Source: Bacteroides sp. Marseille-P3684
GTDB taxonomy: Bacteria > Bacteroidota > Bacteroidia > Bacteroidales > Bacteroidaceae
Length of the DNA stretch: 64,000 bases
Assembly: GCF_900291465.1 (NCBI RefSeq)
Contig: NZ_LT985808.1
Coordinates: 1,253,871 to 1,317,870 of the forward strand
Direction of reading: 5' to 3'
Shown here: positions 1 through 64,000 of the stretch, piece after piece
How the letters are laid out: every line of letters begins with the position of its first letter
Position numbering within the stretch: the first letter of the stretch is position 1
The notes under the pieces: generated by a model
The model's input: only the letters and a program-made list of their open reading frames with translations
Told to the model about the DNA's origin: nothing
Database searches by the model: none
Translations under genes and position numbers: made by a program

Positions 1-135
1 TGGGGTAATACTCGCAAGGGCTGCTGGCGCATAGCAGACAGCCACATAATGCACAGGGCAATCACAAATGAGAACTTGCGCAAAGCAGGGTATGCTACTT
101 TAATGGGTGAATATCTCGAATGGTACCCAAAATAG
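1..135 (+). CDS. Group II intron reverse transcriptase/maturase, C-terminal fragment
   Basis: Frame 1 is open from the first base to a TAG at 133-135 and gives 44 residues. It contains WGNTRKGCWRIADSHIM and later a GYATLMGEYLEWY tail. The N-T-R-K-G-x-W-R-I-A word followed by an H-R-A-x-T-N-E/x-L box is the usual end of LtrA-type intron-encoded proteins, next to the maturase (X) and DNA-binding region. Such proteins splice their host intron and reverse-transcribe it into new DNA sites (established for the family). Only the C-terminus is visible, so activity cannot be judged. The stop codon lies two bases before the domain V helix, the normal arrangement when the ORF sits in domain IV. Confidence 0.85.
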   Translation, partial: WGNTRKGCWRIADSHIMHRAITNENLRKAGYATLMGEYLEWYPK

Positions 136-136
136 G

Positions 137-227
137 AACCGCCGTATGCGGAACCGCATGTACGGTGGTGTGAGAGGACGGAAAACGAAAGTAGGAAGAA
201 AACTACGTCGTTTTCCTCCTACTCGAT
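137..227 (+). ncRNA. Group II intron domains V and VI
   Basis: Domain V: ACCGCCGTA (138-146) pairs with TACGGTGGT (161-169). An upper stem TGCG/CGCA (147-150/155-158) is closed by the tetraloop GAAC, with a 2-nt bulge TG at 159-160. This is the expected 34-nt layout of the catalytic hairpin. Domain VI: bases 191-203 pair with 210-222 except for one A-C mismatch in the middle, which is the likely place of the branch-point adenosine. The folding was done by eye. The intron subclass is not assigned. Confidence 0.8.
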
Positions 228-243
228 CATACGGGGAGATGGG

Positions 244-284
244 AAGGCACCTACAGGCTTCTTCGGTCTGGGGGTGCCTTTCTT
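244..284 (+). terminator. Intrinsic terminator after the intron
   Basis: AAGGCACC (244-251) pairs with GGTGCCTT (273-280). An inner stem CAGGC/GTCTG (254-258/266-270) closes over a small loop, and the hairpin is followed by TCTTCGTTT. It probably ends the transcript of the interrupted upstream unit. Confidence 0.65.
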
Positions 285-476
285 CGTTTATGGGGCAGCC
301 TTCGGCGGAACGGCTCTCCTCTCTTCCTTCCTCAGATATTTTCCGCAAACACATCAGGACTTTTCTTCGTACCTTTTCCTCTTGAACTTCCGCACTTTGC
401 AGTGCTAAGGAAGGAGACCGGCTGGATGTTTCGCCGACGTTCTCCTTCGTCTGTCAAATGAAAAGGTCGAAACGAT

Positions 477-1736
477 ATGAGGATACATTCACTTAAGGTC
501 CTTCTGTGGGCAGGGATGCTGTCGCTCTGCGGAACGGCTGCTGCCCGGGTACAGGTACAGAACGATACATTGGACCTCCGCATTTACTACCGTCAGGGCG
601 ACGCGCGGCTTGATGAGGACTACCGGCAGAACGGAGCACATCTCTCGTCGGTACTCGATGCACTGCGTCGGTTGGCTGACGGTTCCCCGGATGCCGTCCG
701 GAGGCTGGAGATTGTCTCTGGTGCTTCGCCGGAAGGACGGGCTGACTTCAACCTGCACTTGTCCCGTCGCCGTACGAACGCGCTGGGGGACTATCTGCGT
801 ACACGGGTACCCCACAGCCTCTTCAGTCGGATGGACACCCGTTCGCTGGGCGTCGACTGGGACGGATTGGAACGCCTCGTCGAACAGTCGGACATGCCCC
901 ACCGTGACACGGTGCTTCACATCCTGCGCCACACTCCCGAGTGGGTGTTGACCAACGGGGTGGTGACCGATAGCCGGAAGAGGCAGTTGGGCATGCTGGC
1001 TGGAGGCAGCCCCTGGCGCTACATGGAACAGCACTTCTTCCCGAACCTGCGTTGCTCCCACCTGAGGGTCTACACCGACGGTCCGTTGCAGGCTGCGACG
1101 GACGGGGCGGCAATTCCCTGTCCCGTGCAGGACACGATTTATATCGAGCGCGAGCGCGTCCGTACGCTGGTCGAACGGGACACCTCCTACGTCTATTCAC
1201 TCTACATGGCGGTGAAGACCAATCTGCTCTACGATGCCTTGCTGGTGCCGAACCTGGCGCTGGAGTTCTATCTCGGCAATCGCTGGTCACTCTCGGGCGG
1301 CTGGATGTATGCCTGGTGGAAGGACGACACGCGTCATCGCTATTGGCGGATTTACGGCGGCGAACTGGAGTTGCGGCGCTACTTCGGCAGGAAGGCGGAA
1401 GAGAAGCCTTTCACCGGACATCACCTCGGCATTTACCTTCAGGGACTGACCTACGACTTCGAGTGGGGTGGCGAGGGATACCTCAGTCACTGGACCTACG
1501 GCGCCGGCATCAGCTATGGCTACTCGTTGCCTGTGGCGCGCCGCTTCAACCTGGACTTCGGGTTGGGCGTGGGCTATCTGGGTGGTACTTACGACACGTA
1601 TATCCCCACGGAGACCTGTTATGCCTGGCAACGCCGGTCGCGCCGTCACTGGTTTGGACCGACGAAGGCGGAAATCACGCTCGTCTGGCTCCTGGGACGG
1701 AACAACTATAATATAAGGAAAGGAGGCAGACGATGA
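477..1736 (+). CDS. DUF3575-type outer-membrane protein with OmpA-like N-terminal domain
   Basis: First gene of a four-gene fimbrial operon, 419 residues, with a signal peptide (cleavage near AAA at 21-23). Residues about 30-205 form a domain with an ASPEG motif and an R-R-x-N-A-L-x-x-Y-L helix, resembling OmpA-like peptidoglycan-associated folds. The same layout occurs in the lipoprotein at 44096-45799. Residues about 235-419 match DUF3575: a K-T-N-L-L-Y-D start, then alternating aromatic beta-strands and a Y-G-Y-S-L pattern. This part is likely a small outer-membrane barrel. Family knowledge: such proteins often accompany Mfa/Fim fimbrial genes in Bacteroidales and are thought to help anchor or assemble the pilus. 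A GAAGGAGA/TCTCCTTC inverted repeat (410-417/441-448) lies just upstream and may be regulatory. The stop overlaps the next start as ATGA. Confidence 0.8.
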   Translation: MRIHSLKVLLWAGMLSLCGTAAARVQVQNDTLDLRIYYRQGDARLDEDYRQNGAHLSSVLDALRRLADGSPDAVRRLEIVSGASPEGRADFNLHLSRRRTNALGDYLRTRVPHSLFSRMDTRSLGVDWDGLERLVEQSDMPHRDTVLHILRHTPEWVLTNGVVTDSRKRQLGMLAGGSPWRYMEQHFFPNLRCSHLRVYTDGPLQAATDGAAIPCPVQDTIYIERERVRTLVERDTSYVYSLYMAVKTNLLYDALLVPNLALEFYLGNRWSLSGGWMYAWWKDDTRHRYWRIYGGELELRRYFGRKAEEKPFTGHHLGIYLQGLTYDFEWGGEGYLSHWTYGAGISYGYSLPVARRFNLDFGLGVGYLGGTYDTYIPTETCYAWQRRSRRHWFGPTKAEITLVWLLGRNNYNIRKGGRR

Positions 1737-2647
1737 AGAGAAACCTGTACATCCTGCTGACCCTGTTCGCCGTGCTGCTTGCCGGCTGTGAACACAAGGA
1801 CTTCTGCTGCCGCTGCCTGCAGGCGGACGATGTGGAGGTGGTGTTCGACTGGAGCCGTTCGCCCGATGCGGACCCGGCGTCCATGAAGGTCTACTTCTTC
1901 CCTGAAGGCGGGGGAGAGGCGCTTGTCTACGAGTTCGCCGACATTCACGGAGGCAGCATCCGGCTGCCCGCCGGCAACTACCGCGCCGTGTGTGTCAACA
2001 GCGACACGGAATTCCTGCATTACGAACACACTGACCGCTTCGACTCCATCCGTGCCTTTACCGGCGGAGGCGTGTCGGGGCAGTTGCCGGGGACGGACGG
2101 CGAAGAGTTCCGCAACGCCCCCGACCGGATATGGACCGACCGGCTCGAGACATTCACCATCGGACACAGCCCGGACCAGCGGCGTGTCATCTTCCGCCCC
2201 GCTCCCTCGGTCTGCCGGTACACCGTGGAGATACGCAATGTCTCCAACCTCGGTTACCTCGGCAGTACGGGTAGCCTCCGCGGTTCGCTGACGGGCTTGT
2301 CCGACGGACTTCTGCTTGGCACCGGCGAGCCGTCGGGCCATCCGGTGACCCTCCCCTTTGAGGCGACACACGACGGGAAGTCCACCATCACGGCAGATTT
2401 CCTGACCTTCGGTCCTCCCGCCGGAGCGACGGGAAAACACCTGTTGCGCATCTACGTGCAGCTGCCTGACGGCAAGAAGGTCTACTACACGTTCGACGTC
2501 ACCGACCAGGTGCGCCACGCCCCCGACCCGCGCAACGTCCACATCGTGCTCGACGGGCTGACACTGCCCAAGCCCCTGGCAAACGGGAGCGGCTTCCGTC
2601 CGACTGTCGACGACTGGCAGGAGGTCGAGGTGCCTCTGCGCATGTGA
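1733..2647 (+). CDS. DUF5119 lipoprotein, fimbrial accessory/anchor candidate
   Basis: 304 residues starting with a lipoprotein signal peptide (lipobox LLAGC, Cys19). The start overlaps the stop of the DUF3575 gene by 4 bp, so the two are translationally coupled. The sequence shows the DUF5119 signature: V-x-V-V-F-D-W near residue 40, an M-K-V-Y-F-F-P strand, an L-P-A-G-N-Y-R-A turn and a C-V-N-S-D-T-E motif. The C-terminus carries the V-D-D-W-x-E-V-E-V-P-L ending seen in fimbrillin-like beta-sandwich proteins. It is likely exported to the outer membrane as part of a type V pilus. FimB/Mfa2-type anchor is one possible role, but the sequence alone does not separate anchor from accessory subunit. 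Confidence 0.75.
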   Translation: MKRNLYILLTLFAVLLAGCEHKDFCCRCLQADDVEVVFDWSRSPDADPASMKVYFFPEGGGEALVYEFADIHGGSIRLPAGNYRAVCVNSDTEFLHYEHTDRFDSIRAFTGGGVSGQLPGTDGEEFRNAPDRIWTDRLETFTIGHSPDQRRVIFRPAPSVCRYTVEIRNVSNLGYLGSTGSLRGSLTGLSDGLLLGTGEPSGHPVTLPFEATHDGKSTITADFLTFGPPAGATGKHLLRIYVQLPDGKKVYYTFDVTDQVRHAPDPRNVHIVLDGLTLPKPLANGSGFRPTVDDWQEVEVPLRM

Positions 2648-2734
2648 GGCGGCGGATGAGGCTGCCCGTCGGCAGGACCGTTACCGCCCCGGCACATACA
2701 CTTGTCCATGTTTTATCTATTTAATGTATAACTT

Positions 2735-3859
2735 ATGAAAGCGAAATTCTTGTTCATGACTTTGAGCGTCGCCGCACTGGCATCCTGCTCAAACGACGAA
2801 ACACTCGACACGAACCGGAGCGCCATCTCCTTCCGTTCGCTCGTGGAAGGCATGACCCGCGGCACCTCGGTGACCGTAGCCAACCTGGACCAGTTCAAGG
2901 TGACTGCCGTGGGCAACGGAAAAGTCTATATGGACAAAGTCGCCGTCAACGGCTCGGAAAGCGGAGCCAAGTGGGCGACCGAAGGAACCTACTACTGGCC
3001 CGCCTTCCAGCTGAACTTCTACGGCTATGCACCGGCTGACGCACAGGGCGTGACGCTCAACGAGACCACTCGGACGATTGCCGACTTCACGCCCGCACAG
3101 AAGGTCGAGGAACAGAAGGACCTGGTCATCGCCTGTAACACCGGAACGAAGGAGTCCAATCAGGAGACCGGTGTGCCCATGAACTTCCGCCATGCCTTGT
3201 CGCAGGTGGTTGTCAAGGCCAAGTGCCCCGCCGAGAACATGAAGGTGGAGGTCATCGGCATCAAGGTGGCAAACGTGGCAGGCAAGGGAACATTCACCTT
3301 CCCCGCGGACGTGACCACCGGCAAAGACACCAGGCAGCTGGACTTCAGCCTGTGGAGCGGACTGGGCGATGCCACCGCAGCCTACATGAAGCGCGGCGAT
3401 GCCCCCGTCACCCTGACCAGGGACGCACAGGACATCACCTTCGCCGACCGCTTCATCCTCGTCCCGCAGCAGCTCACCGCATGGGCAGGGAACAACGAGG
3501 ACAAGGGAACCTATCTCTCCGTACTCTGCCGTATCTCGAACGTCAGCGGGGACAACGTCACCCAGCTTTACCCGTCAGAAGAAGGCAAGTACGGCTTCTC
3601 GGCAGTGGCGATTGACACCAAGTGGGAACCGGGCAAGCGGTATGTCTACACCCTGGAGTTCTTTGGCCAGAATGGCGGCGGAGGAAAGTACGACCCGGAC
3701 CCCACCAACCCGGACCCGGACCCCGATAAGGACAAGGACATCGACAAGGACCCGGAACCGGACAAGGAGGGCGGTGACCCGATTCTCGACAAGCCCATCT
3801 TCTTCACCGTCACGGTGGACGACTGGGTAGAACAGCCTGCCATCGACTTGCAGATGTAA
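2735..3859 (+). CDS. Fimbrillin-family lipoprotein (Mfa-like pilin)
   Basis: 374 residues with lipobox L-A-S-C (Cys18). A fimbrillin N-terminal domain carries the typical words I-S-F-R-S, M-T-R-G-T, G-T-Y-Y-W-P and L-N-F-Y-G-Y-A-P (residues about 30-110), then the N-F-R-H-A-L-S-Q-V motif near 150. A second domain ends in a Y-V-Y-T-L-E-F strand. A low-complexity Asp/Pro/Lys linker follows (residues about 313-345), and then a terminal T-V-D-D-W strand. Family knowledge: lipidated precursors are cleaved by an Arg-gingipain-like protease after export, and the pilins join by strand exchange. The G-M-T-R-G arginine is a plausible processing site (inference). This is the probable major subunit because of its size and position. 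Confidence 0.8.
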   Translation: MKAKFLFMTLSVAALASCSNDETLDTNRSAISFRSLVEGMTRGTSVTVANLDQFKVTAVGNGKVYMDKVAVNGSESGAKWATEGTYYWPAFQLNFYGYAPADAQGVTLNETTRTIADFTPAQKVEEQKDLVIACNTGTKESNQETGVPMNFRHALSQVVVKAKCPAENMKVEVIGIKVANVAGKGTFTFPADVTTGKDTRQLDFSLWSGLGDATAAYMKRGDAPVTLTRDAQDITFADRFILVPQQLTAWAGNNEDKGTYLSVLCRISNVSGDNVTQLYPSEEGKYGFSAVAIDTKWEPGKRYVYTLEFFGQNGGGGKYDPDPTNPDPDPDKDKDIDKDPEPDKEGGDPILDKPIFFTVTVDDWVEQPAIDLQM

Positions 3860-3898
3860 CACCTGACTTCTATTCATCTATTAGAAATTGTAGAGCCG

Positions 3899-3938
3899 GA
3901 CAGGAGGGGAGGAGCGATGTTCTCCTGCTCCTCCTGTC
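3899..3938 (+). terminator. Hairpin between the pilin genes, possible attenuator
   Basis: A purine-rich arm (3899-3914) pairs with a pyrimidine-rich arm (3922-3938) over a 7-nt loop. The following bases GTTGTATGG contain no U-tract. It lies in the 167-bp gap between two co-directional fimbrial genes. It could act as a partial terminator or RNA stabiliser that lowers expression of the downstream large subunit relative to the pilin. Confidence 0.5.
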
Positions 3939-4026
3939 GTTGTATGGAGACGTGCCGACGCGGACCGGATGGGACGCCGAGGCACACCCTCCCGGCTTAT
4001 CCCGAACACAAACAACCAATGCAAGC

Positions 4027-6831
4027 ATGAAGATTGATCAACTATCCTGCCGTTCCGTCATCCTGACGCTCCTGCTGGGTGCCGTCGGGCTGTCCGCCTG
4101 TGTGGACGAGCGCGAGCGGTCAGTCTCTCCGTCCGCAGCCATCGCCTTTGCGCCGGAGATGCAGCCGGCTGACTCGGCAGCCACACGCGCCCTGTCGTCC
4201 GTCGGCCTGCCTGCCGACACCGTGGTCCCCCTGCACACCTCGTCGGGCAGACCTCTCTACCTGCACACTCTCTATGCCGACACCATTGCGTCCGCTTCCC
4301 TGACCGACGGACAGGACACCCCGGCGCCGGTCCGTGCCCTGCCGGTCGGTACGGACAACTTCTACGACACCTTCGGTGTGTCGGCATACGCCTACACCGG
4401 CGACTGGAGCGACGACTGCACGCCCAACTACATGTACGACGTGGCAGTCGCCCCGTCCGGCAAAGTCTGGGCTTCCGCCAACACCTACTACTGGCCCGGC
4501 AGCACCTGCCGCCTGCGCTTCTTCGCCTATGCACCCCGCGGGAACGATGCCTACGCCTTCTCCGGTGCGGACGCCGCGGGAGCGCCGACCCTGCGCTGTG
4601 TCATCCCTGCCGAAGCCGGCGAACAGAAGGACCTGCTGGTCGCCTCGACCGACGGCTTGCCGGGCGACTACCACCAGGCAGTCCCGCTGACGTTCCGCCA
4701 TGCCCTGACCGCCGTGCGCTTCGTCTGTGGCGACGACATGCGTCCGGGCACCATCCGGCGCATCACCCTGAAGGAGGTCTGTACGTCCGGCGTCTATGAC
4801 CTTGGCGCGGCACAGTGGTCGTCGGTGGACAACCCCTCGGCTTTCGTTCAGGAGCTTGACACGCCGACGGAAGGGACGGCCGACGTGCCCCTCACCACCG
4901 GACCGCAGACCTTCATGATGCTGCCGCAGACCCTGCCTGCCGGAGCGAAAATCGAGATTCTCTTCAACGACGGCACCGAGGACCACCTGCTGACAGCCTC
5001 CATCGGCGGCACCCTGTGGCCCATGGGGAAGACCGTTACTTACCGCATCTCCACCACGTCCATCAACTGGGTGTACACGCTGGAGGCGAAGGGTCCGCGG
5101 GTCTATTCCTTCCGGGGCGAATACGATGAATACGTCGTGACGAGCTACCGCACGCATGTGGTGACCGGGCAGCAGGAACCTGTCGCCTGGAGCGAAACCT
5201 ATTCGCTGGACGGCGGAAAGAGCTGGACCGACGTGCCTCCCCGCTGGACAAACGGCTTTGTCGGGTCGGGGGAAGGCAGCACGAAGCCCCGGTCCTACTC
5301 GCTGTATGTCCGGGAACAGGCGCCCGTCATCCACAACGGGGCGGCGGAGAAGCTGATGAACACACCGCCCAGGGGAACGGCGGACCGTCCGTGGAACCTC
5401 TCGAACCGGACGGGTGCCGACGCGGTGGAGAACACGGCGAACTGCTACGTCATCAACGGACCGGGGCACTACTGCTTCCCCCTTGTCTACGGCAACGCCA
5501 TCCGCAACGGAGCCGACAACCCGGCAGCCTACAGTTCCACCAGCACCAACCCCTACGTGCTCAAGCAGTTCGTCAACTACATCAATTACCCCATCACCAA
5601 GCCCTACATCGACGAGGGCTATGCCTACCCGTTGACTTCGGCGGAAATCCTGTGGCAGGACGAACCGGGGCTGGTGACGGACGTCCGCTACCACGCCGAG
5701 CCGGGGCGGGGCACCATCTCGTTTGCCGTCCCCCGGGAGACCATCAAGGAGGGGAATGCGGTCATTGTGCTGAAGGACGAACGCGGGCAGGTCATCTGGT
5801 CGTGGCACATCTGGGTGACTTCTGCCGACGTGGAGCAGACCATCCGCGTGAAGGCGTTCCATGCAAAGGAAGCATACGTGCGTGTCTTCGAGTTCATGCC
5901 GGTCAACCTCGGCTGGTGCGGGATGGCCGAAGTGGAGTACCCCGGGCGGGAGTGCCTGGTGAAGTTCACGGCAGGCGAGCTGTCTCGGGTCATCACGGTC
6001 CGTCAGGAGGAGTACACCTACCACTACGCCGGCTGCGGCACCTACTACCAGTGGGGGCGCAAGGAGCCGTTCCCCGGCTCCGGCTTCAATGCCTGGCAGG
6101 AGAAGAACCTCTACGACGGTGCCGACAGGCTCATCGTGAGCAGCTATCCCGGGAAAGGATACGCTACGGAATACTACCTGACTGCCTGGTCAGCCGGCGC
6201 TGTGAGCCTCTACAACGGCATCCGGAATCCGATGTACCTGAACCGGACGTCCGGCAACACCTTCTACAACTTGTGGAACGCCATCAATGACGCGCCTACC
6301 TGGTACCACGCAGCCTACGGTCCGGGCGTGATTTACGGTCACCGGGAGGGGGGATACCCCACCTATGTCATAAACCCGATGGAGAGCGACAACCGGGTTG
6401 TCAAGACCGTCTACGACCCGTCGCCCCCGGGCTTCCATGTGCCGCCCGTCACGGCATTCACCCGCTGTGCGGTCCTGAAGGAGGGACCGCCCGTCATGGC
6501 AGATGCCAACGGCACGTGGGACGACACGCAGAAAGGCTTCCGCTTCTACTGCGACGAGACGAAGTCCGGCACGGTCTTCCTGCCTGCACAGGGCATGAGG
6601 ACCTATGTGAACGGAAAGGTCGTCGACTATGCCAAGTTCGGATATTACTGGACAGCGGGCAATGCCTACCGCGACCATAAGCCGGGCCCGGCGCCCGCTC
6701 CACCTGCCGATGCGCCCTCCTGCGGACATACGATGATGTTCCGGGGGGATGTCAAGGTGGTCGACCCTTTCACCTGTTCCGGACATGCGTATGCGTTGCC
6801 GGTCCGTGCCGTGAGGGAGGAAGTGAATTGA
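4027..6831 (+). CDS. Large fimbrillin-family lipoprotein, probable tip/adhesin subunit
   Basis: 934 residues from ATG 4027, chosen because it is followed at once by a lipoprotein signal (lipobox L-S-A-C, Cys25). An in-frame upstream ATG at 3940 would put 29 extra hydrophilic residues before it. Residues about 30-340 are a fimbrillin domain (D-N-F-Y-D-T-F-G-V, N-T-Y-Y-W-P-G, F-R-H-A-L-T-A-V). A middle region follows with repeated T-Y-S-L-D-G-G-K-S-W-like strands. The C-terminal 300 residues contain G-C-G-T-Y-Y-Q-W-G-R-K, Y-D-P-S-P-P-G-F-H-V-P, Y-Y-W-T-A-G-N and a closing A-L-P-V-R-A-V-R. This resembles the FISUMP-type domain often carried by Bacteroidetes adhesins. Its size and position last in the operon fit a tip subunit (inference). 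Confidence 0.75.
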   Translation: MKIDQLSCRSVILTLLLGAVGLSACVDERERSVSPSAAIAFAPEMQPADSAATRALSSVGLPADTVVPLHTSSGRPLYLHTLYADTIASASLTDGQDTPAPVRALPVGTDNFYDTFGVSAYAYTGDWSDDCTPNYMYDVAVAPSGKVWASANTYYWPGSTCRLRFFAYAPRGNDAYAFSGADAAGAPTLRCVIPAEAGEQKDLLVASTDGLPGDYHQAVPLTFRHALTAVRFVCGDDMRPGTIRRITLKEVCTSGVYDLGAAQWSSVDNPSAFVQELDTPTEGTADVPLTTGPQTFMMLPQTLPAGAKIEILFNDGTEDHLLTASIGGTLWPMGKTVTYRISTTSINWVYTLEAKGPRVYSFRGEYDEYVVTSYRTHVVTGQQEPVAWSETYSLDGGKSWTDVPPRWTNGFVGSGEGSTKPRSYSLYVREQAPVIHNGAAEKLMNTPPRGTADRPWNLSNRTGADAVENTANCYVINGPGHYCFPLVYGNAIRNGADNPAAYSSTSTNPYVLKQFVNYINYPITKPYIDEGYAYPLTSAEILWQDEPGLVTDVRYHAEPGRGTISFAVPRETIKEGNAVIVLKDERGQVIWSWHIWVTSADVEQTIRVKAFHAKEAYVRVFEFMPVNLGWCGMAEVEYPGRECLVKFTAGELSRVITVRQEEYTYHYAGCGTYYQWGRKEPFPGSGFNAWQEKNLYDGADRLIVSSYPGKGYATEYYLTAWSAGAVSLYNGIRNPMYLNRTSGNTFYNLWNAINDAPTWYHAAYGPGVIYGHREGGYPTYVINPMESDNRVVKTVYDPSPPGFHVPPVTAFTRCAVLKEGPPVMADANGTWDDTQKGFRFYCDETKSGTVFLPAQGMRTYVNGKVVDYAKFGYYWTAGNAYRDHKPGPAPAPPADAPSCGHTMMFRGDVKVVDPFTCSGHAYALPVRAVREEVN

Positions 6832-7000
6832 CAAAGTGACGCCATCCGGCGGATTTCTCTGTCATAATTCCCCGATTGGGCATTTTCAGCTGACGCGTAC
6901 TTTGACAGTTTCATCTCTTCTAGCGAAAAATTAGATACATATTTTAAGATACGACCGTCGGAATGGGTCGGTATTTTCATCCTGTTAACACAAAAACGGA

Positions 7001-7154
7001 GGTGCGAAGCCTTTCCCGGCACGGTGTGAACCCGTTTTCACCGTCGTACGGACAGGTCCGCACCACCGTACCGACCCATCCGCACCGTCGTGGCGACGCG
7101 TCCGTACGAAAAGAGGCCTCTGTTTTGTCGGGATTCTTTACCTGTTTTCATTTT
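7001..7154. repeat. 22-bp periodic array inside element A
   Basis: Successive 22-bp steps bring back the same words. GGTGCGAA at 7001 is followed by GGTGTGAA at 7023. Dyad cores GTCGTACGGAC, ACCGTACCGAC and GTCGTGGCGAC are centred at 7048, 7070 and 7092. CTGTTTT at 7120 recurs at 7142. GTTTTCA at 7034 recurs at 7144, which is five periods later. TCGTACGGAC (7044-7053) is also an exact inverted repeat of GTCCGTACGA (7100-7109). The units are contiguous, about seven in number, and degenerate. Confidence 0.75.
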
Positions 7155-7294
7155 TAGACGGACGAGGCGTTCTGTTTCTCATCTGTTATATTGACGCCTG
7201 TCCGGATGGCTTGCTGACTTTTAAGCGGAAAATTCGCGTCAGTATGGAACGAAAAGACAGGATAACGAGGAAAGGAGCGACAGGATGTATTTTG

Positions 7295-7369
7295 CGAATC
7301 GCCCGAGAAGGCGCTTTCTGCTCACCAACTCGCAGTTGGGTGCAAGGAAGGCCCTTCTCGGGCGATTCG
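7295..7369. repeat. Long inverted repeat closing element A
   Basis: CGAATCGCCCGAGAAGG (7295-7311) is perfectly inverted at 7353-7369. A second hairpin, CCAACT/AGTTGG (7325-7330/7334-7339), sits inside the loop. The stem is strong enough to fold as RNA or to extrude as a cruciform. Element B keeps the left arm but not a matching right arm. Confidence 0.85.
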
Positions 7370-7384
7370 TTTGACATTTTGACA

Positions 7385-7646
7385 AATTGTCATCCGCCCG
7401 TTCCGCTGTCTGCCGGGCACACTCTGCACCCCTGCCGGACCTCCTTCCGGGGGAGAGAGTGGGGCTGGCGTGCGGAGAGACGGACGCGCGGTTTCCCTGC
7501 CGGCGTCCGCCTTTCCCGCCGGGAGCAGGAGGAGCGGGAGCGCCCGTCTCGTTGCGGCTCTGAAAGAAACTTAAAAGATGCGTTGAATGTTAAACCTTGG
7601 GGCGTTCCCGGAGTCGTATGTGCGTACATGAATGTCATCTTTTGTG
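7385..7646. other. Non-coding spacer before the glycosidase operon
   Basis: A GC-rich stretch with several short runs of G and C and no open frame with Bacteroides-like composition. Apart from element A on its left and the promoter on its right I see nothing specific in it. Confidence 0.5.
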
Positions 7647-7654
7647 TATCTTTG
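7647..7654 (+). promoter_or_regulatory. Bacteroides-type -7 box TATCTTTG for the glycosidase operon
   Basis: This matches TAnnTTTG exactly. Transcription would start near 7660, which rules out the in-frame ATG at 7632 as start of the next gene. No clear TTTG lies 19-21 bp upstream, so an activator may be needed. Confidence 0.6.
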
Positions 7655-7697
7655 TCAACCTGGAGTAATGAACCAACTTAAAACATTCCATCTGAAT

Positions 7698-8639
7698 ATG
7701 AAAACACTGACCAAGGTCGGAGTGGCACTCTCCGCGCTGCTCTCGCTGGGTGCATGCAGCCAACCCGCAAACGAAGCTCCCCAGGATTACTATATGTTTA
7801 CTTCTTTCCATGAACCTGCCAACGAGGGACTGCGCTTCCTCTACAGTGCGGACGGCATCCACTGGGACAGTGTGCCGGGGACCTGGCTCAAGCCGGAGCT
7901 GGGCGACAGCATCCTGCGCGACCCGTCCATCATTGTGGGCAAGGACAGTACCTTCCACCTGGTGTGGACGCTCTCCTGGCGCGGCAACACGGGCTTCGGC
8001 TATGCACGCTCGAAGGACCTCGTGCACTGGAGCGACCAGCGGCGGATTCCTGCGATGGACTCCGTGCCGTCGACGGTCAACGTGTGGGCGCCCGAGTGGT
8101 TCTATGACGACGTGAACGACTGCTACATGGTCATCTACTCGTCGTGTGTCCCCGAACGGAAGTTCGACCTGGGCGTGGAGGAAGAGAACAACAACCACCG
8201 CCTCTACTACGTCACCACCCGGGACTTCGAGACCTTCTCCGCTCCCGAGCTGCTCTACGACCCGGGCTTCAGCTGCATCGACGCCACGCTGGTGAAACGG
8301 GGCGAGCAGGACTACGTGATGGTGCTCAAGGACAACACCCGTCCGAACCGCAACCTGAAGGTGGCGTTCGCCAAGCGCCCCACGGGACCCTACACCGCCG
8401 CATCGTCGCCCTTCACCGGATTCCTGGTGGAAGGTCCCTCGGTGGAGAAGCTGGGCGACGACTACCTCATCTACTTTGACGACTACCAGAACCACATTTA
8501 CGGAGCGGTGAAGACGCGCGACTTTGCCGACTTCACCCCGATGACCGACAGTGTGAGCATCCCCAAGGGGCACAAGCACGGCACCATCTTCCGCGCCCCC
8601 GAAGCCGTGGTGAAAGGCCTGCTCGACCAGGCGAAGTGA
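7698..8639 (+). CDS. GH43-like secreted lipoprotein glycosidase
   Basis: 313 residues from ATG 7698, selected because it opens a compact lipoprotein signal (lipobox L-G-A-C, Cys20). ATG 7668 is possible. The mature part reads as a five-bladed propeller of the GH43/GH117 kind: Y-S-A-D-G-I-H-W near residue 45, L-R-D-P-S-I-I (an Asp-Pro catalytic-type word), W-A-P-E-W-F-Y near 125, I-D-A-T-L-V and V-E-G-P-S-V with the likely acid Glu. These enzymes remove arabinofuranose, xylose or related sugars. The substrate here cannot be read from sequence, but the neighbours point to pectin. It opens a seven-gene run with gaps of 3 to about 61 bp. Confidence 0.7.
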   Translation: MKTLTKVGVALSALLSLGACSQPANEAPQDYYMFTSFHEPANEGLRFLYSADGIHWDSVPGTWLKPELGDSILRDPSIIVGKDSTFHLVWTLSWRGNTGFGYARSKDLVHWSDQRRIPAMDSVPSTVNVWAPEWFYDDVNDCYMVIYSSCVPERKFDLGVEEENNNHRLYYVTTRDFETFSAPELLYDPGFSCIDATLVKRGEQDYVMVLKDNTRPNRNLKVAFAKRPTGPYTAASSPFTGFLVEGPSVEKLGDDYLIYFDDYQNHIYGAVKTRDFADFTPMTDSVSIPKGHKHGTIFRAPEAVVKGLLDQAK

Positions 8640-8688
8640 ACGGATACTCCCCGAATGCAACGACTGAAAAAACAATCCTATATTACCT

Positions 8689-11600
8689 ATGAACTATTCG
8701 AACAAACTTGTGATGACGTTTGCGGCTGCCCTGTTCTCCGTGGGCAGCCTGACAGCTCAGGAGCTGATCCATTACACCGGCACCGAGCTATCCGACCCGA
8801 ACGCGCATGACGGAAGGCTGTCGCCCGTGGTGGGTGTGCACAACATACAGACCATGCGTGCCAACCGCGAGAAGCCGTCCGCCTCGAACGGCAATGGCTG
8901 GACGTACAACCACCAGCCGATGATGGCGTACTGGAACGGACGCTTCTACATGCACTACCTGTCCGACCCGGTCGACGAGCATGTGCCGCCCTCGGTCACC
9001 TTCCTCCAGACTTCCGCCGACGGCTATACCTGGACCGACCCCGTGGAGCTGTTCCCTGCCTATGAGGTGCCCGAAGGGTTCCGCAAGCCCGACCTGCCTT
9101 ATGTGGCAGAGAAGGGGACGAAGGCCATCATGCACCAGCGCGTGGGCTTCTACGTCTCCAAGTCGGGCAAGCTGATAGCCATGGGCAACTACGGCATCTG
9201 CCTGCACAAGAAGGAGGACGACCCGAACGACGGCAACGGCATCGGCCGTGTCGTGCGCGAAATCAAGGCGGACGGCTCGTTCGGACCCATCTATTTCATC
9301 TATCTGAACCACGACTTCAACCCGGAGAAGGGCGGCAAGTACAAGGCTGCCTACCCCTTCTATACGAAAGCCAAGGACAAGGCGTTCCGACAGGCATGTG
9401 AGGAAATCCTTGCCAATCCGCTCTACCGCATGCAGTGGGTGGAGGAGGCGGACCGCGACGAACCGCTCATCCCGCTCAACAAGGCGTACAAGGCCTTCAA
9501 CTGGTACACCTTGCCCGACGGCAAGATTGCCGCGCTGTGGAAGCATGCGCTGACCTCGGTCAGTGCGGACGGCGGCAACACCTGGTCGCAACCCGTGCTC
9601 CGTGCGAAGGGCTTTGTGAACAGCAACGCCAAGATTTGGGGACAGCGGCTGAGCGACGGCACGTACGCCACCATCTACAACCCGGCGGAGTACCGCTGGC
9701 CGCTTGCCATCTCGCTGAGCCGTGACGGACTGGAGTACACCACGCTCAACCTCGTCTACGGCGATGTGCCCGCCATGCGCTATGCAGGCAACTACAAGTC
9801 CTTCGGTCCGCAGTATGCACGCGGCATCCAGGAGGGCAACGGCACGCCGCCCGACGGAGACTTGTGGGTGAGCTTCAGCGTAGGCAAGGAGGACATGTGG
9901 GTCACCCACATCCCCGTTCCGGTGCAGACAGTGGCGGCTTCACACGCCGATGAGGACTTTGCCGACTACAGGAAACTGGCGGACCTCGACATGTGGAACC
10001 TCAATTCGTACGTCTGGGCACCGGTGTCGCTGGAAGAGAAAGCCGGCAAGACGTGGCTCACCCTGCGCGACAAGGACCCCTTTGCCGCAGCGATGGCGGA
10101 GCGCAAGATTCCCGCCACGAAGAACCTGACCGTCTCGTTCGACCTGATGGCGGACCAGAACAACGCGGGCGAGCTGGAGATTGAGTTCCTCGATGAGGAC
10201 GGGGTCGCCTGCGCTCGCATCGACCTGACGAAGGAAGGCATCATGCGTTCCAAGGGAGGAGCGCGTTACGGGACGGTGTGCAACTACGAGCCGGGCAAGG
10301 TCTACCATATCCGCATGGACCTCTCGGTGGAGAACCGCAGCTCCGTCCTGACGCTGAACAACGGCGAGAAGAAGGTGACCCGGATGTTCTTTGCCCCGGT
10401 GCACAGCATCGAGCGCATCAAGTTCCGTACGGGCGCACGCACGAGCTTCCCCACACCCGACACCTGGGCCGACCAGTTCGAGGACATGCCCAATCCGGGC
10501 GCCGAGGAGCCGCAGGCAACCTTCCGCATTGCCAACTTCAAGACGGTGTCGAACGACGTGGACGGGCAGGCTGCCCTGCTGAAGTTCGACAACTTCAAGC
10601 ACTACGTGGACTACTTCAACACGATGGAGGACGAGAACATCGTCCAGGCAATCCCCAACGCACAGGCTGCCGAGTGGATGCGGGCGAACGTCCCCCTGTT
10701 CGAGTGTCCTCAGAAGAACTTTGAGGAGATGTTCTACTACCGTTGGTGGACCCTCCGCAAGCACATCAAGAACACCCCGGCGGGATACGGCATGACGGAG
10801 TTCCTCGTGCAACGCTCCTACGCCGACAAGTATAATCTCATCGCGTGCGCCATCGGCCACCACATCCATGAGAGCCGCTGGCTGCGCGACCCCCAGTACC
10901 TGGACCAGATACTCCACACGTGGTACCGCGGCAATGAAGGCGGCGCCATGAAGAAGATGAACAAGTTCAGCTCCTGGAACCCCGCCGCCGTCTACGAGCG
11001 TTACCTCGTGGATGCCGACCGGGACTACATGCTCGACCTCTATCGCGACCTCGATGCCGAGTACAAGCGTTGGGAGAGCACCAACCGCCTCAAGAGCGGA
11101 CTCTACTGGCAGGGCGACGTGCAGGACGGCATGGAGGAGAGCATCAGCGGCGGTCGCAAGAAGCAGTATGCCCGTCCGACCATCAACAGCTACATGTACG
11201 GCAACGCCCTGGCGCTCTCGAAGATGGCAGCCATGAAGGGCGATGACGCCGCCTCGAAGCTCTATGCCGCCAAGGCGGACACGCTCAAGCACCTCATCGA
11301 GACGCAGCTGTGGAACGAGGAGCAGCAGTTCTTCGAGACCCGCCGTCCCGATTCGCTCGCCAACGTGCGCGAGGCCATCGGCTACATCCCCTGGTACTTC
11401 AACCTCCCCAATGACAACCAGCAGAAGTATGAAGTCGCCTGGTTGCAACTCACCGACGAGAAGGGCTTCTCCGCTCCCTTCGGTCTGACCACCGCCGAGC
11501 GCCGCCACCCGGAGTTCCGCACCCGAGGCGTGGGACGTTGCGAGTGGGACGGTGCCATCTGGCCCTTCGCTACTTCGCAGACGCTCACCGGGCTGGCGAA

Positions 11601-12045
11601 CTACCTGAACAGCACCGAGACCCCCGTGGTGACCGACAGTGTCTTCTTCCGTCAGATGGAACTGTACGTGGAGTCGCAGTACCGCCGCGGACGTCCGTAC
11701 ATCGGCGAGTACCTTGACGAGACCAACGGGCAGTGGCTCATGGGCGACCGCGAGCGCAGCCGCTACTACAACCACTCGACGTTCAATGACCTGGTGATTA
11801 CAGGACTTGTCGGTCTGCGTCCGCGTGCCGACCGCACCCTCGAGGTGCATCCCCTCGTCCCGGCGGACAAGTGGGACTGGTTCTGCCTGGACAATGTGCT
11901 CTACCACGGACGCAACCTGACCATCCTCTGGGACAAGAACGGCGACCGCTACCACCTGGGCAAGGGACTGCGTGTGCTGGTCGACGGCAAGGAGGTGGGA
12001 CATGCCGACACCCTGGGACGCCTCGTCTGTCCCGACGTCCTTTGA
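8689..12045 (+). CDS. Bimodular secreted glycosidase: N-terminal propeller plus C-terminal (alpha/alpha)6 domain (GH143-GH142-like)
   Basis: 1118 residues with signal peptide (S-L-T-A-Q-E). Residues about 25-410 look like a sialidase-type propeller (T-S-A-D-G-Y-T-W, V-S-A-D-G-G-N-T-W, L-S-R-D-G-L-E-Y). Residues 425-610 form a LamG-like beta-sandwich. Residues 660-1060 are a six-hairpin glycosidase (Y-Y-R-W-W-T-L-R-K-H, H-E-S-R-W, S-G-L-Y-W-Q-G-D-V-Q-D-G-M-E, G-R-C-E-W-D-G-A-I-W-P-F). The length and order match B. thetaiotaomicron BT1020 as I recall it. That protein is the founding GH143 (DHA hydrolase) plus GH142 (beta-L-arabinofuranosidase), acting on rhamnogalacturonan-II chain D. The domain reading is from sequence; the enzyme activities are inferred from recall and operon context. 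Confidence 0.65.
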   Translation: MNYSNKLVMTFAAALFSVGSLTAQELIHYTGTELSDPNAHDGRLSPVVGVHNIQTMRANREKPSASNGNGWTYNHQPMMAYWNGRFYMHYLSDPVDEHVPPSVTFLQTSADGYTWTDPVELFPAYEVPEGFRKPDLPYVAEKGTKAIMHQRVGFYVSKSGKLIAMGNYGICLHKKEDDPNDGNGIGRVVREIKADGSFGPIYFIYLNHDFNPEKGGKYKAAYPFYTKAKDKAFRQACEEILANPLYRMQWVEEADRDEPLIPLNKAYKAFNWYTLPDGKIAALWKHALTSVSADGGNTWSQPVLRAKGFVNSNAKIWGQRLSDGTYATIYNPAEYRWPLAISLSRDGLEYTTLNLVYGDVPAMRYAGNYKSFGPQYARGIQEGNGTPPDGDLWVSFSVGKEDMWVTHIPVPVQTVAASHADEDFADYRKLADLDMWNLNSYVWAPVSLEEKAGKTWLTLRDKDPFAAAMAERKIPATKNLTVSFDLMADQNNAGELEIEFLDEDGVACARIDLTKEGIMRSKGGARYGTVCNYEPGKVYHIRMDLSVENRSSVLTLNNGEKKVTRMFFAPVHSIERIKFRTGARTSFPTPDTWADQFEDMPNPGAEEPQATFRIANFKTVSNDVDGQAALLKFDNFKHYVDYFNTMEDENIVQAIPNAQAAEWMRANVPLFECPQKNFEEMFYYRWWTLRKHIKNTPAGYGMTEFLVQRSYADKYNLIACAIGHHIHESRWLRDPQYLDQILHTWYRGNEGGAMKKMNKFSSWNPAAVYERYLVDADRDYMLDLYRDLDAEYKRWESTNRLKSGLYWQGDVQDGMEESISGGRKKQYARPTINSYMYGNALALSKMAAMKGDDAASKLYAAKADTLKHLIETQLWNEEQQFFETRRPDSLANVREAIGYIPWYFNLPNDNQQKYEVAWLQLTDEKGFSAPFGLTTAERRHPEFRTRGVGRCEWDGAIWPFATSQTLTGLANYLNSTETPVVTDSVFFRQMELYVESQYRRGRPYIGEYLDETNGQWLMGDRERSRYYNHSTFNDLVITGLVGLRPRADRTLEVHPLVPADKWDWFCLDNVLYHGRNLTILWDKNGDRYHLGKGLRVLVDGKEVGHADTLGRLVCPDVL

Positions 12046-12074
12046 ACGATGAGTAACCGAATAACACAAGACGA

Positions 12075-14840
12075 ATGAACAGGAAACGAACTGCATTCCT
12101 CGGAATGCTCGCATGGCTTGCAGCAACAACGCTGCAAGCCATTGACGTAACCCGCATCACGTGCGAGACTGCCGAACGTCCGCTGGCACTGTCCGCCTCC
12201 ACGCCCCGCTTCGGGTGGCAGCTGGAGGGCGAGGCCGGCACGATGCAGTCTGCCTATGCCGTCGAGGTCTATACCCGTCAGGGAGACAGCCGGACCGTGG
12301 TGTGGGAGAGTGGAAAGACCGCCTCGGACCAGAGTCAGTGGGTGCCCTACGGCGGGACGTCGCTCCGCCCCATGGAGCGTTATTTCTGGAGGGTACGCGT
12401 GTGGGACGAGCAGGACCGTCCGTCGGCATGGAGCCGGGAGGGCGAGTTCCGTCTGGCACCCCGTGCGGACTTCTTCGATGCCCGTTGGATTGGCGCCATC
12501 ACGAATCAGGACGCCTGCTTCCCGGAAGGACGCATCTACGAAGGTGCCCGCCTGAAGAAGGCGAAGGCTGCCTGGGACGCTGTCGACTCGCTGGCGTGGC
12601 GCAGCATCTGCCTGCGGAAGGACTTCACGGCATCCCGCCGGGTGGCAAGCGCCACGGCCTACGTCTGCGGACTGGGGCACTACGAGCTGACGCTCAACGG
12701 GACGAAGGTGGGCGACGGTGAGTTCACCCCGCTCATCAGCGACTACGACAAGACCGTCTACTACAATACCTACGACGTGACCGACCTCGTGAAGCCGGGA
12801 GCGAACGCCGCCGGTGTCCTCCTGGGCAACGGTTTCTACAATGTCATGGGAGGCGGACGTTACCGCAAGCTCCAGGTAGCCTTCGGCGCGCCGACCCTGC
12901 TCTTCCAGCTGGTGATTGACTACGCCGACGGCACGCGCGAGGTGGTGAAGTCCGGTGCGGACTGGAAGTACGCTCTCAGCCCCATCACCTTCAACACCCT
13001 CTACGGCGGCGAAGACTACGATGCCCGTCTGGAGCAGCCCGGGTGGGACTGCCCCGGATTCGACGACGCAGCGTGGAAACCCGTCGTGCTGCAGGAGGCG
13101 CCCCGGGGAGCATTGCGCCCCCAACAGGCACCGCCCGTGAAAATCATGGAACGCTATGACGTGCAGCGGACGCACAAGCTCACCCCTGCCGAGGTCGACT
13201 CCGCCTGCGTGTCGACCAAGCGCACCGTGGACCCGTCGGCACTGATGTTCGACATGGGTCAGAACCTGGCGGGCTTCCCCGAGATTACCGTGCAGGGCAA
13301 GCGCGGCCAGCAGGTGACCATCCTCGTCGGCGAAGCACTGACGCCGGAGCATGCCGTCAACCAGCGGCAGACCGGGCGGCAGTACTACTACACCTACACC
13401 CTCAAGGGCGACGGGGTGGAGACCTGGCACCCGCGTTTCACCTACTACGGCTTCCGCTACATCCAGGTCGAGGGAGCGGTAATGAAAGGGCAGAAGAATC
13501 CCCGCAAGCTCCCCGTCATCCGGAAGATACAGTCGTGCTTCGTCTACAACTCCGCCTCGCAGACCGGACACTTCGAGTGCTCCAACCCCATCTTCACCGC
13601 GGCACACCGCCTCATCGACCGTGCCGTGCGCAGCAACATGCAGGGCGTGTTCACCGACTGTCCGCACCGTGAGAAGCTCGGTTGGCTGGAGGAAGTGCAC
13701 CTCAATGGTCCGGGCCTGCTCTACAACTACGACCTGACCACCTTCGGGCGGAAGGTCATCCGCGACGTGGCGGACTCCCAGCAGCCCGACGGCATGGTGC
13801 CGACCACGGCTCCGCGTTACGTCATCTTCGAAGGCCCGGGCATGGACCCCTTTGCCGAGTCCCCCGAGTGGGCAAGCACGCTCATCCTCTTCCCTTTCAT
13901 GTACTACGAGGCATACGGCGACGACTCGCTCATCCGCGAGTACTATCCCTTCATGCGTCGCTACGTGGACTACCTGACGTCCCGTGCCGACGGCCACATC
14001 GTCGACTTCGGACTGGGCGACTGGTACGACTATGACGGCATCCACAAGGCAGGCTTCTCGCGCAACACCTCGATAGCCATCGTTGCCACGGCACATTACT
14101 ACATGGACCTCTGCAAGCTCGTCGAGGCGGCACGTATGGTGGGCAATGCCTACGACGCGGCGACCTACGGAGCCTTGGCTGACGAGGTGAAGCAGGCATT
14201 CAACGCCCGTTTCTTCCACGCAGACACCAACCAGTACGATACCGGCAGCCAGTGTGCCAACGCCCTGGCACTCTTCATGGACGTGGTGCCTGCCGACCGT
14301 CGGCAGGCGGTGCTCGACAACCTGGTGAAGGACATCCGTGCCCGTGGCACACGCCTCACTACCGGCGACGTGGGCAACCGCTACCTCTTCCGCGTCCTGG
14401 CGGACAACGGGCTAAACGACCTGATGTACGCCATGCACAACCACGAGGAGGCGCCCGGCTACGGCTTCCAATTGAAGTTCGGCGCCACGACGCTCACCGA
14501 GCAGTGGGACCCTCGGCAAGGCTCGTCCTGGAACCACTTCATGATGGGACAGATCGAGGAGTGGTTCTACCGCTCGCTGGCGGGCATTCTCCCCGCATCG
14601 GACAAGCCCGGCTGCCAGCATCTGATTATCCGTCCGCAAGCCGTGGGCGACCTGAAGGAAGTGAAGGCCTCCTGCCACACCCTCTACGGCGAGGTCTCCG
14701 TGGAGTGGACCCGCAAGGACGGTAACTTCAGCCTCCGTGTCAGTGTCCCCGTGAACTGTACGGCGGACGTCTACCTGCCCGGCGACACCGCTCCGCGCAC
14801 CGTGAAGAGCGGTACCCATACCTTGACGAAAGCTATCTGA
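12075..14840 (+). CDS. GH78 alpha-L-rhamnosidase
   Basis: 921 residues with signal peptide (A-T-T-L-Q-A). The order is typical of bacterial rhamnosidases: fibronectin-like N-terminal domain (R-F-G-W-Q-L, Y-F-W-R-V-R-V-W-D), the jelly-roll Bac_rhamnosid N domain (Y-V-C-G-L-G-H-Y-E-L-x-L-N-G, residues about 190-340), a concanavalin-like domain with F-D-M-G-Q-N-L-A-G near 395, the (alpha/alpha)6 catalytic domain from about 500, and a C-terminal beta-sandwich. The family signature D-C-P-H-R-E-K-L-G-W starts at residue 528. It cleaves terminal alpha-L-rhamnose, here probably from pectic side chains. It starts 29 bp after the previous gene. Confidence 0.9.
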   Translation: MNRKRTAFLGMLAWLAATTLQAIDVTRITCETAERPLALSASTPRFGWQLEGEAGTMQSAYAVEVYTRQGDSRTVVWESGKTASDQSQWVPYGGTSLRPMERYFWRVRVWDEQDRPSAWSREGEFRLAPRADFFDARWIGAITNQDACFPEGRIYEGARLKKAKAAWDAVDSLAWRSICLRKDFTASRRVASATAYVCGLGHYELTLNGTKVGDGEFTPLISDYDKTVYYNTYDVTDLVKPGANAAGVLLGNGFYNVMGGGRYRKLQVAFGAPTLLFQLVIDYADGTREVVKSGADWKYALSPITFNTLYGGEDYDARLEQPGWDCPGFDDAAWKPVVLQEAPRGALRPQQAPPVKIMERYDVQRTHKLTPAEVDSACVSTKRTVDPSALMFDMGQNLAGFPEITVQGKRGQQVTILVGEALTPEHAVNQRQTGRQYYYTYTLKGDGVETWHPRFTYYGFRYIQVEGAVMKGQKNPRKLPVIRKIQSCFVYNSASQTGHFECSNPIFTAAHRLIDRAVRSNMQGVFTDCPHREKLGWLEEVHLNGPGLLYNYDLTTFGRKVIRDVADSQQPDGMVPTTAPRYVIFEGPGMDPFAESPEWASTLILFPFMYYEAYGDDSLIREYYPFMRRYVDYLTSRADGHIVDFGLGDWYDYDGIHKAGFSRNTSIAIVATAHYYMDLCKLVEAARMVGNAYDAATYGALADEVKQAFNARFFHADTNQYDTGSQCANALALFMDVVPADRRQAVLDNLVKDIRARGTRLTTGDVGNRYLFRVLADNGLNDLMYAMHNHEEAPGYGFQLKFGATTLTEQWDPRQGSSWNHFMMGQIEEWFYRSLAGILPASDKPGCQHLIIRPQAVGDLKEVKASCHTLYGEVSVEWTRKDGNFSLRVSVPVNCTADVYLPGDTAPRTVKSGTHTLTKAI

Positions 14841-14867
14841 GAACCTTTGATACATACTATGCTGACA

Positions 14868-16823
14868 ATGAAGAAACAACTGACACTCACATTGCTCGCC
14901 TGCGCGGCGCTCTCCGCACAGGCACAAAACACGTTTGAAGGGAAGTTCACCCGTCCGCTGGGTGAAGTCCTGGAGGAAATCTCCACGCGCTTCAACGTCC
15001 GTCTCGCCTACGACATCGACACCGTGGGCAAGACACTGCCGTATGCCGACTTCCGCATCCGCCCCTATTCGGTGGAGGAGTCGCTCACCAACGTACTCGC
15101 CCCGTTCGACTATAAGTTCGTCAAGCAGAGCGACACGCGCTACAAGCTGAAACGCTATGAATATGCCCGGCGCACCGATGCCGACGGAGAGAAGCTGCTG
15201 AACTACCTCTGCACGCTCTACACCGACAAGGCAAGCTTCGAGCAACGCAAGGCCGTGCTGAAAAAGGAGGTGCGCGAACGCCTCCAGATAGACAAGTACC
15301 TCGCCCAGCGCACCGGCAGCGAACCCATCCTGTCGAAGGTGCGCAAGTACGACGGGTACACCGTGCAGAACTTTGCCCTGGAGACCTTGCCCGGACTGTA
15401 TGTCTGCGGCTCCATCTACACGCCGAAGGGCAAGGGCAAGCATGCCCTCATCATTTGCCCGAACGGCCACTTCGGCAACGGGCGTTACCGCGAGGACCAG
15501 CAGCAGCGCATGGGGACATTGGCACGCATGGGCGCCATCTGTGTCGACTACGACCTGTTCGGCTGGGGAGAATCTGCGCTCCAGGTGTCTTCAGTGGGAC
15601 ATAACACCAGCATCGCCCACATCATCCAGGCGATGAACGGCATCTCCATCCTGGACTACATGATGACCCGCGAGGACGTCGACATCACCCGTGTGGGAGT
15701 CAACGGCGGTTCGGGTGGCGGCACGCAGACGGTGTTGCTCTCCGTGCTCGACGACCGCTACACGGCAGCCTGTCCGGTGGTAAGCCTGGCTTCCCACTTC
15801 GACGGCGGTTGCCCCTGCGAGAGCGGCATGCCCGTGACACTGGCAGGCGGAGGCACCTGCAATGCCGAGCTGGGCGCCCTCTTCGCTCCGAAGCCCATGT
15901 GCGTGGTGTCCGACGGAAAGGACTGGACCGCCAGCACGCCGGGGCTGGAGTTCCCCTACCTGCAGAAGGTCTACGGCTTCTACGGCGCTGCCGACAAGGT
16001 GACCAACGTCCACCTGCCCAAGGAAGGGCACGACTTCGGTCCGAACAAGCGCAATGCGGTCTATGACTTCTTCGCCGACGTGTTCCGCCTCGACAAGAGC
16101 AAGCTGGACGAGAGCAAGGTGACCATTGAGCCGTTTGAGAACCTCTACAGCTTCGGCAAGAAAGGCGAGAAGATGCCCGAGAACGCCATCCGCTCGGTCA
16201 ACGACCTGGGCAAGTTCTTCGGGCAGGATGCCGTGCGCGCCGCTGCTGCCGACGAGTCGGTGCTGAAGAAGTCGCAGGAAATCATCGCCGCCCTCAACCT
16301 CACCGACGAGAAGGCTGCCAACCTGGCCACGACAGCGGTCTATAACCACCGCCGTGCCGTGCGCGACTGGCACAACACGCATCCCTACACCATCATCCCC
16401 GAAGTGGACCAGGCGACGGGCCGCAAGCTCAGCAAGGTAGAGCGTGAGATGATGGCGGACAAGAGCATTCCGGAGTCCGTGCACGCCCGGCTGCTGAAAG
16501 ACCTGAACCGCGTCCTGACGCCGGAGCAGGTAGAGCAGGTCTTCGACGGATACACCGTCGGGAAGGTGGCGTTCACCATGAAGGGCTACTATGCCATCGT
16601 TCCCGACCTGACCGACGAAGAGGCGCGCGTCATCGAAGGCTACCTGAAGCAGGCACGCGAGGAGGCGCTGGAGTGCAAGAGCATGAAGGCCATCTCACAG
16701 GTGTTCGAGGTCTACAAGAGCAAGTGCGAGCAGTACCTCAACAGCAACGGACGCAACTGGCGTCAGCTCTTCAAGGACTATGTGAACAAGCGTAATGCCG
16801 AGAAGAAAGCCAAGAAGAACTAG
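14868..16823 (+). CDS. STN domain - alpha/beta-hydrolase esterase - DUF3826 fusion
   Basis: 651 residues if ATG 14868 is used, which gives a clean signal M-K-K-Q-L-T-L-T-L-L-A-C. ATGs at 14847 and 14859 are alternatives. Residues about 22-75 read as an STN (secretin/TonB short N-terminal) domain: F-T-R-P-L-G-E-V-L-E-E-I-S, V-R-L-A-Y-D and Y-S-V-E-E-S-L-T-N. Residues about 130-420 are an acetyl-xylan-esterase-like alpha/beta hydrolase with nucleophile word N-G-G-S-G-G-G-T-Q and a histidine in K-E-G-H-D-F-G. The last 200 residues match DUF3826 (I-I-A-A-L-N-L-T-D-E-K-A, L-T-P-E-Q-V-E-Q-V-F-D-G-Y-T-V-G, K-G-Y-Y-A-I-V-P-D-L-T-D-E-E). It probably removes ester groups from pectin in the periplasm. 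An STN domain on an enzyme is unusual. Confidence 0.75.
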   Translation: MKKQLTLTLLACAALSAQAQNTFEGKFTRPLGEVLEEISTRFNVRLAYDIDTVGKTLPYADFRIRPYSVEESLTNVLAPFDYKFVKQSDTRYKLKRYEYARRTDADGEKLLNYLCTLYTDKASFEQRKAVLKKEVRERLQIDKYLAQRTGSEPILSKVRKYDGYTVQNFALETLPGLYVCGSIYTPKGKGKHALIICPNGHFGNGRYREDQQQRMGTLARMGAICVDYDLFGWGESALQVSSVGHNTSIAHIIQAMNGISILDYMMTREDVDITRVGVNGGSGGGTQTVLLSVLDDRYTAACPVVSLASHFDGGCPCESGMPVTLAGGGTCNAELGALFAPKPMCVVSDGKDWTASTPGLEFPYLQKVYGFYGAADKVTNVHLPKEGHDFGPNKRNAVYDFFADVFRLDKSKLDESKVTIEPFENLYSFGKKGEKMPENAIRSVNDLGKFFGQDAVRAAAADESVLKKSQEIIAALNLTDEKAANLATTAVYNHRRAVRDWHNTHPYTIIPEVDQATGRKLSKVEREMMADKSIPESVHARLLKDLNRVLTPEQVEQVFDGYTVGKVAFTMKGYYAIVPDLTDEEARVIEGYLKQAREEALECKSMKAISQVFEVYKSKCEQYLNSNGRNWRQLFKDYVNKRNAEKKAKKN

Positions 16824-16862
16824 GCAGACTCGTTATTCATCCTCCCTTAAACAACCGATACT

Positions 16863-19307
16863 ATGACGATAAAGAAACTGTTAATGACCGCCGCATGGGG
16901 GCTGACGCTTCTCCCTCTGCAGGCACAGGAGTACAAGCTGTGGTACGACCAGCCGGCGCATGTCTGGACGGAAGCCCTTCCGTTGGGTAACGGACGTCTG
17001 GGCGCGATGCTCTACGGCAACCCCGCAGCCGAGCAGCTCCAGCTCAACGAAGAGACCATCTGGGCAGGACGCCCGAACAACAACCCCAGTCCCGAAGCGC
17101 GGGAGTGGTTGCCCAAGATACGCGAGCTCGTGCTGGCGGGGAAGTACAAGGAGGCACAGGACCTGTGCACGGCACATGTCAAGTCGAAGACCAATCAGGG
17201 CATGCCTTACCAGCCCTTCGGCGACTTGCGGTTGAACTTCCCCGGACACACCCGCTACACCAACTACTATCGCGAGCTGAGCCTGGACTCCGCCCGTGCT
17301 GTGGTGCGCTACGAGGTCGACGGGGTACGCTTCCAACGCGAGACGTTCACTTCGTTTCCCGACCAGGTTGTCATCACCCGTGTGACGGCAAGCCAGCCCG
17401 GGAGGGTGACGTTCAATGCGACCATGACCAGTCCGCACCAGGACGTCATCATTACCTCCGAGGGCAATGACATCACGCTGGAAGGAGTCTCTTCGCTCCA
17501 CGAGGCGCTCAAGGGCAAGGTGCAGTTCCAGGGACGCACGACCGTGAAGACCCGGGGTGGCGTGGTGACCAACCGCGACGGAGTCCTGACGGTGGAGCAT
17601 GCCGATGAGGCTATCATCTACACGTCCATCGGGACGAACTTCAACAACTACAAGGACATCACGGGAGACTACATCGCCCGTGCCAAGGACTACCTGGCGA
17701 AGGCTGTCGGCAAGGACTATGCCGATGCCAAGGACCGTCATGTGAAATACTACGAGCAGTTCCAGAACCGTACTTCTCTCCATCTGGGCGAAGACCGTTA
17801 TGCCGACGTCCCGACGGACAAGCGGGTGGAGAACTTCAAGCAGACCAACGACGCCTTCCTCGTGGCGACCTACTTCAAGTTCGGGCGCTACCTGCTCATC
17901 TGCTCTTCGCAGCCCGGCGGACAGCCTGCCAACCTGCAAGGCATCTGGAACGACAAGCTCTTCCCCTCGTGGGACAGCAAGTATACCTGCAACATCAACC
18001 TGGAAATGAACTACTGGCCGGCGGAAGTCACCAATCTGACCGACCTCAACGAGCCCCTCTTCCGCCTCATCCGCGAGGTGAGCGAGACCGGCAAGGAGAG
18101 TGCGCAGGTGATGTACGGCTCCGACGGCTGGGTGCTCCATCACAACACCGACATCTGGCGCGTGACGGGTGCCATCGACAATTCTCCTTCGGGCATGTGG
18201 GCTTCGGGCGGCGCATGGCTGTGCCAGCATCTGTGGCAACACTACCTCTACACCGGGGACGAGGAGTTCCTGCGCAAGGCTTATCCCATCCTGAAGGGGG
18301 CTGCCCTCTTCTTCGACCAGGTGATGATTAAGGAACCGACCCATGGCTGGCTGGTGATGTGTCCGAGCAATTCGCCCGAGAACACCCATGCCGGGAGCGA
18401 CAACAAGGCTACGACGGCAGCCGGCTGTACGATGGACAACCAGCTGGTGTTCGACTTGTGGCACGCCGTCATCCGTTCGTCGGAGATTCTAGGTGAGGAC
18501 GCCGACTATGCCGCCCACCTGAAGAGCCGCCTGACCGAGCTGCCCCCGATGCAGGTGGGCCGTTGGGGACAGTTGCAGGAGTGGATGTTCGACTGGGACA
18601 ACCCCGACGACCAGCATCGCCACGTGTCACATCTCTACGGACTTTTCCCCAGCAACCAGATTTCTCCTTACCGCACGCCGGAGCTGTTCGATGCGGCACG
18701 TACGTCGCTCATCCACCGGGGAGACCCCTCGACGGGATGGAGCATGGGGTGGAAGGTCTGCCTTTGGGCACGTCTGCTCGACGGTGACCATGCCTACAAG
18801 CTCATCACCGACCAGCTGACGCTCGTGCGCAACGAGAAGAAGAAGGGTGGTACGTATCCGAACCTCTTTGATGCGCATCCGCCTTTCCAGATTGACGGCA
18901 ACTTCGGTTGTACCGCCGGTATCGTCGAGATGCTGATGCAGAGCTACGACGGCTTCATCTACCTGTTGCCCGCCCTGCCTTCCGTGTGGAAAGAAGGAGA
19001 GGTGAAGGGACTGGTGGCACGCGGAGGCTTCGAGCTGGACATTACCTGGAAAGAAGGCAAGGTGAGCCGTCTGGTGGTGAAGTCGCGCTTGGGAGGCAAC
19101 TGCCGCCTGCGTTCGCTCAACCGCCTCTCGGGCAAGGGCCTCTCGAAGGGAAGAGGGGAGAATGACAATCCGCTCTATGCCGTCGACCCGGTCGCCGCAC
19201 CTCTTATTAACAAGGAGGCGAAGCTTAATCCCGTGGAGCTGAAGAAGACCTACCTCTACGACTTGAAGACCGAGCCGGGCGGAGAGTACGTCCTCCTTGG
19301 AAAGTGA
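16863..19307 (+). CDS. GH95 alpha-L-fucosidase / alpha-L-galactosidase
   Basis: 814 residues with signal peptide (L-P-L-Q-A-Q). GH95 landmarks in order are: L-P-L-G-N-G-R-L-G-A-M (about 38), L-N-E-E-T-I-W-A-G-R-P (about 60), Q-P-F-G-D-L, Q-P-A-N-L-Q-G-I-W-N-D (about 350), N-I-N-L-E-M-N-Y-W-P-A-E, N-T-D-I-W-R-V-T-G, S-M-G-W-K-V-C-L-W-A-R and D-G-N-F-G-C-T-A-G-I. The Asn/Asp pairs in the N-L-E-M-N and later words belong to the family's inverting site. GH95 enzymes remove alpha-1,2-L-fucose or L-galactose. In rhamnogalacturonan-II context an alpha-L-galactosidase is the likelier role (inference from neighbours). Confidence 0.9.
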   Translation: MTIKKLLMTAAWGLTLLPLQAQEYKLWYDQPAHVWTEALPLGNGRLGAMLYGNPAAEQLQLNEETIWAGRPNNNPSPEAREWLPKIRELVLAGKYKEAQDLCTAHVKSKTNQGMPYQPFGDLRLNFPGHTRYTNYYRELSLDSARAVVRYEVDGVRFQRETFTSFPDQVVITRVTASQPGRVTFNATMTSPHQDVIITSEGNDITLEGVSSLHEALKGKVQFQGRTTVKTRGGVVTNRDGVLTVEHADEAIIYTSIGTNFNNYKDITGDYIARAKDYLAKAVGKDYADAKDRHVKYYEQFQNRTSLHLGEDRYADVPTDKRVENFKQTNDAFLVATYFKFGRYLLICSSQPGGQPANLQGIWNDKLFPSWDSKYTCNINLEMNYWPAEVTNLTDLNEPLFRLIREVSETGKESAQVMYGSDGWVLHHNTDIWRVTGAIDNSPSGMWASGGAWLCQHLWQHYLYTGDEEFLRKAYPILKGAALFFDQVMIKEPTHGWLVMCPSNSPENTHAGSDNKATTAAGCTMDNQLVFDLWHAVIRSSEILGEDADYAAHLKSRLTELPPMQVGRWGQLQEWMFDWDNPDDQHRHVSHLYGLFPSNQISPYRTPELFDAARTSLIHRGDPSTGWSMGWKVCLWARLLDGDHAYKLITDQLTLVRNEKKKGGTYPNLFDAHPPFQIDGNFGCTAGIVEMLMQSYDGFIYLLPALPSVWKEGEVKGLVARGGFELDITWKEGKVSRLVVKSRLGGNCRLRSLNRLSGKGLSKGRGENDNPLYAVDPVAAPLINKEAKLNPVELKKTYLYDLKTEPGGEYVLLGK

Positions 19308-19368
19308 ACGGACGGGAAAGCCCCCGCTGACAAGCAATCAATAATCACTTAACACACATACAAACACT

Positions 19369-20811
19369 ATGAAAAAGATTTCAATCTTGACGATGCTCTT
19401 CCTCTTCGTTGCAGGAAGTCTGTTCGCCGAAGACGAACCCCAAGTGTATCTGCCGTGGCAGAACGGCAAGCTCCAAGTGTCCGACAACGGACGCTACCTG
19501 CAGCACGAGAACGGTACGCCCTTCTTCTGGATGGGAGAGACCGGATGGTTGCTCCCCGAGAAGCTGAACCGTGACGAGGCTGCCTATTACCTGACCAAGT
19601 GCCGTGAGGCTGGTTACAACGTCGTGCAGGTGCAGACGGTCAACGCCGTGCCTGCCATGAACTTCTACGGGCAGTATTCCTTCCCCGACGGATTCAACTT
19701 CAAGGACATCAACAAGAAGGGCGTCTATGGCTACTGGGACCACATGGACTACATCATCAAGACGGCCGAGCAGAACGGCATCTACATCGGCATGGTCTGC
19801 ATCTGGGGCGGACTGGTGAAAGCCGGGCTGATGAACGAGAAGGAGGCGGAAGCCTACGGTAAGTTCCTTGCCGAGCGTTACAAGGACTCGCCCAACATCA
19901 TCTGGTTCATCGGTGGCGACATTCGCGGCGATGTGAAGACCGAGGTGTGGGAGACCCTTGCCCGTACCATCAAGTCCATTGACAAGAATCACCTGATGAC
20001 CTTCCACCCCTTCGGACGCACCAGCTCCATCTACTGGTTCCATGATGCCGACTGGTTGGACTTCAACATGTTCCAGAGCGGACACCGTCGTTATGACCAG
20101 ACCCGTGGAGACGGCGACAACACGGCTGAGGCAGCTGTGGCTGAAGACAACTGGCGCTATGTGGAGGCTGCGCTTGCCAAGACTCCTGCCAAGCCCGTCA
20201 TCGACGGAGAACCCAGCTACGAAGAGATTCCGCAGGGACTGCATGACCCCAGCGAACCCTGGTGGAAAGCACCCGACGTCCGCCGTTACGCCTATTGGTC
20301 GGTATTCGCCGGTTCGTTCGGACACACCTACGGGCACAACTCCATCATGCAGATGGTGAAGCCTGCCACCAACGGCGGTTACGGTGCTACCAAGACCTGG
20401 TATGATGCCTTGAAGGACCCCGGCTTCAACCAGATGAAGCATGTGAAGAACCTCATGCTTTCGTTCCCCTTCTTCGAGCGCGTGCCCGACCAGAGCGTCA
20501 TCTCCGGAGAGAACGGCTTCCGCTATGACCGCGCCATTGCCACCCGTGGCAACGACTACCTCCTGGTCTACACTTACACCAACCGTCCGATGGACATCGA
20601 CCTGAGCAAAATCAGTGGTGCGAAGAAGAACGTGTGGTGGTACAGCCCCGTGGACGGCTCGCTGGAATATGTCGGTGAGTTCGACAGCAAGGTGCAGCAC
20701 TTCAACTACGACGGTGCCTACGGAGCCGCCAACGACCATGTGCTCATTGCCGTGGACGCTGCCAAGGACTACATTCACAAGGACTGGACGAAACTTCCGA
20801 CAAAGAACTAA
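19369..20811 (+). CDS. GH140-like apiosidase (DUF4038 plus C-terminal domain)
   Basis: 480 residues with signal peptide (G-S-L-F-A-E). Residues about 35-370 form the DUF4038 TIM-barrel: F-F-W-M-G-E-T-G-W, Y-N-V-V-Q-V-Q, W-D-H-M-D-Y-I-I-K, I-W-F-I-G-G-D-I-R-G, M-T-F-H-P-F-G-R-T-S and I-D-G-E-P-S-Y-E-E-I. The latter carries a likely catalytic Glu, and Y-G-H-N-S follows. The final 90 residues are the small beta domain often labelled collagen-binding-like. GH140 was founded on B. thetaiotaomicron BT1012, which cuts the apiose-galacturonan linkage in rhamnogalacturonan-II. It ends 3 bp before the next ATG. Confidence 0.85.
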   Translation: MKKISILTMLFLFVAGSLFAEDEPQVYLPWQNGKLQVSDNGRYLQHENGTPFFWMGETGWLLPEKLNRDEAAYYLTKCREAGYNVVQVQTVNAVPAMNFYGQYSFPDGFNFKDINKKGVYGYWDHMDYIIKTAEQNGIYIGMVCIWGGLVKAGLMNEKEAEAYGKFLAERYKDSPNIIWFIGGDIRGDVKTEVWETLARTIKSIDKNHLMTFHPFGRTSSIYWFHDADWLDFNMFQSGHRRYDQTRGDGDNTAEAAVAEDNWRYVEAALAKTPAKPVIDGEPSYEEIPQGLHDPSEPWWKAPDVRRYAYWSVFAGSFGHTYGHNSIMQMVKPATNGGYGATKTWYDALKDPGFNQMKHVKNLMLSFPFFERVPDQSVISGENGFRYDRAIATRGNDYLLVYTYTNRPMDIDLSKISGAKKNVWWYSPVDGSLEYVGEFDSKVQHFNYDGAYGAANDHVLIAVDAAKDYIHKDWTKLPTKN

Positions 20812-20814
20812 GTT

Positions 20815-23800
20815 ATGAGAACCAACAGATACAAAGCCCTTCTGGTCGCTTTCCTGCTGGCTGTAGGCATGCAGGCGGGAGTCAAGACTACCCGCCTGCT
20901 CACCGAGGGGCAGACTTCGCCGCTGAGCATCGAGAGTGAGCGTCCGCGCCTGAGCTGGGTCATCGAGTCGGATGCCCAGGGCGTGATGCAGCAAGGCTAC
21001 CACATCCTGGTGGCAAGCTCGCTCGAGAAGCTGGCAGCCGGTGAAGGCGACCTGTGGGATTCGGGACGGGTGGACTCCGACCAATCCCTCTATGTACCTT
21101 ACGGAGGCAAGCCGCTGACGAGCAACCAGCGTTGCTTCTGGAAGGTGAAGGTCTACACCACAAATGGTGAAACGGAATGGAGCGAACCGGCTTCATGGGG
21201 CATGGGACTGCTGGGAGAGACCCACTGGTCCGGCCGTTGGATAGGCTGGGATGCACCCTTTGCCTGGGACAAGGAGGTGACACACAGTCGGCTGAGCGCA
21301 CGCTATCTCCGCACGGAGTTCAAGGCGAAAGCCGGCATCAAGCGTGCCACCCTGCACATCTCCGGTCTGGGGCTTTACGAACTGTTCATCAACGGCAGGC
21401 AGGTGGGCGACCAGGTGTTGGCTCCCGCACCGACGGATTACCGGCGTACGGTGCTCTACAACTCGTTCGACGTGACCTCTATGCTGGCCGCCGACAACGC
21501 CATCGGCGTGGTCCTGGGCAACGGACGTCACTACACCATGCGCCAGAACTACAAGCCTTACAAGATTGTGCAGTTCGGCTATCCCAAGATGAGGCTGAAC
21601 CTCATCATCGAGTATGCCGACGGGACGAAACAGACCGTGAGCAGCAACGAGAAGGACTGGAAGCTGACCGGCGACGGTCCCATCCGCAGCAACAACGAAT
21701 ACGACGGTGAGGAGTACGACGCCCGCAAGGAGCTGGGCGCATGGACGACTGTCGGCTATGACGACAGCCAGTGGCTGACCGCACAGCGTGTGGCTCTTCC
21801 CTACGGAAGCCTGCATGGCGCACAGTCGCCCAACATGAAGGTGATGGACCGGTTGAAGGCAGTGTCCATCAAGCAGTACGGCGACCGCTACATCGTCGAC
21901 TTCGGACAGAACCTTTCCGGTTGGGTGCGCATGAAGGTGCGTGGCGGAGCGGAGGGAGACACCATCCGTCTGCGTTATGCCGAGCTGCTGACGGCTGACG
22001 GCAAACAGCTCAACGTGGCTGGCTTCCGCGATGCACAAAGCACCGATACCTACATCTGCAACGGACGCGAGAACGGACGCGAATGGTCGCCCCGCTTCAC
22101 TTCACACGGTTTCCGCTACATCGAGGTGACCGGCTACAAGCAGCCCCGTCTGGAAGACTTCACCGCCGAGCTGATTTACGACGAGATGGAGAACACGGGC
22201 ACCTTCGAGTGCTCCAATCCGCTGTTCAACCAGATTTTCCGCAACGCCTGGTGGGGCATCGCCTCCAACTACAAGGGCATGCCCGTCGACTGTCCGCAGC
22301 GCAACGAACGGCAGCCCTGGCTGGGAGACCGCACGATGACCTCCTGGAGCGAGAGCTACCTCTTCGGTAACCACCTACTCTATGCCAAGTGGATGAAGGA
22401 CATCTGCGACTCGCAGCGTGAAGACGGCAGTCTGCCCGACATGTCCCCGGCCTACTATAACTATTACACCGACGACATCACGTGGCCCGTGGCATTGCCC
22501 GTCATCTGCGACATGCTCTACGAACAGTACGGGGACATCCGCCCCATTGCCGACAGCTATGCCGTGATGGTGAAGTGGATGGCTTACATGAAGAAGGAAT
22601 ACGTCAATGAGAAAGGCTTGCTGGGCAAGTACAAGTTCGGAGACTGGTGCATGCCGCCCGAGGCTCCGGAGCTCATCCACAGCAACGACCCTGCCCGTCA
22701 GACTGACAAGGGTCTCATCGTGACGGCCTATTACTACAAGACCTTGTCTCTGATGGCGAAGTTCTCCCGTCTGCTGGGTCACGAAGCCGAGGCACAGGCA
22801 TACGAGAAGGAGGGCGCTCTCGTACGGACCAGTTTCAACGAGGCTTACCTCACGGTGAAGAAGGGCACTTCGCCTGCACCGGGACACTGGCTCTATCCGG
22901 ACAGCATCTTCTACGGCAACAATACGGTGACGGCAAACGTCCTGCCGCTTGCGTTTGGCATGGTGCCCGACGAGTACCGCGGGGAGGTGGAGAAGAACAT
23001 CATCACCCGCATCAATGCCGACAAGGAGCATGTGAGCTGGGGCATCATCGGCGGTTCGTGGATTATGCGCGAGCTGAGCCGCATGGGACGTGGCGACGTG
23101 GCGTATGTCGTCAACAACCAGAAGACGTACCCGAGCTTCGGTTACATGCTGGCGAACGGGGCGACCACAATCTGGGAGCTCTGGAACGGAGACAAGGCAA
23201 GCCCGAAGATGAACAGCGCCAACCACGTGATGCAGCTCGGCGACCTGCTGATGTGGTACTATGCGGACCTGGCAGGCATCGCTCCGGCAAAGCCCGGCTA
23301 CAAGGAGATACGCATGGCACCCGACTTCTCCATCGAGGAGCTGGACGCCGTGAATGCGTCTTACCGGACACCCTACGGTACCGTCGTCAGCCGGTGGAAG
23401 AAAGACCTGATGCACCTCACGTGGGACATTACCGTTCCCTGCAACACCACGGCATGGGTCTATCTGCCTACGCACGATGCACAGGCTGTCGTATCGGACG
23501 GGGTGACTTACGTCCGCAACGAAGGCAACCGCTCCGTGTGGCGTGTCGGACCGGGTGTGCATCACCTGAACGTCCGCATCGACCCGACGCTGGGCAAAGA
23601 CAAGCAGGGGATTGTGGAGACGCAGTTCCTCTATGAGTCGGCACCTTTCCCGCAGGCACACTCGGCAAGCATCGCCGAAACACCGCAGGGCGACCTCGTG
23701 GCAACCTACTTCGGCGGAACGAAGGAGCGCAACCCGGATGTCTGCATCTGGGTGAGCCGGAAGCCGAAGGGAGCTGCAGAGTGGACCGCCCCCGTACAGG

Positions 23801-24666
23801 TGGCAGACGGCATCATCAGTGCCACCGAGCGGAAAGCCTGCTGGAACCCCGTCCTCTTCCAGATGCCCGGCAAGAAGGGCGAGCTGCTCTTGTTCTATAA
23901 GGTAGGCAAGAACGTGGCTGACTGGAAGGCTTACATCATCCGTTCCAAAGACGGAGGAAAGACCTGGAGCAAACCTGAAGCCATGCCGGAAGGTTTCCTC
24001 GGCCCGTCGAAGAACAAGCCTGAATATGTGGACGGACGCATCATCTGCCCGAGCAGTACCGAAGGGTCAGGCGGATGGCGCATCCACTTCGAGATTTCCG
24101 ACGACGGCGGCCACACCTGGCGCAAGGTCGGTCCGGTGGAAGCCGAACTGTCCGTCCCGACGCAGTTCCGCAAGCCGGGAGCAGCCAATACCGACGACAT
24201 GGAAGCCGGTGAAGCCATCGAGGGAGAAGGCGCGAAGCCTGTCTACTGCATCCAGCCGAGCATCCTCCGTCACAAGGACGGCCGTCTGCAGGTGGTCTGC
24301 CGGACGCGCAACGCCAAGATAGCCACCAGCTGGAGCAGCGACAACGGAGAGACGTGGAGCAAAGTGACCCTGCTCGACATCGAGAGCAATAACTCCGGCA
24401 TCGACGCCGTGACGCTGAAAGACGGACGTCACGTGATGGTCTACAACAACTTCGAGACTATTCCCGGTACGCCGAAGGGCGCCCGCACGCCGCTGAGTGT
24501 CGCCCTGTCGGACGACGGCATCCATTGGCAGCACGTCATCACGCTCGAAGACAGTCCCGTGAGTCAGTATTCTTACCCGGCTGTCATCCAAGGGAAGGAC
24601 GGCAAGGTGCACGTGGTCTACACCTGGCGCCGCCAACGCATCAAGTACGCGGCATTGGAACTCTGA
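20815..24666 (+). CDS. GH78 rhamnosidase fused to C-terminal BNR/Asp-box propeller
   Basis: 1283 residues, signal peptide at 1-20. Residues about 20-920 repeat the full GH78 domain order (R-L-S-W-V-I near 44, H-I-S-G-L-G-L-Y-E-L-F-I-N-G near 180, V-D-F-G-Q-N-L-S-G near 360, D-C-P-Q-R-N-E-R-Q-P-W at 492). From about residue 933 a second enzyme begins. It has A-H-S-A-S-I-A-E-T, Y-F-G-G-T-K-E-R-N-P-D and four Asp-boxes (S-K-D-G-G-K-T-W, S-D-D-G-G-H-T-W, S-S-D-N-G-E-T-W, L-S-D-D-G-I-H-W), as in sialidase-like BNR_2 propellers. Rhamnogalacturonan-II chain C is Rha linked to Kdo, a 2-keto-3-deoxy sugar like sialic acid. A single protein removing both sugars is an attractive reading (inference). Confidence 0.8.
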   Translation: MRTNRYKALLVAFLLAVGMQAGVKTTRLLTEGQTSPLSIESERPRLSWVIESDAQGVMQQGYHILVASSLEKLAAGEGDLWDSGRVDSDQSLYVPYGGKPLTSNQRCFWKVKVYTTNGETEWSEPASWGMGLLGETHWSGRWIGWDAPFAWDKEVTHSRLSARYLRTEFKAKAGIKRATLHISGLGLYELFINGRQVGDQVLAPAPTDYRRTVLYNSFDVTSMLAADNAIGVVLGNGRHYTMRQNYKPYKIVQFGYPKMRLNLIIEYADGTKQTVSSNEKDWKLTGDGPIRSNNEYDGEEYDARKELGAWTTVGYDDSQWLTAQRVALPYGSLHGAQSPNMKVMDRLKAVSIKQYGDRYIVDFGQNLSGWVRMKVRGGAEGDTIRLRYAELLTADGKQLNVAGFRDAQSTDTYICNGRENGREWSPRFTSHGFRYIEVTGYKQPRLEDFTAELIYDEMENTGTFECSNPLFNQIFRNAWWGIASNYKGMPVDCPQRNERQPWLGDRTMTSWSESYLFGNHLLYAKWMKDICDSQREDGSLPDMSPAYYNYYTDDITWPVALPVICDMLYEQYGDIRPIADSYAVMVKWMAYMKKEYVNEKGLLGKYKFGDWCMPPEAPELIHSNDPARQTDKGLIVTAYYYKTLSLMAKFSRLLGHEAEAQAYEKEGALVRTSFNEAYLTVKKGTSPAPGHWLYPDSIFYGNNTVTANVLPLAFGMVPDEYRGEVEKNIITRINADKEHVSWGIIGGSWIMRELSRMGRGDVAYVVNNQKTYPSFGYMLANGATTIWELWNGDKASPKMNSANHVMQLGDLLMWYYADLAGIAPAKPGYKEIRMAPDFSIEELDAVNASYRTPYGTVVSRWKKDLMHLTWDITVPCNTTAWVYLPTHDAQAVVSDGVTYVRNEGNRSVWRVGPGVHHLNVRIDPTLGKDKQGIVETQFLYESAPFPQAHSASIAETPQGDLVATYFGGTKERNPDVCIWVSRKPKGAAEWTAPVQVADGIISATERKACWNPVLFQMPGKKGELLLFYKVGKNVADWKAYIIRSKDGGKTWSKPEAMPEGFLGPSKNKPEYVDGRIICPSSTEGSGGWRIHFEISDDGGHTWRKVGPVEAELSVPTQFRKPGAANTDDMEAGEAIEGEGAKPVYCIQPSILRHKDGRLQVVCRTRNAKIATSWSSDNGETWSKVTLLDIESNNSGIDAVTLKDGRHVMVYNNFETIPGTPKGARTPLSVALSDDGIHWQHVITLEDSPVSQYSYPAVIQGKDGKVHVVYTWRRQRIKYAALEL

Positions 24667-24690
24667 GACGCCGCATGAACAAGGACACAG

Positions 24691-24722
24691 GAGGGTGTAT
24701 CGCAACGAAGCGATGCACCCTC
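24691..24722 (+). terminator. Terminator of the glycosidase operon
   Basis: GAGGGTGTATCG (24691-24702) pairs with CGATGCACCCTC (24711-24722) over an 8-nt loop, followed by TTTGCAT. It starts 25 bp after the last stop codon. A nearly identical hairpin stands at 33014-33050. Confidence 0.8.
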
Positions 24723-24741
24723 TTTGCATATATAGTCGGGT

Positions 24742-24918
24742 AAACACAGGCCTTCAACCGGGTAAACACAAGGGCTTGACTTGATACGCATAAGGGCTTG
24801 GCATACCAAAGTATCATACTTTGGTCTGTCAAACTACTATGTTTGTCAGGTCAAACTCATGTGTTTGTCAGGTCAAACACGTATGTTTCGTCCGTCGGAC
24901 AATTATGTTTACCGGGAG
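24742..24918. repeat. Array C: about eight 22-bp degenerate tandem units
   Basis: Units begin at 24742, 24764, 24786, 24808, 24831, 24853, 24875 and 24897. All are 22 bp except the fourth, which has one extra base. Units 5-7 read AAAC-N6-GTTT-N8, with tails GTCAGGTC, GTCAGGTC and CGTCCGTC; unit 8 has GGAC-N6-GTTT. Unit 4 is centred on a 21-bp perfect palindrome (24805-24825, centre 24815). The dyad centres therefore follow at 22-bp steps (24837.5, 24859.5, 24881.5). Units 2 and 3 share AAGGGCTTG. The array lies between the terminator of the glycosidase operon and the efflux operon promoter. Confidence 0.8.
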
Positions 24919-24953
24919 AAAGGCAGAATAATGCAGGCTGTCTCCTGTGTACT

Positions 24954-24993
24954 TGTGGAATATTTCTACAATTATCTCATCCAATATTCCACA
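24954..24993. repeat. 11-bp perfect inverted repeat upstream of the efflux operon
   Basis: TGTGGAATATT (24954-24964) is exactly inverted at 24983-24993 with an 18-bp spacer. It lies about 100 bp upstream of the promoter below, so it could be an operator for a dimeric regulator or a hairpin. Confidence 0.6.
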
Positions 24994-25094
24994 CATCATG
25001 GCGGCGCATGAAGATTGTGCTCATGAAGTCTCCAAGAAATGCTTGTTGGATAAGTTTGGCATGTGAATTGCATATTTTTATAGGATAACACTCC

Positions 25095-25123
25095 TTTGCA
25101 TGAATGGAAAAGGACTATCTTTG
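25095..25123 (+). promoter_or_regulatory. Promoter of the RND efflux operon
   Basis: TATCTTTG (25116-25123) is an exact -7 box. TTTG at 25095-25098 could be the -33 box with a 17-bp spacer, slightly shorter than the usual 19-21. It is about 50 bp upstream of the adaptor start codon. Confidence 0.6.
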
Positions 25124-25173
25124 TAAACATTGTGTGAATACATGCAACTAATATATAAATCAACACCTGTGGT

Positions 25174-26409
25174 ATGAGACGATTTCTAAGAAGTAAAGAA
25201 CTAAACATCTCTAGGAGGAAAATTACCTACACTTTTGTAGCATTGGTCGTGTTGGCTGTAGCCATCTGGGTACTGACTCATCGTACGACTGCCGAGCCGG
25301 ACGTGCCGGTGGTGGCAACCGTGCCTGTAGCGCAGGAGGATGTGAACATCTACGGGGAATACGTGGGGCGCATCCGGGCGCAACAGTTCGTGGAGATACG
25401 TGCCCGTGTGGAAGGCTTCCTGGAAGAGATGCTCTTTGAGGAAGGAACCTATGTAGCAAAGAATCAGGTCCTGTTTGTCATCAACCAGGAGCAATACCGT
25501 GCCAAGGCGGACAAGGCACGTGCGCAGCTTAAGAAAGACGAGGCGCAGGAACGGAAGGCACAGCGGGACCTGGAGCGTATCCGTCCGCTGTATGCACAGA
25601 ACGCCGCCAGCCAGCTGGACCTGGACAATGCCGTGGCTGCCTATGAGAGTGCCGTGGCGTCGGTGGCAATGAGTGAGGCCGACCTCTTCCAGGCGGAGCA
25701 GGAGCTGGGATACACCATCGTCCGTTCCCCCATCTCAGGCAACATCAGTGAGAGACTGGTCGACCTGGGGACGTTGGTAGGGACAGGCGGGAAGTCGCTC
25801 CTGGCAACCATCGTAAAGAGCGACACGGTGTTGGTGGATTTCAGCATGACCGCACTCGACTACCTCAAGAGCCGCGAGCGGAACGTCAATCTCGGACAGA
25901 AGGACTCCACCCGCTCCTGGCAACCCTATATCACCGTAACGTTGGCGGACAACACCGAATACCCTTACCGCGGTCTCGTGGACTTTGCCGAGCCGCAGGT
26001 AGACCCGCACACGGGGACCTTCTCCGTGCGTGCCGAGATGCCCAATCCCGAGCGGGTGCTGTTGCCGGGACAGTTCACGAAGGTCCGTCTGTTGCTGGAC
26101 GTCATAGAGGATGCCCTCGTCGTACCACAGAAGGCTGTCATCATCGAGAAGGGCGGTGCCTATATCTATGTCGTGCGTAAGGATTCCGTGGCGGAGCGCC
26201 GCTTTGTGGAGCTGGGACCGGAACAGGGCAATTTCGTTGTCGTGGAACGCGGACTGGCTGCCGGCGAGCAGATTGTCGCCGAAGGATACCACAAGCTGAC
26301 GCCGGGCATCAAGGTGCATGTGGACAACAGCAACCTGACTCTGCCTGCCGACAGCATACCGGCACCGGCTGTGGCAGCTCCCGACTCCCTCTCACAACCT
26401 AACGCCTAA
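25174..26409 (+). CDS. RND efflux periplasmic adaptor (membrane fusion protein)
   Basis: 411 residues. One N-terminal hydrophobic segment (residues about 17-36) anchors it in the inner membrane. The barrel-sandwich (lipoyl) halves are visible at about 65-100 (R-A-R-V-E-G-F-L-E-E) and 185-215 (I-V-R-S-P-I-S-G-N-I-S). They bracket an alpha-hairpin rich in Lys, Glu and Ala (about 100-175). The beta-barrel and membrane-proximal domains follow (V-D-P-H-T-G-T-F-S-V-R-A near 275, L-L-P-G-Q-F-T-K-V). It links the pump gene (12 bp downstream) to the outer-membrane channel. No regulator is adjacent, and the exported substrate cannot be predicted. Confidence 0.93.
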   Translation: MRRFLRSKELNISRRKITYTFVALVVLAVAIWVLTHRTTAEPDVPVVATVPVAQEDVNIYGEYVGRIRAQQFVEIRARVEGFLEEMLFEEGTYVAKNQVLFVINQEQYRAKADKARAQLKKDEAQERKAQRDLERIRPLYAQNAASQLDLDNAVAAYESAVASVAMSEADLFQAEQELGYTIVRSPISGNISERLVDLGTLVGTGGKSLLATIVKSDTVLVDFSMTALDYLKSRERNVNLGQKDSTRSWQPYITVTLADNTEYPYRGLVDFAEPQVDPHTGTFSVRAEMPNPERVLLPGQFTKVRLLLDVIEDALVVPQKAVIIEKGGAYIYVVRKDSVAERRFVELGPEQGNFVVVERGLAAGEQIVAEGYHKLTPGIKVHVDNSNLTLPADSIPAPAVAAPDSLSQPNA

Positions 26410-26421
26410 ATCTCCGTCCGT

Positions 26422-29400
26422 ATGAAAGTGAATTTCTTCATAGACCGTCCCATCTTCTCGGCGGTCATCTCGATTGTGATTGTCATTGTGGGCATCATCG
26501 GACTGACGATGCTCCCCATAGACCAATATCCGCAGATTACCCCTCCGGTGGTGAAAATCAGTGCGTCTTATCCCGGGGCGAGCGCGACGACTGTCTCACA
26601 GGCTGTGGCGACTCCCATTGAACAGGAGTTGAACGGTACGCCGGGGATGCTCTATATGGAGTCGACCAGCTCCAACTCCGGAGGCTTTTCGGCTACGGTT
26701 ACCTTCGACATCTCTGCCGACCCCGACTTGTCGGCAGTGGAGATACAGAACCGTCTGAAGCTGGCAGAGTCGCGTCTGCCTGCCGAAGTCATCCAGAACG
26801 GAATCTCGGTGGAGAAGCAGGCTGCCAGTCAGCTGATGACCATCTGTCTGACGTCGACCGACCCGAAGTTCGACGAAATCTACCTGAGCAACTTCGCCAC
26901 CATCAACGTGCTTGACCTCCTGCGGCGCATCCCCGGTGTGGGACGTGTGTCGAACATCGGCAGCCGTTACTACGCCATGCAGATATGGGTGCAGCCGGAC
27001 AAGATGGCGAACTTCGGACTGACCGTGCAGGACTTGCAGAACGCGTTGAAGGACCAGAACCGCGAGTCGGCTGCCGGTGTCCTGGGACAGCAGCCGGTGA
27101 CGGGGGTGGACGTGACCATTCCGATTACCACCCAGGGACGTCTCTCGACCGTCAGTCAGTTTGAAGACATCGTGGTGCGGGCAAATCCGGACGGGTCCAT
27201 CATCCGTCTGCGCGACGTGGCGCGGGTCTCCCTGGAAGCCTCCTCCTATAATACGGAGAGTGGCATCAACGGGGGCAATGCTGCCGTGCTGGGTGTCTAC
27301 ATGCTGCCCGGAGCCAATGCCATGGAGGTGGCGGAGAACGTGAAGAAGGCGATGGAGGACATCAGCCGGAACTTCCCCGAAGGGCTGACCTACGAGATTC
27401 CCTTTGACATGACCACCTACATCTCCGAGTCCATCCACGAAGTCTACAAGACGTTGTTCGAGGCATTGTTCCTGGTGATTGTCGTCGTGTTCCTCTCCTT
27501 GCAGAGCTGGCGTGCTACACTCATCCCGGTGGTGGCTGTGCCCATCTCGCTCATCGGAACATTCGGCTTCATGCTCATCTTCGGTTTCTCGCTGAACATC
27601 CTGACGCTGCTCGGGTTGATTCTCGCCATCGGTATCGTGGTCGACGACGCCATTGTTGTGGTCGAGAACGTGGAGCGCATCATGGAGGAAGAGAGGCTGG
27701 GTGCCTACGAGGCGACCAAGAAAGCCATGGACGGACTGACGGGCGCACTGATTGCCACGTCGCTGGTGCTGGCTGCCGTCTTTGTGCCTGTCAGCTTCCT
27801 GCCGGGCATCACGGGACAGCTCTATCGTCAGTTCACGGTCACCATTGTCGTGTCGGTGCTCATCTCGACCATTGTGGCGCTGACGCTGAGTCCGGTCATG
27901 TGCTCGCTCATCCTGAAGCCTGGCTCCGGAAAGAAGAAGAACATCGTCTTCCGTTACATCAACTACTGGTTGCGGAAGGGCAACACGAAATACATTGCGG
28001 TCATAACCCGGCTCATCGCCCATCCCCGTCGGGTGATGAGTGTCTTCGGTATGGTGCTGATTGCCATCCTGCTCCTGCACCGGTTCATCCCTACGAGCTT
28101 CCTCCCGACGGAGGACCAGGGCTACTTCAAGGTTGAGCTGGAGTTGCCCGAGGGGGCAACGCTGGAGCGGACACGCATCGTGACCGAACGCGCCATCGAC
28201 TACCTGATGATGCAGCCCGAAGTGGAGTATGTGCAGAACGTGACGGGCACCAGTCCGCGGGTCGGAAGCAACCAGGGACGCAGCGAGCTGACCGTCATCC
28301 TGAAACCCTGGAAGGAGCGCGACAACACGACCATTGACGGCGTCATGGAACGGGTGCGCAAGGAGCTGAGCCGTTATCCGGAGAGCAAGGTCTACCTGTC
28401 CACGCCTCCGGTGATTCCCGGACTGGGTAGCTCCGGCGGTTTCGAGATGCAGCTGGAGGCACGCGGCGATGCCACGTTCGACAACCTGGTGCAGGCGGTG
28501 GACACCTTATTATACTATGCCGCACAGCGCAAGGAGCTGACGGGGCTGTCGTCCTCGCTGCAGGCGGAGATTCCCCAGCTCTATTTCGATGTCGACCGTG
28601 ACCGGGTGAAGTTTGCCGGCGTCCCCTTGTCCGATGTCTTCTCCACGATGAAGGCATATACGGGGTCGGTCTATGTGAACGACTTCAACATGTTCAACCG
28701 CATCTACCGTGTCTACATACAGGCGGAAGCCTCGTACCGCGGGCACAAGGACAACCTGAACCTCTTCTTCGTGCGGGGTACCGACGGAGCGATGATTCCG
28801 CTGACCGCTCTGGGTACGGCGTCCTACACGACCGGACCGGGCAGCATCAAGCGCTTCAACATGTTTACCACCTCCATCATCCGGGGAGGGGCTGCCGAAG
28901 GCTACAGCTCCGGACAGGCAATGGAAATCATGGAGGAGATAGCCCGCGAACATCTGCCCGACAACATCGGTGTGGAGTGGAGCGGCCTGTCCTATCAGGA
29001 GAAGCAGGCAGGCGGACAGACGGGACTCGTGCTGGCACTGGTGTTCCTGTTCGTCTTTCTCTTCCTCGCCGCGCTCTATGAGAGCTGGATGATTCCTGCC
29101 GCCGTGCTCCTCTCGCTGCCTGTGGCGGCGTTGGGTGCCTACCTGGGAGTGTGGGCATGCGGACTGGAGAACGATGTCTACTTCCAGATCGGACTGGTGA
29201 TGCTCGTCGGTCTTGCAGCCAAGAACGCCATTCTCATCGTGGAGTTTGCCAAGGAGCAGGTCGACCGCGGTGTCAGTACGCTGGAAGCAGCCCTCCATGC
29301 GTCGCAGATGCGTTTCCGCCCCATCCTGATGACCTCCCTCGCCTTCATCCTCGGCATGCTGCCGATGGTCATTGCTTCCGGTCCGGGAGCGGCGAGCCGG

Positions 29401-29568
29401 CAAGCCATCGGTACGGGTGTGTTCTTCGGCATGATTTGTGCCGTCATCTTCGGCATCATCCTCGTGCCTTTCTTCTTCGTATACATCTACAAGGCGAAAG
29501 GGAAGCTGAAGGGGAAGCTGGCAGACCGCCGTGCCGGCAAGGAGACTGTAAACGAATCGTTAAAGTAA
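26422..29568 (+). CDS. RND efflux permease, HAE1/AcrB family
   Basis: 1048 residues, the usual AcrB length, with 12 membrane segments in the 1 + 5 + 1 + 5 pattern and two large periplasmic loops. It starts F-F-I-D-R-P-I-F-S. The adjacent aspartates of the proton relay fall at residues 408-409 in G-I-V-V-D-D-A-I-V-V-V-E-N, matching AcrB Asp407/408. It also has the N-terminal P-G-A-S-A-T-T-V word and the C-terminal R-F-R-P-I-L-M-T-S-L motif. It exports drugs, bile acids or other amphiphiles using proton motive force (family knowledge). It is co-transcribed with the adaptor and the channel. Confidence 0.95.
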   Translation: MKVNFFIDRPIFSAVISIVIVIVGIIGLTMLPIDQYPQITPPVVKISASYPGASATTVSQAVATPIEQELNGTPGMLYMESTSSNSGGFSATVTFDISADPDLSAVEIQNRLKLAESRLPAEVIQNGISVEKQAASQLMTICLTSTDPKFDEIYLSNFATINVLDLLRRIPGVGRVSNIGSRYYAMQIWVQPDKMANFGLTVQDLQNALKDQNRESAAGVLGQQPVTGVDVTIPITTQGRLSTVSQFEDIVVRANPDGSIIRLRDVARVSLEASSYNTESGINGGNAAVLGVYMLPGANAMEVAENVKKAMEDISRNFPEGLTYEIPFDMTTYISESIHEVYKTLFEALFLVIVVVFLSLQSWRATLIPVVAVPISLIGTFGFMLIFGFSLNILTLLGLILAIGIVVDDAIVVVENVERIMEEERLGAYEATKKAMDGLTGALIATSLVLAAVFVPVSFLPGITGQLYRQFTVTIVVSVLISTIVALTLSPVMCSLILKPGSGKKKNIVFRYINYWLRKGNTKYIAVITRLIAHPRRVMSVFGMVLIAILLLHRFIPTSFLPTEDQGYFKVELELPEGATLERTRIVTERAIDYLMMQPEVEYVQNVTGTSPRVGSNQGRSELTVILKPWKERDNTTIDGVMERVRKELSRYPESKVYLSTPPVIPGLGSSGGFEMQLEARGDATFDNLVQAVDTLLYYAAQRKELTGLSSSLQAEIPQLYFDVDRDRVKFAGVPLSDVFSTMKAYTGSVYVNDFNMFNRIYRVYIQAEASYRGHKDNLNLFFVRGTDGAMIPLTALGTASYTTGPGSIKRFNMFTTSIIRGGAAEGYSSGQAMEIMEEIAREHLPDNIGVEWSGLSYQEKQAGGQTGLVLALVFLFVFLFLAALYESWMIPAAVLLSLPVAALGAYLGVWACGLENDVYFQIGLVMLVGLAAKNAILIVEFAKEQVDRGVSTLEAALHASQMRFRPILMTSLAFILGMLPMVIASGPGAASRQAIGTGVFFGMICAVIFGIILVPFFFVYIYKAKGKLKGKLADRRAGKETVNESLK

Positions 29569-29573
29569 CCATC

Positions 29574-30953
29574 ATGAAGCGTCTTATGAAGCATATCCTC
29601 ACATACATACTGTTCTTGGGCGTGTGTCTGACCTCGTGCCAGCTCGGCAAGCACTACACGCGCCCCGATTTGCACCTGCCCGAGCGGCTCGACAGCACGG
29701 CGACGGACACGATGTCCATTGCCGACTTCCGCTGGTGGGAGATTTACACCGACACCACCCTCCAGACACTCATCCGCCAGACCCTGGAGCATAACAAAGA
29801 CATGCTGACGGCGGCGGCACGCCTGAAGGAGATGGCTGCCCAGAAGCGCATCGCCTATGCCAACCTCTTTCCCGAAGTGAAGGGGCAGCTGTATACGGAC
29901 AAGGAAGCCGAGAACTACGGGGGCGACAGCTATGAGTCTGTCCCGGAGTATTCCGCCAAGTTCATTGCCTCCTGGGAGCTGGACTTGTGGGGCAACCTGC
30001 GTTGGGCGAAGGACCGGAGCATGGCACAGTTCCTGCAGGCGGTGGAGAACCAGCGTGCCCTTCGGATGACACTGGTGGCACAGGTGGCGCAGGCGTACTT
30101 CGAGCTGGTGGCACTCGACAACGAGCTTGCCATTGTGAAGCAGACCTTGCGTGCCCGTCAGGAGAGCGTCCACCTGGCAGAGCTGCGCTTCAACGGCGGA
30201 CTCACGTCGGAGACTGCCTACCAGCAGGCACAGGTGGAACTGGCGCGGACGGCGACGCTCGTGCCTGACCTGGAGCGTGCCATCGCGCTGAAGGAGAACG
30301 ATATCAGCTTCCTCGCCGGGCGTTATCCCTCGACGGTGGAACGCTCGCACCATCCGCAGGACATCCGCCTGCCCGAGACGTTGCCTGCCGGACTGCCGTC
30401 GTCGTTGCTGGAGAGACGGCCGGACGTCCGTGCTGCCGAGGAGGCACTGATTGCTGCCAATGCCGAGGTGGGCATTGCCTACACCAACCTCTTCCCGCGC
30501 ATCACGCTGACTGCCCATTACGGATTGGAGAGCGAGGAGTTCCGGGACTTCCTGCATTCGCCCTACCACTTTCTGAGTGCCAACCTGCTGACGCCGCTCT
30601 TTGCCATGGGCAAGAACCGCGCGGCGCTCAAAGCGAAGAAGGCTGCCTGCGAACAGGCGGCTTACCAGTATGAGAAGGCTGTCCTCTCGGCATTCAAGGA
30701 TGCCCGCAATGCCATCGTGGAGTTCAATAAGATTCAGGACATCTACGATGCCCAGCTGGAGCTGGAACAGGCAGCACGCAAGAGCATCGACCTGACCCGC
30801 ACGCAGTATCTCAATGGATACATCAGTTACCTTGACATGCTTGATGCCCAGCGTACCTATCTCGACGCACAGATTGCCCTGAGCAACGCCGTCCGCGACA
30901 AGCAGATTGCCCTCGTCCAGCTCTACAAGGCATTGGGTGGCGGATGGGAATGA
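29574..30953 (+). CDS. Outer-membrane efflux channel lipoprotein (TolC/NodT type)
   Basis: 459 residues from ATG 29574, just after the permease stop. The frame stays open upstream to 29151 but that part overlaps the permease. The chosen start opens a lipoprotein signal (L-T-S-C, Cys22). Two homologous halves of long amphipathic helices carry the family words W-W-E-I-Y-T-D (about 53), W-E-L-D-L-W-G-N-L (about 135), E-R-R-P-D-V-R-A-A-E (about 282) and a closing Y-I-S-Y-L-D-M-L-D-A-Q. It completes the three-part pump. Confidence 0.93.
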   Translation: MKRLMKHILTYILFLGVCLTSCQLGKHYTRPDLHLPERLDSTATDTMSIADFRWWEIYTDTTLQTLIRQTLEHNKDMLTAAARLKEMAAQKRIAYANLFPEVKGQLYTDKEAENYGGDSYESVPEYSAKFIASWELDLWGNLRWAKDRSMAQFLQAVENQRALRMTLVAQVAQAYFELVALDNELAIVKQTLRARQESVHLAELRFNGGLTSETAYQQAQVELARTATLVPDLERAIALKENDISFLAGRYPSTVERSHHPQDIRLPETLPAGLPSSLLERRPDVRAAEEALIAANAEVGIAYTNLFPRITLTAHYGLESEEFRDFLHSPYHFLSANLLTPLFAMGKNRAALKAKKAACEQAAYQYEKAVLSAFKDARNAIVEFNKIQDIYDAQLELEQAARKSIDLTRTQYLNGYISYLDMLDAQRTYLDAQIALSNAVRDKQIALVQLYKALGGGWE

Positions 30954-31033
30954 GCCGGAAATGTAACCCGTCCTACATCCTGTCGTAACAGGGAGTGTCT
31001 ACCTTCGTGCAGTGAACAAAGGCAGACACATCC

Positions 31034-31846
31034 ATGATGTATTTACGCAGACATTACCGCACCGTTGTCCTCTCGGACATTCACCTGGGAACTTCCCACT
31101 CCAAAGTCGAGGAGGTCAGCCGTTTCCTGAGCAGCATCGACTGCGAACGGCTCATCCTCAACGGCGACATCATCGACGGCTGGCACATCCGCAAGAACGG
31201 GACGCGCCGCTGGCAACCCGCACATACCCGCTTCTTCAAGATTCTCATGAAGATGATGGAGAACTGCGGGACCGAAATCATTTACGTCCGTGGAAACCAC
31301 GACGACTTTCTCGACGCCCTGGCACCGATGGACTTTGCCAACCTGCACCTGGTGAAGGAATACACCTTCGACGGCGCCAACGGCAAACGTTACTTCGTCA
31401 CTCACGGCGATATCTTCGACCGTGTGACCACCCGCATGAAATGGCTGGCACAGCTGGGCGACATGGGTTACACCTTCCTGCTGTGGTTCAACGGCATCTA
31501 CAACCGCTACCGTGCCTACCGGGGAAAGCCCTACTACTCCCTGTCGCAACGCGTGAAGCAGAAGGTCAAGACCGCCGTGTCCTACATCTCCGACTTCGAA
31601 CATACACTGGCAGAGTTCGCCCGTTCGCGCAAGTGCGACGGCATCATCTGCGGACACATACACCATCCCGAGAATACTTTCTACGGACAGACCCACTATC
31701 TCAACTCCGGCGATTGGGTAGAAACGATGTCGGCTCTTACCGAAAGCAAAGAGGGCGACTGGAACATCGTCTACTACGCCGAAGTTGAGTTTGAAAACGG
31801 GGCATCCGACCTGAATCTTGTACCCACCATCGCACCCGCCTCATGA
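31034..31846 (+). CDS. UDP-2,3-diacylglucosamine diphosphatase-like metallophosphoesterase
   Basis: 270 residues, calcineurin-like fold with all metal ligands visible: D-I-H-L-G (Asp15, His17), N-G-D-I-I-D (about 44-49), R-G-N-H-D-D (about 94-99), T-H-G-D and C-G-H-I-H-H near the end. The G-W-H-I-R-K insertion and the W-F-N-G-I-Y-N-R-Y-R helical segment resemble LpxH-related YbbF/LpxH2 proteins. A second, more typical LpxH lies on the other strand at 33127-33891. Its stop overlaps the next start by 4 bp (ATGA), tying it to a glycosyltransferase. It may act on a lipid or sugar pyrophosphate in envelope synthesis; lipid A itself is not certain. Confidence 0.8.
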   Translation: MMYLRRHYRTVVLSDIHLGTSHSKVEEVSRFLSSIDCERLILNGDIIDGWHIRKNGTRRWQPAHTRFFKILMKMMENCGTEIIYVRGNHDDFLDALAPMDFANLHLVKEYTFDGANGKRYFVTHGDIFDRVTTRMKWLAQLGDMGYTFLLWFNGIYNRYRAYRGKPYYSLSQRVKQKVKTAVSYISDFEHTLAEFARSRKCDGIICGHIHHPENTFYGQTHYLNSGDWVETMSALTESKEGDWNIVYYAEVEFENGASDLNLVPTIAPAS

Positions 31847-32964
31847 AATACCTGTTCATTGTCCAGGGCGAGGGCAGGGGACACCTGACCCAAGCCATCG
31901 CGCTCGAAGAAATCCTGCGCAACAGCGGCCACGAGGTGGTCGAAGTCCTTGTCGGCAAAAGCCGCTCCCGACGTCTTCCGTCCTTCTTCAGCCGCCACAT
32001 CCATGCTCCCGTCCACCGTTTCGAGAGCCCCAATTTCCTACCGACGGCTTCCAACAAGCGTAACCGGCTGGGACGCAGCGTTGCCTACAACGTGGCACGT
32101 CTGCCCGTCTACCTGCGCAGCATGCGTTTTATCCGCGAGCATATCGTCCGTAGTGGTGCGGACATGGTCATCAACTTCTACGAGCTGCTGACGGGGCTTA
32201 CCTATGCGCTCTACCCTATCCGGACACCGCAAATCTGCATCGGACACCAGTACCTCTTCCTGCACAAGGACTTCCATCTGCCCTGGAAGAATGCACCGCG
32301 ACTGTGGTTGCTGAACTTCTTCACCCGTCTGACCTGTGTGGGTGCACGGAAGAAGCTGGCACTCTCGTTCCGTCCGATGGAGGAGGATGCGCACGGAGGC
32401 ATCCGTGTGGTCCCGCCCCTCTTGAGGAAAGAAGTATTGCGGAGTGAATCTGTACCAGGCGACTACGTGCACGGCTACATGGTCAATTCCGGTTTTGCCG
32501 AGAGTGTCACTGCATGGCATGCCGCGCATCCGGAGGTGCCGCTCCGCTTCTTTTGGGACAAGAAGGGAGAGACGGACGTACGTCGTGTCGACTCCACCCT
32601 GAGCTTCTATCCTCTCGACGACACCGAGTTCCTCCGTCAGATGAGCGGTTGCCGCGCCTATGCCAGCACGGCAGGCTTTGAATCCATCTGCGAGGCAATG
32701 TTCCTGGGCAAGCCTGTCCTGATGGTGCCCGCACACATCGAGCAGGACTGCAACGCCTTCGATGCCGCTTCCAATGGCGCCGGTATCGTGGCGGACCGCT
32801 TCGAGCTGGACCGTCTGCTCGACTTTGCCGACCGCTATGAGCCCGATCCCTCGTTCCGCATCTGGGTGGAGAGTGCTCCCTACATCATCCGCCATGCGCT
32901 TGACCCCGATGTATACAGACGTCCGTCCGCCGACCACATGTACATGGTGGAGGAGTTTACATAA
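31843..32964 (+). CDS. Glycosyltransferase, MurG/GT28-like
   Basis: 373 residues. The N-terminal Q-G-E-G-R-G-H-L-T-Q-A (residues 8-18) is the glycine-rich acceptor loop of MurG-type GT-B enzymes. The C-terminal half has A-S-T-A-G-F-E-S-I-C-E-A (about 273-284) and G-K-P-V-L-M-V-P, the nucleotide-sugar donor site. No signal peptide or membrane span is seen, so it should act at the inner face of the cytoplasmic membrane. It is translationally coupled to the phosphoesterase upstream. The pair may build or recycle a lipid-linked sugar (inference). Confidence 0.8.
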   Translation: MKYLFIVQGEGRGHLTQAIALEEILRNSGHEVVEVLVGKSRSRRLPSFFSRHIHAPVHRFESPNFLPTASNKRNRLGRSVAYNVARLPVYLRSMRFIREHIVRSGADMVINFYELLTGLTYALYPIRTPQICIGHQYLFLHKDFHLPWKNAPRLWLLNFFTRLTCVGARKKLALSFRPMEEDAHGGIRVVPPLLRKEVLRSESVPGDYVHGYMVNSGFAESVTAWHAAHPEVPLRFFWDKKGETDVRRVDSTLSFYPLDDTEFLRQMSGCRAYASTAGFESICEAMFLGKPVLMVPAHIEQDCNAFDAASNGAGIVADRFELDRLLDFADRYEPDPSFRIWVESAPYIIRHALDPDVYRRPSADHMYMVEEFT

Positions 32965-33013
32965 TATGGAAATGGGGGATTCCCCTGGTGTTGTCCGATT
33001 AAACGCAAATGTT

Positions 33014-33050
33014 AAGAGGGTGCATCGCTCAAATTACGATACACCCTCTT
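33014..33050. terminator. Bidirectional terminator between convergent genes
   Basis: Bases 33014-33027 (starting AAGAGGGTGC) pair with 33037-33050 (ending ACACCCTCTT) over a 9-nt loop. A-rich and T-rich flanks suit both directions. It separates the glycosyltransferase from lpxH and closely resembles the hairpin at 24691-24722. Confidence 0.75.
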
Positions 33051-33126
33051 GTTGGCATCGGTACGTCCGTCCGTGAAGGAGTGCTGATGAATGAAAGCTG
33101 ATGGAAATGTGTACAGTGTCTACCGG

Positions 33127-33891
33127 TTACAGCCTCGTTTCCCCTTCCACGTAGTTCTCCAGGAAAATGTGCTCCCCGTCGTAGACCGCGTAGGTGAAGG
33201 TGGTAATCCAGTCGCCTAGGATGAGGACACGTGTGTTGCGGTTCAGCATCAGGTCCAGCTCGATGTGCCGGTGTCCGTAGATGAAGAAGTTGATGTCGGG
33301 ATGGAGCTTGAGGTACTCTTTGGAATAGAGCACGAGGTGTTCGCGGTCTTCACCCATGTAGTCGGGCTCCTTGCCGCCTGCACGCTTCATGCGGCTGTGT
33401 TTCGCCCAGGTCAGACCGAGTTCAACGCTCCAGCGTGGGTGCAGGGCAGAGAAGAGGCACTGCAGGGTGTGGCTGTGGAAGAGCGTGCGGAGCAGCTTGA
33501 ACTTCTTGTCCGGATCTCCCAGCCCGTCTCCGTGGGCAAGGTAGAACAGTTTCCCGTAAATCTCACAGGTGAGAGGGGCGCGATGGAGCACCACGCCGCA
33601 CTCTTTCTCCAGATAATCTCCGCACCACAGGTCATGGTTGCCCGTGAAGTAGTGCACCTCTACGCCACGGTCCGTCAGTTCCGACAGTTTCCCGAGGAAG
33701 CGCGTATAGCCCTTGGGGACTACTGTCTTGAACTCATACCAGAAGTCGAACATGTCTCCCAGCAGGTAGACGGCAGCTGCCTTGTCTTTGATTTGGTCGA
33801 GGAAATTCACCAGCCGGCGTTCCTGCGTGCGGCTGTGGGCGATGGCACGCGAGCCGAGGTGTGCGTCTGAAAGGAAATAGATGTTCTTCAT
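33127..33891 (-). CDS. lpxH: LpxH-type UDP-2,3-diacylglucosamine diphosphatase
   Basis: 254 residues. Metal-binding words are D-A-H-L-G (Asp9, His11), L-G-D-M-F-D-F-W-Y-E (about 43-52), T-G-N-H-D-L-W (about 83-89), A-H-G-D-G-L-G-D (about 119-126) and Y-G-H-R-H near the C-terminus. This is the classic LpxH layout. The enzyme hydrolyses UDP-diacylglucosamine to lipid X in lipid A synthesis, at the cytoplasmic membrane surface. It lies 46 bp downstream of the SufT-like gene on the same strand and is likely co-transcribed with it. Confidence 0.9.
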   Translation of the reverse strand: MKNIYFLSDAHLGSRAIAHSRTQERRLVNFLDQIKDKAAAVYLLGDMFDFWYEFKTVVPKGYTRFLGKLSELTDRGVEVHYFTGNHDLWCGDYLEKECGVVLHRAPLTCEIYGKLFYLAHGDGLGDPDKKFKLLRTLFHSHTLQCLFSALHPRWSVELGLTWAKHSRMKRAGGKEPDYMGEDREHLVLYSKEYLKLHPDINFFIYGHRHIELDLMLNRNTRVLILGDWITTFTYAVYDGEHIFLENYVEGETRL

Positions 33892-33937
33892 AACCGGGCA
33901 ATGTTTAGAGGTGAGGTGAATGTGTACACGGCGGTTG

Positions 33938-34258
33938 TTACAGGAAGCCCAGCTCCAACTTGGCTTCCTCGCTCATCATGTCCTTGTTCCATTCCGGTTC
34001 AAAGACGAGGTTGATGGTGGCGCTCTTCACGCCTTCCACCGACTCCACCTTCATCCGGACGTCCTCCATGATGAAGTCCGCGGCGGGGCAGTTGGGGGCA
34101 GTGAGTGTCATGTCAATCAGTGTGGTGCCGTCGTCCTGCACGTCGACTTTGTATACCAGTCCCAGGTCGTAGATGTTCACCGGAATTTCCGGGTCATAGA
34201 CGGTCCTGAGCATCTTGATGATATTTTCTTCAATGGCTAGTTTGTTGTTTGCATCCAT
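33938..34258 (-). CDS. MIP18/DUF59-type iron-sulfur assembly factor (SufT-like)
   Basis: 106 residues, a stand-alone DUF59 domain. It shows V-Y-D-P-E-I-P-V-N-I-Y-D-L-G-L-V-Y (residues about 20-36) and T-A-P-N-C-P-A-A (about 53-60), whose cysteine is the conserved residue of the family. Such proteins help deliver Fe-S clusters. Lengths of 100-110 residues are normal. It lies immediately upstream of lpxH. Confidence 0.9.
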   Translation of the reverse strand: MDANNKLAIEENIIKMLRTVYDPEIPVNIYDLGLVYKVDVQDDGTTLIDMTLTAPNCPAADFIMEDVRMKVESVEGVKSATINLVFEPEWNKDMMSEEAKLELGFL

Positions 34259-34361
34259 AGTGTCACAGTTTATACTGCAAATGTAAGCGATAATTTCGAA
34301 ATCCGTGGCTTCTTCTCCCGAAAGTTGAGTGTGGACAGGCCTGTACCTGTCATGAGGATAT

Positions 34362-34415
34362 GAAAAAAGGCACAGGGCAGTTCCTCTTTTCGTGTAGGGG
34401 AGATGCTCTGTGCCT
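34362..34415 (-). terminator. Terminator of the Pro/Arg repeat protein gene
   Basis: Arms 34368-34379 (AGGCACAGGGCA) and 34404-34415 (TGCTCTGTGCCT) pair with one G-U. Read on the minus strand the hairpin is followed by six U from the A-run at 34363-34368. Confidence 0.8.
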
Positions 34416-34450
34416 GAAAGGCTGGTGCGGCAGCTCGCGGACGGTTGTAA

Positions 34451-35608
34451 TCAGACACGGAAGGTGTTCCGTTCTGCAGCCTGACGGTCTCTTCCCGGTC
34501 GTTCACTCGGACGTGGACGGTTGGTGGGTCGGACAGCCGGGCGTTCGTTTCGTGAGGGGCGTACGGCAGGACGTTCGGGTCTCGACGGACGTTCGTTGCG
34601 GCTCGGCATCACGTTGGGACGTTGTGGACGTTCCACCCGTGAAGGTCGTTCGTTCTTATCGGGTCTCTGCGGACGCTCGATGCGTGAGGGACGGACAGCG
34701 GGTCTGTCGTTACGGTCAGGTCTGGACGGGCGTTCGATACTGACGGGTCTTGACGGTCGTTCATCGCGTGAAGGTCTGATGTTCGGACGGTCGTTGTTGT
34801 TGGGTCTTGACGGTCGTTCATCCCGTGAGGGCCTGATGTTCGGACGGTCGTTGTGACCGGGTCTTGACGGACGCTCGACTTGTGAGGGCCTTCGTCCCGG
34901 ACGGTCATTGTAGCCGGGTCTTGTCGGCCGGTTCTCATGCGGCGGACGGATACCGGGGCGGTCAGGGCGATGACCGATGCCAGGGCGATGGTCGACGATG
35001 GGGCGTGGCGGACGTCCGGCAATGCCGGGACCGAAGTCATGCCGCCGGTAGTAGTCGTAATGGGAGTGTCGGGTCGGACGTGCCCAGATGCCCGTATAGC
35101 GTGGGTGGTGATAACGGTTGCAGTAGTATCCGTGTGCGAAGTGTGCCCGGCTATGGATGCCCACATAGGTCAGAAAGTTCAGCGGAGCAGCAAAATAGAA
35201 GAACGTCGGGTCGTCATATACCGCATAGATGCGCAGGCGGCAGCTGCGGTCGTTGACGTACAGCGGACGGTAGAAGTAGTCGCGGTTCATGAAGCGTTCG
35301 AACTGGCTGCGGGTGAGCACATAGCTCAGGTCGTCGTTGCGCAGGTCGAGATTCTGGTAGTATTCGTCGATGGCATAGCTGTATCCGGCAGCGAGGTCGT
35401 CGGCAACGTAGCGTATCCGGTCGAAGAAGTCAAAGTTGATTTCGTAGACGTCGGTGATTTGCATGCTGCTCAGTCGCAGTTCATACGCCATGCGGTCGGT
35501 CATGAAGCGCGCACTGTTGCGCACCTCCGTCGTGCTCAGCATGGCAAAGCTTGCCACGGTGCACAGGCAGAAAGCCACCATCAGGACGATTCTCTTCATA
35601 CATTTCAT
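34451..35608 (-). CDS. Secreted protein with Pro/Arg-rich tandem repeats
   Basis: 385 residues (ATG 35599 would remove three) with signal peptide ending near S-F-A. The first part (about 25-185) is a Tyr/Asp-rich folded domain (M-A-Y-E-L-R-L-S, F-D-F-F-D-R-I-R-Y-V, F-E-R-F-M-N-R-D-Y-F-Y-R-P-L-Y). It ends in a Tyr/His/Arg-rich stretch. From about residue 190 to the end it is nearly all Pro, Arg, Asn, Asp, Glu and Ser, with variations on N-D-R-P-N-I-R-P-S-R-D-E-R-P-S-R-P. Two neighbouring copies are nearly identical, implying recent slippage-type expansion. The strongly basic tail could bind polyanions such as LPS or polysaccharide (inference). I do not recognise a named family. Confidence 0.75.
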   Translation of the reverse strand: MKCMKRIVLMVAFCLCTVASFAMLSTTEVRNSARFMTDRMAYELRLSSMQITDVYEINFDFFDRIRYVADDLAAGYSYAIDEYYQNLDLRNDDLSYVLTRSQFERFMNRDYFYRPLYVNDRSCRLRIYAVYDDPTFFYFAAPLNFLTYVGIHSRAHFAHGYYCNRYHHPRYTGIWARPTRHSHYDYYRRHDFGPGIAGRPPRPIVDHRPGIGHRPDRPGIRPPHENRPTRPGYNDRPGRRPSQVERPSRPGHNDRPNIRPSRDERPSRPNNNDRPNIRPSRDERPSRPVSIERPSRPDRNDRPAVRPSRIERPQRPDKNERPSRVERPQRPNVMPSRNERPSRPERPAVRPSRNERPAVRPTNRPRPSERPGRDRQAAERNTFRV

Positions 35609-35748
35609 AGCTTTTATGTTTAGAGTTTGACATCAGTTGTTGGTTCTGTGGGCAAAGATAGGCGTAGGGATTTCCCCGTCCAACAGTTTTTCCCTATAAT
35701 CCCGTAGGGAAATCCCTTTTGCTCCTTTGGCATCCCGGACTTCCAGCT

Positions 35749-36201
35749 TCAAGGTTCCTGCAAGAGCTGATTGCCCCGGGCAGGCATCAGGCGTCCGTTG
35801 TTCAGTCTCACCATCCCGTTTGCCGGTACGCCCCACATAAAGTTACCTTCAGGGGTACGGAAGTATCCAGCCTGTATGGTGGAGTCGTTCCTCAGTCCCT
35901 TTTTCCAGGGTGAGTCATCGAGGTAGGAGTCGAAGCTGTTGACCTTCCCGTCGACAAACGTGATGCAATAGACAGATGGTCTGGTGGAACCTGCACTGTT
36001 CCGATATTCCCATTCTTCCCGGTTACCATCGAAGCGGCGGTAGTCCGGTTTCCCCAGCAGGCTGATGATTTCAGTCTCACTCATGCCGCTGCGGATGTCC
36101 ATCAGGTGTTTGTGAAGCGTCCCAAAGCTGTAAGAGGGAGGTATGCAGCTGCCGAGGAGAAGGCCGCATGCCAGAAAAAGGAGTACAATCGTTTTTTTCA
36201 T
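35749..36201 (-). CDS. Lipoprotein with SmpA/OmlA (BamE)-like motif
   Basis: 150 residues. Lipobox L-L-G-S-C (Cys19) after a short hydrophobic signal. Residues 36-50 read I-R-S-G-M-S-E-T-E-I-I-S-L-L-G-K-P. The G-M-S/T-xx-E-V/I-xx-L-L-G-x-P helix-turn is the hallmark of the SmpA/OmlA fold. E-W-E-Y and a V-D-G-K-V strand follow. BamE proper helps the outer-membrane barrel assembly machine, but many short lipoproteins share this fold, so the role is open. It has 14-bp spacing to the small lipoprotein gene upstream. Confidence 0.7.
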   Translation of the reverse strand: MKKTIVLLFLACGLLLGSCIPPSYSFGTLHKHLMDIRSGMSETEIISLLGKPDYRRFDGNREEWEYRNSAGSTRPSVYCITFVDGKVNSFDSYLDDSPWKKGLRNDSTIQAGYFRTPEGNFMWGVPANGMVRLNNGRLMPARGNQLLQEP

Positions 36202-36214
36202 AGTTAATGGATGT

Positions 36215-36448
36215 TTAGTCGATGTTCAAGTGGATGCCTATCCCCGGAGTGTCCATGCCGAAGCGGTATGGCGGACGGTCCGGTCCTTTGTGTGGACGGG
36301 ACGGACGGGGCTTTTTCGGATGAGGACGGTATGCGTGTGGAGGCGGTCCGACAGGTTCATCATACAGGCCCAGGTACGTGTGCGGCATGCAGGAGGAGAG
36401 GAGTCCGCCCAGGCATGCGATAAGGAGTAAGTGTAAATAGCGTTTCAT
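36215..36448 (-). CDS. Small Pro/His-rich lipoprotein
   Basis: 77 residues. A lipoprotein signal (L-L-S-S-C, Cys20) is followed by a short mature part rich in Pro, His, Arg and Lys (P-P-P-H-A-Y-R-P-H-P-K-K-P-R-P). Its composition echoes the repeat tail of the protein at 34451-35608, two genes downstream on the same strand. No family recognised. The secretion signal and the tight spacing to the next gene support it as real. Confidence 0.6.
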   Translation of the reverse strand: MKRYLHLLLIACLGGLLSSCMPHTYLGLYDEPVGPPPHAYRPHPKKPRPSRPHKGPDRPPYRFGMDTPGIGIHLNID

Positions 36449-36558
36449 AAGGCAAGTGCTTTTTAGGTTTATCTCTACCGCAAAGGTATGCGGAGGAAAT
36501 CACACTTGCACGGGGATTTTTCCTATCGTTGGGTAGGAAAGTCCCTATAAATGCAGAT

Positions 36559-36602
36559 GCTCCTTCCGGTGCCACACGCGCAGCATGCACACCGGAAGGA
36601 GC
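36559..36602 (-). terminator. Hairpin terminator after the CvfB gene
   Basis: GCTCCTTCCGGTG (36559-36571) is perfectly inverted at 36590-36602 with an 18-nt loop. It starts 17 bp past the stop of the minus-strand CvfB gene. Flanking sequences are only mildly U-rich. Confidence 0.65.
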
Positions 36603-36618
36603 ATTCATTGTCCGTATG

Positions 36619-37461
36619 TCAATCGTCTATCGAAGCGCGCAGACCGTCTTCCTCGATGAGGATGAGCCGTTTCCGGTACAGTTCGCCGACAGCCTTCTTG
36701 AAGGTCTTCTTGCTCACGCCGAAGGTCGCATAAATCTCTTCCGCGGGACTCTTGTCGTTGAAGGGGGTGAAGCCACCGTTGCGGTCGATATACGCCAGCA
36801 GCGTGTTGGCAAAGTCGTCCACCTTGCGGGCGCCTCCCCGTTGCAGCTCCAGATCAATCTTCCCGTCAGGGCGTACCTGCTTGACGTATGCCTCCAGCTT
36901 CATGCCCGGTTCCAGCGTGCGGAACACCTCGTTGGCATAGAGCAGTCCGCTGAAGCGGTTGTCCACAATTGCCTTGTATCCCAGCTCCGTCCGTTGCCAG
37001 ATGAGGAGGTCCACCGGGTCGCCTGCCTTGTAGGGCGGCTTGTCTTTGGACAGGTAACGTTCCACTTTGGCGGATGCCATGATGCGGAAGCTGTCTTCGT
37101 CGATGTGTACGTGGACGACGTAGCGCCGCCCCTTCTGCATCTTCATCTTCTGTTCGCGGAAGGGGACGAAGAGGTCCTTCATCAGTCCCCAGTTGAGGAA
37201 TGCTCCGTATTCATTGGTCCATGCCACTTCCAGGCAGGCGAAGTCGCCCACCTGTGCATACGGGGTCTGTGTGGTTGCCACGAGGCGCTCTTCGTTGTCG
37301 AGGTAGATGAATACGTTGAGCAGGTCGCCCGGCTTGCATCCGTCAGGGACATAACGTGCGGGGAGCAGGATTTCGCCGTCGTCGTCTCCGTCGAGGTAGA
37401 CACCGAAGTCCACTTCCTTGACGACGGGCAACTGATTATATTTTCCTAATTGTACGTGCAT
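36619..37461 (-). CDS. CvfB/YitL-like S1-domain RNA-binding protein
   Basis: 280 residues with no signal. Successive S1-type beta-barrels start at G-K-Y-N-Q-L-P-V-V-K-E-V-D-F-G-V-Y-L (residue 6), V-G-D-F-A-C-L-E-V-A-W-T-N-E-Y-G-A-F-L-N-W-G (split about 71-92) and M-K-L-E-A-Y-V-K-Q-V-R-P-D-G-K-I-D-L. A C-terminal winged-helix follows (F-G-V-S-K-K-T-F-K-K-A-V-G-E-L-Y). The L-L-P-x-R-Y-V and G-L-M-K-D-L-F-V-P-F words are typical of CvfB. Members bind RNA and affect expression of many genes. The start overlaps nothing and the upstream gap is 55 bp. Confidence 0.85.
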   Translation of the reverse strand: MHVQLGKYNQLPVVKEVDFGVYLDGDDDGEILLPARYVPDGCKPGDLLNVFIYLDNEERLVATTQTPYAQVGDFACLEVAWTNEYGAFLNWGLMKDLFVPFREQKMKMQKGRRYVVHVHIDEDSFRIMASAKVERYLSKDKPPYKAGDPVDLLIWQRTELGYKAIVDNRFSGLLYANEVFRTLEPGMKLEAYVKQVRPDGKIDLELQRGGARKVDDFANTLLAYIDRNGGFTPFNDKSPAEEIYATFGVSKKTFKKAVGELYRKRLILIEEDGLRASIDD

Positions 37462-37516
37462 TTGGTAAGGATGTTAGGTGATTCATTACTTGTGTTTCGT
37501 CTTGCGGGTGCGACGC

Positions 37517-38170
37517 TCATCCGACGACCCGTCCGTCCTGCAGGTGGATGGTGCGGTCGGTGAGGGAGGACAGCGTCTCGTCGTGCGTCACGATGACAAA
37601 TGTCTGTCCGAAGGTGTCGCGCAGGTGGAAGAAGAGCTGGTGCAGCTCCGCCTTGTTCTGCGTGTCGAGGCTGCCCGAAGGCTCGTCGGCAAGCACCACG
37701 TCCGGATGATTGACCAGGGCGCGTGCCACGGCCACCCGCTGTTTCTCTCCACCCGAGAGCTCGTTGGGCTTGTGCGACGCACGCTCCTCCAGCCCCATGA
37801 AGCGGAGTAGTTCGCGGGCACGGGTCTCCGCCTCTTTCTGTCCCTTCCCGGCGATGTAGGCAGGGATGAGTATGTTCTCCATCGCCGTGAATTCAGGCAG
37901 CAGTTGGTGGAACTGGAAGACGAAGCCGATGTGCAGGTTGCGAAAGCGTGCCAGTTCCTTCTCCTTCAGTCGTCCCACGTCGATGCCGTCGATGGCGACC
38001 GTGCCTTCGTCGGGTTTGTCGAGTGTGCCCATGATTTGCAGCAGGGTGGTCTTTCCCGCCCCGCTCGGTCCCACGATACTCACAATCTCGTTGCGTCCGA
38101 TGTCGAGGTCGATGCCCTTCAACACCTGGAGCGAGCCGAAGCTCTTGGTGATTCCTCGGAGTTCTATCAT
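37517..38170 (-). CDS. ABC transporter ATPase, LolD/MacB-like
   Basis: 217 residues from ATG 38170. The open frame continues upstream over the neighbouring gene but lacks family similarity there. Walker A is G-P-S-G-A-G-K-T-T (residues about 34-42), followed by the Q-loop in [10 protein letters not shown]. Signature L-S-G-G-E-K-Q-R, Walker [10 protein letters not shown] and the H-loop T-H-D-E are present. The L-P-E-F-T-A-M-E-N word is LolD-like. It would power lipoprotein release or a FtsX-type permease. A LolE-like permease is at 50256-51482, far away. Its start overlaps the stop of tcdA (ATGA). Confidence 0.85.
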
Positions 38171-38892
38171 AGATGTTCGATTACGTATTGTGCCAGGTAA
38201 CAGCCGAAGACGGCAGGCATGTAGCTCACCGTTCCGGCAGTCGATTTCTTGTTTTGTTCGTTGTCGATGAGGAGCACGGCGTGCGGGTCTGCCTGTTCGG
38301 TGCTGAACACCACGGGCAGCTTCCGTTTCGGTCCCATCTTCTGGAGGCGTTTGCGCACCGCCTTGCTCAGTCCGCAGTGGTACGTCTCCCACAGGTCGGC
38401 AAAGCGCACCTTCGTCAGGTCACGTTTGGCTCCAGCACCCATGCTCGACACGATGGGGATGCGCCGTTGCCATGCCTCACTGATGAGGTGGCACTTCGGG
38501 CTGATGGTGTCGATGGCGTCGACGATGAAGTCGAAGCGGGCACTGTCGAGCAGTTCGGGGATGCTCCCGTCCTTCAGGTATTCGGCACGGACGGTCAGTT
38601 CCAGCTCCGGGTTAATGTCGCGGAAGCGTTCCGCCAGGATGTCGACTTTCGGTTTCCCCAGCGTGGAGTGCAGGGCAGGCAGCTGGCGGTTGATGTTCGA
38701 CGGTTGTACGGTGTCGGCATCCACCAGCGTCAGGTGTCCCACGCCGGCACGGCAGAGCATTTCCGCCGCATAGGCGCCCACTCCACCCGTCCCGACGATG
38801 AGCACGTGGGAGCGGCGCAAGTGTGTCAGGCGTTCTTCACCCAGCAGCAGAGCTGTGCGTTCCAGCCAGGAAGGGGTATGTGTCAGTTCCAT
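38167..38892 (-). CDS. tcdA: tRNA threonylcarbamoyladenosine dehydratase (TcdA, ThiF/E1-like)
   Basis: 241 residues. The Rossmann loop [11 protein letters not shown] (residues about 33-43) is followed by [13 protein letters not shown] (about 59-71), the adenylation signature of the E1-like family. The V-D-A-I-D-T word and the G-A-G-A-K-R-D segment specific to TcdA/CsdL also occur. It cyclises t6A to ct6A at position 37 of ANN-decoding tRNAs. It is translationally coupled to the ABC ATPase downstream, and 2 bp separate it from the antiporter gene upstream. Confidence 0.88.
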
Positions 38893-38894
38893 TG

Positions 38895-41027
38895 TTACGA
38901 TTCGGATTTAAACCATTTGTAGAGATACTTGCTCACCGTCTCGTATGCCTTCGAGTCCACCGTCTGGTGTGGTTCGGAGAAGCTGACGAGGTCCTGCGGG
39001 TCGCCCAGCTGGTCGGGGTAGATGACCATCAGGCTGTTGTTCGCAAAGTAGCGTGAGATTTGCAGGGGCAGCTTTTCGAACGACGGTTGGTAGGAGATGG
39101 AGCCTTTGCGGGCGGACACCACGACGAACAGGTGGTCGTAGTTCACCTGCCCGGTGAGCAGCAGCAGGTCTTCCCAGTCGTCCAGCTCCGTATATTCGGC
39201 GTTGGCATTCTGTTGTTCCACCAGGTGGCGGAGGAACCCCAGGGTCTGAGGGGTGGCGAAGAAGTGGACACGGCAGCCCAGTGTCTTGCTCAGACGGCAG
39301 ACCTGTCCCACCCATTTCGGGAAGCCTACTTCGTATTCCGCCTGCATGGGCACGGCCACGACGATGCGGCGGAGTGTATTGGCAGGCATGAGTAGCTTCA
39401 TGATCATCACCTCGCGGTGGGTACCCTTCAGCAGACTCTCCGTGAGGTTACCGAAGAAAGAGTCCATGATGTTTGTCTTGCGGTGCAACCCGATGACGAG
39501 ATCGGTGATGGCATGCTCCTTGGCTGCATGGATGATGCCCTGTGCCACGTTGATGTCGTAGCGCAGCACGGTCTGTATGTCCGTACCGGCCGCTGAGGCA
39601 ATCCGGGATGTCTGCTCCAGGTCTTTCCGTGCCTTGAGTTCCTTCGCTTCGGATGCCGTGCTGTCGTTGACCACGCTCAGAGCAACCAGCCCTTTGTTCT
39701 GCTTGGGATTCCGTATCATGAGTGCGATGTCCATCAGTCCCTGGATGGTCTCCGGGTTGTAGATGGAGATCAGGATACGCTCGTCGCGCTTCTCTTTCTC
39801 GTCCGTCACTTGCCCCTCATGTTCTTCGGTAACCAGACAACGGGCCGCATTCTCGGTGATGAACGCACTCACCGTGCAGCTGACGATGATGAGCAGAATG
39901 GCACCGTTGAACACATCCTCATTGAGGAGGCGGCTCCCGTCGGGCAGGATAATGTTGTAGCCCACCGTGACGGCAGCCAGTGTCGCTGCAGCACGTGCAT
40001 TGCTGAGGCCGTACATGAGCCGGCGCTCCACCTTGCGCATGCGGAATATCTTCTGTGTGGCCCATGCCGCCAGCCATTTTCCCACCAGGGACACGGCGAC
40101 CATGATACCTGCCACCTTCAGTGCATACAGGTGATTGAAGAGGGAGGTGACGTTGATGAGCATGCCGATGCCGATGAGGAAGTAAGGGATGAACAGGGCG
40201 TTGCCTACGAACTCCAGGTGGTTCATCAGCGGCGAGACGTGGGGGATGAGGCGGTTCAGCAACAAGCCCACCAGGAAGGCGCCCAGGATACCCTCCATGC
40301 CAATGAAGGCCATGACTCCGGCTCCCAGGAATACCATGGAAAGGACGAAGATGTATTGCAGGACGGGGTCGCTGTAGCGTCGGAAGAACCACCTTGCCAC
40401 ACGGGGGAAGAGGAAGGTGATGACAATGGCGGCCACGATGAATTTCAGTATCAGCCATACCCAGAACAGGTTGGGCGTGTTCTCCCGGAACGAACCGGCG
40501 GTGATGGCGAGCACGAGCAGCGTCAGGGTGTCGGTGATTGCCGTACCGCCCACAGCAATACCCACGGCGCGTTGTTTGGAGAGTCCGTACCGGATGGCGA
40601 TGGGGTAGGTGACCAGCGTATGGCTGGCGTAAAGACAGGCGAGCAGGATGCCGGACATCAGCCCGTATTCCAGCAGCGTCAGGTTGGCCCAGACGCCGAT
40701 GCACAGTGGAAAGAGGAAGGCGAGCACTCCCAGGACGGTCGCCTTCACACGGATGCTCTTGAAGTCCTCCATGTTCATCTCCAGACCGGCAAGGAACATG
40801 ATGTAGAACAGCCCGACTTCGCCGAACAGTTCAAAACTGCTGTCGCGTTCCAGAATGTGGAAACCATGTTCGCCGATGAGGGCACCTGCCAGAATCATGC
40901 CGATGATGTGAGGCACATGCAGGCGCTCCAGAATGATGGGAGCCAGCAGGATGATGACCAGCACAAGGAAGAAGATCCACGTGGGGTCAGTGATGGGGAA
41001 ATATCCGGCGTTCAAGAGAGTCAACAT
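38895..41027 (-). CDS. Kef/NhaP-type cation:proton antiporter with C-terminal UspA-like domain
   Basis: 710 residues. Twelve or so membrane segments occupy residues about 10-400. They include P-H-I-I-G-M-I-L-A-G-A-L-I-G-E-H and F-L-A-G-L-E-M-N, as in CPA2 transporters. T-D-T-L-T-L-L-V-L-A provides the buried Asp of the transport helix pair. Residues 430-700 are soluble with two universal-stress-like halves (I-L-I-S-I-Y-N-P-E, V-I-G-L-H-R-K near 530). These may bind nucleotides and gate transport. It exchanges Na+ or K+ for H+ at the inner membrane (family knowledge). It is the first gene of a coupled minus-strand operon with tcdA and the LolD-like ATPase. Confidence 0.88.
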   Translation of the reverse strand: MLTLLNAGYFPITDPTWIFFLVLVIILLAPIILERLHVPHIIGMILAGALIGEHGFHILERDSSFELFGEVGLFYIMFLAGLEMNMEDFKSIRVKATVLGVLAFLFPLCIGVWANLTLLEYGLMSGILLACLYASHTLVTYPIAIRYGLSKQRAVGIAVGGTAITDTLTLLVLAITAGSFRENTPNLFWVWLILKFIVAAIVITFLFPRVARWFFRRYSDPVLQYIFVLSMVFLGAGVMAFIGMEGILGAFLVGLLLNRLIPHVSPLMNHLEFVGNALFIPYFLIGIGMLINVTSLFNHLYALKVAGIMVAVSLVGKWLAAWATQKIFRMRKVERRLMYGLSNARAAATLAAVTVGYNIILPDGSRLLNEDVFNGAILLIIVSCTVSAFITENAARCLVTEEHEGQVTDEKEKRDERILISIYNPETIQGLMDIALMIRNPKQNKGLVALSVVNDSTASEAKELKARKDLEQTSRIASAAGTDIQTVLRYDINVAQGIIHAAKEHAITDLVIGLHRKTNIMDSFFGNLTESLLKGTHREVMIMKLLMPANTLRRIVVAVPMQAEYEVGFPKWVGQVCRLSKTLGCRVHFFATPQTLGFLRHLVEQQNANAEYTELDDWEDLLLLTGQVNYDHLFVVVSARKGSISYQPSFEKLPLQISRYFANNSLMVIYPDQLGDPQDLVSFSEPHQTVDSKAYETVSKYLYKWFKSES

Positions 41028-41105
41028 AGCTAATCTGTCCGTGAATTCTTGCGCAAAATAAATAAAAAGAATCCAATTTATACCGCCGTATCTGCCAAAA
41101 TGTTA

Positions 41106-41113
41106 TACTTTTG
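41106..41113 (+). promoter_or_regulatory. -7 box TACTTTTG upstream of asd
   Basis: It matches TAnnTTTG and lies 120 bp before the asd start, implying a leader of about 110 nt. The leader contains the AGTTGACN octamer repeat at 41153-41184. No clear -33 box. Confidence 0.5.
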
Positions 41114-41152
41114 CACCCGATAAAAGAGATATTTATCCGAAATTACGCTTCC

Positions 41153-41184
41153 GGTTGACGAGTTGACAAGCAGACAGGTCAAAC
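41153..41184. repeat. Octamer tandem repeat (GGTTGACG, AGTTGACA, AGCAGACA, GGTCAAAC)
   Basis: Four adjacent 8-bp units with consensus AGTTGACN in the asd leader. The same octamer theme appears at 49822-49845 upstream of rbfA. Confidence 0.5.
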
Positions 41185-41232
41185 CGGACCCATTACTAAC
41201 TTTATTCACTAACTAAGACAGATTCAAGAACG

Positions 41233-42243
41233 ATGAAAGTAGCTATTGTTGGCGCGAGTGGAGCCGTAGGTCAAGAGTTCCTCCGCGTACTCGAAGAGAG
41301 AAATTTCCCAATCGATGAATTGGTATTGTTCGGTTCTTCCCGCAGTGCAGGCACGAAATATGCCTTTCGCGGTAAAGAGTATGAAGTAAAACTTCTTCAA
41401 CATAACGATGACTTCAAGGGAGTGGATATCGCTTTCACCTCAGCCGGAGCCGGCACGTCGAAGGAATATGCTGAGACCATCACGAAGTATGGTGCGGTGA
41501 TGATTGACAATTCGAGTGCCTTCCGCATGGATGAGGATGTGCCTCTGGTTGTGCCCGAGGTGAATGCGGAAGATGCGCTGGTACGTCCGCGCGGCATCAT
41601 CGCCAACCCCAACTGTACGACCATCCAGATGGTGGTAGCCCTGAAGGCCATCGAGAAACTTTCACACATCAAACGCGTGCATGTGGCGACCTATCAGGCT
41701 GCCAGCGGCGCAGGTGCCGCTGCCATGGCGGAGTTGCACGAGCAGTATCGCCAGATTCTTGCCGGTGAACCTGTCACGGTGGAGAAGTTTGCTTATCAGC
41801 TTGCCTACAACGTCATCCCGCAGATTGATGTCTTCATGGACAATGGATATACGAAGGAGGAGATGAAGATGTTCAACGAGACACGCAAGATCATGCACTC
41901 CGACGTGAAGACCAGCGCCACCTGTGTACGTGTGCCTGCCCTCCGTTCTCACTCCGAGAGCATCTGGGTGGAGACTGAACGTCCGATTTCCGTTGAGGAA
42001 GCTCGCAAGGCATTTGCCGAAGGAGAAGGCCTGGTGCTGATGGACGAACCCGAGAAGAAGGTTTACCCCATGCCGCTCTTCCTTGCCGGTAAAGACCCTG
42101 TTTACGTGGGACGTATCCGCAAGGATCTGACCGACGAGAACGGACTCACCTTCTGGATTGTGGGCGACCAGATTAAGAAGGGTGCTGCCCTGAATGCCGT
42201 ACAGATTGCCGAATACCTCATCAAGGTGGGGAATTTGAAATAG
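41233..42243 (+). CDS. asd: Aspartate-semialdehyde dehydrogenase
   Basis: 336 residues, the usual length. NADP-binding loop [10 protein letters not shown] (residues 6-15). The active-site cysteine is Cys128 in A-N-P-N-C-T-T. The substrate-binding A-S-G-A-G region is near 160 and the catalytic histidine word R-S-H-S-E-S near 240. It reduces aspartyl phosphate to the semialdehyde for lysine, threonine, methionine and diaminopimelate synthesis. It is a single-gene unit with its own promoter and terminator. Confidence 0.96.
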
Positions 42244-42270
42244 GAACATTCTGAAAAGAATAGAGAAAAA

Positions 42271-42315
42271 GCCAACTAATTCGCAATGCTTTAAGGCTGA
42301 ATTAGTTGGCTTTTT
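42271..42315 (+). terminator. Terminator of asd
   Basis: GCCAACTAATTC (42271-42282) is perfectly inverted at 42299-42310 and followed by TTTTTG. Confidence 0.9.
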
Positions 42316-42346
42316 GTATCTTTAGGTTTTGAAGGGCCATAAAACA

Positions 42347-42383
42347 CAGCGAGATAAACAAATGAGCTTTGTTTATCTCGCTG
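42347..42383 (-). terminator. Terminator of the DUF2795 gene
   Basis: CAGCGAGATAAACAAA (42347-42362) is perfectly inverted at 42368-42383 over a 5-nt loop. On the minus strand TGTTTTAT follows the stem. It may also back up the asd terminator. Confidence 0.75.
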
Positions 42384-42414
42384 GAATTTCCTTGTTTAAT
42401 CTATTGGAAGGAGT

Positions 42415-42636
42415 TTAGTACTCGTCCTCGTTGAAGAAAAAGTCTTCTTTGCTTGGATAGTCGGGCCAAATATCTTCAATGCTTTCATATATTTCGCCTT
42501 CGTCTTCCATTTCCTGCAAATTCTCAATTACCTCAAGAGGTGCTCCCGAGCGCATCGCATAATCAATCAACTCATCTTTTGTCGCCGGCCAAGGAGCATC
42601 TTCCAATTTAGATGCCAATTCTAGTGTCCAATACAT
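42415..42636 (-). CDS. DUF2795 small acidic protein
   Basis: 73 residues, pI clearly acidic, no signal peptide. The sequence W-P-A-T-K-D-E-L-I-D-Y-A, G-A-P-L-E-V-I-E-N-L-Q and Y-E-S-I-E-D-I-W-P-D-Y-P matches DUF2795, a short all-helical Bacteroidetes family of unknown role that resembles proteins with a histone-like or ribosome-linked helix-turn shape. The local base composition is more AT-rich than around it. Confidence 0.85.
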   Translation of the reverse strand: MYWTLELASKLEDAPWPATKDELIDYAMRSGAPLEVIENLQEMEDEGEIYESIEDIWPDYPSKEDFFFNEDEY

Positions 42637-42690
42637 AGCTATCTTTTTTAATAGAGTTCGTAATGCGGCGCAAAAATATAATAAATATTA

Positions 42691-43257
42691 TCACTCACAA
42701 GATTTTTGCCAAATAATTTCATGTCCTCCTGTTAAATTGTTCAATTTGCGGGAGAAGACAAATAAGTAATCTGACAGACGGTTGATGTAGGCCGTCAATA
42801 ACGGGTCTACTTCAACTCCGGACTCTATCAGGGCTAGGATGCGGCGTTCTGCACGACGGCATACCGTGCGGCAGACATGCGCGACGGCTGCCCCTTGTGA
42901 ACCTCCGGGAAGGATGAAAGCTTGTAAGGCAGGCAATCCGTCTTCCGCTGCATCGATGGCATGTTCCATCTTTTCTACGTCGGCTTCACGCACCACACAC
43001 TGGGGATGCACCTCCTTCTGTTCCTGATCGGTCGCCAGGTAAGAACCTACGGCAAAGAGTTTGTGTTGAACCGATAGCAGGAATTTGCGGTCGGCTTCAT
43101 CGGTCACGTAGGTCACCAGTAGACCGATGTTTGAATTGAGTTCGTCGACTGTGCCATAAGCTTCCAGACGCGGATGCGTCTTTGACACCCTGATTCCTCC
43201 CACGAGACTGGTCGTTCCTTTGTCGCCGGTCTTCGTATACACCATGCTTTTCTTCAT
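42691..43257 (-). CDS. Cob(I)alamin adenosyltransferase, PduO type
   Basis: 188 residues from ATG 43257 (M-K-K-S-M-V-Y-T-K). The frame is open 11 codons further upstream. [11 protein letters not shown] (residues 8-18) is the ATP-binding N-terminal loop of PduO enzymes. [11 protein letters not shown] follows, and later I-L-P-G-G-S and [10 protein letters not shown] with the conserved Arg pair. It transfers adenosyl from ATP to corrinoid cobalt to form coenzyme B12. It lies 54 bp upstream of the DUF2795 gene on the same strand. Confidence 0.93.
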
Positions 43258-43349
43258 ATTTCTTTTATTTTTTGACAGAAGTTGTGCCAAAGCCTAAATT
43301 CTGTCAGTTTATTGATTTTTCAGCTCTCATACAGTGAACGCAGATGCCT

Positions 43350-43970
43350 TCAGCAATAGGTTATCCGGTAGTTGCGACGTGGATGATTGCGGTCAAAAAA
43401 TACCAGCCCGATGTCGTAGAGGTCTACTGTGAATCCGGTGCGTTCGTCACGCTCTACCGCTTTCCACCACATCCGTCGGTCTTTATCTGCATGGATGGAT
43501 GGAATGATGAAAACCGAATGTTCTCCGGTAAGTGGCAAAGCTGCCTCAAATGCTTCCCTGAAAGCGTTGGTGCTGGAAATGAACAGAAAGTCCAGTTGCC
43601 GGCTGTCCCCCAAAGTCTGTTCCAACTCCTCGGTTGAGAACCCATGATCGTCGGGTATATTCCTGCAAACAGCATTCTTCCGTGCCAGAGACATGCTTTT
43701 CAAGCTCCTCCCGTCACTGTTTCCTGCTTCGATGATGCTGTCGGGAAGGAAGCGGTTGACCAGACGGAAGAGCAGCCGGTTGATTTTGAATGAACCGGAA
43801 GAGTATGGAGACTCACCGGGCAGTTGACCGATGGCTTCGTATGCGTAATAGGGGAGCCGTTCACGGAATACGTCGGTCAGCAATGCATATATATAAGGTG
43901 AATGAACGCCAAAACCCAGGCTTTGGCGCAAGCGGCAGACAGAAGCGAATATTTTGCGTAAGGATGTCAT
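43350..43970 (-). CDS. SAM-methyltransferase-like protein
   Basis: 206 residues from ATG 43970, the first Met after a stretch that looks like leader sequence (the frame is open to 44087). Residues about 15-30 have L-G-F-G-V-H-S-P-Y-I-Y. Near 80, S-I-I-E-A-G-N-S-D-G-R-S takes the place of a Rossmann motif-I loop but lacks the full E-x-G-x-G-x-G. L-D-F-L-F-I-S and V-F-I-I-P-S-I follow in a class I methyltransferase-like order. The degraded SAM loop makes activity doubtful. Fully conserved function is unknown. Confidence 0.65.
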   Translation of the reverse strand: MTSLRKIFASVCRLRQSLGFGVHSPYIYALLTDVFRERLPYYAYEAIGQLPGESPYSSGSFKINRLLFRLVNRFLPDSIIEAGNSDGRSLKSMSLARKNAVCRNIPDDHGFSTEELEQTLGDSRQLDFLFISSTNAFREAFEAALPLTGEHSVFIIPSIHADKDRRMWWKAVERDERTGFTVDLYDIGLVFFDRNHPRRNYRITYC

Positions 43971-44033
43971 GATGTTTCTTTTACCGGAAGCACGGACAGA
44001 TAAAAAGTCGCCTTGCCCGGTTCGCAAACATAA

Positions 44034-44075
44034 CAAAAAAAGCGTTGTACCGCAACGGGCACAACGCTTTTCTTT
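44034..44075 (-). terminator. Terminator of the TPR lipoprotein gene
   Basis: AGCGTTGT (44041-44048) and ACAACGCT (44061-44068) pair. Read on the minus strand the stem is followed by seven U. Confidence 0.85.
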
Positions 44076-44095
44076 ATCGAATGTCAAACAATGAC

Positions 44096-45799
44096 TTATT
44101 TCACGATGCTTTGGAACTCAGAGTTGGTTACATATTTAGCAAACTCAAGGTCAGTTGCAGCTTTCTTTGCCAAAGATGCATCTTTTGAAACGGCAGTCTT
44201 CAGGTTGCTGATTACCATGGCTGCATTGTTGGTGCGTGCACCGAGGATAGCCGACAGGTAAGCTGTGTAGGCGTCGGGGTTCTTCACACCTTCAAGTGTA
44301 GACTTGGCACGGTTGTAATCCTTTGTCAGGATTTGAGCCAATGCAGCACTGTTGGTCTTCACGTCGCCGAATGAAGTTACGGCTCTGTCATATTGACCGG
44401 CAGCAATGTAGTAGTTACCGAAAGCTTCGTCGAGACCGGCAGCACCGGCAGCCTTGCCAAGATAAGTCTCAGCGGCAGCCTTGTCACCCTTGATCAAGGA
44501 GATCAAGCCGAGGTTGGCGTTGGCTTCAGCAGCAGAAGCGTTCTTTTGGAGAGCGGTCTTGAAGTAGTTTTCAGCTTCATCAAACTTACCAGCCTGGTAA
44601 GCCAGCTCACCCAAGTTGTTGTAAGCACGGTAGTCTGCAGGGAAACGGTCGGTTGTAGTCTTGTAGATAGCTTCTTTTTCAGCAGCGCTGTCTACCAATG
44701 TGGCAGCATAGAGAAGCTCCTCTACGCTGAGTACTTGCGGTTCGCTCTTGAACGCAGCCAGGATTTCATCATCTGAACGGCCAATCAATTGGTAGTTCAA
44801 GGTCAGGCGTGCACGACGCAATTGCGGGAGGATCTCATCAGCCAGGTTCTTGAATACAGAAGAGATGTTCTTGATTTCAGCCTCGCGTTGTTCGGGGTCT
44901 TGATACATGGAGAGCACGCGCAAGATAAGGTCCTTATCCTGGATGTTTGATTTGGAAACCAATTCCTGGAAGCCTTCCCAGTCTTGTGCGGTGTATTTGG
45001 CGTCAACATTGGTTTCAATCTTTTCTTTCTTCAACTGTTTGTTGAGGTAGTTCTCGGTGTTCTTCTGACGTTGAGCAGCCAGTTTGTCGTTCAGTTCCAG
45101 ACCACCATCAGGTGAAGCATAAGCAGAGATTTCGATGTTTTCCATCAATTTGCCCTTTTGGTCTTCCTTGACGTTCTTCAGCATTTCGTTGAAAGCTTTC
45201 AGAGAGTCGGACTTCAACTCGCTGGCACGCAGGTTGGCCTGTTGGATCAAGAACATGATGTTGGCATTCTTGGCTTGTTTGATGACACGTTGGAAAGCGT
45301 CTTCACCGTTGGTCGTGTTGGCGTTTGCCAAAGTGTTCTTCACCAGTTCGGAAGTTGCAATCACACCGTCAGCGATTTTCACTGCCGGGATGGTCACGGT
45401 CTTTTTGCCTACTTTGGCATCAAACTCCAGATAGAGTTCCGATTTAGCCATTTCAGGCACATAGTCGAAAGAAGTCTGCATGGTGTAGTTTCCACCGGCT
45501 TTGTAGTAAATGGTCTGGTCGTTGCCTTTTACTTTCTCACCTTGGAAGGTGGCAGGTTGTCCTTTGGCTTCACCACCATCCCAGCGGAGTACCGGAGTTA
45601 CTGTTACGACAGCTTTTTTCTTAAAATACTTTTCGGGGAATTTACCATTGATGGTCACATCCACTTTACCTCCGACAGCCTCTAGTACTTGAGGAGTCGT
45701 CGTGAAATAGTCAGATGACAATTCACCCATTTTGCCGCTACATGAAGAGAGCGCAAAAACCAATACCATTAGAAATGGCAAATAGAGTTTTTTAATCAT
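44096..45799 (-). CDS. TPR/OmpA-like outer-membrane lipoprotein
   Basis: 567 residues. Lipobox L-S-S-C (Cys20). Residues about 30-150 form beta-strand repeats. About 200-345 is a domain with A-Y-A-S-P-D-G, R-Q-K-N-T-E-N-Y-L, D-W-E-G-F-Q-E-L-V and L-R-R-A-R-L-T-L-N-Y. It resembles, motif by motif, the N-terminal domain of the DUF3575 protein at 477-1736. From about 385 TPR motifs follow (A-Y-N-N-L-G-E-L-A-Y-Q-A-G, A-E-A-N-A-N-L-G-L-I). The promoter is textbook (next entry), suggesting strong expression. It is probably a structural link between outer membrane and peptidoglycan (inference). Confidence 0.8.
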   Translation of the reverse strand: MIKKLYLPFLMVLVFALSSCSGKMGELSSDYFTTTPQVLEAVGGKVDVTINGKFPEKYFKKKAVVTVTPVLRWDGGEAKGQPATFQGEKVKGNDQTIYYKAGGNYTMQTSFDYVPEMAKSELYLEFDAKVGKKTVTIPAVKIADGVIATSELVKNTLANANTTNGEDAFQRVIKQAKNANIMFLIQQANLRASELKSDSLKAFNEMLKNVKEDQKGKLMENIEISAYASPDGGLELNDKLAAQRQKNTENYLNKQLKKEKIETNVDAKYTAQDWEGFQELVSKSNIQDKDLILRVLSMYQDPEQREAEIKNISSVFKNLADEILPQLRRARLTLNYQLIGRSDDEILAAFKSEPQVLSVEELLYAATLVDSAAEKEAIYKTTTDRFPADYRAYNNLGELAYQAGKFDEAENYFKTALQKNASAAEANANLGLISLIKGDKAAAETYLGKAAGAAGLDEAFGNYYIAAGQYDRAVTSFGDVKTNSAALAQILTKDYNRAKSTLEGVKNPDAYTAYLSAILGARTNNAAMVISNLKTAVSKDASLAKKAATDLEFAKYVTNSEFQSIVK

Positions 45800-45847
45800 A
45801 ACACGTTAAACTTAGTTATTTAGATAATAGTCTTACATAAAGTAGTG

Positions 45848-45880
45848 CAAAGATATAAAATCCGTGTTCGATAGAACAAA
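45848..45880 (-). promoter_or_regulatory. Promoter of the TPR lipoprotein gene
   Basis: Read on the minus strand: TTTG (45880-45877), 21 bp spacer, TATCTTTG (45855-45848). This is a full match to the Bacteroides -33/-7 consensus, the best in the window, about 50 bp before the start codon. Confidence 0.85.
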
Positions 45881-46054
45881 AGGGACTTAATTTTTTTACT
45901 TCAATCTTTATTTTGTGGTATAAGGAATCTTAAAATGCGTCTTTTTTCCTTTAGTTTATGTTCAAAGCGGCTTGATGTCGTCACTTTTAGGGTACTTTGG
46001 AGAAAACTGAAGTCCGGTATTTGGAGGTCTCAAAGGAGTCTTTTCGCCTGATTT

Positions 46055-46219
46055 TTACTGACGGCAATAGCTCCCATTTGTTTTGAAGGCTCTGGTTTTG
46101 TTCGCCTTTTTTACAATCTCCGGTCTGTCTGTTCCCGAAGTCTCCGGTGATGGCGGAGGTTCTGTTGTTTGTCCGGGGATTTTCTTGGGCGAAAGTATGT
46201 CAGGGGTGTTCGTTTTCAT
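46055..46219 (-). CDS. Possible small Pro/Thr-rich ORF overlapping the xerD end
   Basis: 54 codons beginning in the last codons of xerD in another frame (M-K-T-N-T-P-D-I-L-S) and rich in Pro, Thr, Lys and Glu. There is no known family, no clear ribosome site and no signal. It could be translated by coupling to xerD or be chance. Kept only as a candidate. Confidence 0.25.
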   Translation of the reverse strand: MKTNTPDILSPKKIPGQTTEPPPSPETSGTDRPEIVKKANKTRAFKTNGSYCRQ

Positions 46220-47159
46220 CGTTGTTCTTTCGGAGGTTACGGGGGTGATGCTCAAGGATTGCTTCGCGAAGCATGCTGCGGTCGATGTGCGTGTAGATTT
46301 CCGTAGTGCCTATGGATTCGTGTCCCAGCATCATTTGGATGGCACGCAAGTTGGCTCCACCTTCCAGCAGATGGGTGGCGAAAGAATGGCGGAAGGTATG
46401 GGGGCTGACCGTCTTATGTATGCCTGCCTCTTCCACCAGCAGCTTGATGAAGTGAAATACTGTGATGCGGGAAAGCTTTGTGCCACGGCGGAAACTCAGG
46501 AAGACAAAGTCTTCGTGTCCGGGCTTGATATTGTCCATTGCCGAACGTTGTTCCAGGTAGAGTTGCAGCTCATTGATGGCCCGTTGGGAAATGGGAACCA
46601 GACGCTGCTTGCTCCCCTTTCCTTCCACGCGCAGAAAGCCTTCGTCGAAATAGAGGTCTGAAAGGCGGAGAGAGCAGACTTCCGAGACCCGGAGCCCGCA
46701 GCTGTAGAGTGTCTCGATGAGGGCACGGTCGCGCTGGCCTTCCGTCTTTGACAAGTCGATGGCGCCCTGGATGCGATCAATCTCTTCCACCGTCAGCACG
46801 TCGGGCAGGTGCATGCCCAGTTGGGGGGATTCGAGCAAGGTGGTCGGGTCATCGTCTATGTAGTCTTCCAGAACGAGGAAACGGTAGAAGGAGCGGATGC
46901 CTGAGAGGATGCGTGCCTGTGAACGTGGATGGATGCCGATGTCTTTCAGTCCGGCAGCAAAATGATGGAGGTCTTCGAGGGTGACGTCGAACACATGGAT
47001 ATCTTCTAAAGTCAGATAGGACAGGAGCTTGTCCAAGTCGGTCAGATAGGCTTCTATGGTGTTTGCCGACAATGATTTTTCAAGTTGCAGATACTGTTTA
47101 TATTTCCTAATGAGGAGGTTGTTTTGCTCCTTCTTATCGATTTTTTCCTTGCATTCCAT
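46200..47159 (-). CDS. xerD: Tyrosine recombinase XerD
   Basis: 319 residues. The N-terminal SAM-like core-binding domain (Y-K-Q-Y-L-Q-L-E-K-S-L-S-A-N-T) is followed by the catalytic domain. The active residues are visible in S-C-G-L-R-V-S-E (Arg), V-E-G-K-G-S-K-Q-R (Lys), H-T-F-R-H-S-F-A-T-H-L (His, Arg), L-G-H-E-S-I (His) and I-Y-T-H-I-D (Tyr). With XerC it resolves chromosome dimers at dif. No dif-like site was recognised nearby. The gene faces aroQ divergently, 70 bp apart. Confidence 0.93.
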   Translation of the reverse strand: MECKEKIDKKEQNNLLIRKYKQYLQLEKSLSANTIEAYLTDLDKLLSYLTLEDIHVFDVTLEDLHHFAAGLKDIGIHPRSQARILSGIRSFYRFLVLEDYIDDDPTTLLESPQLGMHLPDVLTVEEIDRIQGAIDLSKTEGQRDRALIETLYSCGLRVSEVCSLRLSDLYFDEGFLRVEGKGSKQRLVPISQRAINELQLYLEQRSAMDNIKPGHEDFVFLSFRRGTKLSRITVFHFIKLLVEEAGIHKTVSPHTFRHSFATHLLEGGANLRAIQMMLGHESIGTTEIYTHIDRSMLREAILEHHPRNLRKNNDENEHP

Positions 47160-47169
47160 TTCTTTTTCC

Positions 47170-47177
47170 TAACTTTG
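47170..47177 (+). promoter_or_regulatory. -7 box TAACTTTG for the aroQ-pyk unit
   Basis: Exact TAnnTTTG, about 53 bp upstream of aroQ in the 70-bp gap to xerD. No clear -33 box. Confidence 0.55.
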
Positions 47178-47229
47178 TACCCAAATTTTCTTCTGCAAAA
47201 ATAGAACAAAACTCCAAAGTAGACAGGCA

Positions 47230-47661
47230 ATGAAAATACAAATTATCAACGGCCCTAACATAAATTTATTGGGCAAACGCGAGCCTTCCATCTACGGCGC
47301 GGTTTCGTTTGATACTTATTTGGAACAACTACGCCAACGCTACCCCGACATCGAGTTGGACTATTACCAATCGAATGTGGAAGGGGAACTCATCAACAAA
47401 CTTCATGAAACGGGTTTCGATTATGACGGTATTGTGCTCAATGCCGGCGCTTATACCCATACATCGATTGCATTGCAGGACGCCATTCGCGCCATTACGG
47501 CACCGGTGGTGGAGGTACATATATCTAATGTACACCGTCGGGAAGAGTTCCGCCACAAGTCGATGATATCCTGTGCTTGCCTCGGAGTCATCTGTGGCTT
47601 CGGGCTCAATTCTTACCGGCTTGCCATTGAGGCGTTGCTGGATTCCTGCCCGACAAAATGA
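47230..47661 (+). CDS. aroQ: Type II 3-dehydroquinate dehydratase
   Basis: 143 residues, standard length. I-I-N-G-P-N-I-N-L-L-G-K-R-E-P (residues 4-18), the flexible lid with Y-G after it, Q-S-N-V-E-G-E-L-I-N (about 48-57), N-A-G-A-Y-T-H-T-S (about 75-83) and V-H-I-S-N-V-H-R-R-E (about 97-106) are all present. These carry the catalytic Tyr, Asn and His. It dehydrates 3-dehydroquinate in the shikimate pathway. It is 30 bp upstream of pyk. Confidence 0.97.
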   Translation: MKIQIINGPNINLLGKREPSIYGAVSFDTYLEQLRQRYPDIELDYYQSNVEGELINKLHETGFDYDGIVLNAGAYTHTSIALQDAIRAITAPVVEVHISNVHRREEFRHKSMISCACLGVICGFGLNSYRLAIEALLDSCPTK

Positions 47662-47691
47662 ATCTATAAAAACGAGATATACGAAAAACCT

Positions 47692-49164
47692 ATGATGCTA
47701 AAAAAGACCAAAATCGTAGCGTCAATTTCCGATTTGCGCTGCGAGGAAGATTTTATCAGAGACTTGTTTAACGCCGGCATGAATGTCGTCCGTATGAATA
47801 CGGCACATGCCAGCCGCGAAGGATTCGAAAAGCTGATTGCCAATGTGCGGAAGGTTTCGAACCGAATCGCCATATTGATGGATACCAAAGGCCCGGAAGT
47901 GCGTACGACCGACCTTGCCGGGGGAGAACCCATTGCCTTTACAACGGGTGACCGGGTGAAAGTGACCGGTAATCCGGGCAAGGAGACGAACCGTGAATGT
48001 ATCTCCGTGTCCTATACTAACTTCGTGCATGACTTGAATGTCGGAGAGACCATCCTGATTGACGATGGTGACTTGGAACTTTCGGTGATTGCAAAGGACG
48101 AAGCTGCCAATGAGCTGACTTGCGAGGTGAAGAATGAGGCAACCTTGGGCAACCACAAGAGTGTCAATGTTCCCGGTGTCCGCATCAACCTGCCTTCGCT
48201 CACGGAGAAGGACCGCAACAACATCCTCTATGCCATCGAGAAAGATATAGACTTCATTGCTCACTCTTTTGTGCGCAACAAGCAGGATGTGCTCGATATC
48301 CGCAAGATTCTGCACGAGCACAACAGCCGCATCAAAATCATTGCCAAAATCGAGAATCAGGAAGGTGTGGACAACATCGACGAAATCATCGAGGTGGCTG
48401 ACGGTATCATGGTGGCACGTGGCGACCTGGGTATCGAGGTTCCGCAAGAACGCATACCGGGTATCCAGCGTGTATTGATCCGGAAGTGTGTCATGGCACG
48501 CAAACCGGTCATCGTCGCTACCCAGATGCTTCATACGATGATCAAGAATCCGCGTCCGACCCGTGCTGAAGTGACGGACATTGCCAATGCCATCTATTAT
48601 CGTACGGATGCCTTGATGCTGAGCGGAGAGACTGCCTATGGCAAATATCCGGTGGAAGCGGTGAAGACCATGGCGAAGATTGCCGCACAGGCTGAAATAG
48701 ACAAACTCTCGGAGAACGATATCCCCATTCCACTTGAAGATAACTGCGATGTGACCGAGTTCCTCGCCAAGCAGGCTGTCAAGGCTACGGAAAAAATGAA
48801 CATCGGTGCCATCATCACCGACAGTTTCAGTGGATATACGGCACGCAACCTGGCTGCCTTCCGTGGTAAGAACCCGGTGCTTGCCATCTGCTACAATGAG
48901 AAGACCATGCGCCACCTGGCATTGTCCTACGGAGTGGAGGCCATCTACATGCCGGAACAGCCCAACGGACAGGCATACTATTTTGCCGCGTTGCACAAGC
49001 TGTTGCAGGATGGTGTCATCCGTGAAAATGAGATGGTGGCTTACCTTAGCGGTGGCAAGCAGGGCACTCATACCTCTTACCTGGAAATCAACCAGGTGGG
49101 TGACGTGCTGAAGTATGCCGAGGACGACGAATACATCCTTCCGAACCGGAACAGATATCTGTAA
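47692..49164 (+). CDS. pyk: Pyruvate kinase
   Basis: 490 residues. The barrel and B domains show M-N-V-V-R-M-N-T-A-H (active-site Arg and Asn), D-T-K-G-P-E-V-R-T and K-I-E-N-Q-E-G-V-D-N-I-D-E-I. The family signature is M-V-A-R-G-D-L-G-I-E-V-P, followed by K-P-V-I-V-A-T-Q-M-L and R-A-E-V-T-D-I-A-N-A-I (where A-N-A-I precedes the loop), then the C-terminal allosteric domain. It converts phosphoenolpyruvate and ADP to pyruvate and ATP. The second Met (47695) is an equal start candidate. Confidence 0.96.
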   Translation: MMLKKTKIVASISDLRCEEDFIRDLFNAGMNVVRMNTAHASREGFEKLIANVRKVSNRIAILMDTKGPEVRTTDLAGGEPIAFTTGDRVKVTGNPGKETNRECISVSYTNFVHDLNVGETILIDDGDLELSVIAKDEAANELTCEVKNEATLGNHKSVNVPGVRINLPSLTEKDRNNILYAIEKDIDFIAHSFVRNKQDVLDIRKILHEHNSRIKIIAKIENQEGVDNIDEIIEVADGIMVARGDLGIEVPQERIPGIQRVLIRKCVMARKPVIVATQMLHTMIKNPRPTRAEVTDIANAIYYRTDALMLSGETAYGKYPVEAVKTMAKIAAQAEIDKLSENDIPIPLEDNCDVTEFLAKQAVKATEKMNIGAIITDSFSGYTARNLAAFRGKNPVLAICYNEKTMRHLALSYGVEAIYMPEQPNGQAYYFAALHKLLQDGVIRENEMVAYLSGGKQGTHTSYLEINQVGDVLKYAEDDEYILPNRNRYL

Positions 49165-49181
49165 AGTAAATCCTGAGACTT

Positions 49182-49814
49182 ATGGATGAATCCATTGAAC
49201 GCTATATCCTGGACCACATTGACGACGAAGGTGACTATCTGCGTGCACTCTACCGGGACACGCACGTGAAGCTGCTCCGTCCGCGTATGGCTTCCGGGCA
49301 TTTGCAGGGACGCATGCTCAAGATGTTCGTGCGCATGATACGTCCGCGACAGATTATCGAGATAGGGACGTACAGCGGCTATTCCGCACTTTGTCTGGCC
49401 GAAGGGCTGGAGGAAGGCGGAATGGTGCATACGTTCGAAATCAACGATGAGCAGGAGGATTTCACCCGTCCGTGGCTGGAAGGTTCACCGTATGCCGACA
49501 GGATCAAGTTCCATATAGGCGATGCGCTGGAACTGGTGCCACGCCTGGACCTGCATTGTGACATGGCGTTCATGGACGGTAACAAACGCAACTACATCGA
49601 CTACTATGAGATGTTGTTGCCTCGGCTCCCTTCCGGTGGATATATTCTGGCTGACAATACCCTGTGGGACGGGCATGTGCTGGAACAGGCACAACCGTCA
49701 GACCGTCAGACCATCGGTATACAGGCGTTCAATGACCTGGTCGCTGTCGACAACCGGGTGGAGAAGGTGATTCTTCCATTGCGGGACGGGCTGACCATCA
49801 TCCGTAAAAAATGA
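49182..49814 (+). CDS. O-methyltransferase, class I SAM-dependent
   Basis: 210 residues. I-I-E-I-G-T-Y-S-G-Y-S-A-L-C-L-A (residues about 61-76) is the SAM-binding motif of catechol-type (Methyltransf_3) enzymes. H-T-F-E-I-N-D-E follows, and D-M-A-F-M-D-G-N-K-R-N-Y with the metal/substrate Asp near 128. G-G-Y-I-L-A-D-N-T-L-W-D-G also fits. The substrate is unknown. It sits 17 bp after pyk and upstream of rbfA. Confidence 0.9.
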   Translation: MDESIERYILDHIDDEGDYLRALYRDTHVKLLRPRMASGHLQGRMLKMFVRMIRPRQIIEIGTYSGYSALCLAEGLEEGGMVHTFEINDEQEDFTRPWLEGSPYADRIKFHIGDALELVPRLDLHCDMAFMDGNKRNYIDYYEMLLPRLPSGGYILADNTLWDGHVLEQAQPSDRQTIGIQAFNDLVAVDNRVEKVILPLRDGLTIIRKK

Positions 49815-49821
49815 ATATCAC

Positions 49822-49902
49822 AGTTGACAAGTGGACGAGTCTACAAACGGGATAAGGCTTTTCTGTCAGTGAAAGGATTATCGGCTTGTCTGCTTGCCAA
49901 CT
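49822..49902. repeat. Imperfect inverted repeat with octamer units upstream of rbfA
   Basis: Bases 49822-49839 (AGTTGACAAGTGGACGAG) and 49885-49902 pair at 14 of 18 positions. The left arm is itself periodic: AGTTGACA, AGTGGACG, AGTCTACA. It fills the only sizeable gap (109 bp) in the aroQ to LolE run and may act as a processing or attenuation hairpin. Confidence 0.5.
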
Positions 49903-49923
49903 GATTTAAATACCTTAGTATAT

Positions 49924-50259
49924 ATGGAAACAACCAGACAGAACAAAATCGCGCGCTTGCTTCAGAAGGAGTTGAGCGACATCTTCCAGAAACAGACCCA
50001 GGCGATGGGAGGCGTGCTGGTGTCGGTGAGCGTCGTACGCATCAGTCCTGACATGAGTGTGGCACGTGCTTACCTGAGCATCTTCCCTTCGGACCGCGGA
50101 CAGGAAATTCTGGACAATATCAATGCTCACGCCAAAGCCATCCGCTTCGAACTGGGCAACCGTGTCCGCCATCAGCTGCGCATCATTCCTGAATTGCGCT
50201 TCTTCATCGATGATTCATTGGATTACCTGGAGAAGATTGATGAGCTGTTGAAAGAATGA
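49924..50259 (+). CDS. rbfA: Ribosome-binding factor A
   Basis: 111 residues from ATG 49924; an upstream in-frame ATG at 49894 adds 10 residues without family match. It shows R-Q-N-K-I-A-R-L-L-Q-K-E-L-S-D-I-F, V-S-V-V-R-I-S-P-D-M-S-V-A-R-A-Y-L-S and L-R-I-I-P-E-L-R-F-F-I-D-D-S, the KH-like fold of RbfA. It matures the 16S rRNA 5' end in the small subunit. Its stop overlaps the next start (ATGA). Confidence 0.95.
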   Translation: METTRQNKIARLLQKELSDIFQKQTQAMGGVLVSVSVVRISPDMSVARAYLSIFPSDRGQEILDNINAHAKAIRFELGNRVRHQLRIIPELRFFIDDSLDYLEKIDELLKE

Positions 50260-51482
50260 ATCTGCCCTTTTACATTGCGAAGAGGTATCTCTTCTCAAAG
50301 AAGTCGCACCATGCCATCAACATCATTTCCGGCATTTCCGTCTGTGGTGTAGCACTTGCCACATTGGCACTGGTGTGCACCCTGTCGGTGTTCAACGGAT
50401 TTCAGGAACTGGTGGCAGGTTTCTTCACCTCGTTCGACCCGGAGCTGAAAATCACGGTCAAGGAGGGCAAGGTGTTCGATTCGCAGGATGAGCGGCTTGC
50501 CCGTGTCAAGGCATTGCCCGATGTAGACGTGTTCACCTGTACCTTGGAGGAGAATGCCATGGTGCAGTATAAAAACAAGCAGGCGATGGTGACACTGAAG
50601 GGGGTGGAAGACAACTTTGAGCAGCTGGTCGCCATCGACAGTATTCTGTACGGTCGGGGGAAGTTCATGCTCCATGATGAAGTGGCGGATTACGGGATTC
50701 CTGGCATTCAGCTGACTTCGGTCTTGGGCTCCGGCCTTGCTTTCGTCGACCCGTTGGAGGTCTATGCTCCCAAACGGAACGCCAAGGTCAATCTGGCGAA
50801 CCCGTCGGCTAGTTTCAACCGTTCCTATCTCTATTCACCCGGAGTGGCTTTCATTGTCAACCAGCAGAAATACGACGATGCCTACATCCTGGTGTCACTC
50901 GATTTTGCGCGGCGTCTCTTCGACTATACCACAGAGGTGTCTGCCGTGGAACTGAAGTTGCGTCCGGGCAGTTCGACTGGAAAAGTCAAAGAGGAAATCA
51001 GTCGCATCCTGGGGGATGGCTTCGTGGTGGCAGACCGCTATGAGCAGCAGGCCGACGTATTCCGTATTATGGAGATAGAGAAGCTGATTTCCTACCTCTT
51101 CCTGACCTTCATCCTGATGATTGCCTGCTTCAATGTGATTGGCTCACTCTCCATGCTGATTATCGACAAGAAGCGGGATGTCGCTACCCTGCGCAACCTG
51201 GGAGCGAGCGATCACCTGATTGTGCGTATCTTCCTCTTTGAAGGACGCATGATTTCGCTTATCGGTGCGGTCATCGGTATCGTTCTCGGACTGGCTCTCT
51301 GCTACATCCAACAGCGTTTCGGACTGCTCACTCTGGGGGGCTCGACCGACAATTTCGTCGTGGATGCCTATCCGGTCAGCGTGCATGCTTCCGATGTCTT
51401 GCTGGTGTTTGTTACCGTGGTCGTTGTCGGCTTTCTTTCAGTCTGGTATCCGGTGCGTTACCTCAGCCGGCGTCTGCTTTGA
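50256..51482 (+). CDS. LolE/LolC-like ABC permease (FtsX family)
   Basis: 408 residues. A membrane helix near 20-45 carries the entry motif S-K-K-S-H-H-A-I-N-I-I-S-G-I-S-V, characteristic of LolC/E. A large periplasmic domain (about 50-265) precedes three C-terminal helices, with N-V-I-G-S-L-S-M-L-I-I-D-K-K-R-D-V-A-T-L-R-N-L-G in between (coupling loop region). With a LolD-like ATPase it would release lipoproteins from the inner membrane. The ATPase at 37517-38170 is a candidate partner. It is translationally coupled to rbfA. Confidence 0.9.
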   Translation: MNLPFYIAKRYLFSKKSHHAINIISGISVCGVALATLALVCTLSVFNGFQELVAGFFTSFDPELKITVKEGKVFDSQDERLARVKALPDVDVFTCTLEENAMVQYKNKQAMVTLKGVEDNFEQLVAIDSILYGRGKFMLHDEVADYGIPGIQLTSVLGSGLAFVDPLEVYAPKRNAKVNLANPSASFNRSYLYSPGVAFIVNQQKYDDAYILVSLDFARRLFDYTTEVSAVELKLRPGSSTGKVKEEISRILGDGFVVADRYEQQADVFRIMEIEKLISYLFLTFILMIACFNVIGSLSMLIIDKKRDVATLRNLGASDHLIVRIFLFEGRMISLIGAVIGIVLGLALCYIQQRFGLLTLGGSTDNFVVDAYPVSVHASDVLLVFVTVVVVGFLSVWYPVRYLSRRLL

Positions 51483-51504
51483 GAGGGGATGTCGTATTGG
51501 GCGT

Positions 51505-52365
51505 TTATGAATCCTGTGGCAGGCACTGTGTGAAGTAGGTCAGTGCCAGGTCCAGCGAACCGTGCCAATAGTTCCAGTCATGACCTCCTGACCTGACGCG
51601 CATCTGGTAGCCGATGCCTTGCCGGCGGAAAGCCTTGACCAGGTCCATGTTCCCTTCCAGGGTGAAATCCTGGTCTCCACAATCCACAAACCATCGGACG
51701 GTCTTCCATGCCTGTACCTGTTGCGAGGAGGCGTTCTCTATCGTCCGGATTGGATTATGGTCCTCCACCACCTGTTGCCGCCATTCTGCTGACGGGTCGT
51801 TTTTCAGGAATTCGAGAGGTTGGCGTCGGAGGTATCCGCTCATGTCGAACACCATGCTGAACAGTTCGGGGTGATGCAGCCCATAGGCTACGGCAGCCCC
51901 ACCTCCCATGGAGAAACCAGCCACGCCGCGGTGATTGCGGTCGGCTTTTACCCGATAAGTGCGCTCGATGTAGGGAATAAGTTCCCGGAAAAAGTAGTCT
52001 TCATAGGTCCAATGAGGCGCATTGAACCAAATCATGTTGTCCTTGCAGGCTTCCGGACAGACAATAATCATTTCCTCCATTTCTTTCCGTGCCACCAGGC
52101 TGTCCACGACGGCCTGCAACCGTCCGTTCTCTTCCCATTCCGTGTGGTGGCACCCTCCGCCATGCAGCAGGTAGAGCACCGGATAGGTCCGTTCCTTTTG
52201 GAAATCATAACTTGCCGGGAGGCAGACGGAGTATTCCCGTTCCGTAATTCCCTGCAACAACTTGCAGGGCATCACCCGACGTTCAATCCGACATCCTGCC
52301 GACAAATTGACGGTCAGCAGGAAGGCTGTCAGAAAAGCCAGAAACAATTTGGATGAGCAATTCAT
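51505..52365 (-). CDS. Secreted esterase, alpha/beta-hydrolase (EstD/Fes-like)
   Basis: 286 residues from ATG 52365 (M-N-C-S-S-K-L-F-L-A-F); ATG 52383 adds six. The signal peptide ends near L-S-A-G. H-G-G-G-C-H-H-T-E-W is an oxyanion region. The nucleophile elbow is G-F-S-M-G-G-G (about 143-149), with D-C-G-D-Q-D-F and G-G-H-D-W-N-Y-W providing the acid and histidine. It resembles tributyrin/feruloyl-type CE1 esterases. The substrate is not predictable, but such enzymes often act on acylated polysaccharide. It is convergent with the LolE-like gene. Confidence 0.8.
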   Translation of the reverse strand: MNCSSKLFLAFLTAFLLTVNLSAGCRIERRVMPCKLLQGITEREYSVCLPASYDFQKERTYPVLYLLHGGGCHHTEWEENGRLQAVVDSLVARKEMEEMIIVCPEACKDNMIWFNAPHWTYEDYFFRELIPYIERTYRVKADRNHRGVAGFSMGGGAAVAYGLHHPELFSMVFDMSGYLRRQPLEFLKNDPSAEWRQQVVEDHNPIRTIENASSQQVQAWKTVRWFVDCGDQDFTLEGNMDLVKAFRRQGIGYQMRVRSGGHDWNYWHGSLDLALTYFTQCLPQDS

Positions 52366-52383
52366 AGATGTTGAGAGATTCAT

Positions 52384-52694
52384 GCCGCAAATGTAACAGG
52401 AAGTTTTGGATTCTCCATTTATTTCCCGGTGAAGAGTGATTCTTTTGGATGGTAAATTCTTGTTGTTTCGTTTCCTTCGTATGTTGTAATCCTGTAATGC
52501 TTGATAAGCTTACAGCTCCGATATAGAAAAGGATTGTTCTATAGCATAATATTGATTTTTTACCAAAATATACAGTATCGGATGTAAGGAATATGGAAAA
52601 TTGATATACCTTTGTAACCATCAATCTTCCGATGTCTGTCTGAACTGTTAGCTGTCATGTCGGCCGATTGTCTGAATCGTAAAAACAGAATATT
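52384..52694. other. Intergenic region between divergent esterase and OmpX genes
   Basis: About 310 bp, AT-rich. It contains a -7 box TACCTTTG at 52607-52614 for the right-hand gene. I see no gene or convincing repeat in the rest. Confidence 0.6.
52607..52614 (+). promoter_or_regulatory. -7 box TACCTTTG for the OmpX-like gene
   Basis: Exact TAnnTTTG about 80 bp before the start codon. The -33 position is not clear. Confidence 0.5.
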
Positions 52695-53291
52695 ATGAAG
52701 AAGTTTTGGAGTATCCTGCTGATTGTGGCCGCACTTTGTGTGGCAGTTCCTTCACACGCCCAGTTCCAATGGGGTGTGCGCGGTGGTGTAAGCTTGGCGA
52801 AAGCATCCTTTAAAGGTGGCAATCTGAAATCAGACAATTTCACAGGTTTCTTTATCGGCCCGACGGCAGAGTTCACCATTCCCCTGGTGGGACTGGGCAT
52901 TGACGGTTCCTTGCTCTATTCGCAGACCGGACTGAAGGGAGATGATGAAACGATGAAGCGCCGTTCGTTTGAAATTCCCATCAACCTGAAGTATAACATC
53001 GGCTTGGGCAGCATGTTGGGCGTCTATATCGCGGCTGGTCCCCAATTTGGTTTTGGACTGAACGACGATGAAGTTCAGATGGAGGATGGCGGCAAGTTTG
53101 CTTTCAAGAACTCCAACCTGAGTCTGAATCTCGGAGCCGGTCTTAAGATTCTCCGCCATCTGCAGGCCGGTGTCATCTATAACATCCCGTTAGGCAAGAC
53201 CGCCGAATATGAGGGTGTCTTGCAGGCCGGCGAAGATGCTTTGTCCGCAAAATTGAAAACTTGGCAGATTTCCGTTGCCTATATGTTCTGA
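52695..53291 (+). CDS. OmpX-like outer-membrane beta-barrel protein
   Basis: 198 residues, signal peptide ending S-H-A-Q. The mature part alternates polar and nonpolar residues in about eight strands (W-G-V-R-G-G-V-S-L-A-K-A, N-L-K-Y-N-I-G-L-G, Y-I-A-A-G-P-Q-F-G-F-G-L, L-N-L-G-A-G-L-K) and ends in an aromatic residue (Y-M-F), the usual barrel-assembly signal. It belongs to the outer-membrane beta-barrel (porin-like) group; a small eight-stranded barrel is likely. A strong terminator follows. Confidence 0.85.
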   Translation: MKKFWSILLIVAALCVAVPSHAQFQWGVRGGVSLAKASFKGGNLKSDNFTGFFIGPTAEFTIPLVGLGIDGSLLYSQTGLKGDDETMKRRSFEIPINLKYNIGLGSMLGVYIAAGPQFGFGLNDDEVQMEDGGKFAFKNSNLSLNLGAGLKILRHLQAGVIYNIPLGKTAEYEGVLQAGEDALSAKLKTWQISVAYMF

Positions 53292-53308
53292 TGCATCGTA
53301 GGCCCAGG

Positions 53309-53354
53309 TGCACTTGAGAGATTGTCGGGAGGACTTTGTCTCAAGTGCATTTTT
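53309..53354 (+). terminator. Terminator of the OmpX-like gene
   Basis: TGCACTTGAGA (53309-53319) is perfectly inverted at 53339-53349 and followed by TTTTTAA. Confidence 0.9.
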
Positions 53355-53608
53355 AACATTTGATGATGCAGTGTTTTTCTCTATTATACATTTATTGCAT
53401 ATAAAGACATGTACCCCTCAGCTGTCAAACTGCTCATTTTTAGCAGTAGCAAGACCGCTGGAGTGAAAAAACGGACTTGAATCAGTCCGGGTCTTTATAT
53501 TATATGTATCTTTGTGCACTTTTCAACAGGTCCTTCTGCTGAAAGAGTGTATGAAAAGTGTGAGATACTAACGGATACATCAATTGTTTTTTATTAGAAA
53601 AATATTCT
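53355..53608. other. Intergenic region leading to the glycosyltransferase cluster
   Basis: AT-rich, with a -7 box TATCTTTG at 53507-53514 and thus a 5' leader of about 85 nt for the first glycosyltransferase. CTGCT/AGCAG forms a short hairpin near 53430-53446. Nothing else recognised. Confidence 0.55.
53507..53514 (+). promoter_or_regulatory. -7 box TATCTTTG for the glycosyltransferase cluster
   Basis: Exact TAnnTTTG. The best TTG upstream is 27 bp away, so the -33 box is weak or absent. Confidence 0.6.
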
Positions 53609-54412
53609 ATGTTTGTTTCGGTACTAATCTCTACGTATAACTGGAAAGATGCGCTGGCTCTTTGTGTCCGTAGTGTATTCCGTCAGACAGTCAAGCCTGC
53701 CGAGATTGTCATTGCGGACGACGGTTCGCGCGACGATACGCGTGAGATGATCGAAGAGCTGCGCCAGGAAACAGACATACCCATTGTTCATGTGTGGCAC
53801 GAGGACCGAGGCTTCCGCAAGACGGAAATCCTCAACAAGGCCATCATGAAAGTCTCTCATCCTTACATCATACAGATTGACGGCGATGTCGTACTCGACA
53901 AGCATTTCATAGCCGACCATCTGGAGCTGGCCGAGAAAGACTACTTTGTCTGCGGTAGCCGTGTCGGTGTCGATCCCCATCAGACGGAACGTTTCTTCAA
54001 GACGAAGGGTAAGTTCCGCCCCTACTTTTTTCAGCTGACGTTCATGTATATGCTCAACTCCTTCCGTTCCAAGTGGGTACGCCGTTACCTGGAGAAACGC
54101 TATTTCCCGAAGAACATCAAGCGCCTGCGTGGGTGCAACATGGCATTCTGGAAAGAGGACCTCCTGAAGGTCAACGGTTACAACGAGGACCTCACCATGT
54201 GGGGACAGGAAGATACTGAAATAGCCTACCGCCTGATATTTGCCGGAGTGAAGAAAAAGTTCCTCAAGGCAGGCGGGGTGGAGTATCACCTCTATCACAA
54301 GCCCGCCTCCCGTGCCAACCTGGAGTTCCATAACCGGGTGCTCGACGAGGTCATTGCCGAGCATCGTTCCTGGTGTGAGAATGGGATTGTGAAAGGGAAG
54401 AAGGAGAGATGA
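53609..54412 (+). CDS. Family 2 glycosyltransferase (first of a tandem pair)
   Basis: 267 residues, GT-A fold. S-T-Y-N-W-K-D-A-L (residues 8-16) starts the nucleotide-binding strand. I-A-D-D-G-S-R-D-D-T (about 36-45) and Q-I-D-G-D-V-V (about 91-97, the metal-binding DxD-type site) follow. A galactosyltransferase-like C-terminal part has G-C-N-M-A-F-W and W-G-Q-E-D-T-E. No membrane span. It is closely related to the next gene, suggesting duplication. It adds a sugar in surface-polysaccharide or LPS-core synthesis (inference). Confidence 0.9.
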   Translation: MFVSVLISTYNWKDALALCVRSVFRQTVKPAEIVIADDGSRDDTREMIEELRQETDIPIVHVWHEDRGFRKTEILNKAIMKVSHPYIIQIDGDVVLDKHFIADHLELAEKDYFVCGSRVGVDPHQTERFFKTKGKFRPYFFQLTFMYMLNSFRSKWVRRYLEKRYFPKNIKRLRGCNMAFWKEDLLKVNGYNEDLTMWGQEDTEIAYRLIFAGVKKKFLKAGGVEYHLYHKPASRANLEFHNRVLDEVIAEHRSWCENGIVKGKKER

Positions 54413-54437
54413 TGCGGACGAATCGAAGAAACTCAAA

Positions 54438-55241
54438 ATGGAATGTATGCAGCTTAGCACATCCTTGATTATATCTACCTACAATTGGCCGGAAGCGCTT
54501 TCTCTTTGTCTGGAGAGTGTGCTGCATCAGACCGTGCTTCCCGACGAGGTGATCATTGCTGACGACGGTTCGCGTGATGACACACGTCGGTTGATCGAGG
54601 CATTCCGCCAACGGTGTCCCGTGCCGCTGCTTCATGTCTGGCATGAAGACGACGGTTTCCGCAAGACACAAATCATGAACCAGGCCTTTCTGCAAGTTTC
54701 TCATCCTTATATCATTCAGATTGACGGTGACATCATCCTGAACCGTCATTTTGTGGAAGACCATCTCCATTTTGCACGGGAAGGAAGTTTTGTCACAGGC
54801 AGCCGGGTTGTCATTGGCAAAGAGCTGACCCAACGCCTGCTCAGGACACATCGGTGGAGATTTTCGCTGTTCACTCCCGGACTTCACAACCGCCTGAATG
54901 GTTTGCGGCTTCCGTTTCTGACAAAGAGCCAGGAGAACTACCGGCAACATGACACACTCTATGTGCGGGGCTGTAATATGGCCTTTTGGCGAAAGGACAT
55001 TTTTGCAGTCAATGGCTATGATGAGGCCATTACCGGATGGGGACGTGAAGACAATGAACTCGCCGAGCGGCTGATCAATTCCGGTATTCGCAAACGCGTC
55101 ATCAAATTTTCCGCCATTGCTTTTCATCTTTACCATGAATGGCGGTCACGCGGAAGCGTGGAGCGTAATGATGAAATCCTCCACTCGACCATGACGCAGA
55201 AACGAACACGTTGCGAACGGGGAATTGACGGGCATACTTGA
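54438..55241 (+). CDS. Family 2 glycosyltransferase (second of the tandem pair)
   Basis: 267 residues if ATG 54438 is used; 54447 is an alternative. The layout is the same as the upstream paralogue: S-T-Y-N-W-P-E-A-L, I-A-D-D-G-S-R-D-D-T, Q-I-D-G-D-I-I-L-N, G-C-N-M-A-F-W and W-G-R-E-D-N-E. The middle (about 130-170) differs, which is where acceptor specificity is usually set. It is 25 bp after its paralogue. Confidence 0.9.
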   Translation: MECMQLSTSLIISTYNWPEALSLCLESVLHQTVLPDEVIIADDGSRDDTRRLIEAFRQRCPVPLLHVWHEDDGFRKTQIMNQAFLQVSHPYIIQIDGDIILNRHFVEDHLHFAREGSFVTGSRVVIGKELTQRLLRTHRWRFSLFTPGLHNRLNGLRLPFLTKSQENYRQHDTLYVRGCNMAFWRKDIFAVNGYDEAITGWGREDNELAERLINSGIRKRVIKFSAIAFHLYHEWRSRGSVERNDEILHSTMTQKRTRCERGIDGHT

Positions 55242-55291
55242 GCTGAAAACAAACACTAAACTATTCTAATCTAATTCTCTAAATCCATCCT

Positions 55292-56299
55292 ATGAATACA
55301 GGAGACAACACATCTTATCCGTTAGTTACAATTGTTACCATTACCCGGAATCTGCTTAGGGAGAAACGTGAAGCATATGCCAAGGAATGCATCGAAAGTG
55401 TGCACCGCCAGCGTTATCCTTCCATTGAGCATTTGGTGATTGACGGTGCGTCGGACGACGGTACGCTTGAATTTTTGCAGCCTTATGTGGAAAAAGGATA
55501 CATAAAGGTATACTCAGAACCGGATAAGGGTATTTATGATGCCATGAACAAGGGATTGGCAAAAGCAAAAGGGAAGTATGTGAATTTCCTGAATACCGAT
55601 GATTTCTTTCACAATCCGTTGGCTGTTCGTCTGAGTGTGGAACAATTGGAGAAGGAGGGCGCAGACTACTCTTTTGGGAATGCGGTCTTGAAATATCCGG
55701 ATGGAAAAGAAGTGGTATGGACCGGCGATTTATCCCGTTTGCCGTGGGCGTCCCATTATTGCCACCAGACGATGTTTGTCCGTACGGAACTGTTGCGTAG
55801 TCTGGGTGGATTTAATCTGGACTATAAGGTTTCGGCAGATACGGAAATAATGATTCATCTGTGTGCCCTGGATACCCGTTTCGTGGTGGTGAATGATGAG
55901 TTGGTGACTTATCGGGTCGGAGGGTATTCCTCACAATGCCAGCATCAGTCGCGCATCGACCATTCAACCGCTTTTTATCTGTATATAGGACAGCATGTAG
56001 GGTTGAGCCAACATGATTGTTTCTTGCTTTGGGACAGACGCTTTTTCGAAGAACTGGCTCCTGACGCACAGTTGGATCTGATATGCAGGGTTCCTGCCCG
56101 GTACGGGCAACATGCCTTGATTGAAGAGTACGTCCGGCGTATGCAGGTGCGTCAGCATTCGGACAAGCGGTATTACCTGTTCGGCTTTCTTCCCGTTTTG
56201 AAAAGCCGCATGAGAGGCAACAAGACCAAGTATTATCTGTTCGGTGTGCTGCCGTTGTGGAAAGTCAAGGAAGCAGGTTGTCCTGTATTTGCGAAATAA
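55292..56299 (+). CDS. Family 2 glycosyltransferase
   Basis: 335 residues. T-I-V-T-I-T-R-N-L (about 12-20), V-I-D-G-A-S-D-D-G-T (about 49-58), S-E-P-D-K-G-I-Y-D-A-M-N-K-G (about 76-89) and L-N-T-D-D-F are the WsaE/KfoC-like GT2 marks. A C-terminal extension contains the repeated Y-Y-L-F-G-F-L-P / Y-Y-L-F-G-V-L-P motif, a short direct repeat typical of the tails of several Bacteroides glycosyltransferases. It likely acts in the same polysaccharide pathway as its neighbours. Confidence 0.88.
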   Translation: MNTGDNTSYPLVTIVTITRNLLREKREAYAKECIESVHRQRYPSIEHLVIDGASDDGTLEFLQPYVEKGYIKVYSEPDKGIYDAMNKGLAKAKGKYVNFLNTDDFFHNPLAVRLSVEQLEKEGADYSFGNAVLKYPDGKEVVWTGDLSRLPWASHYCHQTMFVRTELLRSLGGFNLDYKVSADTEIMIHLCALDTRFVVVNDELVTYRVGGYSSQCQHQSRIDHSTAFYLYIGQHVGLSQHDCFLLWDRRFFEELAPDAQLDLICRVPARYGQHALIEEYVRRMQVRQHSDKRYYLFGFLPVLKSRMRGNKTKYYLFGVLPLWKVKEAGCPVFAK

Positions 56300-56307
56300 T
56301 AGATGCC

Positions 56308-57483
56308 ATGATGAAGAAAATCTTATTTGTTTATCCGCACAACTTCCTGGAGCATACTATGGGTACAAATACCCGTATTCGTGCATTGGCACGGGAATTA
56401 TGCCGGATGGGATACACGATTGACCTGTATGCGTTAAGCAACTTTGTGTCCCGGTATGATGGATTTGCGGCATTGAATAAAGAAGAGTCACTGGTGGACA
56501 AGCTTTATCTGTATGATTATGCTGAAGTCCGCCGGTATTCCAAACGGAAGAGACGCCTTAACAGGTTGTTGGGACGCCATCGTCAAGAGATGCTGGACAA
56601 TTGGGTAACTCCCGGTATGGTGGAGCAATTCAATGAGATAGTGTCTGCCGGAGATTATACGCATATTGTCATGTTTTATGCTTATACGGCCGATTTGCTT
56701 CTACCGGAAAATTATCGGGGACATGAAGGCGTCTGCAAGATTTATTTCATGGAGGACCTTTTGTCCGTAGGAGCCTATGTATCCGGACAAAGTAGTGCGA
56801 TCGGGAGTTTGCTTGATGATGAAATGAAGCGTATATCCGTTTTTGACCGCATTGCCTGCATTTCGTACGATGAGAAAATATGGATCGAGAAGCTGATGAA
56901 AGGTCGGCATCACGTAGACTTTCTTCCTCATATTGTGGAGCGTAAGGTGGTGGAGACATCGGAACCGGATACGTTGAAGCACCCTCGTGTGGTGTTTGTG
57001 GGGTATGACAATCCTTATAACATAGAGGGGATGAAGTGGTTTCTGCAGGAGGTATATCCCAGCCTGTCGCCAGAAGTGGAACTGACCGTGGTCGGCAAGG
57101 TCAACAGACATCTTCATGTTGAGTACCCGAATCTGCATCAAATAGATTATGTTCCCGATTTGGATGAGATGTATCGGCATACGGATATCATCATCTGTCC
57201 CTTGTTGAATGGAACCGGGATGAAAATCAAGGTCGTTGAGGCGATGAGTTATGGCATACCTGTGGTCTGTACGTCAAGGGGAGTTGACGGTTTGCCGGAT
57301 AAAACGCGCAATGGCTGTCTGGTGGCCGATGAGGCAGCTGCATTTGCCGGACATATCAACCGGCTGGTGTGTGATACGGCCTTCTATAAGCAGTGTCAGC
57401 AACAGGTAAAAGACTATTTCTCGACAACATTGGATTGGAGCAGGCATAAAGATACATTGCTCCATCTGTTCCGGGAAGAATGA
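56308..57483 (+). CDS. GT-B glycosyltransferase (GT4-like)
   Basis: 391 residues from ATG 56308. Start F-V-Y-P-H-N-F-L-E-H-T-M-G-T-N-T-R (residues 6-22) is the acceptor domain. In the C-terminal half V-V-F-V-G-Y-D-N-P-Y-N, Y-V-P-D-L-D-E-M-Y, C-P-L-L-N-G-T-G-M-K-I-K-V-V-E-A-M and G-I-P-V-V-C-T-S define the sugar-nucleotide site, similar to GT4 and related 'glycosyltransferase-like' proteins (Glyco_trans_1_4). It is the fourth of five co-directional glycosyltransferases. Confidence 0.88.
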   Translation: MMKKILFVYPHNFLEHTMGTNTRIRALARELCRMGYTIDLYALSNFVSRYDGFAALNKEESLVDKLYLYDYAEVRRYSKRKRRLNRLLGRHRQEMLDNWVTPGMVEQFNEIVSAGDYTHIVMFYAYTADLLLPENYRGHEGVCKIYFMEDLLSVGAYVSGQSSAIGSLLDDEMKRISVFDRIACISYDEKIWIEKLMKGRHHVDFLPHIVERKVVETSEPDTLKHPRVVFVGYDNPYNIEGMKWFLQEVYPSLSPEVELTVVGKVNRHLHVEYPNLHQIDYVPDLDEMYRHTDIIICPLLNGTGMKIKVVEAMSYGIPVVCTSRGVDGLPDKTRNGCLVADEAAAFAGHINRLVCDTAFYKQCQQQVKDYFSTTLDWSRHKDTLLHLFREE

Positions 57484-57524
57484 AGCCTTTTTGAAGATAA
57501 CCAACACTAAACTAGTTTATAATT

Positions 57525-58670
57525 ATGCATAGACTATTCTATTCTTTGTTTTTGAGGAATGAGCATAAGCCGCATGTGCTCTATGATTATCAGGCTTTCC
57601 AGATGCAGCGGTTTGGAGGAATATCCCGTTATTTCTGTGAAATCATCCGCCGGCTGCACCTCAGTTATGACATTGCGATACGCTATACCATCAATTACTA
57701 CCTGACGACCTGGAACCTGGGGAAGCACCGTGTGCCGATCTTCCGTTTCCTCTACAAGCATTATGGTGAGTGGTGCAAACACAAGAACTACCGTCTGTCA
57801 ATCCGTTCCCTGAGAGAGCAGACCAACTATGTCTTTCATCCTACTTATTATGACCCTTATTTTCTCAAATACATTGGGAAGGCACCTTATGTCATAACGG
57901 TGCATGACATGATTCATGAACGCTTTGCTGACTGTATTCCGGATGCCGAGCGGTACATCCAGGAGAAGAAAGAGGTTATCACCCGCGCTTCCCGCATCAT
58001 TGCCATTAGTGAGAATACCAAGAAGGATATTGTGGAGCTGTTGCATATAGCCCCGGAGAAGATTGACGTCATTTATCACAGTACCAGCATGAAGCCGCAT
58101 ACCGGTAGATTCAATCTGAAATTGCCTGAACATTTCGTCCTGTATGTAGGGGAACGCTCCTTGTACAAGAACTTCTGGCGTTTCATGAAGGCATTTGTCA
58201 AACTGCGTGAGGTATATCCTGATTTATATGTGGTGTGTACCGGTCGCAGGTTTGATGCCCAGGAAAGGGCTGCCATCGAAGAGTTGGGCTTGGGGGAATG
58301 GCTTCTCTGTCTTAAGGCTTCCGACAAGGAGTTGGGCGAACTATATGCTCGTGCCCTCTGTTTTGTTTATCCGTCCTTGTATGAGGGTTTTGGTATACCT
58401 ATACTGGAGGCTTACGCCTGTCAGTGTCCGGTAGTTCTCAGCAATACAAGCTGTTTCCCGGAGATTGCAGGAGAGGCCGGTTGCTATTTTGACCCCTATT
58501 CTGAGGATTCGATGTTTGAGGCAATTCGCTCCGTATTGGACAGTCCGCAAAAGCGTGAGGAACTGGTGCGTCTGGGCAATGAACGGTTGAAACTGTTCTC
58601 ATGGGACAAGGCAGCTGAGGCTACGGAGGCTGTCTATCGGAAAGTGCTGGAAGAATACCAACGGAAATGA
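57525..58670 (+). CDS. Family 4 glycosyltransferase
   Basis: 381 residues. Y-D-Y-Q-A-F-Q-M-Q-R-F-G-G-I-S-R (about 20-35) is the N-terminal glycine loop. The C-terminal domain has Y-V-G-E-R-S-L-Y-K-N, then E-L-Y-A-R-A-L-C-F-V-Y-P-S-L-Y-E-G-F-G-I-P (the E-x7-E-type donor site) and C-P-V-V-L-S-N-T-S-C-F-P-E-I-A-G-E-A-G. This is a mannosyl/glucosyl GT4 pattern. It ends the rightward run; a hairpin follows. Confidence 0.92.
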   Translation: MHRLFYSLFLRNEHKPHVLYDYQAFQMQRFGGISRYFCEIIRRLHLSYDIAIRYTINYYLTTWNLGKHRVPIFRFLYKHYGEWCKHKNYRLSIRSLREQTNYVFHPTYYDPYFLKYIGKAPYVITVHDMIHERFADCIPDAERYIQEKKEVITRASRIIAISENTKKDIVELLHIAPEKIDVIYHSTSMKPHTGRFNLKLPEHFVLYVGERSLYKNFWRFMKAFVKLREVYPDLYVVCTGRRFDAQERAAIEELGLGEWLLCLKASDKELGELYARALCFVYPSLYEGFGIPILEAYACQCPVVLSNTSCFPEIAGEAGCYFDPYSEDSMFEAIRSVLDSPQKREELVRLGNERLKLFSWDKAAEATEAVYRKVLEEYQRK

Positions 58671-58706
58671 GCCTCACAATGTGAGGATGTTGAAAACTGT
58701 CTATCT

Positions 58707-58755
58707 GATTCCCGGTAGGAATATACGTGCAAATCGTCTGTTCCTACTGGGAATC
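58707..58755. terminator. Hairpin between convergent glycosyltransferase genes
   Basis: GATTCCCGGTAGGAA (58707-58721) pairs with TTCCTACTGGGAATC (58741-58755) with one G-U. There is no U-tract. The loop contains AAATCGTC, which can pair with GACGATTT further on (near 58777). It may mark the transcript ends. Confidence 0.55.
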
Positions 58756-58771
58756 ATGGCATTTAGCCGGT

Positions 58772-59608
58772 TCAGGACGATTTGCGGCATGCCTTCCAGA
58801 TATCTTTCCACATGAATTTGAAGGCATTCCTTAGCAGCTTGATGTCCCGTTGGATGGGAGGCAGGGACAGGGCTTTCTGTATTTTCTTTTCCAGCTTTTC
58901 ATCAAACAGGTAGTAGGCGTCATGATTGCATATCTCTGCCTGTACGCGGGGAGGGAGCAGGGCATCGATGACTTCTTTTCTTTCTGCGTCGTTCAGGCGC
59001 GCACTCTTCTCATTGCTCGATATGCCTCCCAGGTAAAAGGTGGAAATCACGATGTCAAGCGGAACGTAGGAACGGTTGTGCAGCACCCATTCCTGCAGAA
59101 AGTATTCCCAGTCAGACACGATTTTGTGTTGCTCGTTGTATGGACGTTCTTTCAGAAGAGCGGAACGTGTGAAGGTGGCTTGATGCATGATGGAGTCTTC
59201 CAGGAGGAAGCGGACTGACATTTGTTGAGGGGTCTTTCGCAGGGTTGATTTTCCGTTGCGGTTCAGCATGGAGTGTCCGACATAGAAATCTTCTCCTTTT
59301 AATAAGGGAAGGGCTTCTGCCAGTACCCCGTCATTGTAGAGCTCATCTCCCGAATTCAAGAACAAGACATATTCTCCACCGGCGATGCGTATTCCTTTGT
59401 TCATGGCGTTATAGATTCCCTTGTCGGGTTCGCTTATCCATTGGCTGACGCCGGCCAGTCCTTCGATATATTCTTTGCAGCCATCCGTGGAGCCACCGTC
59501 GATGATAATGTACTCAAACTCCTTGCAGGTTTGTTGGAGGACTGAAGCAACCGTACGCTTCAGTTCCTCCAGGTTGTTCAGGCAGATGGTGATGATGCTC
59601 AGTTTCAT
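58772..59608 (-). CDS. Family 2 glycosyltransferase
   Basis: 278 residues, GT-A. I-I-T-I-C-L-N-N-L (5-13), I-I-D-G-G-S-T-D-G (about 35-43), S-E-P-D-K-G-I-Y-N-A-M-N-K-G (about 59-72) and L-N-S-G-D-E are as in the GT2 at 55292. It lies 12 bp from the MsbA-like exporter on the same strand, so the two are probably co-transcribed. Confidence 0.9.
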   Translation of the reverse strand: MKLSIITICLNNLEELKRTVASVLQQTCKEFEYIIIDGGSTDGCKEYIEGLAGVSQWISEPDKGIYNAMNKGIRIAGGEYVLFLNSGDELYNDGVLAEALPLLKGEDFYVGHSMLNRNGKSTLRKTPQQMSVRFLLEDSIMHQATFTRSALLKERPYNEQHKIVSDWEYFLQEWVLHNRSYVPLDIVISTFYLGGISSNEKSARLNDAERKEVIDALLPPRVQAEICNHDAYYLFDEKLEKKIQKALSLPPIQRDIKLLRNAFKFMWKDIWKACRKSS

Positions 59609-59620
59609 AAAGGCATTCTT

Positions 59621-61459
59621 TTACAAACTCTGCATGTCGTTCAGTTTCTTGTAGTACCCGTTCAGTGCCAGCAGTTCCTCGTGGGTACCACGTTCCACGA
59701 TTTCGCCTTCATAGAGTACACAGATTTCGTCAGCGTTCTTGATGGTGCTCAGGCGGTGGGCGATGGCGATGGTCGTACGCGACTTCATCAGGCGTTCCAG
59801 TGCCTCCTGTACCAGACGTTCAGACTCGGTGTCGAGTGCCGACGTCGCCTCGTCGAGGATGAGGATGGGCGGATTCTTCAGGATGGCACGGGCGATGCTC
59901 ACACGTTGGCGTTGTCCGCCGGAGAGTCGGCCTCCGCGGTCGCCGATCATGGTGTCATAACCCTTTTCCGTCTCCATGATGAACTCATGCGCGTTGGCAA
60001 TCTTGGCAGCCTCGATGACCTGTTCCATGGTCGCATTTTCCACACCGAAGGTGATGTTGTTGTAGAACGTGTCGTTGAAGAGGATGGCTTCCTGGTTGAC
60101 ATTGCCGATGAGCGAACGCAGGCTGCTGATGGACACATCCTTCACGTTCTTGCCGTCGATGAGCAGCTCACCTTCCGAGACATCGTGATAGCGGGGTACA
60201 AGGTCTACCATCGTCGACTTTCCGGAACCGGATTGTCCCACGAGGGCGACGGTCTTGCCTTTGGCTACGGTCAGGTTGATGTGTTTCAGGACAGGGCGTC
60301 CGGGGAGGTAGCTGAAGCCCACGTTGCGGAACTCCAGTTGTTCCCGGAACTCGTCGAGCGGTTTCGGTTGGGCAGGTTCCTTGATGGGGTTCTCGGCTTT
60401 CAGGATCATGTCGATGCGCTCCATGCCTCCCAGTCCCAGGGGGACGTTGTAGAACGCTTTGGCAAACTCCTTCAGCGGGTTGATGATGCTGTAGAGGATG
60501 ACGAGGTAGAAGATGAAGGTGGCGGCATCCATCGGTGCATATTCCGTGTTCAGGATGAGTGAACCGCCGAACCACAGCACGATGACGATGACACACGTAC
60601 CCAGGAACTCACTCATCGGGTGGGCAGAGCTTTGGCGGATGACCATCTCGTTCATGGCACGGCGGAACTCGTTGTTGGTCTTCTCAAAACGGTCTGCCAT
60701 TTTCCGTTCGGCAATGAAAGCCTTGATGATGCGCAGTCCGCCCAACGTCTCGTCGAGCTGGGACATGATGTCGCCCCACTGTGACTGTGCTTCCGTGGAC
60801 TGACGTTTCAGCTTGCGGCTCACCGTACCCATGATCCATCCTGCCAGAGGCAGTACCACGAGCACGAACAGGGTCATCTTCCAGCTGATGGTGAACAGGG
60901 TGATGAAGCACACGAGCAAGGCTATCGGGTTGCGGATCAGCATGTCGATGGAGCTGGTCAGCGAGTTCTCCACCACAGTCACGTCGGCACTCATACGGGC
61001 AATGATGTCACCCTTCCGCTCTTCCGAGAAGAAGCTCAGCGGCAGGCGCAGCACCTTGTTGTATACCTGGATGCGGATATCGCGGACGATACCGGTGCGG
61101 AGCGGTACCATGACGGCTGATGAGGCAAAATAGCCGGCCGTCTTGAGCAGGGTCATCACGATGAGGATGCACCCCATGATGATGAGGGTGATGAATGCGC
61201 CGTGCGTATAGATAATCTGGCTGATGTAGTAATAAGCATTGTTGATCAACACGTCCTTGTCCAGATGGTTCCACTCCATGGGGATGTACTCATAGGTCTT
61301 TGTGTCGATTTTGAACAAGATGTTCAGAATAGGGATGATAGCGGCAAAAGAGAATACGTTCAACCATTGGGAAACGAAGTTCAATATCAACGCCCAAGTC
61401 AGGTATTTGCGATAGGGCGCAATGTATCGCCTCATCAACGAAAAGAACTGTTTGATCAT
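59621..61459 (-). CDS. ABC exporter, MsbA-like (lipid/oligosaccharide flippase)
   Basis: 612 residues from ATG 61459; upstream in-frame ATG at 61495 would add 12. Six membrane helices (about 20-330) are followed by a nucleotide-binding domain: Walker A V-G-Q-S-G-S-G-K-S-T, signature L-S-G-G-Q-R-Q-R, Walker B I-L-I-L-D-E-A-T-S-A-L-D, and I-A-H-R-L-S-T. MsbA flips lipid A core; related half-transporters export lipid-linked glycans. Next to the glycosyltransferases it fits the same surface pathway. The protein length is normal for a half-transporter homodimer. Confidence 0.9.
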   Translation of the reverse strand: MIKQFFSLMRRYIAPYRKYLTWALILNFVSQWLNVFSFAAIIPILNILFKIDTKTYEYIPMEWNHLDKDVLINNAYYYISQIIYTHGAFITLIIMGCILIVMTLLKTAGYFASSAVMVPLRTGIVRDIRIQVYNKVLRLPLSFFSEERKGDIIARMSADVTVVENSLTSSIDMLIRNPIALLVCFITLFTISWKMTLFVLVVLPLAGWIMGTVSRKLKRQSTEAQSQWGDIMSQLDETLGGLRIIKAFIAERKMADRFEKTNNEFRRAMNEMVIRQSSAHPMSEFLGTCVIVIVLWFGGSLILNTEYAPMDAATFIFYLVILYSIINPLKEFAKAFYNVPLGLGGMERIDMILKAENPIKEPAQPKPLDEFREQLEFRNVGFSYLPGRPVLKHINLTVAKGKTVALVGQSGSGKSTMVDLVPRYHDVSEGELLIDGKNVKDVSISSLRSLIGNVNQEAILFNDTFYNNITFGVENATMEQVIEAAKIANAHEFIMETEKGYDTMIGDRGGRLSGGQRQRVSIARAILKNPPILILDEATSALDTESERLVQEALERLMKSRTTIAIAHRLSTIKNADEICVLYEGEIVERGTHEELLALNGYYKKLNDMQSL

Positions 61460-61586
61460 AAATGTCAGTGTATTAAGTTGGAATAACGGCTGCAAAAGTA
61501 GGAAAAAAACTCCAAATGCCCCAGAGAATCTTTGGGGGATTCACCGGACCAGGTGCATCCCCCTTGTTGTCGTGCCGTCTTTTCTC

Positions 61587-61919
61587 TTACCACAAAGCAA
61601 CCTTTCCGGCTATTCCCAGATCGAGTGTAGCCGTTGTTATGCCCAGCGCTTGGAATACTCTGCTCATGGTAGAAAGAGTCATGGAGCTTTTACCGCTTTC
61701 CAACTTGCATATTTGAGAGCGTTTCACTCCTATCCGCTCTCCCAGCTCCTCCTGTGTAAGATTCTGTTGGAGGCGTGCCTTTTTGATAGCCTCTCCGACA
61801 AAGTAGGCTTGTATGTCCTCTTTGAGCTGTGCTTCCATTGCGTCACGTTCTGGAGTACCGATGGGTCCCCAAAGCTCATCTTTCATCTCGTCTGCTGGTG
61901 TGAAATTCATCTTTGCCAT
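61587..61919 (-). CDS. HigA-like antitoxin (XRE helix-turn-helix)
   Basis: 110 residues. A helix-turn-helix spans about 61-85 (N-L-T-Q-E-E-L-G-E-R-I-G-V-K-R-S-Q). An N-terminal extension has W-G-P-I-G-T-P-E-R-D. Such antitoxins bind the partner toxin and repress their own operon. It lies 8 bp downstream of the toxin gene, the toxin-first order of HigBA-type modules. The region is AT-rich relative to the glycosyltransferase cluster, a sign of transfer. Confidence 0.85.
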   Translation of the reverse strand: MAKMNFTPADEMKDELWGPIGTPERDAMEAQLKEDIQAYFVGEAIKKARLQQNLTQEELGERIGVKRSQICKLESGKSSMTLSTMSRVFQALGITTATLDLGIAGKVALW

Positions 61920-61927
61920 AACCTTTA

Positions 61928-62293
61928 TTATTTTTTATCGTTAAAATATTCCTGTCTTATTCTCTCTGCCTTTTCTATCTCTTTTTTCGGTGTTTTCTGT
62001 GTCTTTTTCACAATTCCGTGTGTTACCATAACCAACACATTGATTTCATTATCCCAAAAGGCAAACAATCGGTAACAAATGCCATTAAAGAGCGTTCGCA
62101 GCTCCCATATCTCGGAGTTCTCTAACTTCTTAAAGAGTTCTTTATCCATAACGCCGCCTTCAACCTTGAAGATGTTGTAGTAAATCTTCTGTTGAGCCTT
62201 GAATGGTTGTAGCTTTATGAAGGCTTTTGCCTCATCGCTTAGTACTATCGTTATAGGATGTCCGTTCATGTCGTTTCTTAATTGCATCTGCAA
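61928..62293 (-). CDS. RelE/HigB-like toxin (Gp49 family)
   Basis: 121 residues; an internal Met at M-N-G-H-P-I-T-I-V is a possible alternative start. The core shows F-E/L-K-L-E-N-S-E-I-W-E-L-R-T-L-F-N-G-I-C-Y-R-L-F-A-F-W and V-T-H-G-I-V-K-K-T-Q-K-T-P-K-K-E-I-E-K-A, the Gp49/HigB signature with the K-K-T-x-K-x-P basic run. Such toxins cleave translated mRNA. Antitoxin follows immediately. Confidence 0.88.
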   Translation of the reverse strand: MQMQLRNDMNGHPITIVLSDEAKAFIKLQPFKAQQKIYYNIFKVEGGVMDKELFKKLENSEIWELRTLFNGICYRLFAFWDNEINVLVMVTHGIVKKTQKTPKKEIEKAERIRQEYFNDKK

Positions 62294-62437
62294 AGATAAG
62301 ATTTTTTGTTTCTAAATAGGTAAACAAATAAATTTGTTTCTGCCGGCTTTTGCTAAAAATTCAATCTTTTTGCTTCTGCTCTTTTGTGCACTTTATCAGT
62401 GTCTGATAGGTTACGCTGAAAAATATCCCTCCCGTCA

Positions 62438-62490
62438 TTCGGAAATATTCCGAAAAGACCTACCTTTGCAGCATTCCGGAATTTCCGGAA
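62438..62490 (+). promoter_or_regulatory. Palindrome-rich promoter of the ECF sigma gene
   Basis: The -7 box TACCTTTG is at 62461-62468. Upstream, TTCGGAA and TTCCGAA form a perfect dyad (62438-62454). Downstream, TTCCGGAA occurs twice (62474-62481 and 62483-62490), the first at the likely start site. No TTTG -33 box is present where expected; the dyad lies there instead. Confidence 0.65.
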
Positions 62491-62523
62491 GTTTTTTAGT
62501 GACACGAGAATCTTTAGGTACTT

Positions 62524-63042
62524 ATGAAGCTCAACAGTCAACCAATGACCATCAACGAGGCATTCCGGTTGTATTATCGTCCGTTGTGTCTGTATGCTCT
62601 CCACTATTTAGGTGACACGGAAGAGGTCGAAGATGTAGTCCAGGATTGCTTCGTCGACTTGTGGGTCCGCATGAAGGCGGACCGGACTCCCATTGAAAAC
62701 GTGAAGTCTTACATGTATTCCATGGTGAGGAACCGTTGCCTGGATGCCCGGAGCCCCGGGCTGGCTCTCAGAGACCTGCGTCCCCTTGATCTGGAGGAGC
62801 CCCTTACTGACGAAGAATGTGAGGAACGTTCGTTCGTCGAGGCTCGTCTGTGGACTGCCATCGATGCCCTTCCCACCCGTTGTCGCGAAGCCTTCCTGCT
62901 CAGCAAACGTGACGGACTGACTTATGAGGAGATTGCACGGAGGCTCGACATCTCCGTCAATACCGTCCGAAATCATGTGAGCAAGGCGCTCAAAATCCTG
63001 AAAGAGGGCGGACGGGCTGTCTATTATTTCTTTTTCGGCTGA
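62524..63042 (+). CDS. ECF-type RNA polymerase sigma factor
   Basis: 172 residues (ATG 62545 would give 165). Region 2 (Y-A-L-H-Y-L-G-D-T-E-E-V-E-D-V-V-Q-D-C-F-V-D-L-W, about 26-48) and region 4 (L-P-T-R-C-R-E-A-F-L-L-S-K-R-D-G-L-T-Y-E-E-I-A with S-V-N-T-V-R-N-H-V-S-K-A, about 117-158) are complete; region 3 is absent. It is an ECF sigma factor of the type that pairs with FecR anti-sigma proteins. None follows: the next 958 bp contain no convincing gene. Its target genes are unknown. Confidence 0.9.
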   Translation: MKLNSQPMTINEAFRLYYRPLCLYALHYLGDTEEVEDVVQDCFVDLWVRMKADRTPIENVKSYMYSMVRNRCLDARSPGLALRDLRPLDLEEPLTDEECEERSFVEARLWTAIDALPTRCREAFLLSKRDGLTYEEIARRLDISVNTVRNHVSKALKILKEGGRAVYYFFFG

Positions 63043-63124
63043 ATGGTTATCCGTGAATGGTTGACAGATTGCAACCCAGTCAGACAAATCCCTTTACAGA
63101 ATTGATGAAAATGCCGTTCCCGGC

Positions 63125-63606
63125 TAACGCGTACTTTTGAAAAATCGGGCAAAGTAGGCTTTTTTAGGAATATTCATGCGAAACGGTTTGCATGGATATG
63201 TAGAAATCAGGGCAAAAACGAATAATTATACCGCGAAACAATATTGTTTCACTCTTCAAACAATATTGTTTGACGTCCCAAACAATATTGTTTCATCCGC
63301 CGAAGTCAACTATTCGGAAGAAAAAACACTTGATTTGCATTTCTGAAACACTATTTTAGAACTGTTTACCTCTAGTTTGTTGCCGGAAGCGTCCGATTGA
63401 GAGGTGTGAAAAGGTATGGTCTGTTTCCTGATATTGTTCCCGTATGATGTCCCGTGAGTCTGTTTTCGTGCTGTTTGGATGTCGCATGAGTGGATAGGGT
63501 GTCAATGTGTATTTCGCGAATCGCCCGAGAAGGCCCTCCGAATCCATCAAGCCGTATTTTGGTGCGAGGAATGCATTTTCAGAGGGGTTCATTTGACGTT
63601 TTGACA
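63125..63606. repeat. Element B: second copy of the conserved-ends element
   Basis: ACGCGTACTTT (63127-63137), CAAAAACG (63213-63220), TGTATTTCGCGAATCGCCCG (63508-63527, running on into AGAAGG) and TTTGACGTTTTGACA (63592-63606) repeat the words of element A in order. The last three are exactly 56,222 bp to the right of theirs; the first is 12 bp closer to the array than in A. Interior bases are almost unrelated but carry a 22-bp array. It lies 82 bp downstream of the ECF sigma factor. Confidence 0.75.
63236..63389. repeat. 22-bp periodic array inside element B
   Basis: AAACAATATTGTTT occurs three times at exact 22-bp steps (63236, 63258, 63280), each followed by a different 8-bp tail. Later units at 63324 and 63346 keep the phase with AAACACT. 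Units at 63302 and 63368 are degenerate. Each 14-bp core is a perfect palindrome. Confidence 0.9.
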
Positions 63607-63755
63607 CTTTGACAAAGGGAGAGTGGAAGAATGGATGTATTTGCATGTGTGCTTTGAAGTAATAAATTGAAAGGATGTGTTTTCTTCTGTTTTGATAGAA
63701 AAATGACGCTTTTTATCTCTGTTTGTAGTCTTTGTGTTTTTATTTTCCGCCTTTA

Positions 63756-63786
63756 TTGTGTATGTGGAAGAGAATATCTAATTTTG
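63756..63786 (+). promoter_or_regulatory. Promoter directed out of the window
   Basis: TTG at 63756-63758, 20-bp spacer, TAATTTTG at 63779-63786: a good Bacteroides -33/-7 pair. Transcription would start near 63798 and run over about 200 nt of leader to the ATG at 63998. Confidence 0.6.
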
Positions 63787-64000
63787 CGCCCGCTTTGGAA
63801 AAAGGAAAATGTTTTAAATTGAAAGTAGAATATGAAAATCATCTGGTCTGTACGGTCCTTTAATTTTACGAACATACCGTAATGGGTTGGTATTGTGAGT
63901 GATTTGTTTTTGTATTGTATAGGTGAAAAATAAGAAGTTGTGTCGTGCCCGGTCTGTGTTGGCTGGGGGTGCGGCAAAATAGAAAAGAAGAATTTCCATG

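What the first reader, a model, noticed from the sequence alone, without database searches (positions are those of the whole stretch)
6891..7384. Two distant non-coding elements share ends at one exact offset but not their interiors
Elements A (6891-7384) and B (63125-63606) share CAAAAACG, the word TGTATTT(T/C)GCGAATCGCCCG continuing into AGAAGG, and TTTGAC(A/G)TTTTGACA. Each is shifted by exactly 56,222 bp, so about 394 bp are collinear with no net indel. A fourth word, ACGCGTACTTT, precedes both (offset 56,234). The interiors are nearly unrelated, although both are 22-bp arrays. Conserved ends, fixed length and a fast-changing phased interior suggest a defined element, not random decay. It could be a mobile miniature element, a structured RNA, or a docking site with exchangeable binding modules. 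I know of no described family with this design.
Basis: seen in the sequence. Interest (0 to 1): 0.85.

Follow-up and report, generated by a model that had tools for sequence, protein, structure and literature searches.

The report
Dispersed intergenic elements with swappable arrays
The two non-coding stretches are two of about 110 copies of one roughly 560-base element scattered between the genes of this gut bacterium; all share the same two ends and a phased row of symmetrical 22-base units whose sequence comes in two versions, a design close to a known element of Porphyromonas gingivalis but larger in number, kept at a fixed length and sorted by chromosome region.

Summary
In detail: all four shared words sit at the stated offsets, and A and B are true relatives. 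They are two of about 110 intergenic copies of a TIR-bounded, roughly 560-bp element. 109 of 110 left ends are paired with a right end, 104 of them at 440-490 bp. Nearly every copy (104 of 115) carries a 22-bp-phased array; matched flanking DNA has almost none. The arrays use two unrelated palindromic alphabets: GTACGGACGCGTCCGTAC (about 29 copies, including A) and AAACAATATTGTTT (about 79, including B). No codon signal, RNA covariation or Rfam match was found. Copies are old and star-like, yet length and about 95 columns are strongly conserved. Congeners lack the family, apart from one degenerate right end. Best reading: an old, MITE-like family whose interior is a helically phased array of binding sites for a dimeric DNA-binding protein (inferred). 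The design is not unprecedented: the BrickBuilt MITE of P. gingivalis has leader, 23-bp array, tail and TIRs. New here are the exchangeable palindromic alphabets, strict length, copy number, and confinement of the G/C alphabet to one third of the chromosome. No target-site duplication or transposase was found.

The parts
6828..7384 (+). Element A, whole (G/C alphabet, subtype I' branch with L099, L125, L139, L144)
   Evidence: R2 left end at 6828-6917, R1 right end at genome 1261156-1261263; sharp boundaries from about 100 copies
6828..6838 (+). Left terminal inverted repeat of A, TTGACAAAGTG; overlaps the TGA stop (6829-6831) of the upstream fimbrillin-like gene 3940-6831
6880..6935 (+). Conserved left-end block TTTTCAGCTGACGCGTACTTT and following bases
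7045..7108 (+). 22-bp-phased array of A, CGTACGGACAGGTCCGCACC type
   Evidence: TRF; interior autocorrelation
7285..7369 (+). Right-end conserved block of A, inverted repeat GCGAATCGCCCGAGAAGG ... CCTTCTCGGGCGATTCG; also reads as a 29-codon frame without coding signal
   Evidence: (I2)
7370..7384 (+). Right terminus of A, TTTGACATTTTGACA, inverse complement of the left TIR motif
63061..63606 (+). Element B, whole (A/T alphabet, subtype II), downstream of an ECF sigma factor gene
   Evidence: R2 left end 63061-63153, R1 right end genome 1317377-1317486
63236..63293 (+). 22-bp-phased array of B: three AAACAATATTGTTT units with 8-bp spacers
63507..63591 (+). Right-end conserved block of B (first arm intact, second arm degenerate)
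63592..63606 (+). Right terminus of B, TTTGACGTTTTGACA

Best explanation
A and B belong to an old, species-restricted family of MITE-like non-coding elements. Shown: about 110 copies, all between genes, with sharp ends bearing a short imperfect inverted repeat (left TNNCAAAAWG, right CATTTTGACA), paired at a near-fixed distance, an internal array of near-palindromic units at 22-bp pitch, no protein and no detectable RNA fold. Also shown: the family is missing from the orthologous site that could be examined and from congeners generally, and conserved columns and length were kept after the copies diverged. Inferred: the copies spread by insertion with a transposase supplied from elsewhere, since lost or not recognised. 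Each palindromic unit is a site for a dimeric DNA-binding protein; a 22-bp pitch is about two helical turns, so bound dimers line up on one face of the DNA and, together with the ends, build a nucleoprotein complex that needs fixed length. Two unit alphabets mean two binding specificities plugged into one scaffold.
For: About 110 copies genome-wide. 109 of 110 left ends paired with a right end, 104 within 440-490 bp. Information content falls to background just outside both ends in 100 aligned copies. 22-bp phasing in 104 of 115 interiors against 0 and 1 of 115 in left and right flanking windows. No third-position excess, no RNA covariation. Dyad symmetry within array units is kept at positions 6/9 (0.84 against 0.63 shuffled, 0 of 500), with no excess pairing between neighbouring units, which favours DNA palindromes over RNA hairpins. 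Star-like old tree (terminal branches 18.1, internal 6.2), yet 95 of 529 columns have 5 or fewer changes where 0.2 are expected, and lengths fall only at 551, 561-564, 571-574, 582-585 and 595. Empty site at the copy near 694 kb: the congener G003 has a short convergent spacer with a terminator hairpin instead.
Against: No target-site duplication. No transposase with these ends found; the one transposase-linked copy (L129) is an element broken by unrelated IS1634-type insertions. No second strain of the species was available, so mobility now is untested. Few near-identical copies, so little recent movement. The binding protein is unknown. Symmetry covariation rests on few unit types of shared descent. 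Part of the length clustering reflects common ancestry of the two subfamilies.
Confidence: 0.6

Rival explanations
1. Plain MITE family: decaying non-autonomous transposons with a tandem repeat inside; the array has no role beyond transposition or is a passenger.
For: TIRs, intergenic scatter, species restriction, absence from an orthologous site; BrickBuilt precedent (PMC4596501). Two copies look like end-to-end deletion forms (left-right distances 72 and 117).
Against: The copies are old (mean terminal branch 0.18) but length, array phase and many columns are kept; substitution-to-indel ratio about 27:1. Dead copies should have lost this.
Confidence: 0.25
2. Chromosome-organising sites: copies were co-opted as docking arrays that mark chromosome regions, in the way that matS or parS sites do.
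For: Subtype I lies only between 10 kb and 1.36 Mb and is centred near one GC-skew switch (about 0.53 Mb; median distance 306 kb against 937 kb for subtype II, p 3e-9). In equally GC-rich flanks: 28 I and 6 II in 0-1.4 Mb, 0 I and 20 II elsewhere. Only 6 copies in 2.0-2.75 Mb, 23 expected, around the other skew switch.
Against: Subtype I is one clade and its members are more alike when closer, so local spreading explains the clustering. Which switch is the origin was not verified (no DnaA motif in the fetched segments). No strand bias relative to replication (59 of 115).
Confidence: 0.12
3. Family of structured non-coding RNAs, or of short peptide genes (29 codons at the right end).
For: Right-end inverted repeat in many copies; the frame (V/M)YFANRPRR...GRFV* is open in most copies.
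Against: No Rfam match, no Watson-Crick covariation, no codon periodicity, about 18 frameshifted copies plus several with stops, second hairpin arm degenerate in many A/T copies.
Confidence: 0.03

Closest known systems
BrickBuilt MITE of Porphyromonas gingivalis (PMC4596501)
   Same: Bacteroidales host, species-restricted, strictly intergenic, leader and tail of different sequence around a tandem array of near-two-turn period (23 nt), short TIRs, self-complementary repeats, no transposase inside.
   Different: 19 copies against about 110; array of 1 to 23 units against a near-constant 3 to 5; one repeat sequence against two unrelated palindromic alphabets; most BrickBuilt copies lack one end, here 109 of 110 left ends are paired; TIR GAGACCTTTGCA (IS5-like) against TNNCAAAAWG; no sequence relation seen.
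BOX elements of Streptococcus pneumoniae (PMC3049150; design from general knowledge)
   Same: Over a hundred intergenic copies; mosaic of two fixed end modules and a repeated middle module.
   Different: Middle modules of about 45 bp in variable number; unrelated sequence; BOX is described with RNA-level features, here DNA palindromes and fixed length.
REP/BIME elements with RAYT transposases (PMC2817692, PMC3733652)
   Same: More than 100 intergenic copies with palindromes.
   Different: Units of 20-40 bp with tagged hairpins, no fixed 560-bp frame with distinct ends, no 22-bp palindrome array.
Correia elements of Neisseria (PMC10969869)
   Same: Over 120 intergenic copies with transposon-like ends that can carry a protein (IHF) site.
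   Different: About 200 bp or less, no phased array, other ends.

Membership tests
MITE (sensu stricto) | Short (50-1000 bp), many copies, no transposase gene | tested here: met
   About 560 bp, about 110 copies, no coding signal
MITE (sensu stricto) | Terminal inverted repeats | tested here: met
   Left TNNCAAAAWG against right CATTTTGACA, short and imperfect
MITE (sensu stricto) | Target-site duplications | tested here: not met
   No excess of matching flank k-mers at the ends; may have decayed. Therefore called MITE-like only
MITE (sensu stricto) | Autonomous partner with the same ends | tested here: inconclusive
   None seen; the only transposase-linked copy is an unrelated IS1634-type insertion; no systematic IS survey
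BrickBuilt | Leader, tandem array of about two helical turns, tail, intergenic, species-specific | tested here: met
   Searches compared with PMC4596501
BrickBuilt | BrickBuilt TIR GAGACCTTTGCA and 23-nt repeat | tested here: not met
   TIR and unit differ
Structured RNA family | Conserved base pairing with compensatory changes | tested here: not met
Protein or peptide gene family | Codon-position bias, frame kept | tested here: not met
CRISPR or REP/RAYT | Direct repeats with unique 30-bp spacers, or tagged 20-40 bp hairpins | tested here: not met
   14-bp palindromes with 8-bp spacers
Centromere or macrodomain sites (parS, matS type) | Regional chromosomal distribution | tested here: met
   spread of one clade is an alternative cause
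Centromere or macrodomain sites (parS, matS type) | Bound by a dedicated segregation or condensation protein | not testable with these tools
   Needs pull-down or ChIP

The most novel reading that the evidence does not exclude
One transposon-derived scaffold carries interchangeable phased palindrome arrays that act as a two-letter address code: G/C arrays mark the third of the chromosome around one replichore boundary, A/T arrays mark the rest, and a separate element family with a third palindrome uses the same 22-bp pitch, all read by dimeric DNA-binding proteins that assemble on one DNA face and organise the chromosome.
Probability: 0.1. Interest if true: 0.9.

Novelty: new variant of a known kind. 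Interest (0 to 1): 0.6.

Why it matters
It shows that a BrickBuilt-type design is not a P. gingivalis oddity. Here it has reached about 110 copies (about 60 kb, 1.7% of the genome) and is held to fixed length and helical phase long after spreading, which plain junk DNA should not be. Unrelated array sequences in one scaffold at one 22-bp pitch make a testable case of modular binding-site exchange in a bacterial repeat. If a protein reads the arrays, it would be a new route by which transposon debris becomes chromosome architecture in gut Bacteroidales.

Tried and rejected
Peptide gene at the right end: no codon signal, frameshifts. Antisense 133-codon frame in subtype I: open by descent, no codon periodicity. 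Structured RNA: RNAalifold and covariation gave only subfamily signal. Target-site duplications: none. IS1634-type element as the autonomous partner: it is an insertion inside a copy, with different ends. Hairpins between neighbouring array units: pairing not above shuffled expectation. Exact-pattern scans of GTDB and viral contigs: none. Plasmid collection: none. Gene-context rule: neighbours in all orientations (33 divergent, 30 convergent, 49 tandem). Synteny breaks: 4 of 5 element sites tested against G003 are breakpoints, but 4 further breaks in about 40 kb have no element, so no claim. Assigning origin and terminus by DnaA motif or gene-strand bias failed. Promoter and terminator scans of A and B gave about the chance number of sites.

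Full report
Observation. The four shared words are at the stated places: CAAAAACG 6991/63213, TGTATTT 7286/63508 and TTTGAC(A/G)TTTTGACA 7370/63592 differ by 56,222; ACGCGTACTTT 6893/63127 differs by 56,234. The direct-repeat finder returns the right-end word at 93% identity with spacing 56,222, and TRF returns 22-bp periods in both interiors.

Genome-wide test. The window is C1:1253871-1317870 of a 3.71-Mb genome. A window protein is closest (92%) to Phocaeicola coprophilus An818, so this is a Phocaeicola-group species. The right-end word alone has 159 hits with up to 3 mismatches, against 5 for the reversed pattern. A model of the right end (R1) finds about 110 distinct copies; an independent model of the left end (R2) finds 110 left ends. 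109 left ends have a right end on the same strand, 104 at 440-490 bp, most at 456 or 466.

Boundaries. In 100 aligned copies, information content drops to background just outside a left end reading TNNCAAAAWG and a right end reading TTTGACATTTTGACA, which are inverse complements over about ten bases. Flanks are unrelated, apart from other intergenic repeats that cluster with subtype I. No target-site duplication is detectable. Copies lie between genes in all orientations. In A the left repeat TTGACA overlaps the TGA stop of the upstream fimbrillin-like gene.

Arrays. 104 of 115 interiors have a strong 22- or 44-bp autocorrelation; left and right flanking windows of the same size have 0 and 1. 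Two alphabets occur: about 29 G/C copies built on CGTACGGACGCGTCCGTACG (A among them) and about 79 A/T copies built on AAAC-N6-GTTT units (B among them), usually AAACAATATTGTTT, with 8-bp spacers. Unit variants keep dyad symmetry within the unit at positions 6/9 (0.84 observed, 0.63 shuffled, 0 of 500), while pairing between neighbouring units is not above shuffled. That points to DNA palindromes, as for dimeric proteins, rather than RNA stems; the test is weakened by shared descent.

Not coding, not RNA. Twenty-two subtype-I copies show no codon-position bias. The 29-codon right-end frame is broken by indels or stops in about a fifth of copies. There is no Rfam match and no helical covariation in 100 copies.

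Age and constraint. The tree of 100 copies is dominated by terminal branches (18.1 against 6.2 in total; mean terminal 0.18 substitutions per site). Even so, 95 of 529 columns have at most 5 changes, where 0.2 are expected with even rates. The substitution-to-indel ratio is about 27:1, and whole lengths occur only at 551, 561-564, 571-574, 582-585 and 595, steps of about one helical turn or one array unit. Part of this clustering is shared ancestry, but intact length after so much divergence argues against decaying junk and for continued selection, either for a host role or for competence to move. The near absence of recent copies favours a host role (inference).

Distribution outside the species. 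None of 392 other genomes of the order passes E 1e-4. Among congeners, G003 has a single degenerate right end (no left end there). Paired AAAC-N6-GTTT units at 22 bp occur 219 times on each strand in this genome and not once in 14 congeners. At the copy near 694 kb, G003 has a short convergent spacer with a terminator hairpin in place of the element and neighbouring repeats. Upstream of the GH43 gene next to A, relatives have a different neighbour and no element.

Regional pattern. Subtype I lies only at 10 kb-1.36 Mb, centred near a GC-skew switch at about 0.53 Mb; subtype II is elsewhere (median distances 306 and 937 kb, p 3e-9). Among copies with equally GC-rich flanks the split is 28 I and 6 II inside 0-1.4 Mb, 0 I and 20 II outside. 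Only 6 copies fall in 2.0-2.75 Mb, around the other skew switch, where 23 are expected. By the usual rule 0.53 Mb would be the origin, but this was not confirmed. Because subtype I is one clade whose members are more alike when closer, local spreading is a sufficient explanation; a zoning role is only a possibility.

A second family. Nine further loci were checked, one of them window 24780-24900; they carry arrays of AAAGTATAATACTT units flanked by AAAC-N6-GTTT units, again at 22-bp pitch but with 1 to about 20 units and no TTTGACA end. The same pitch in a third palindrome supports a common physical reason, such as dimers bound every two turns (inference).

Comparison. The closest design is BrickBuilt of P. 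gingivalis (PMC4596501): leader, 23-nt array, tail, TIRs, intergenic and species-specific. It is not the same family: other TIRs, other unit, variable array length, and many copies there lack an end. The present family is best called MITE-like, because target duplications were sought and not found.

Verdict. It is a new variant of a known kind, with a strong anatomical case and an inferred mechanism.

Noticed in passing
window 24780-24900; L270-L278: Second dispersed array family: AAAGTATAATACTT palindromes at 22-bp pitch flanked by AAAC-N6-GTTT units, unit number varying from 1 to about 20, absent from congeners; in the window it lies upstream of an HlyD-type efflux gene.
   Followed up: partly
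flanks of many subtype-I copies, e.g. L281:10640-10940: Two further intergenic repeats cluster with the elements: CAATTGACAATTGACAATGGACAATTGACAATTG and GTAGGGGCGACCGGTCTGGTCGCCCGGTCC.
   Followed up: no
L233 (G000:C1:961000-972000): Two IS1634-type transposase genes sit side by side inside one element copy; part of the DNA is masked as N.
   Followed up: partly
window 34643-34932: 57-bp tandem repeat, about 3-4 units, 82% identical.
   Followed up: no
window 137-227 (+): Rfam group II intron domain match, 46.9 bits, at the left edge of the window.
   Followed up: no
window 53627-53964 and 54471-54808: Two 267-aa ORFs in tandem share about 70% DNA identity at 844-bp spacing, suggesting a gene duplication.
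   Followed up: no
G000:C1 0.42-1.05 Mb and 2.2-2.5 Mb: GC content is about 0.58-0.61 near one GC-skew switch and about 0.40-0.52 near the other.
   Followed up: partly
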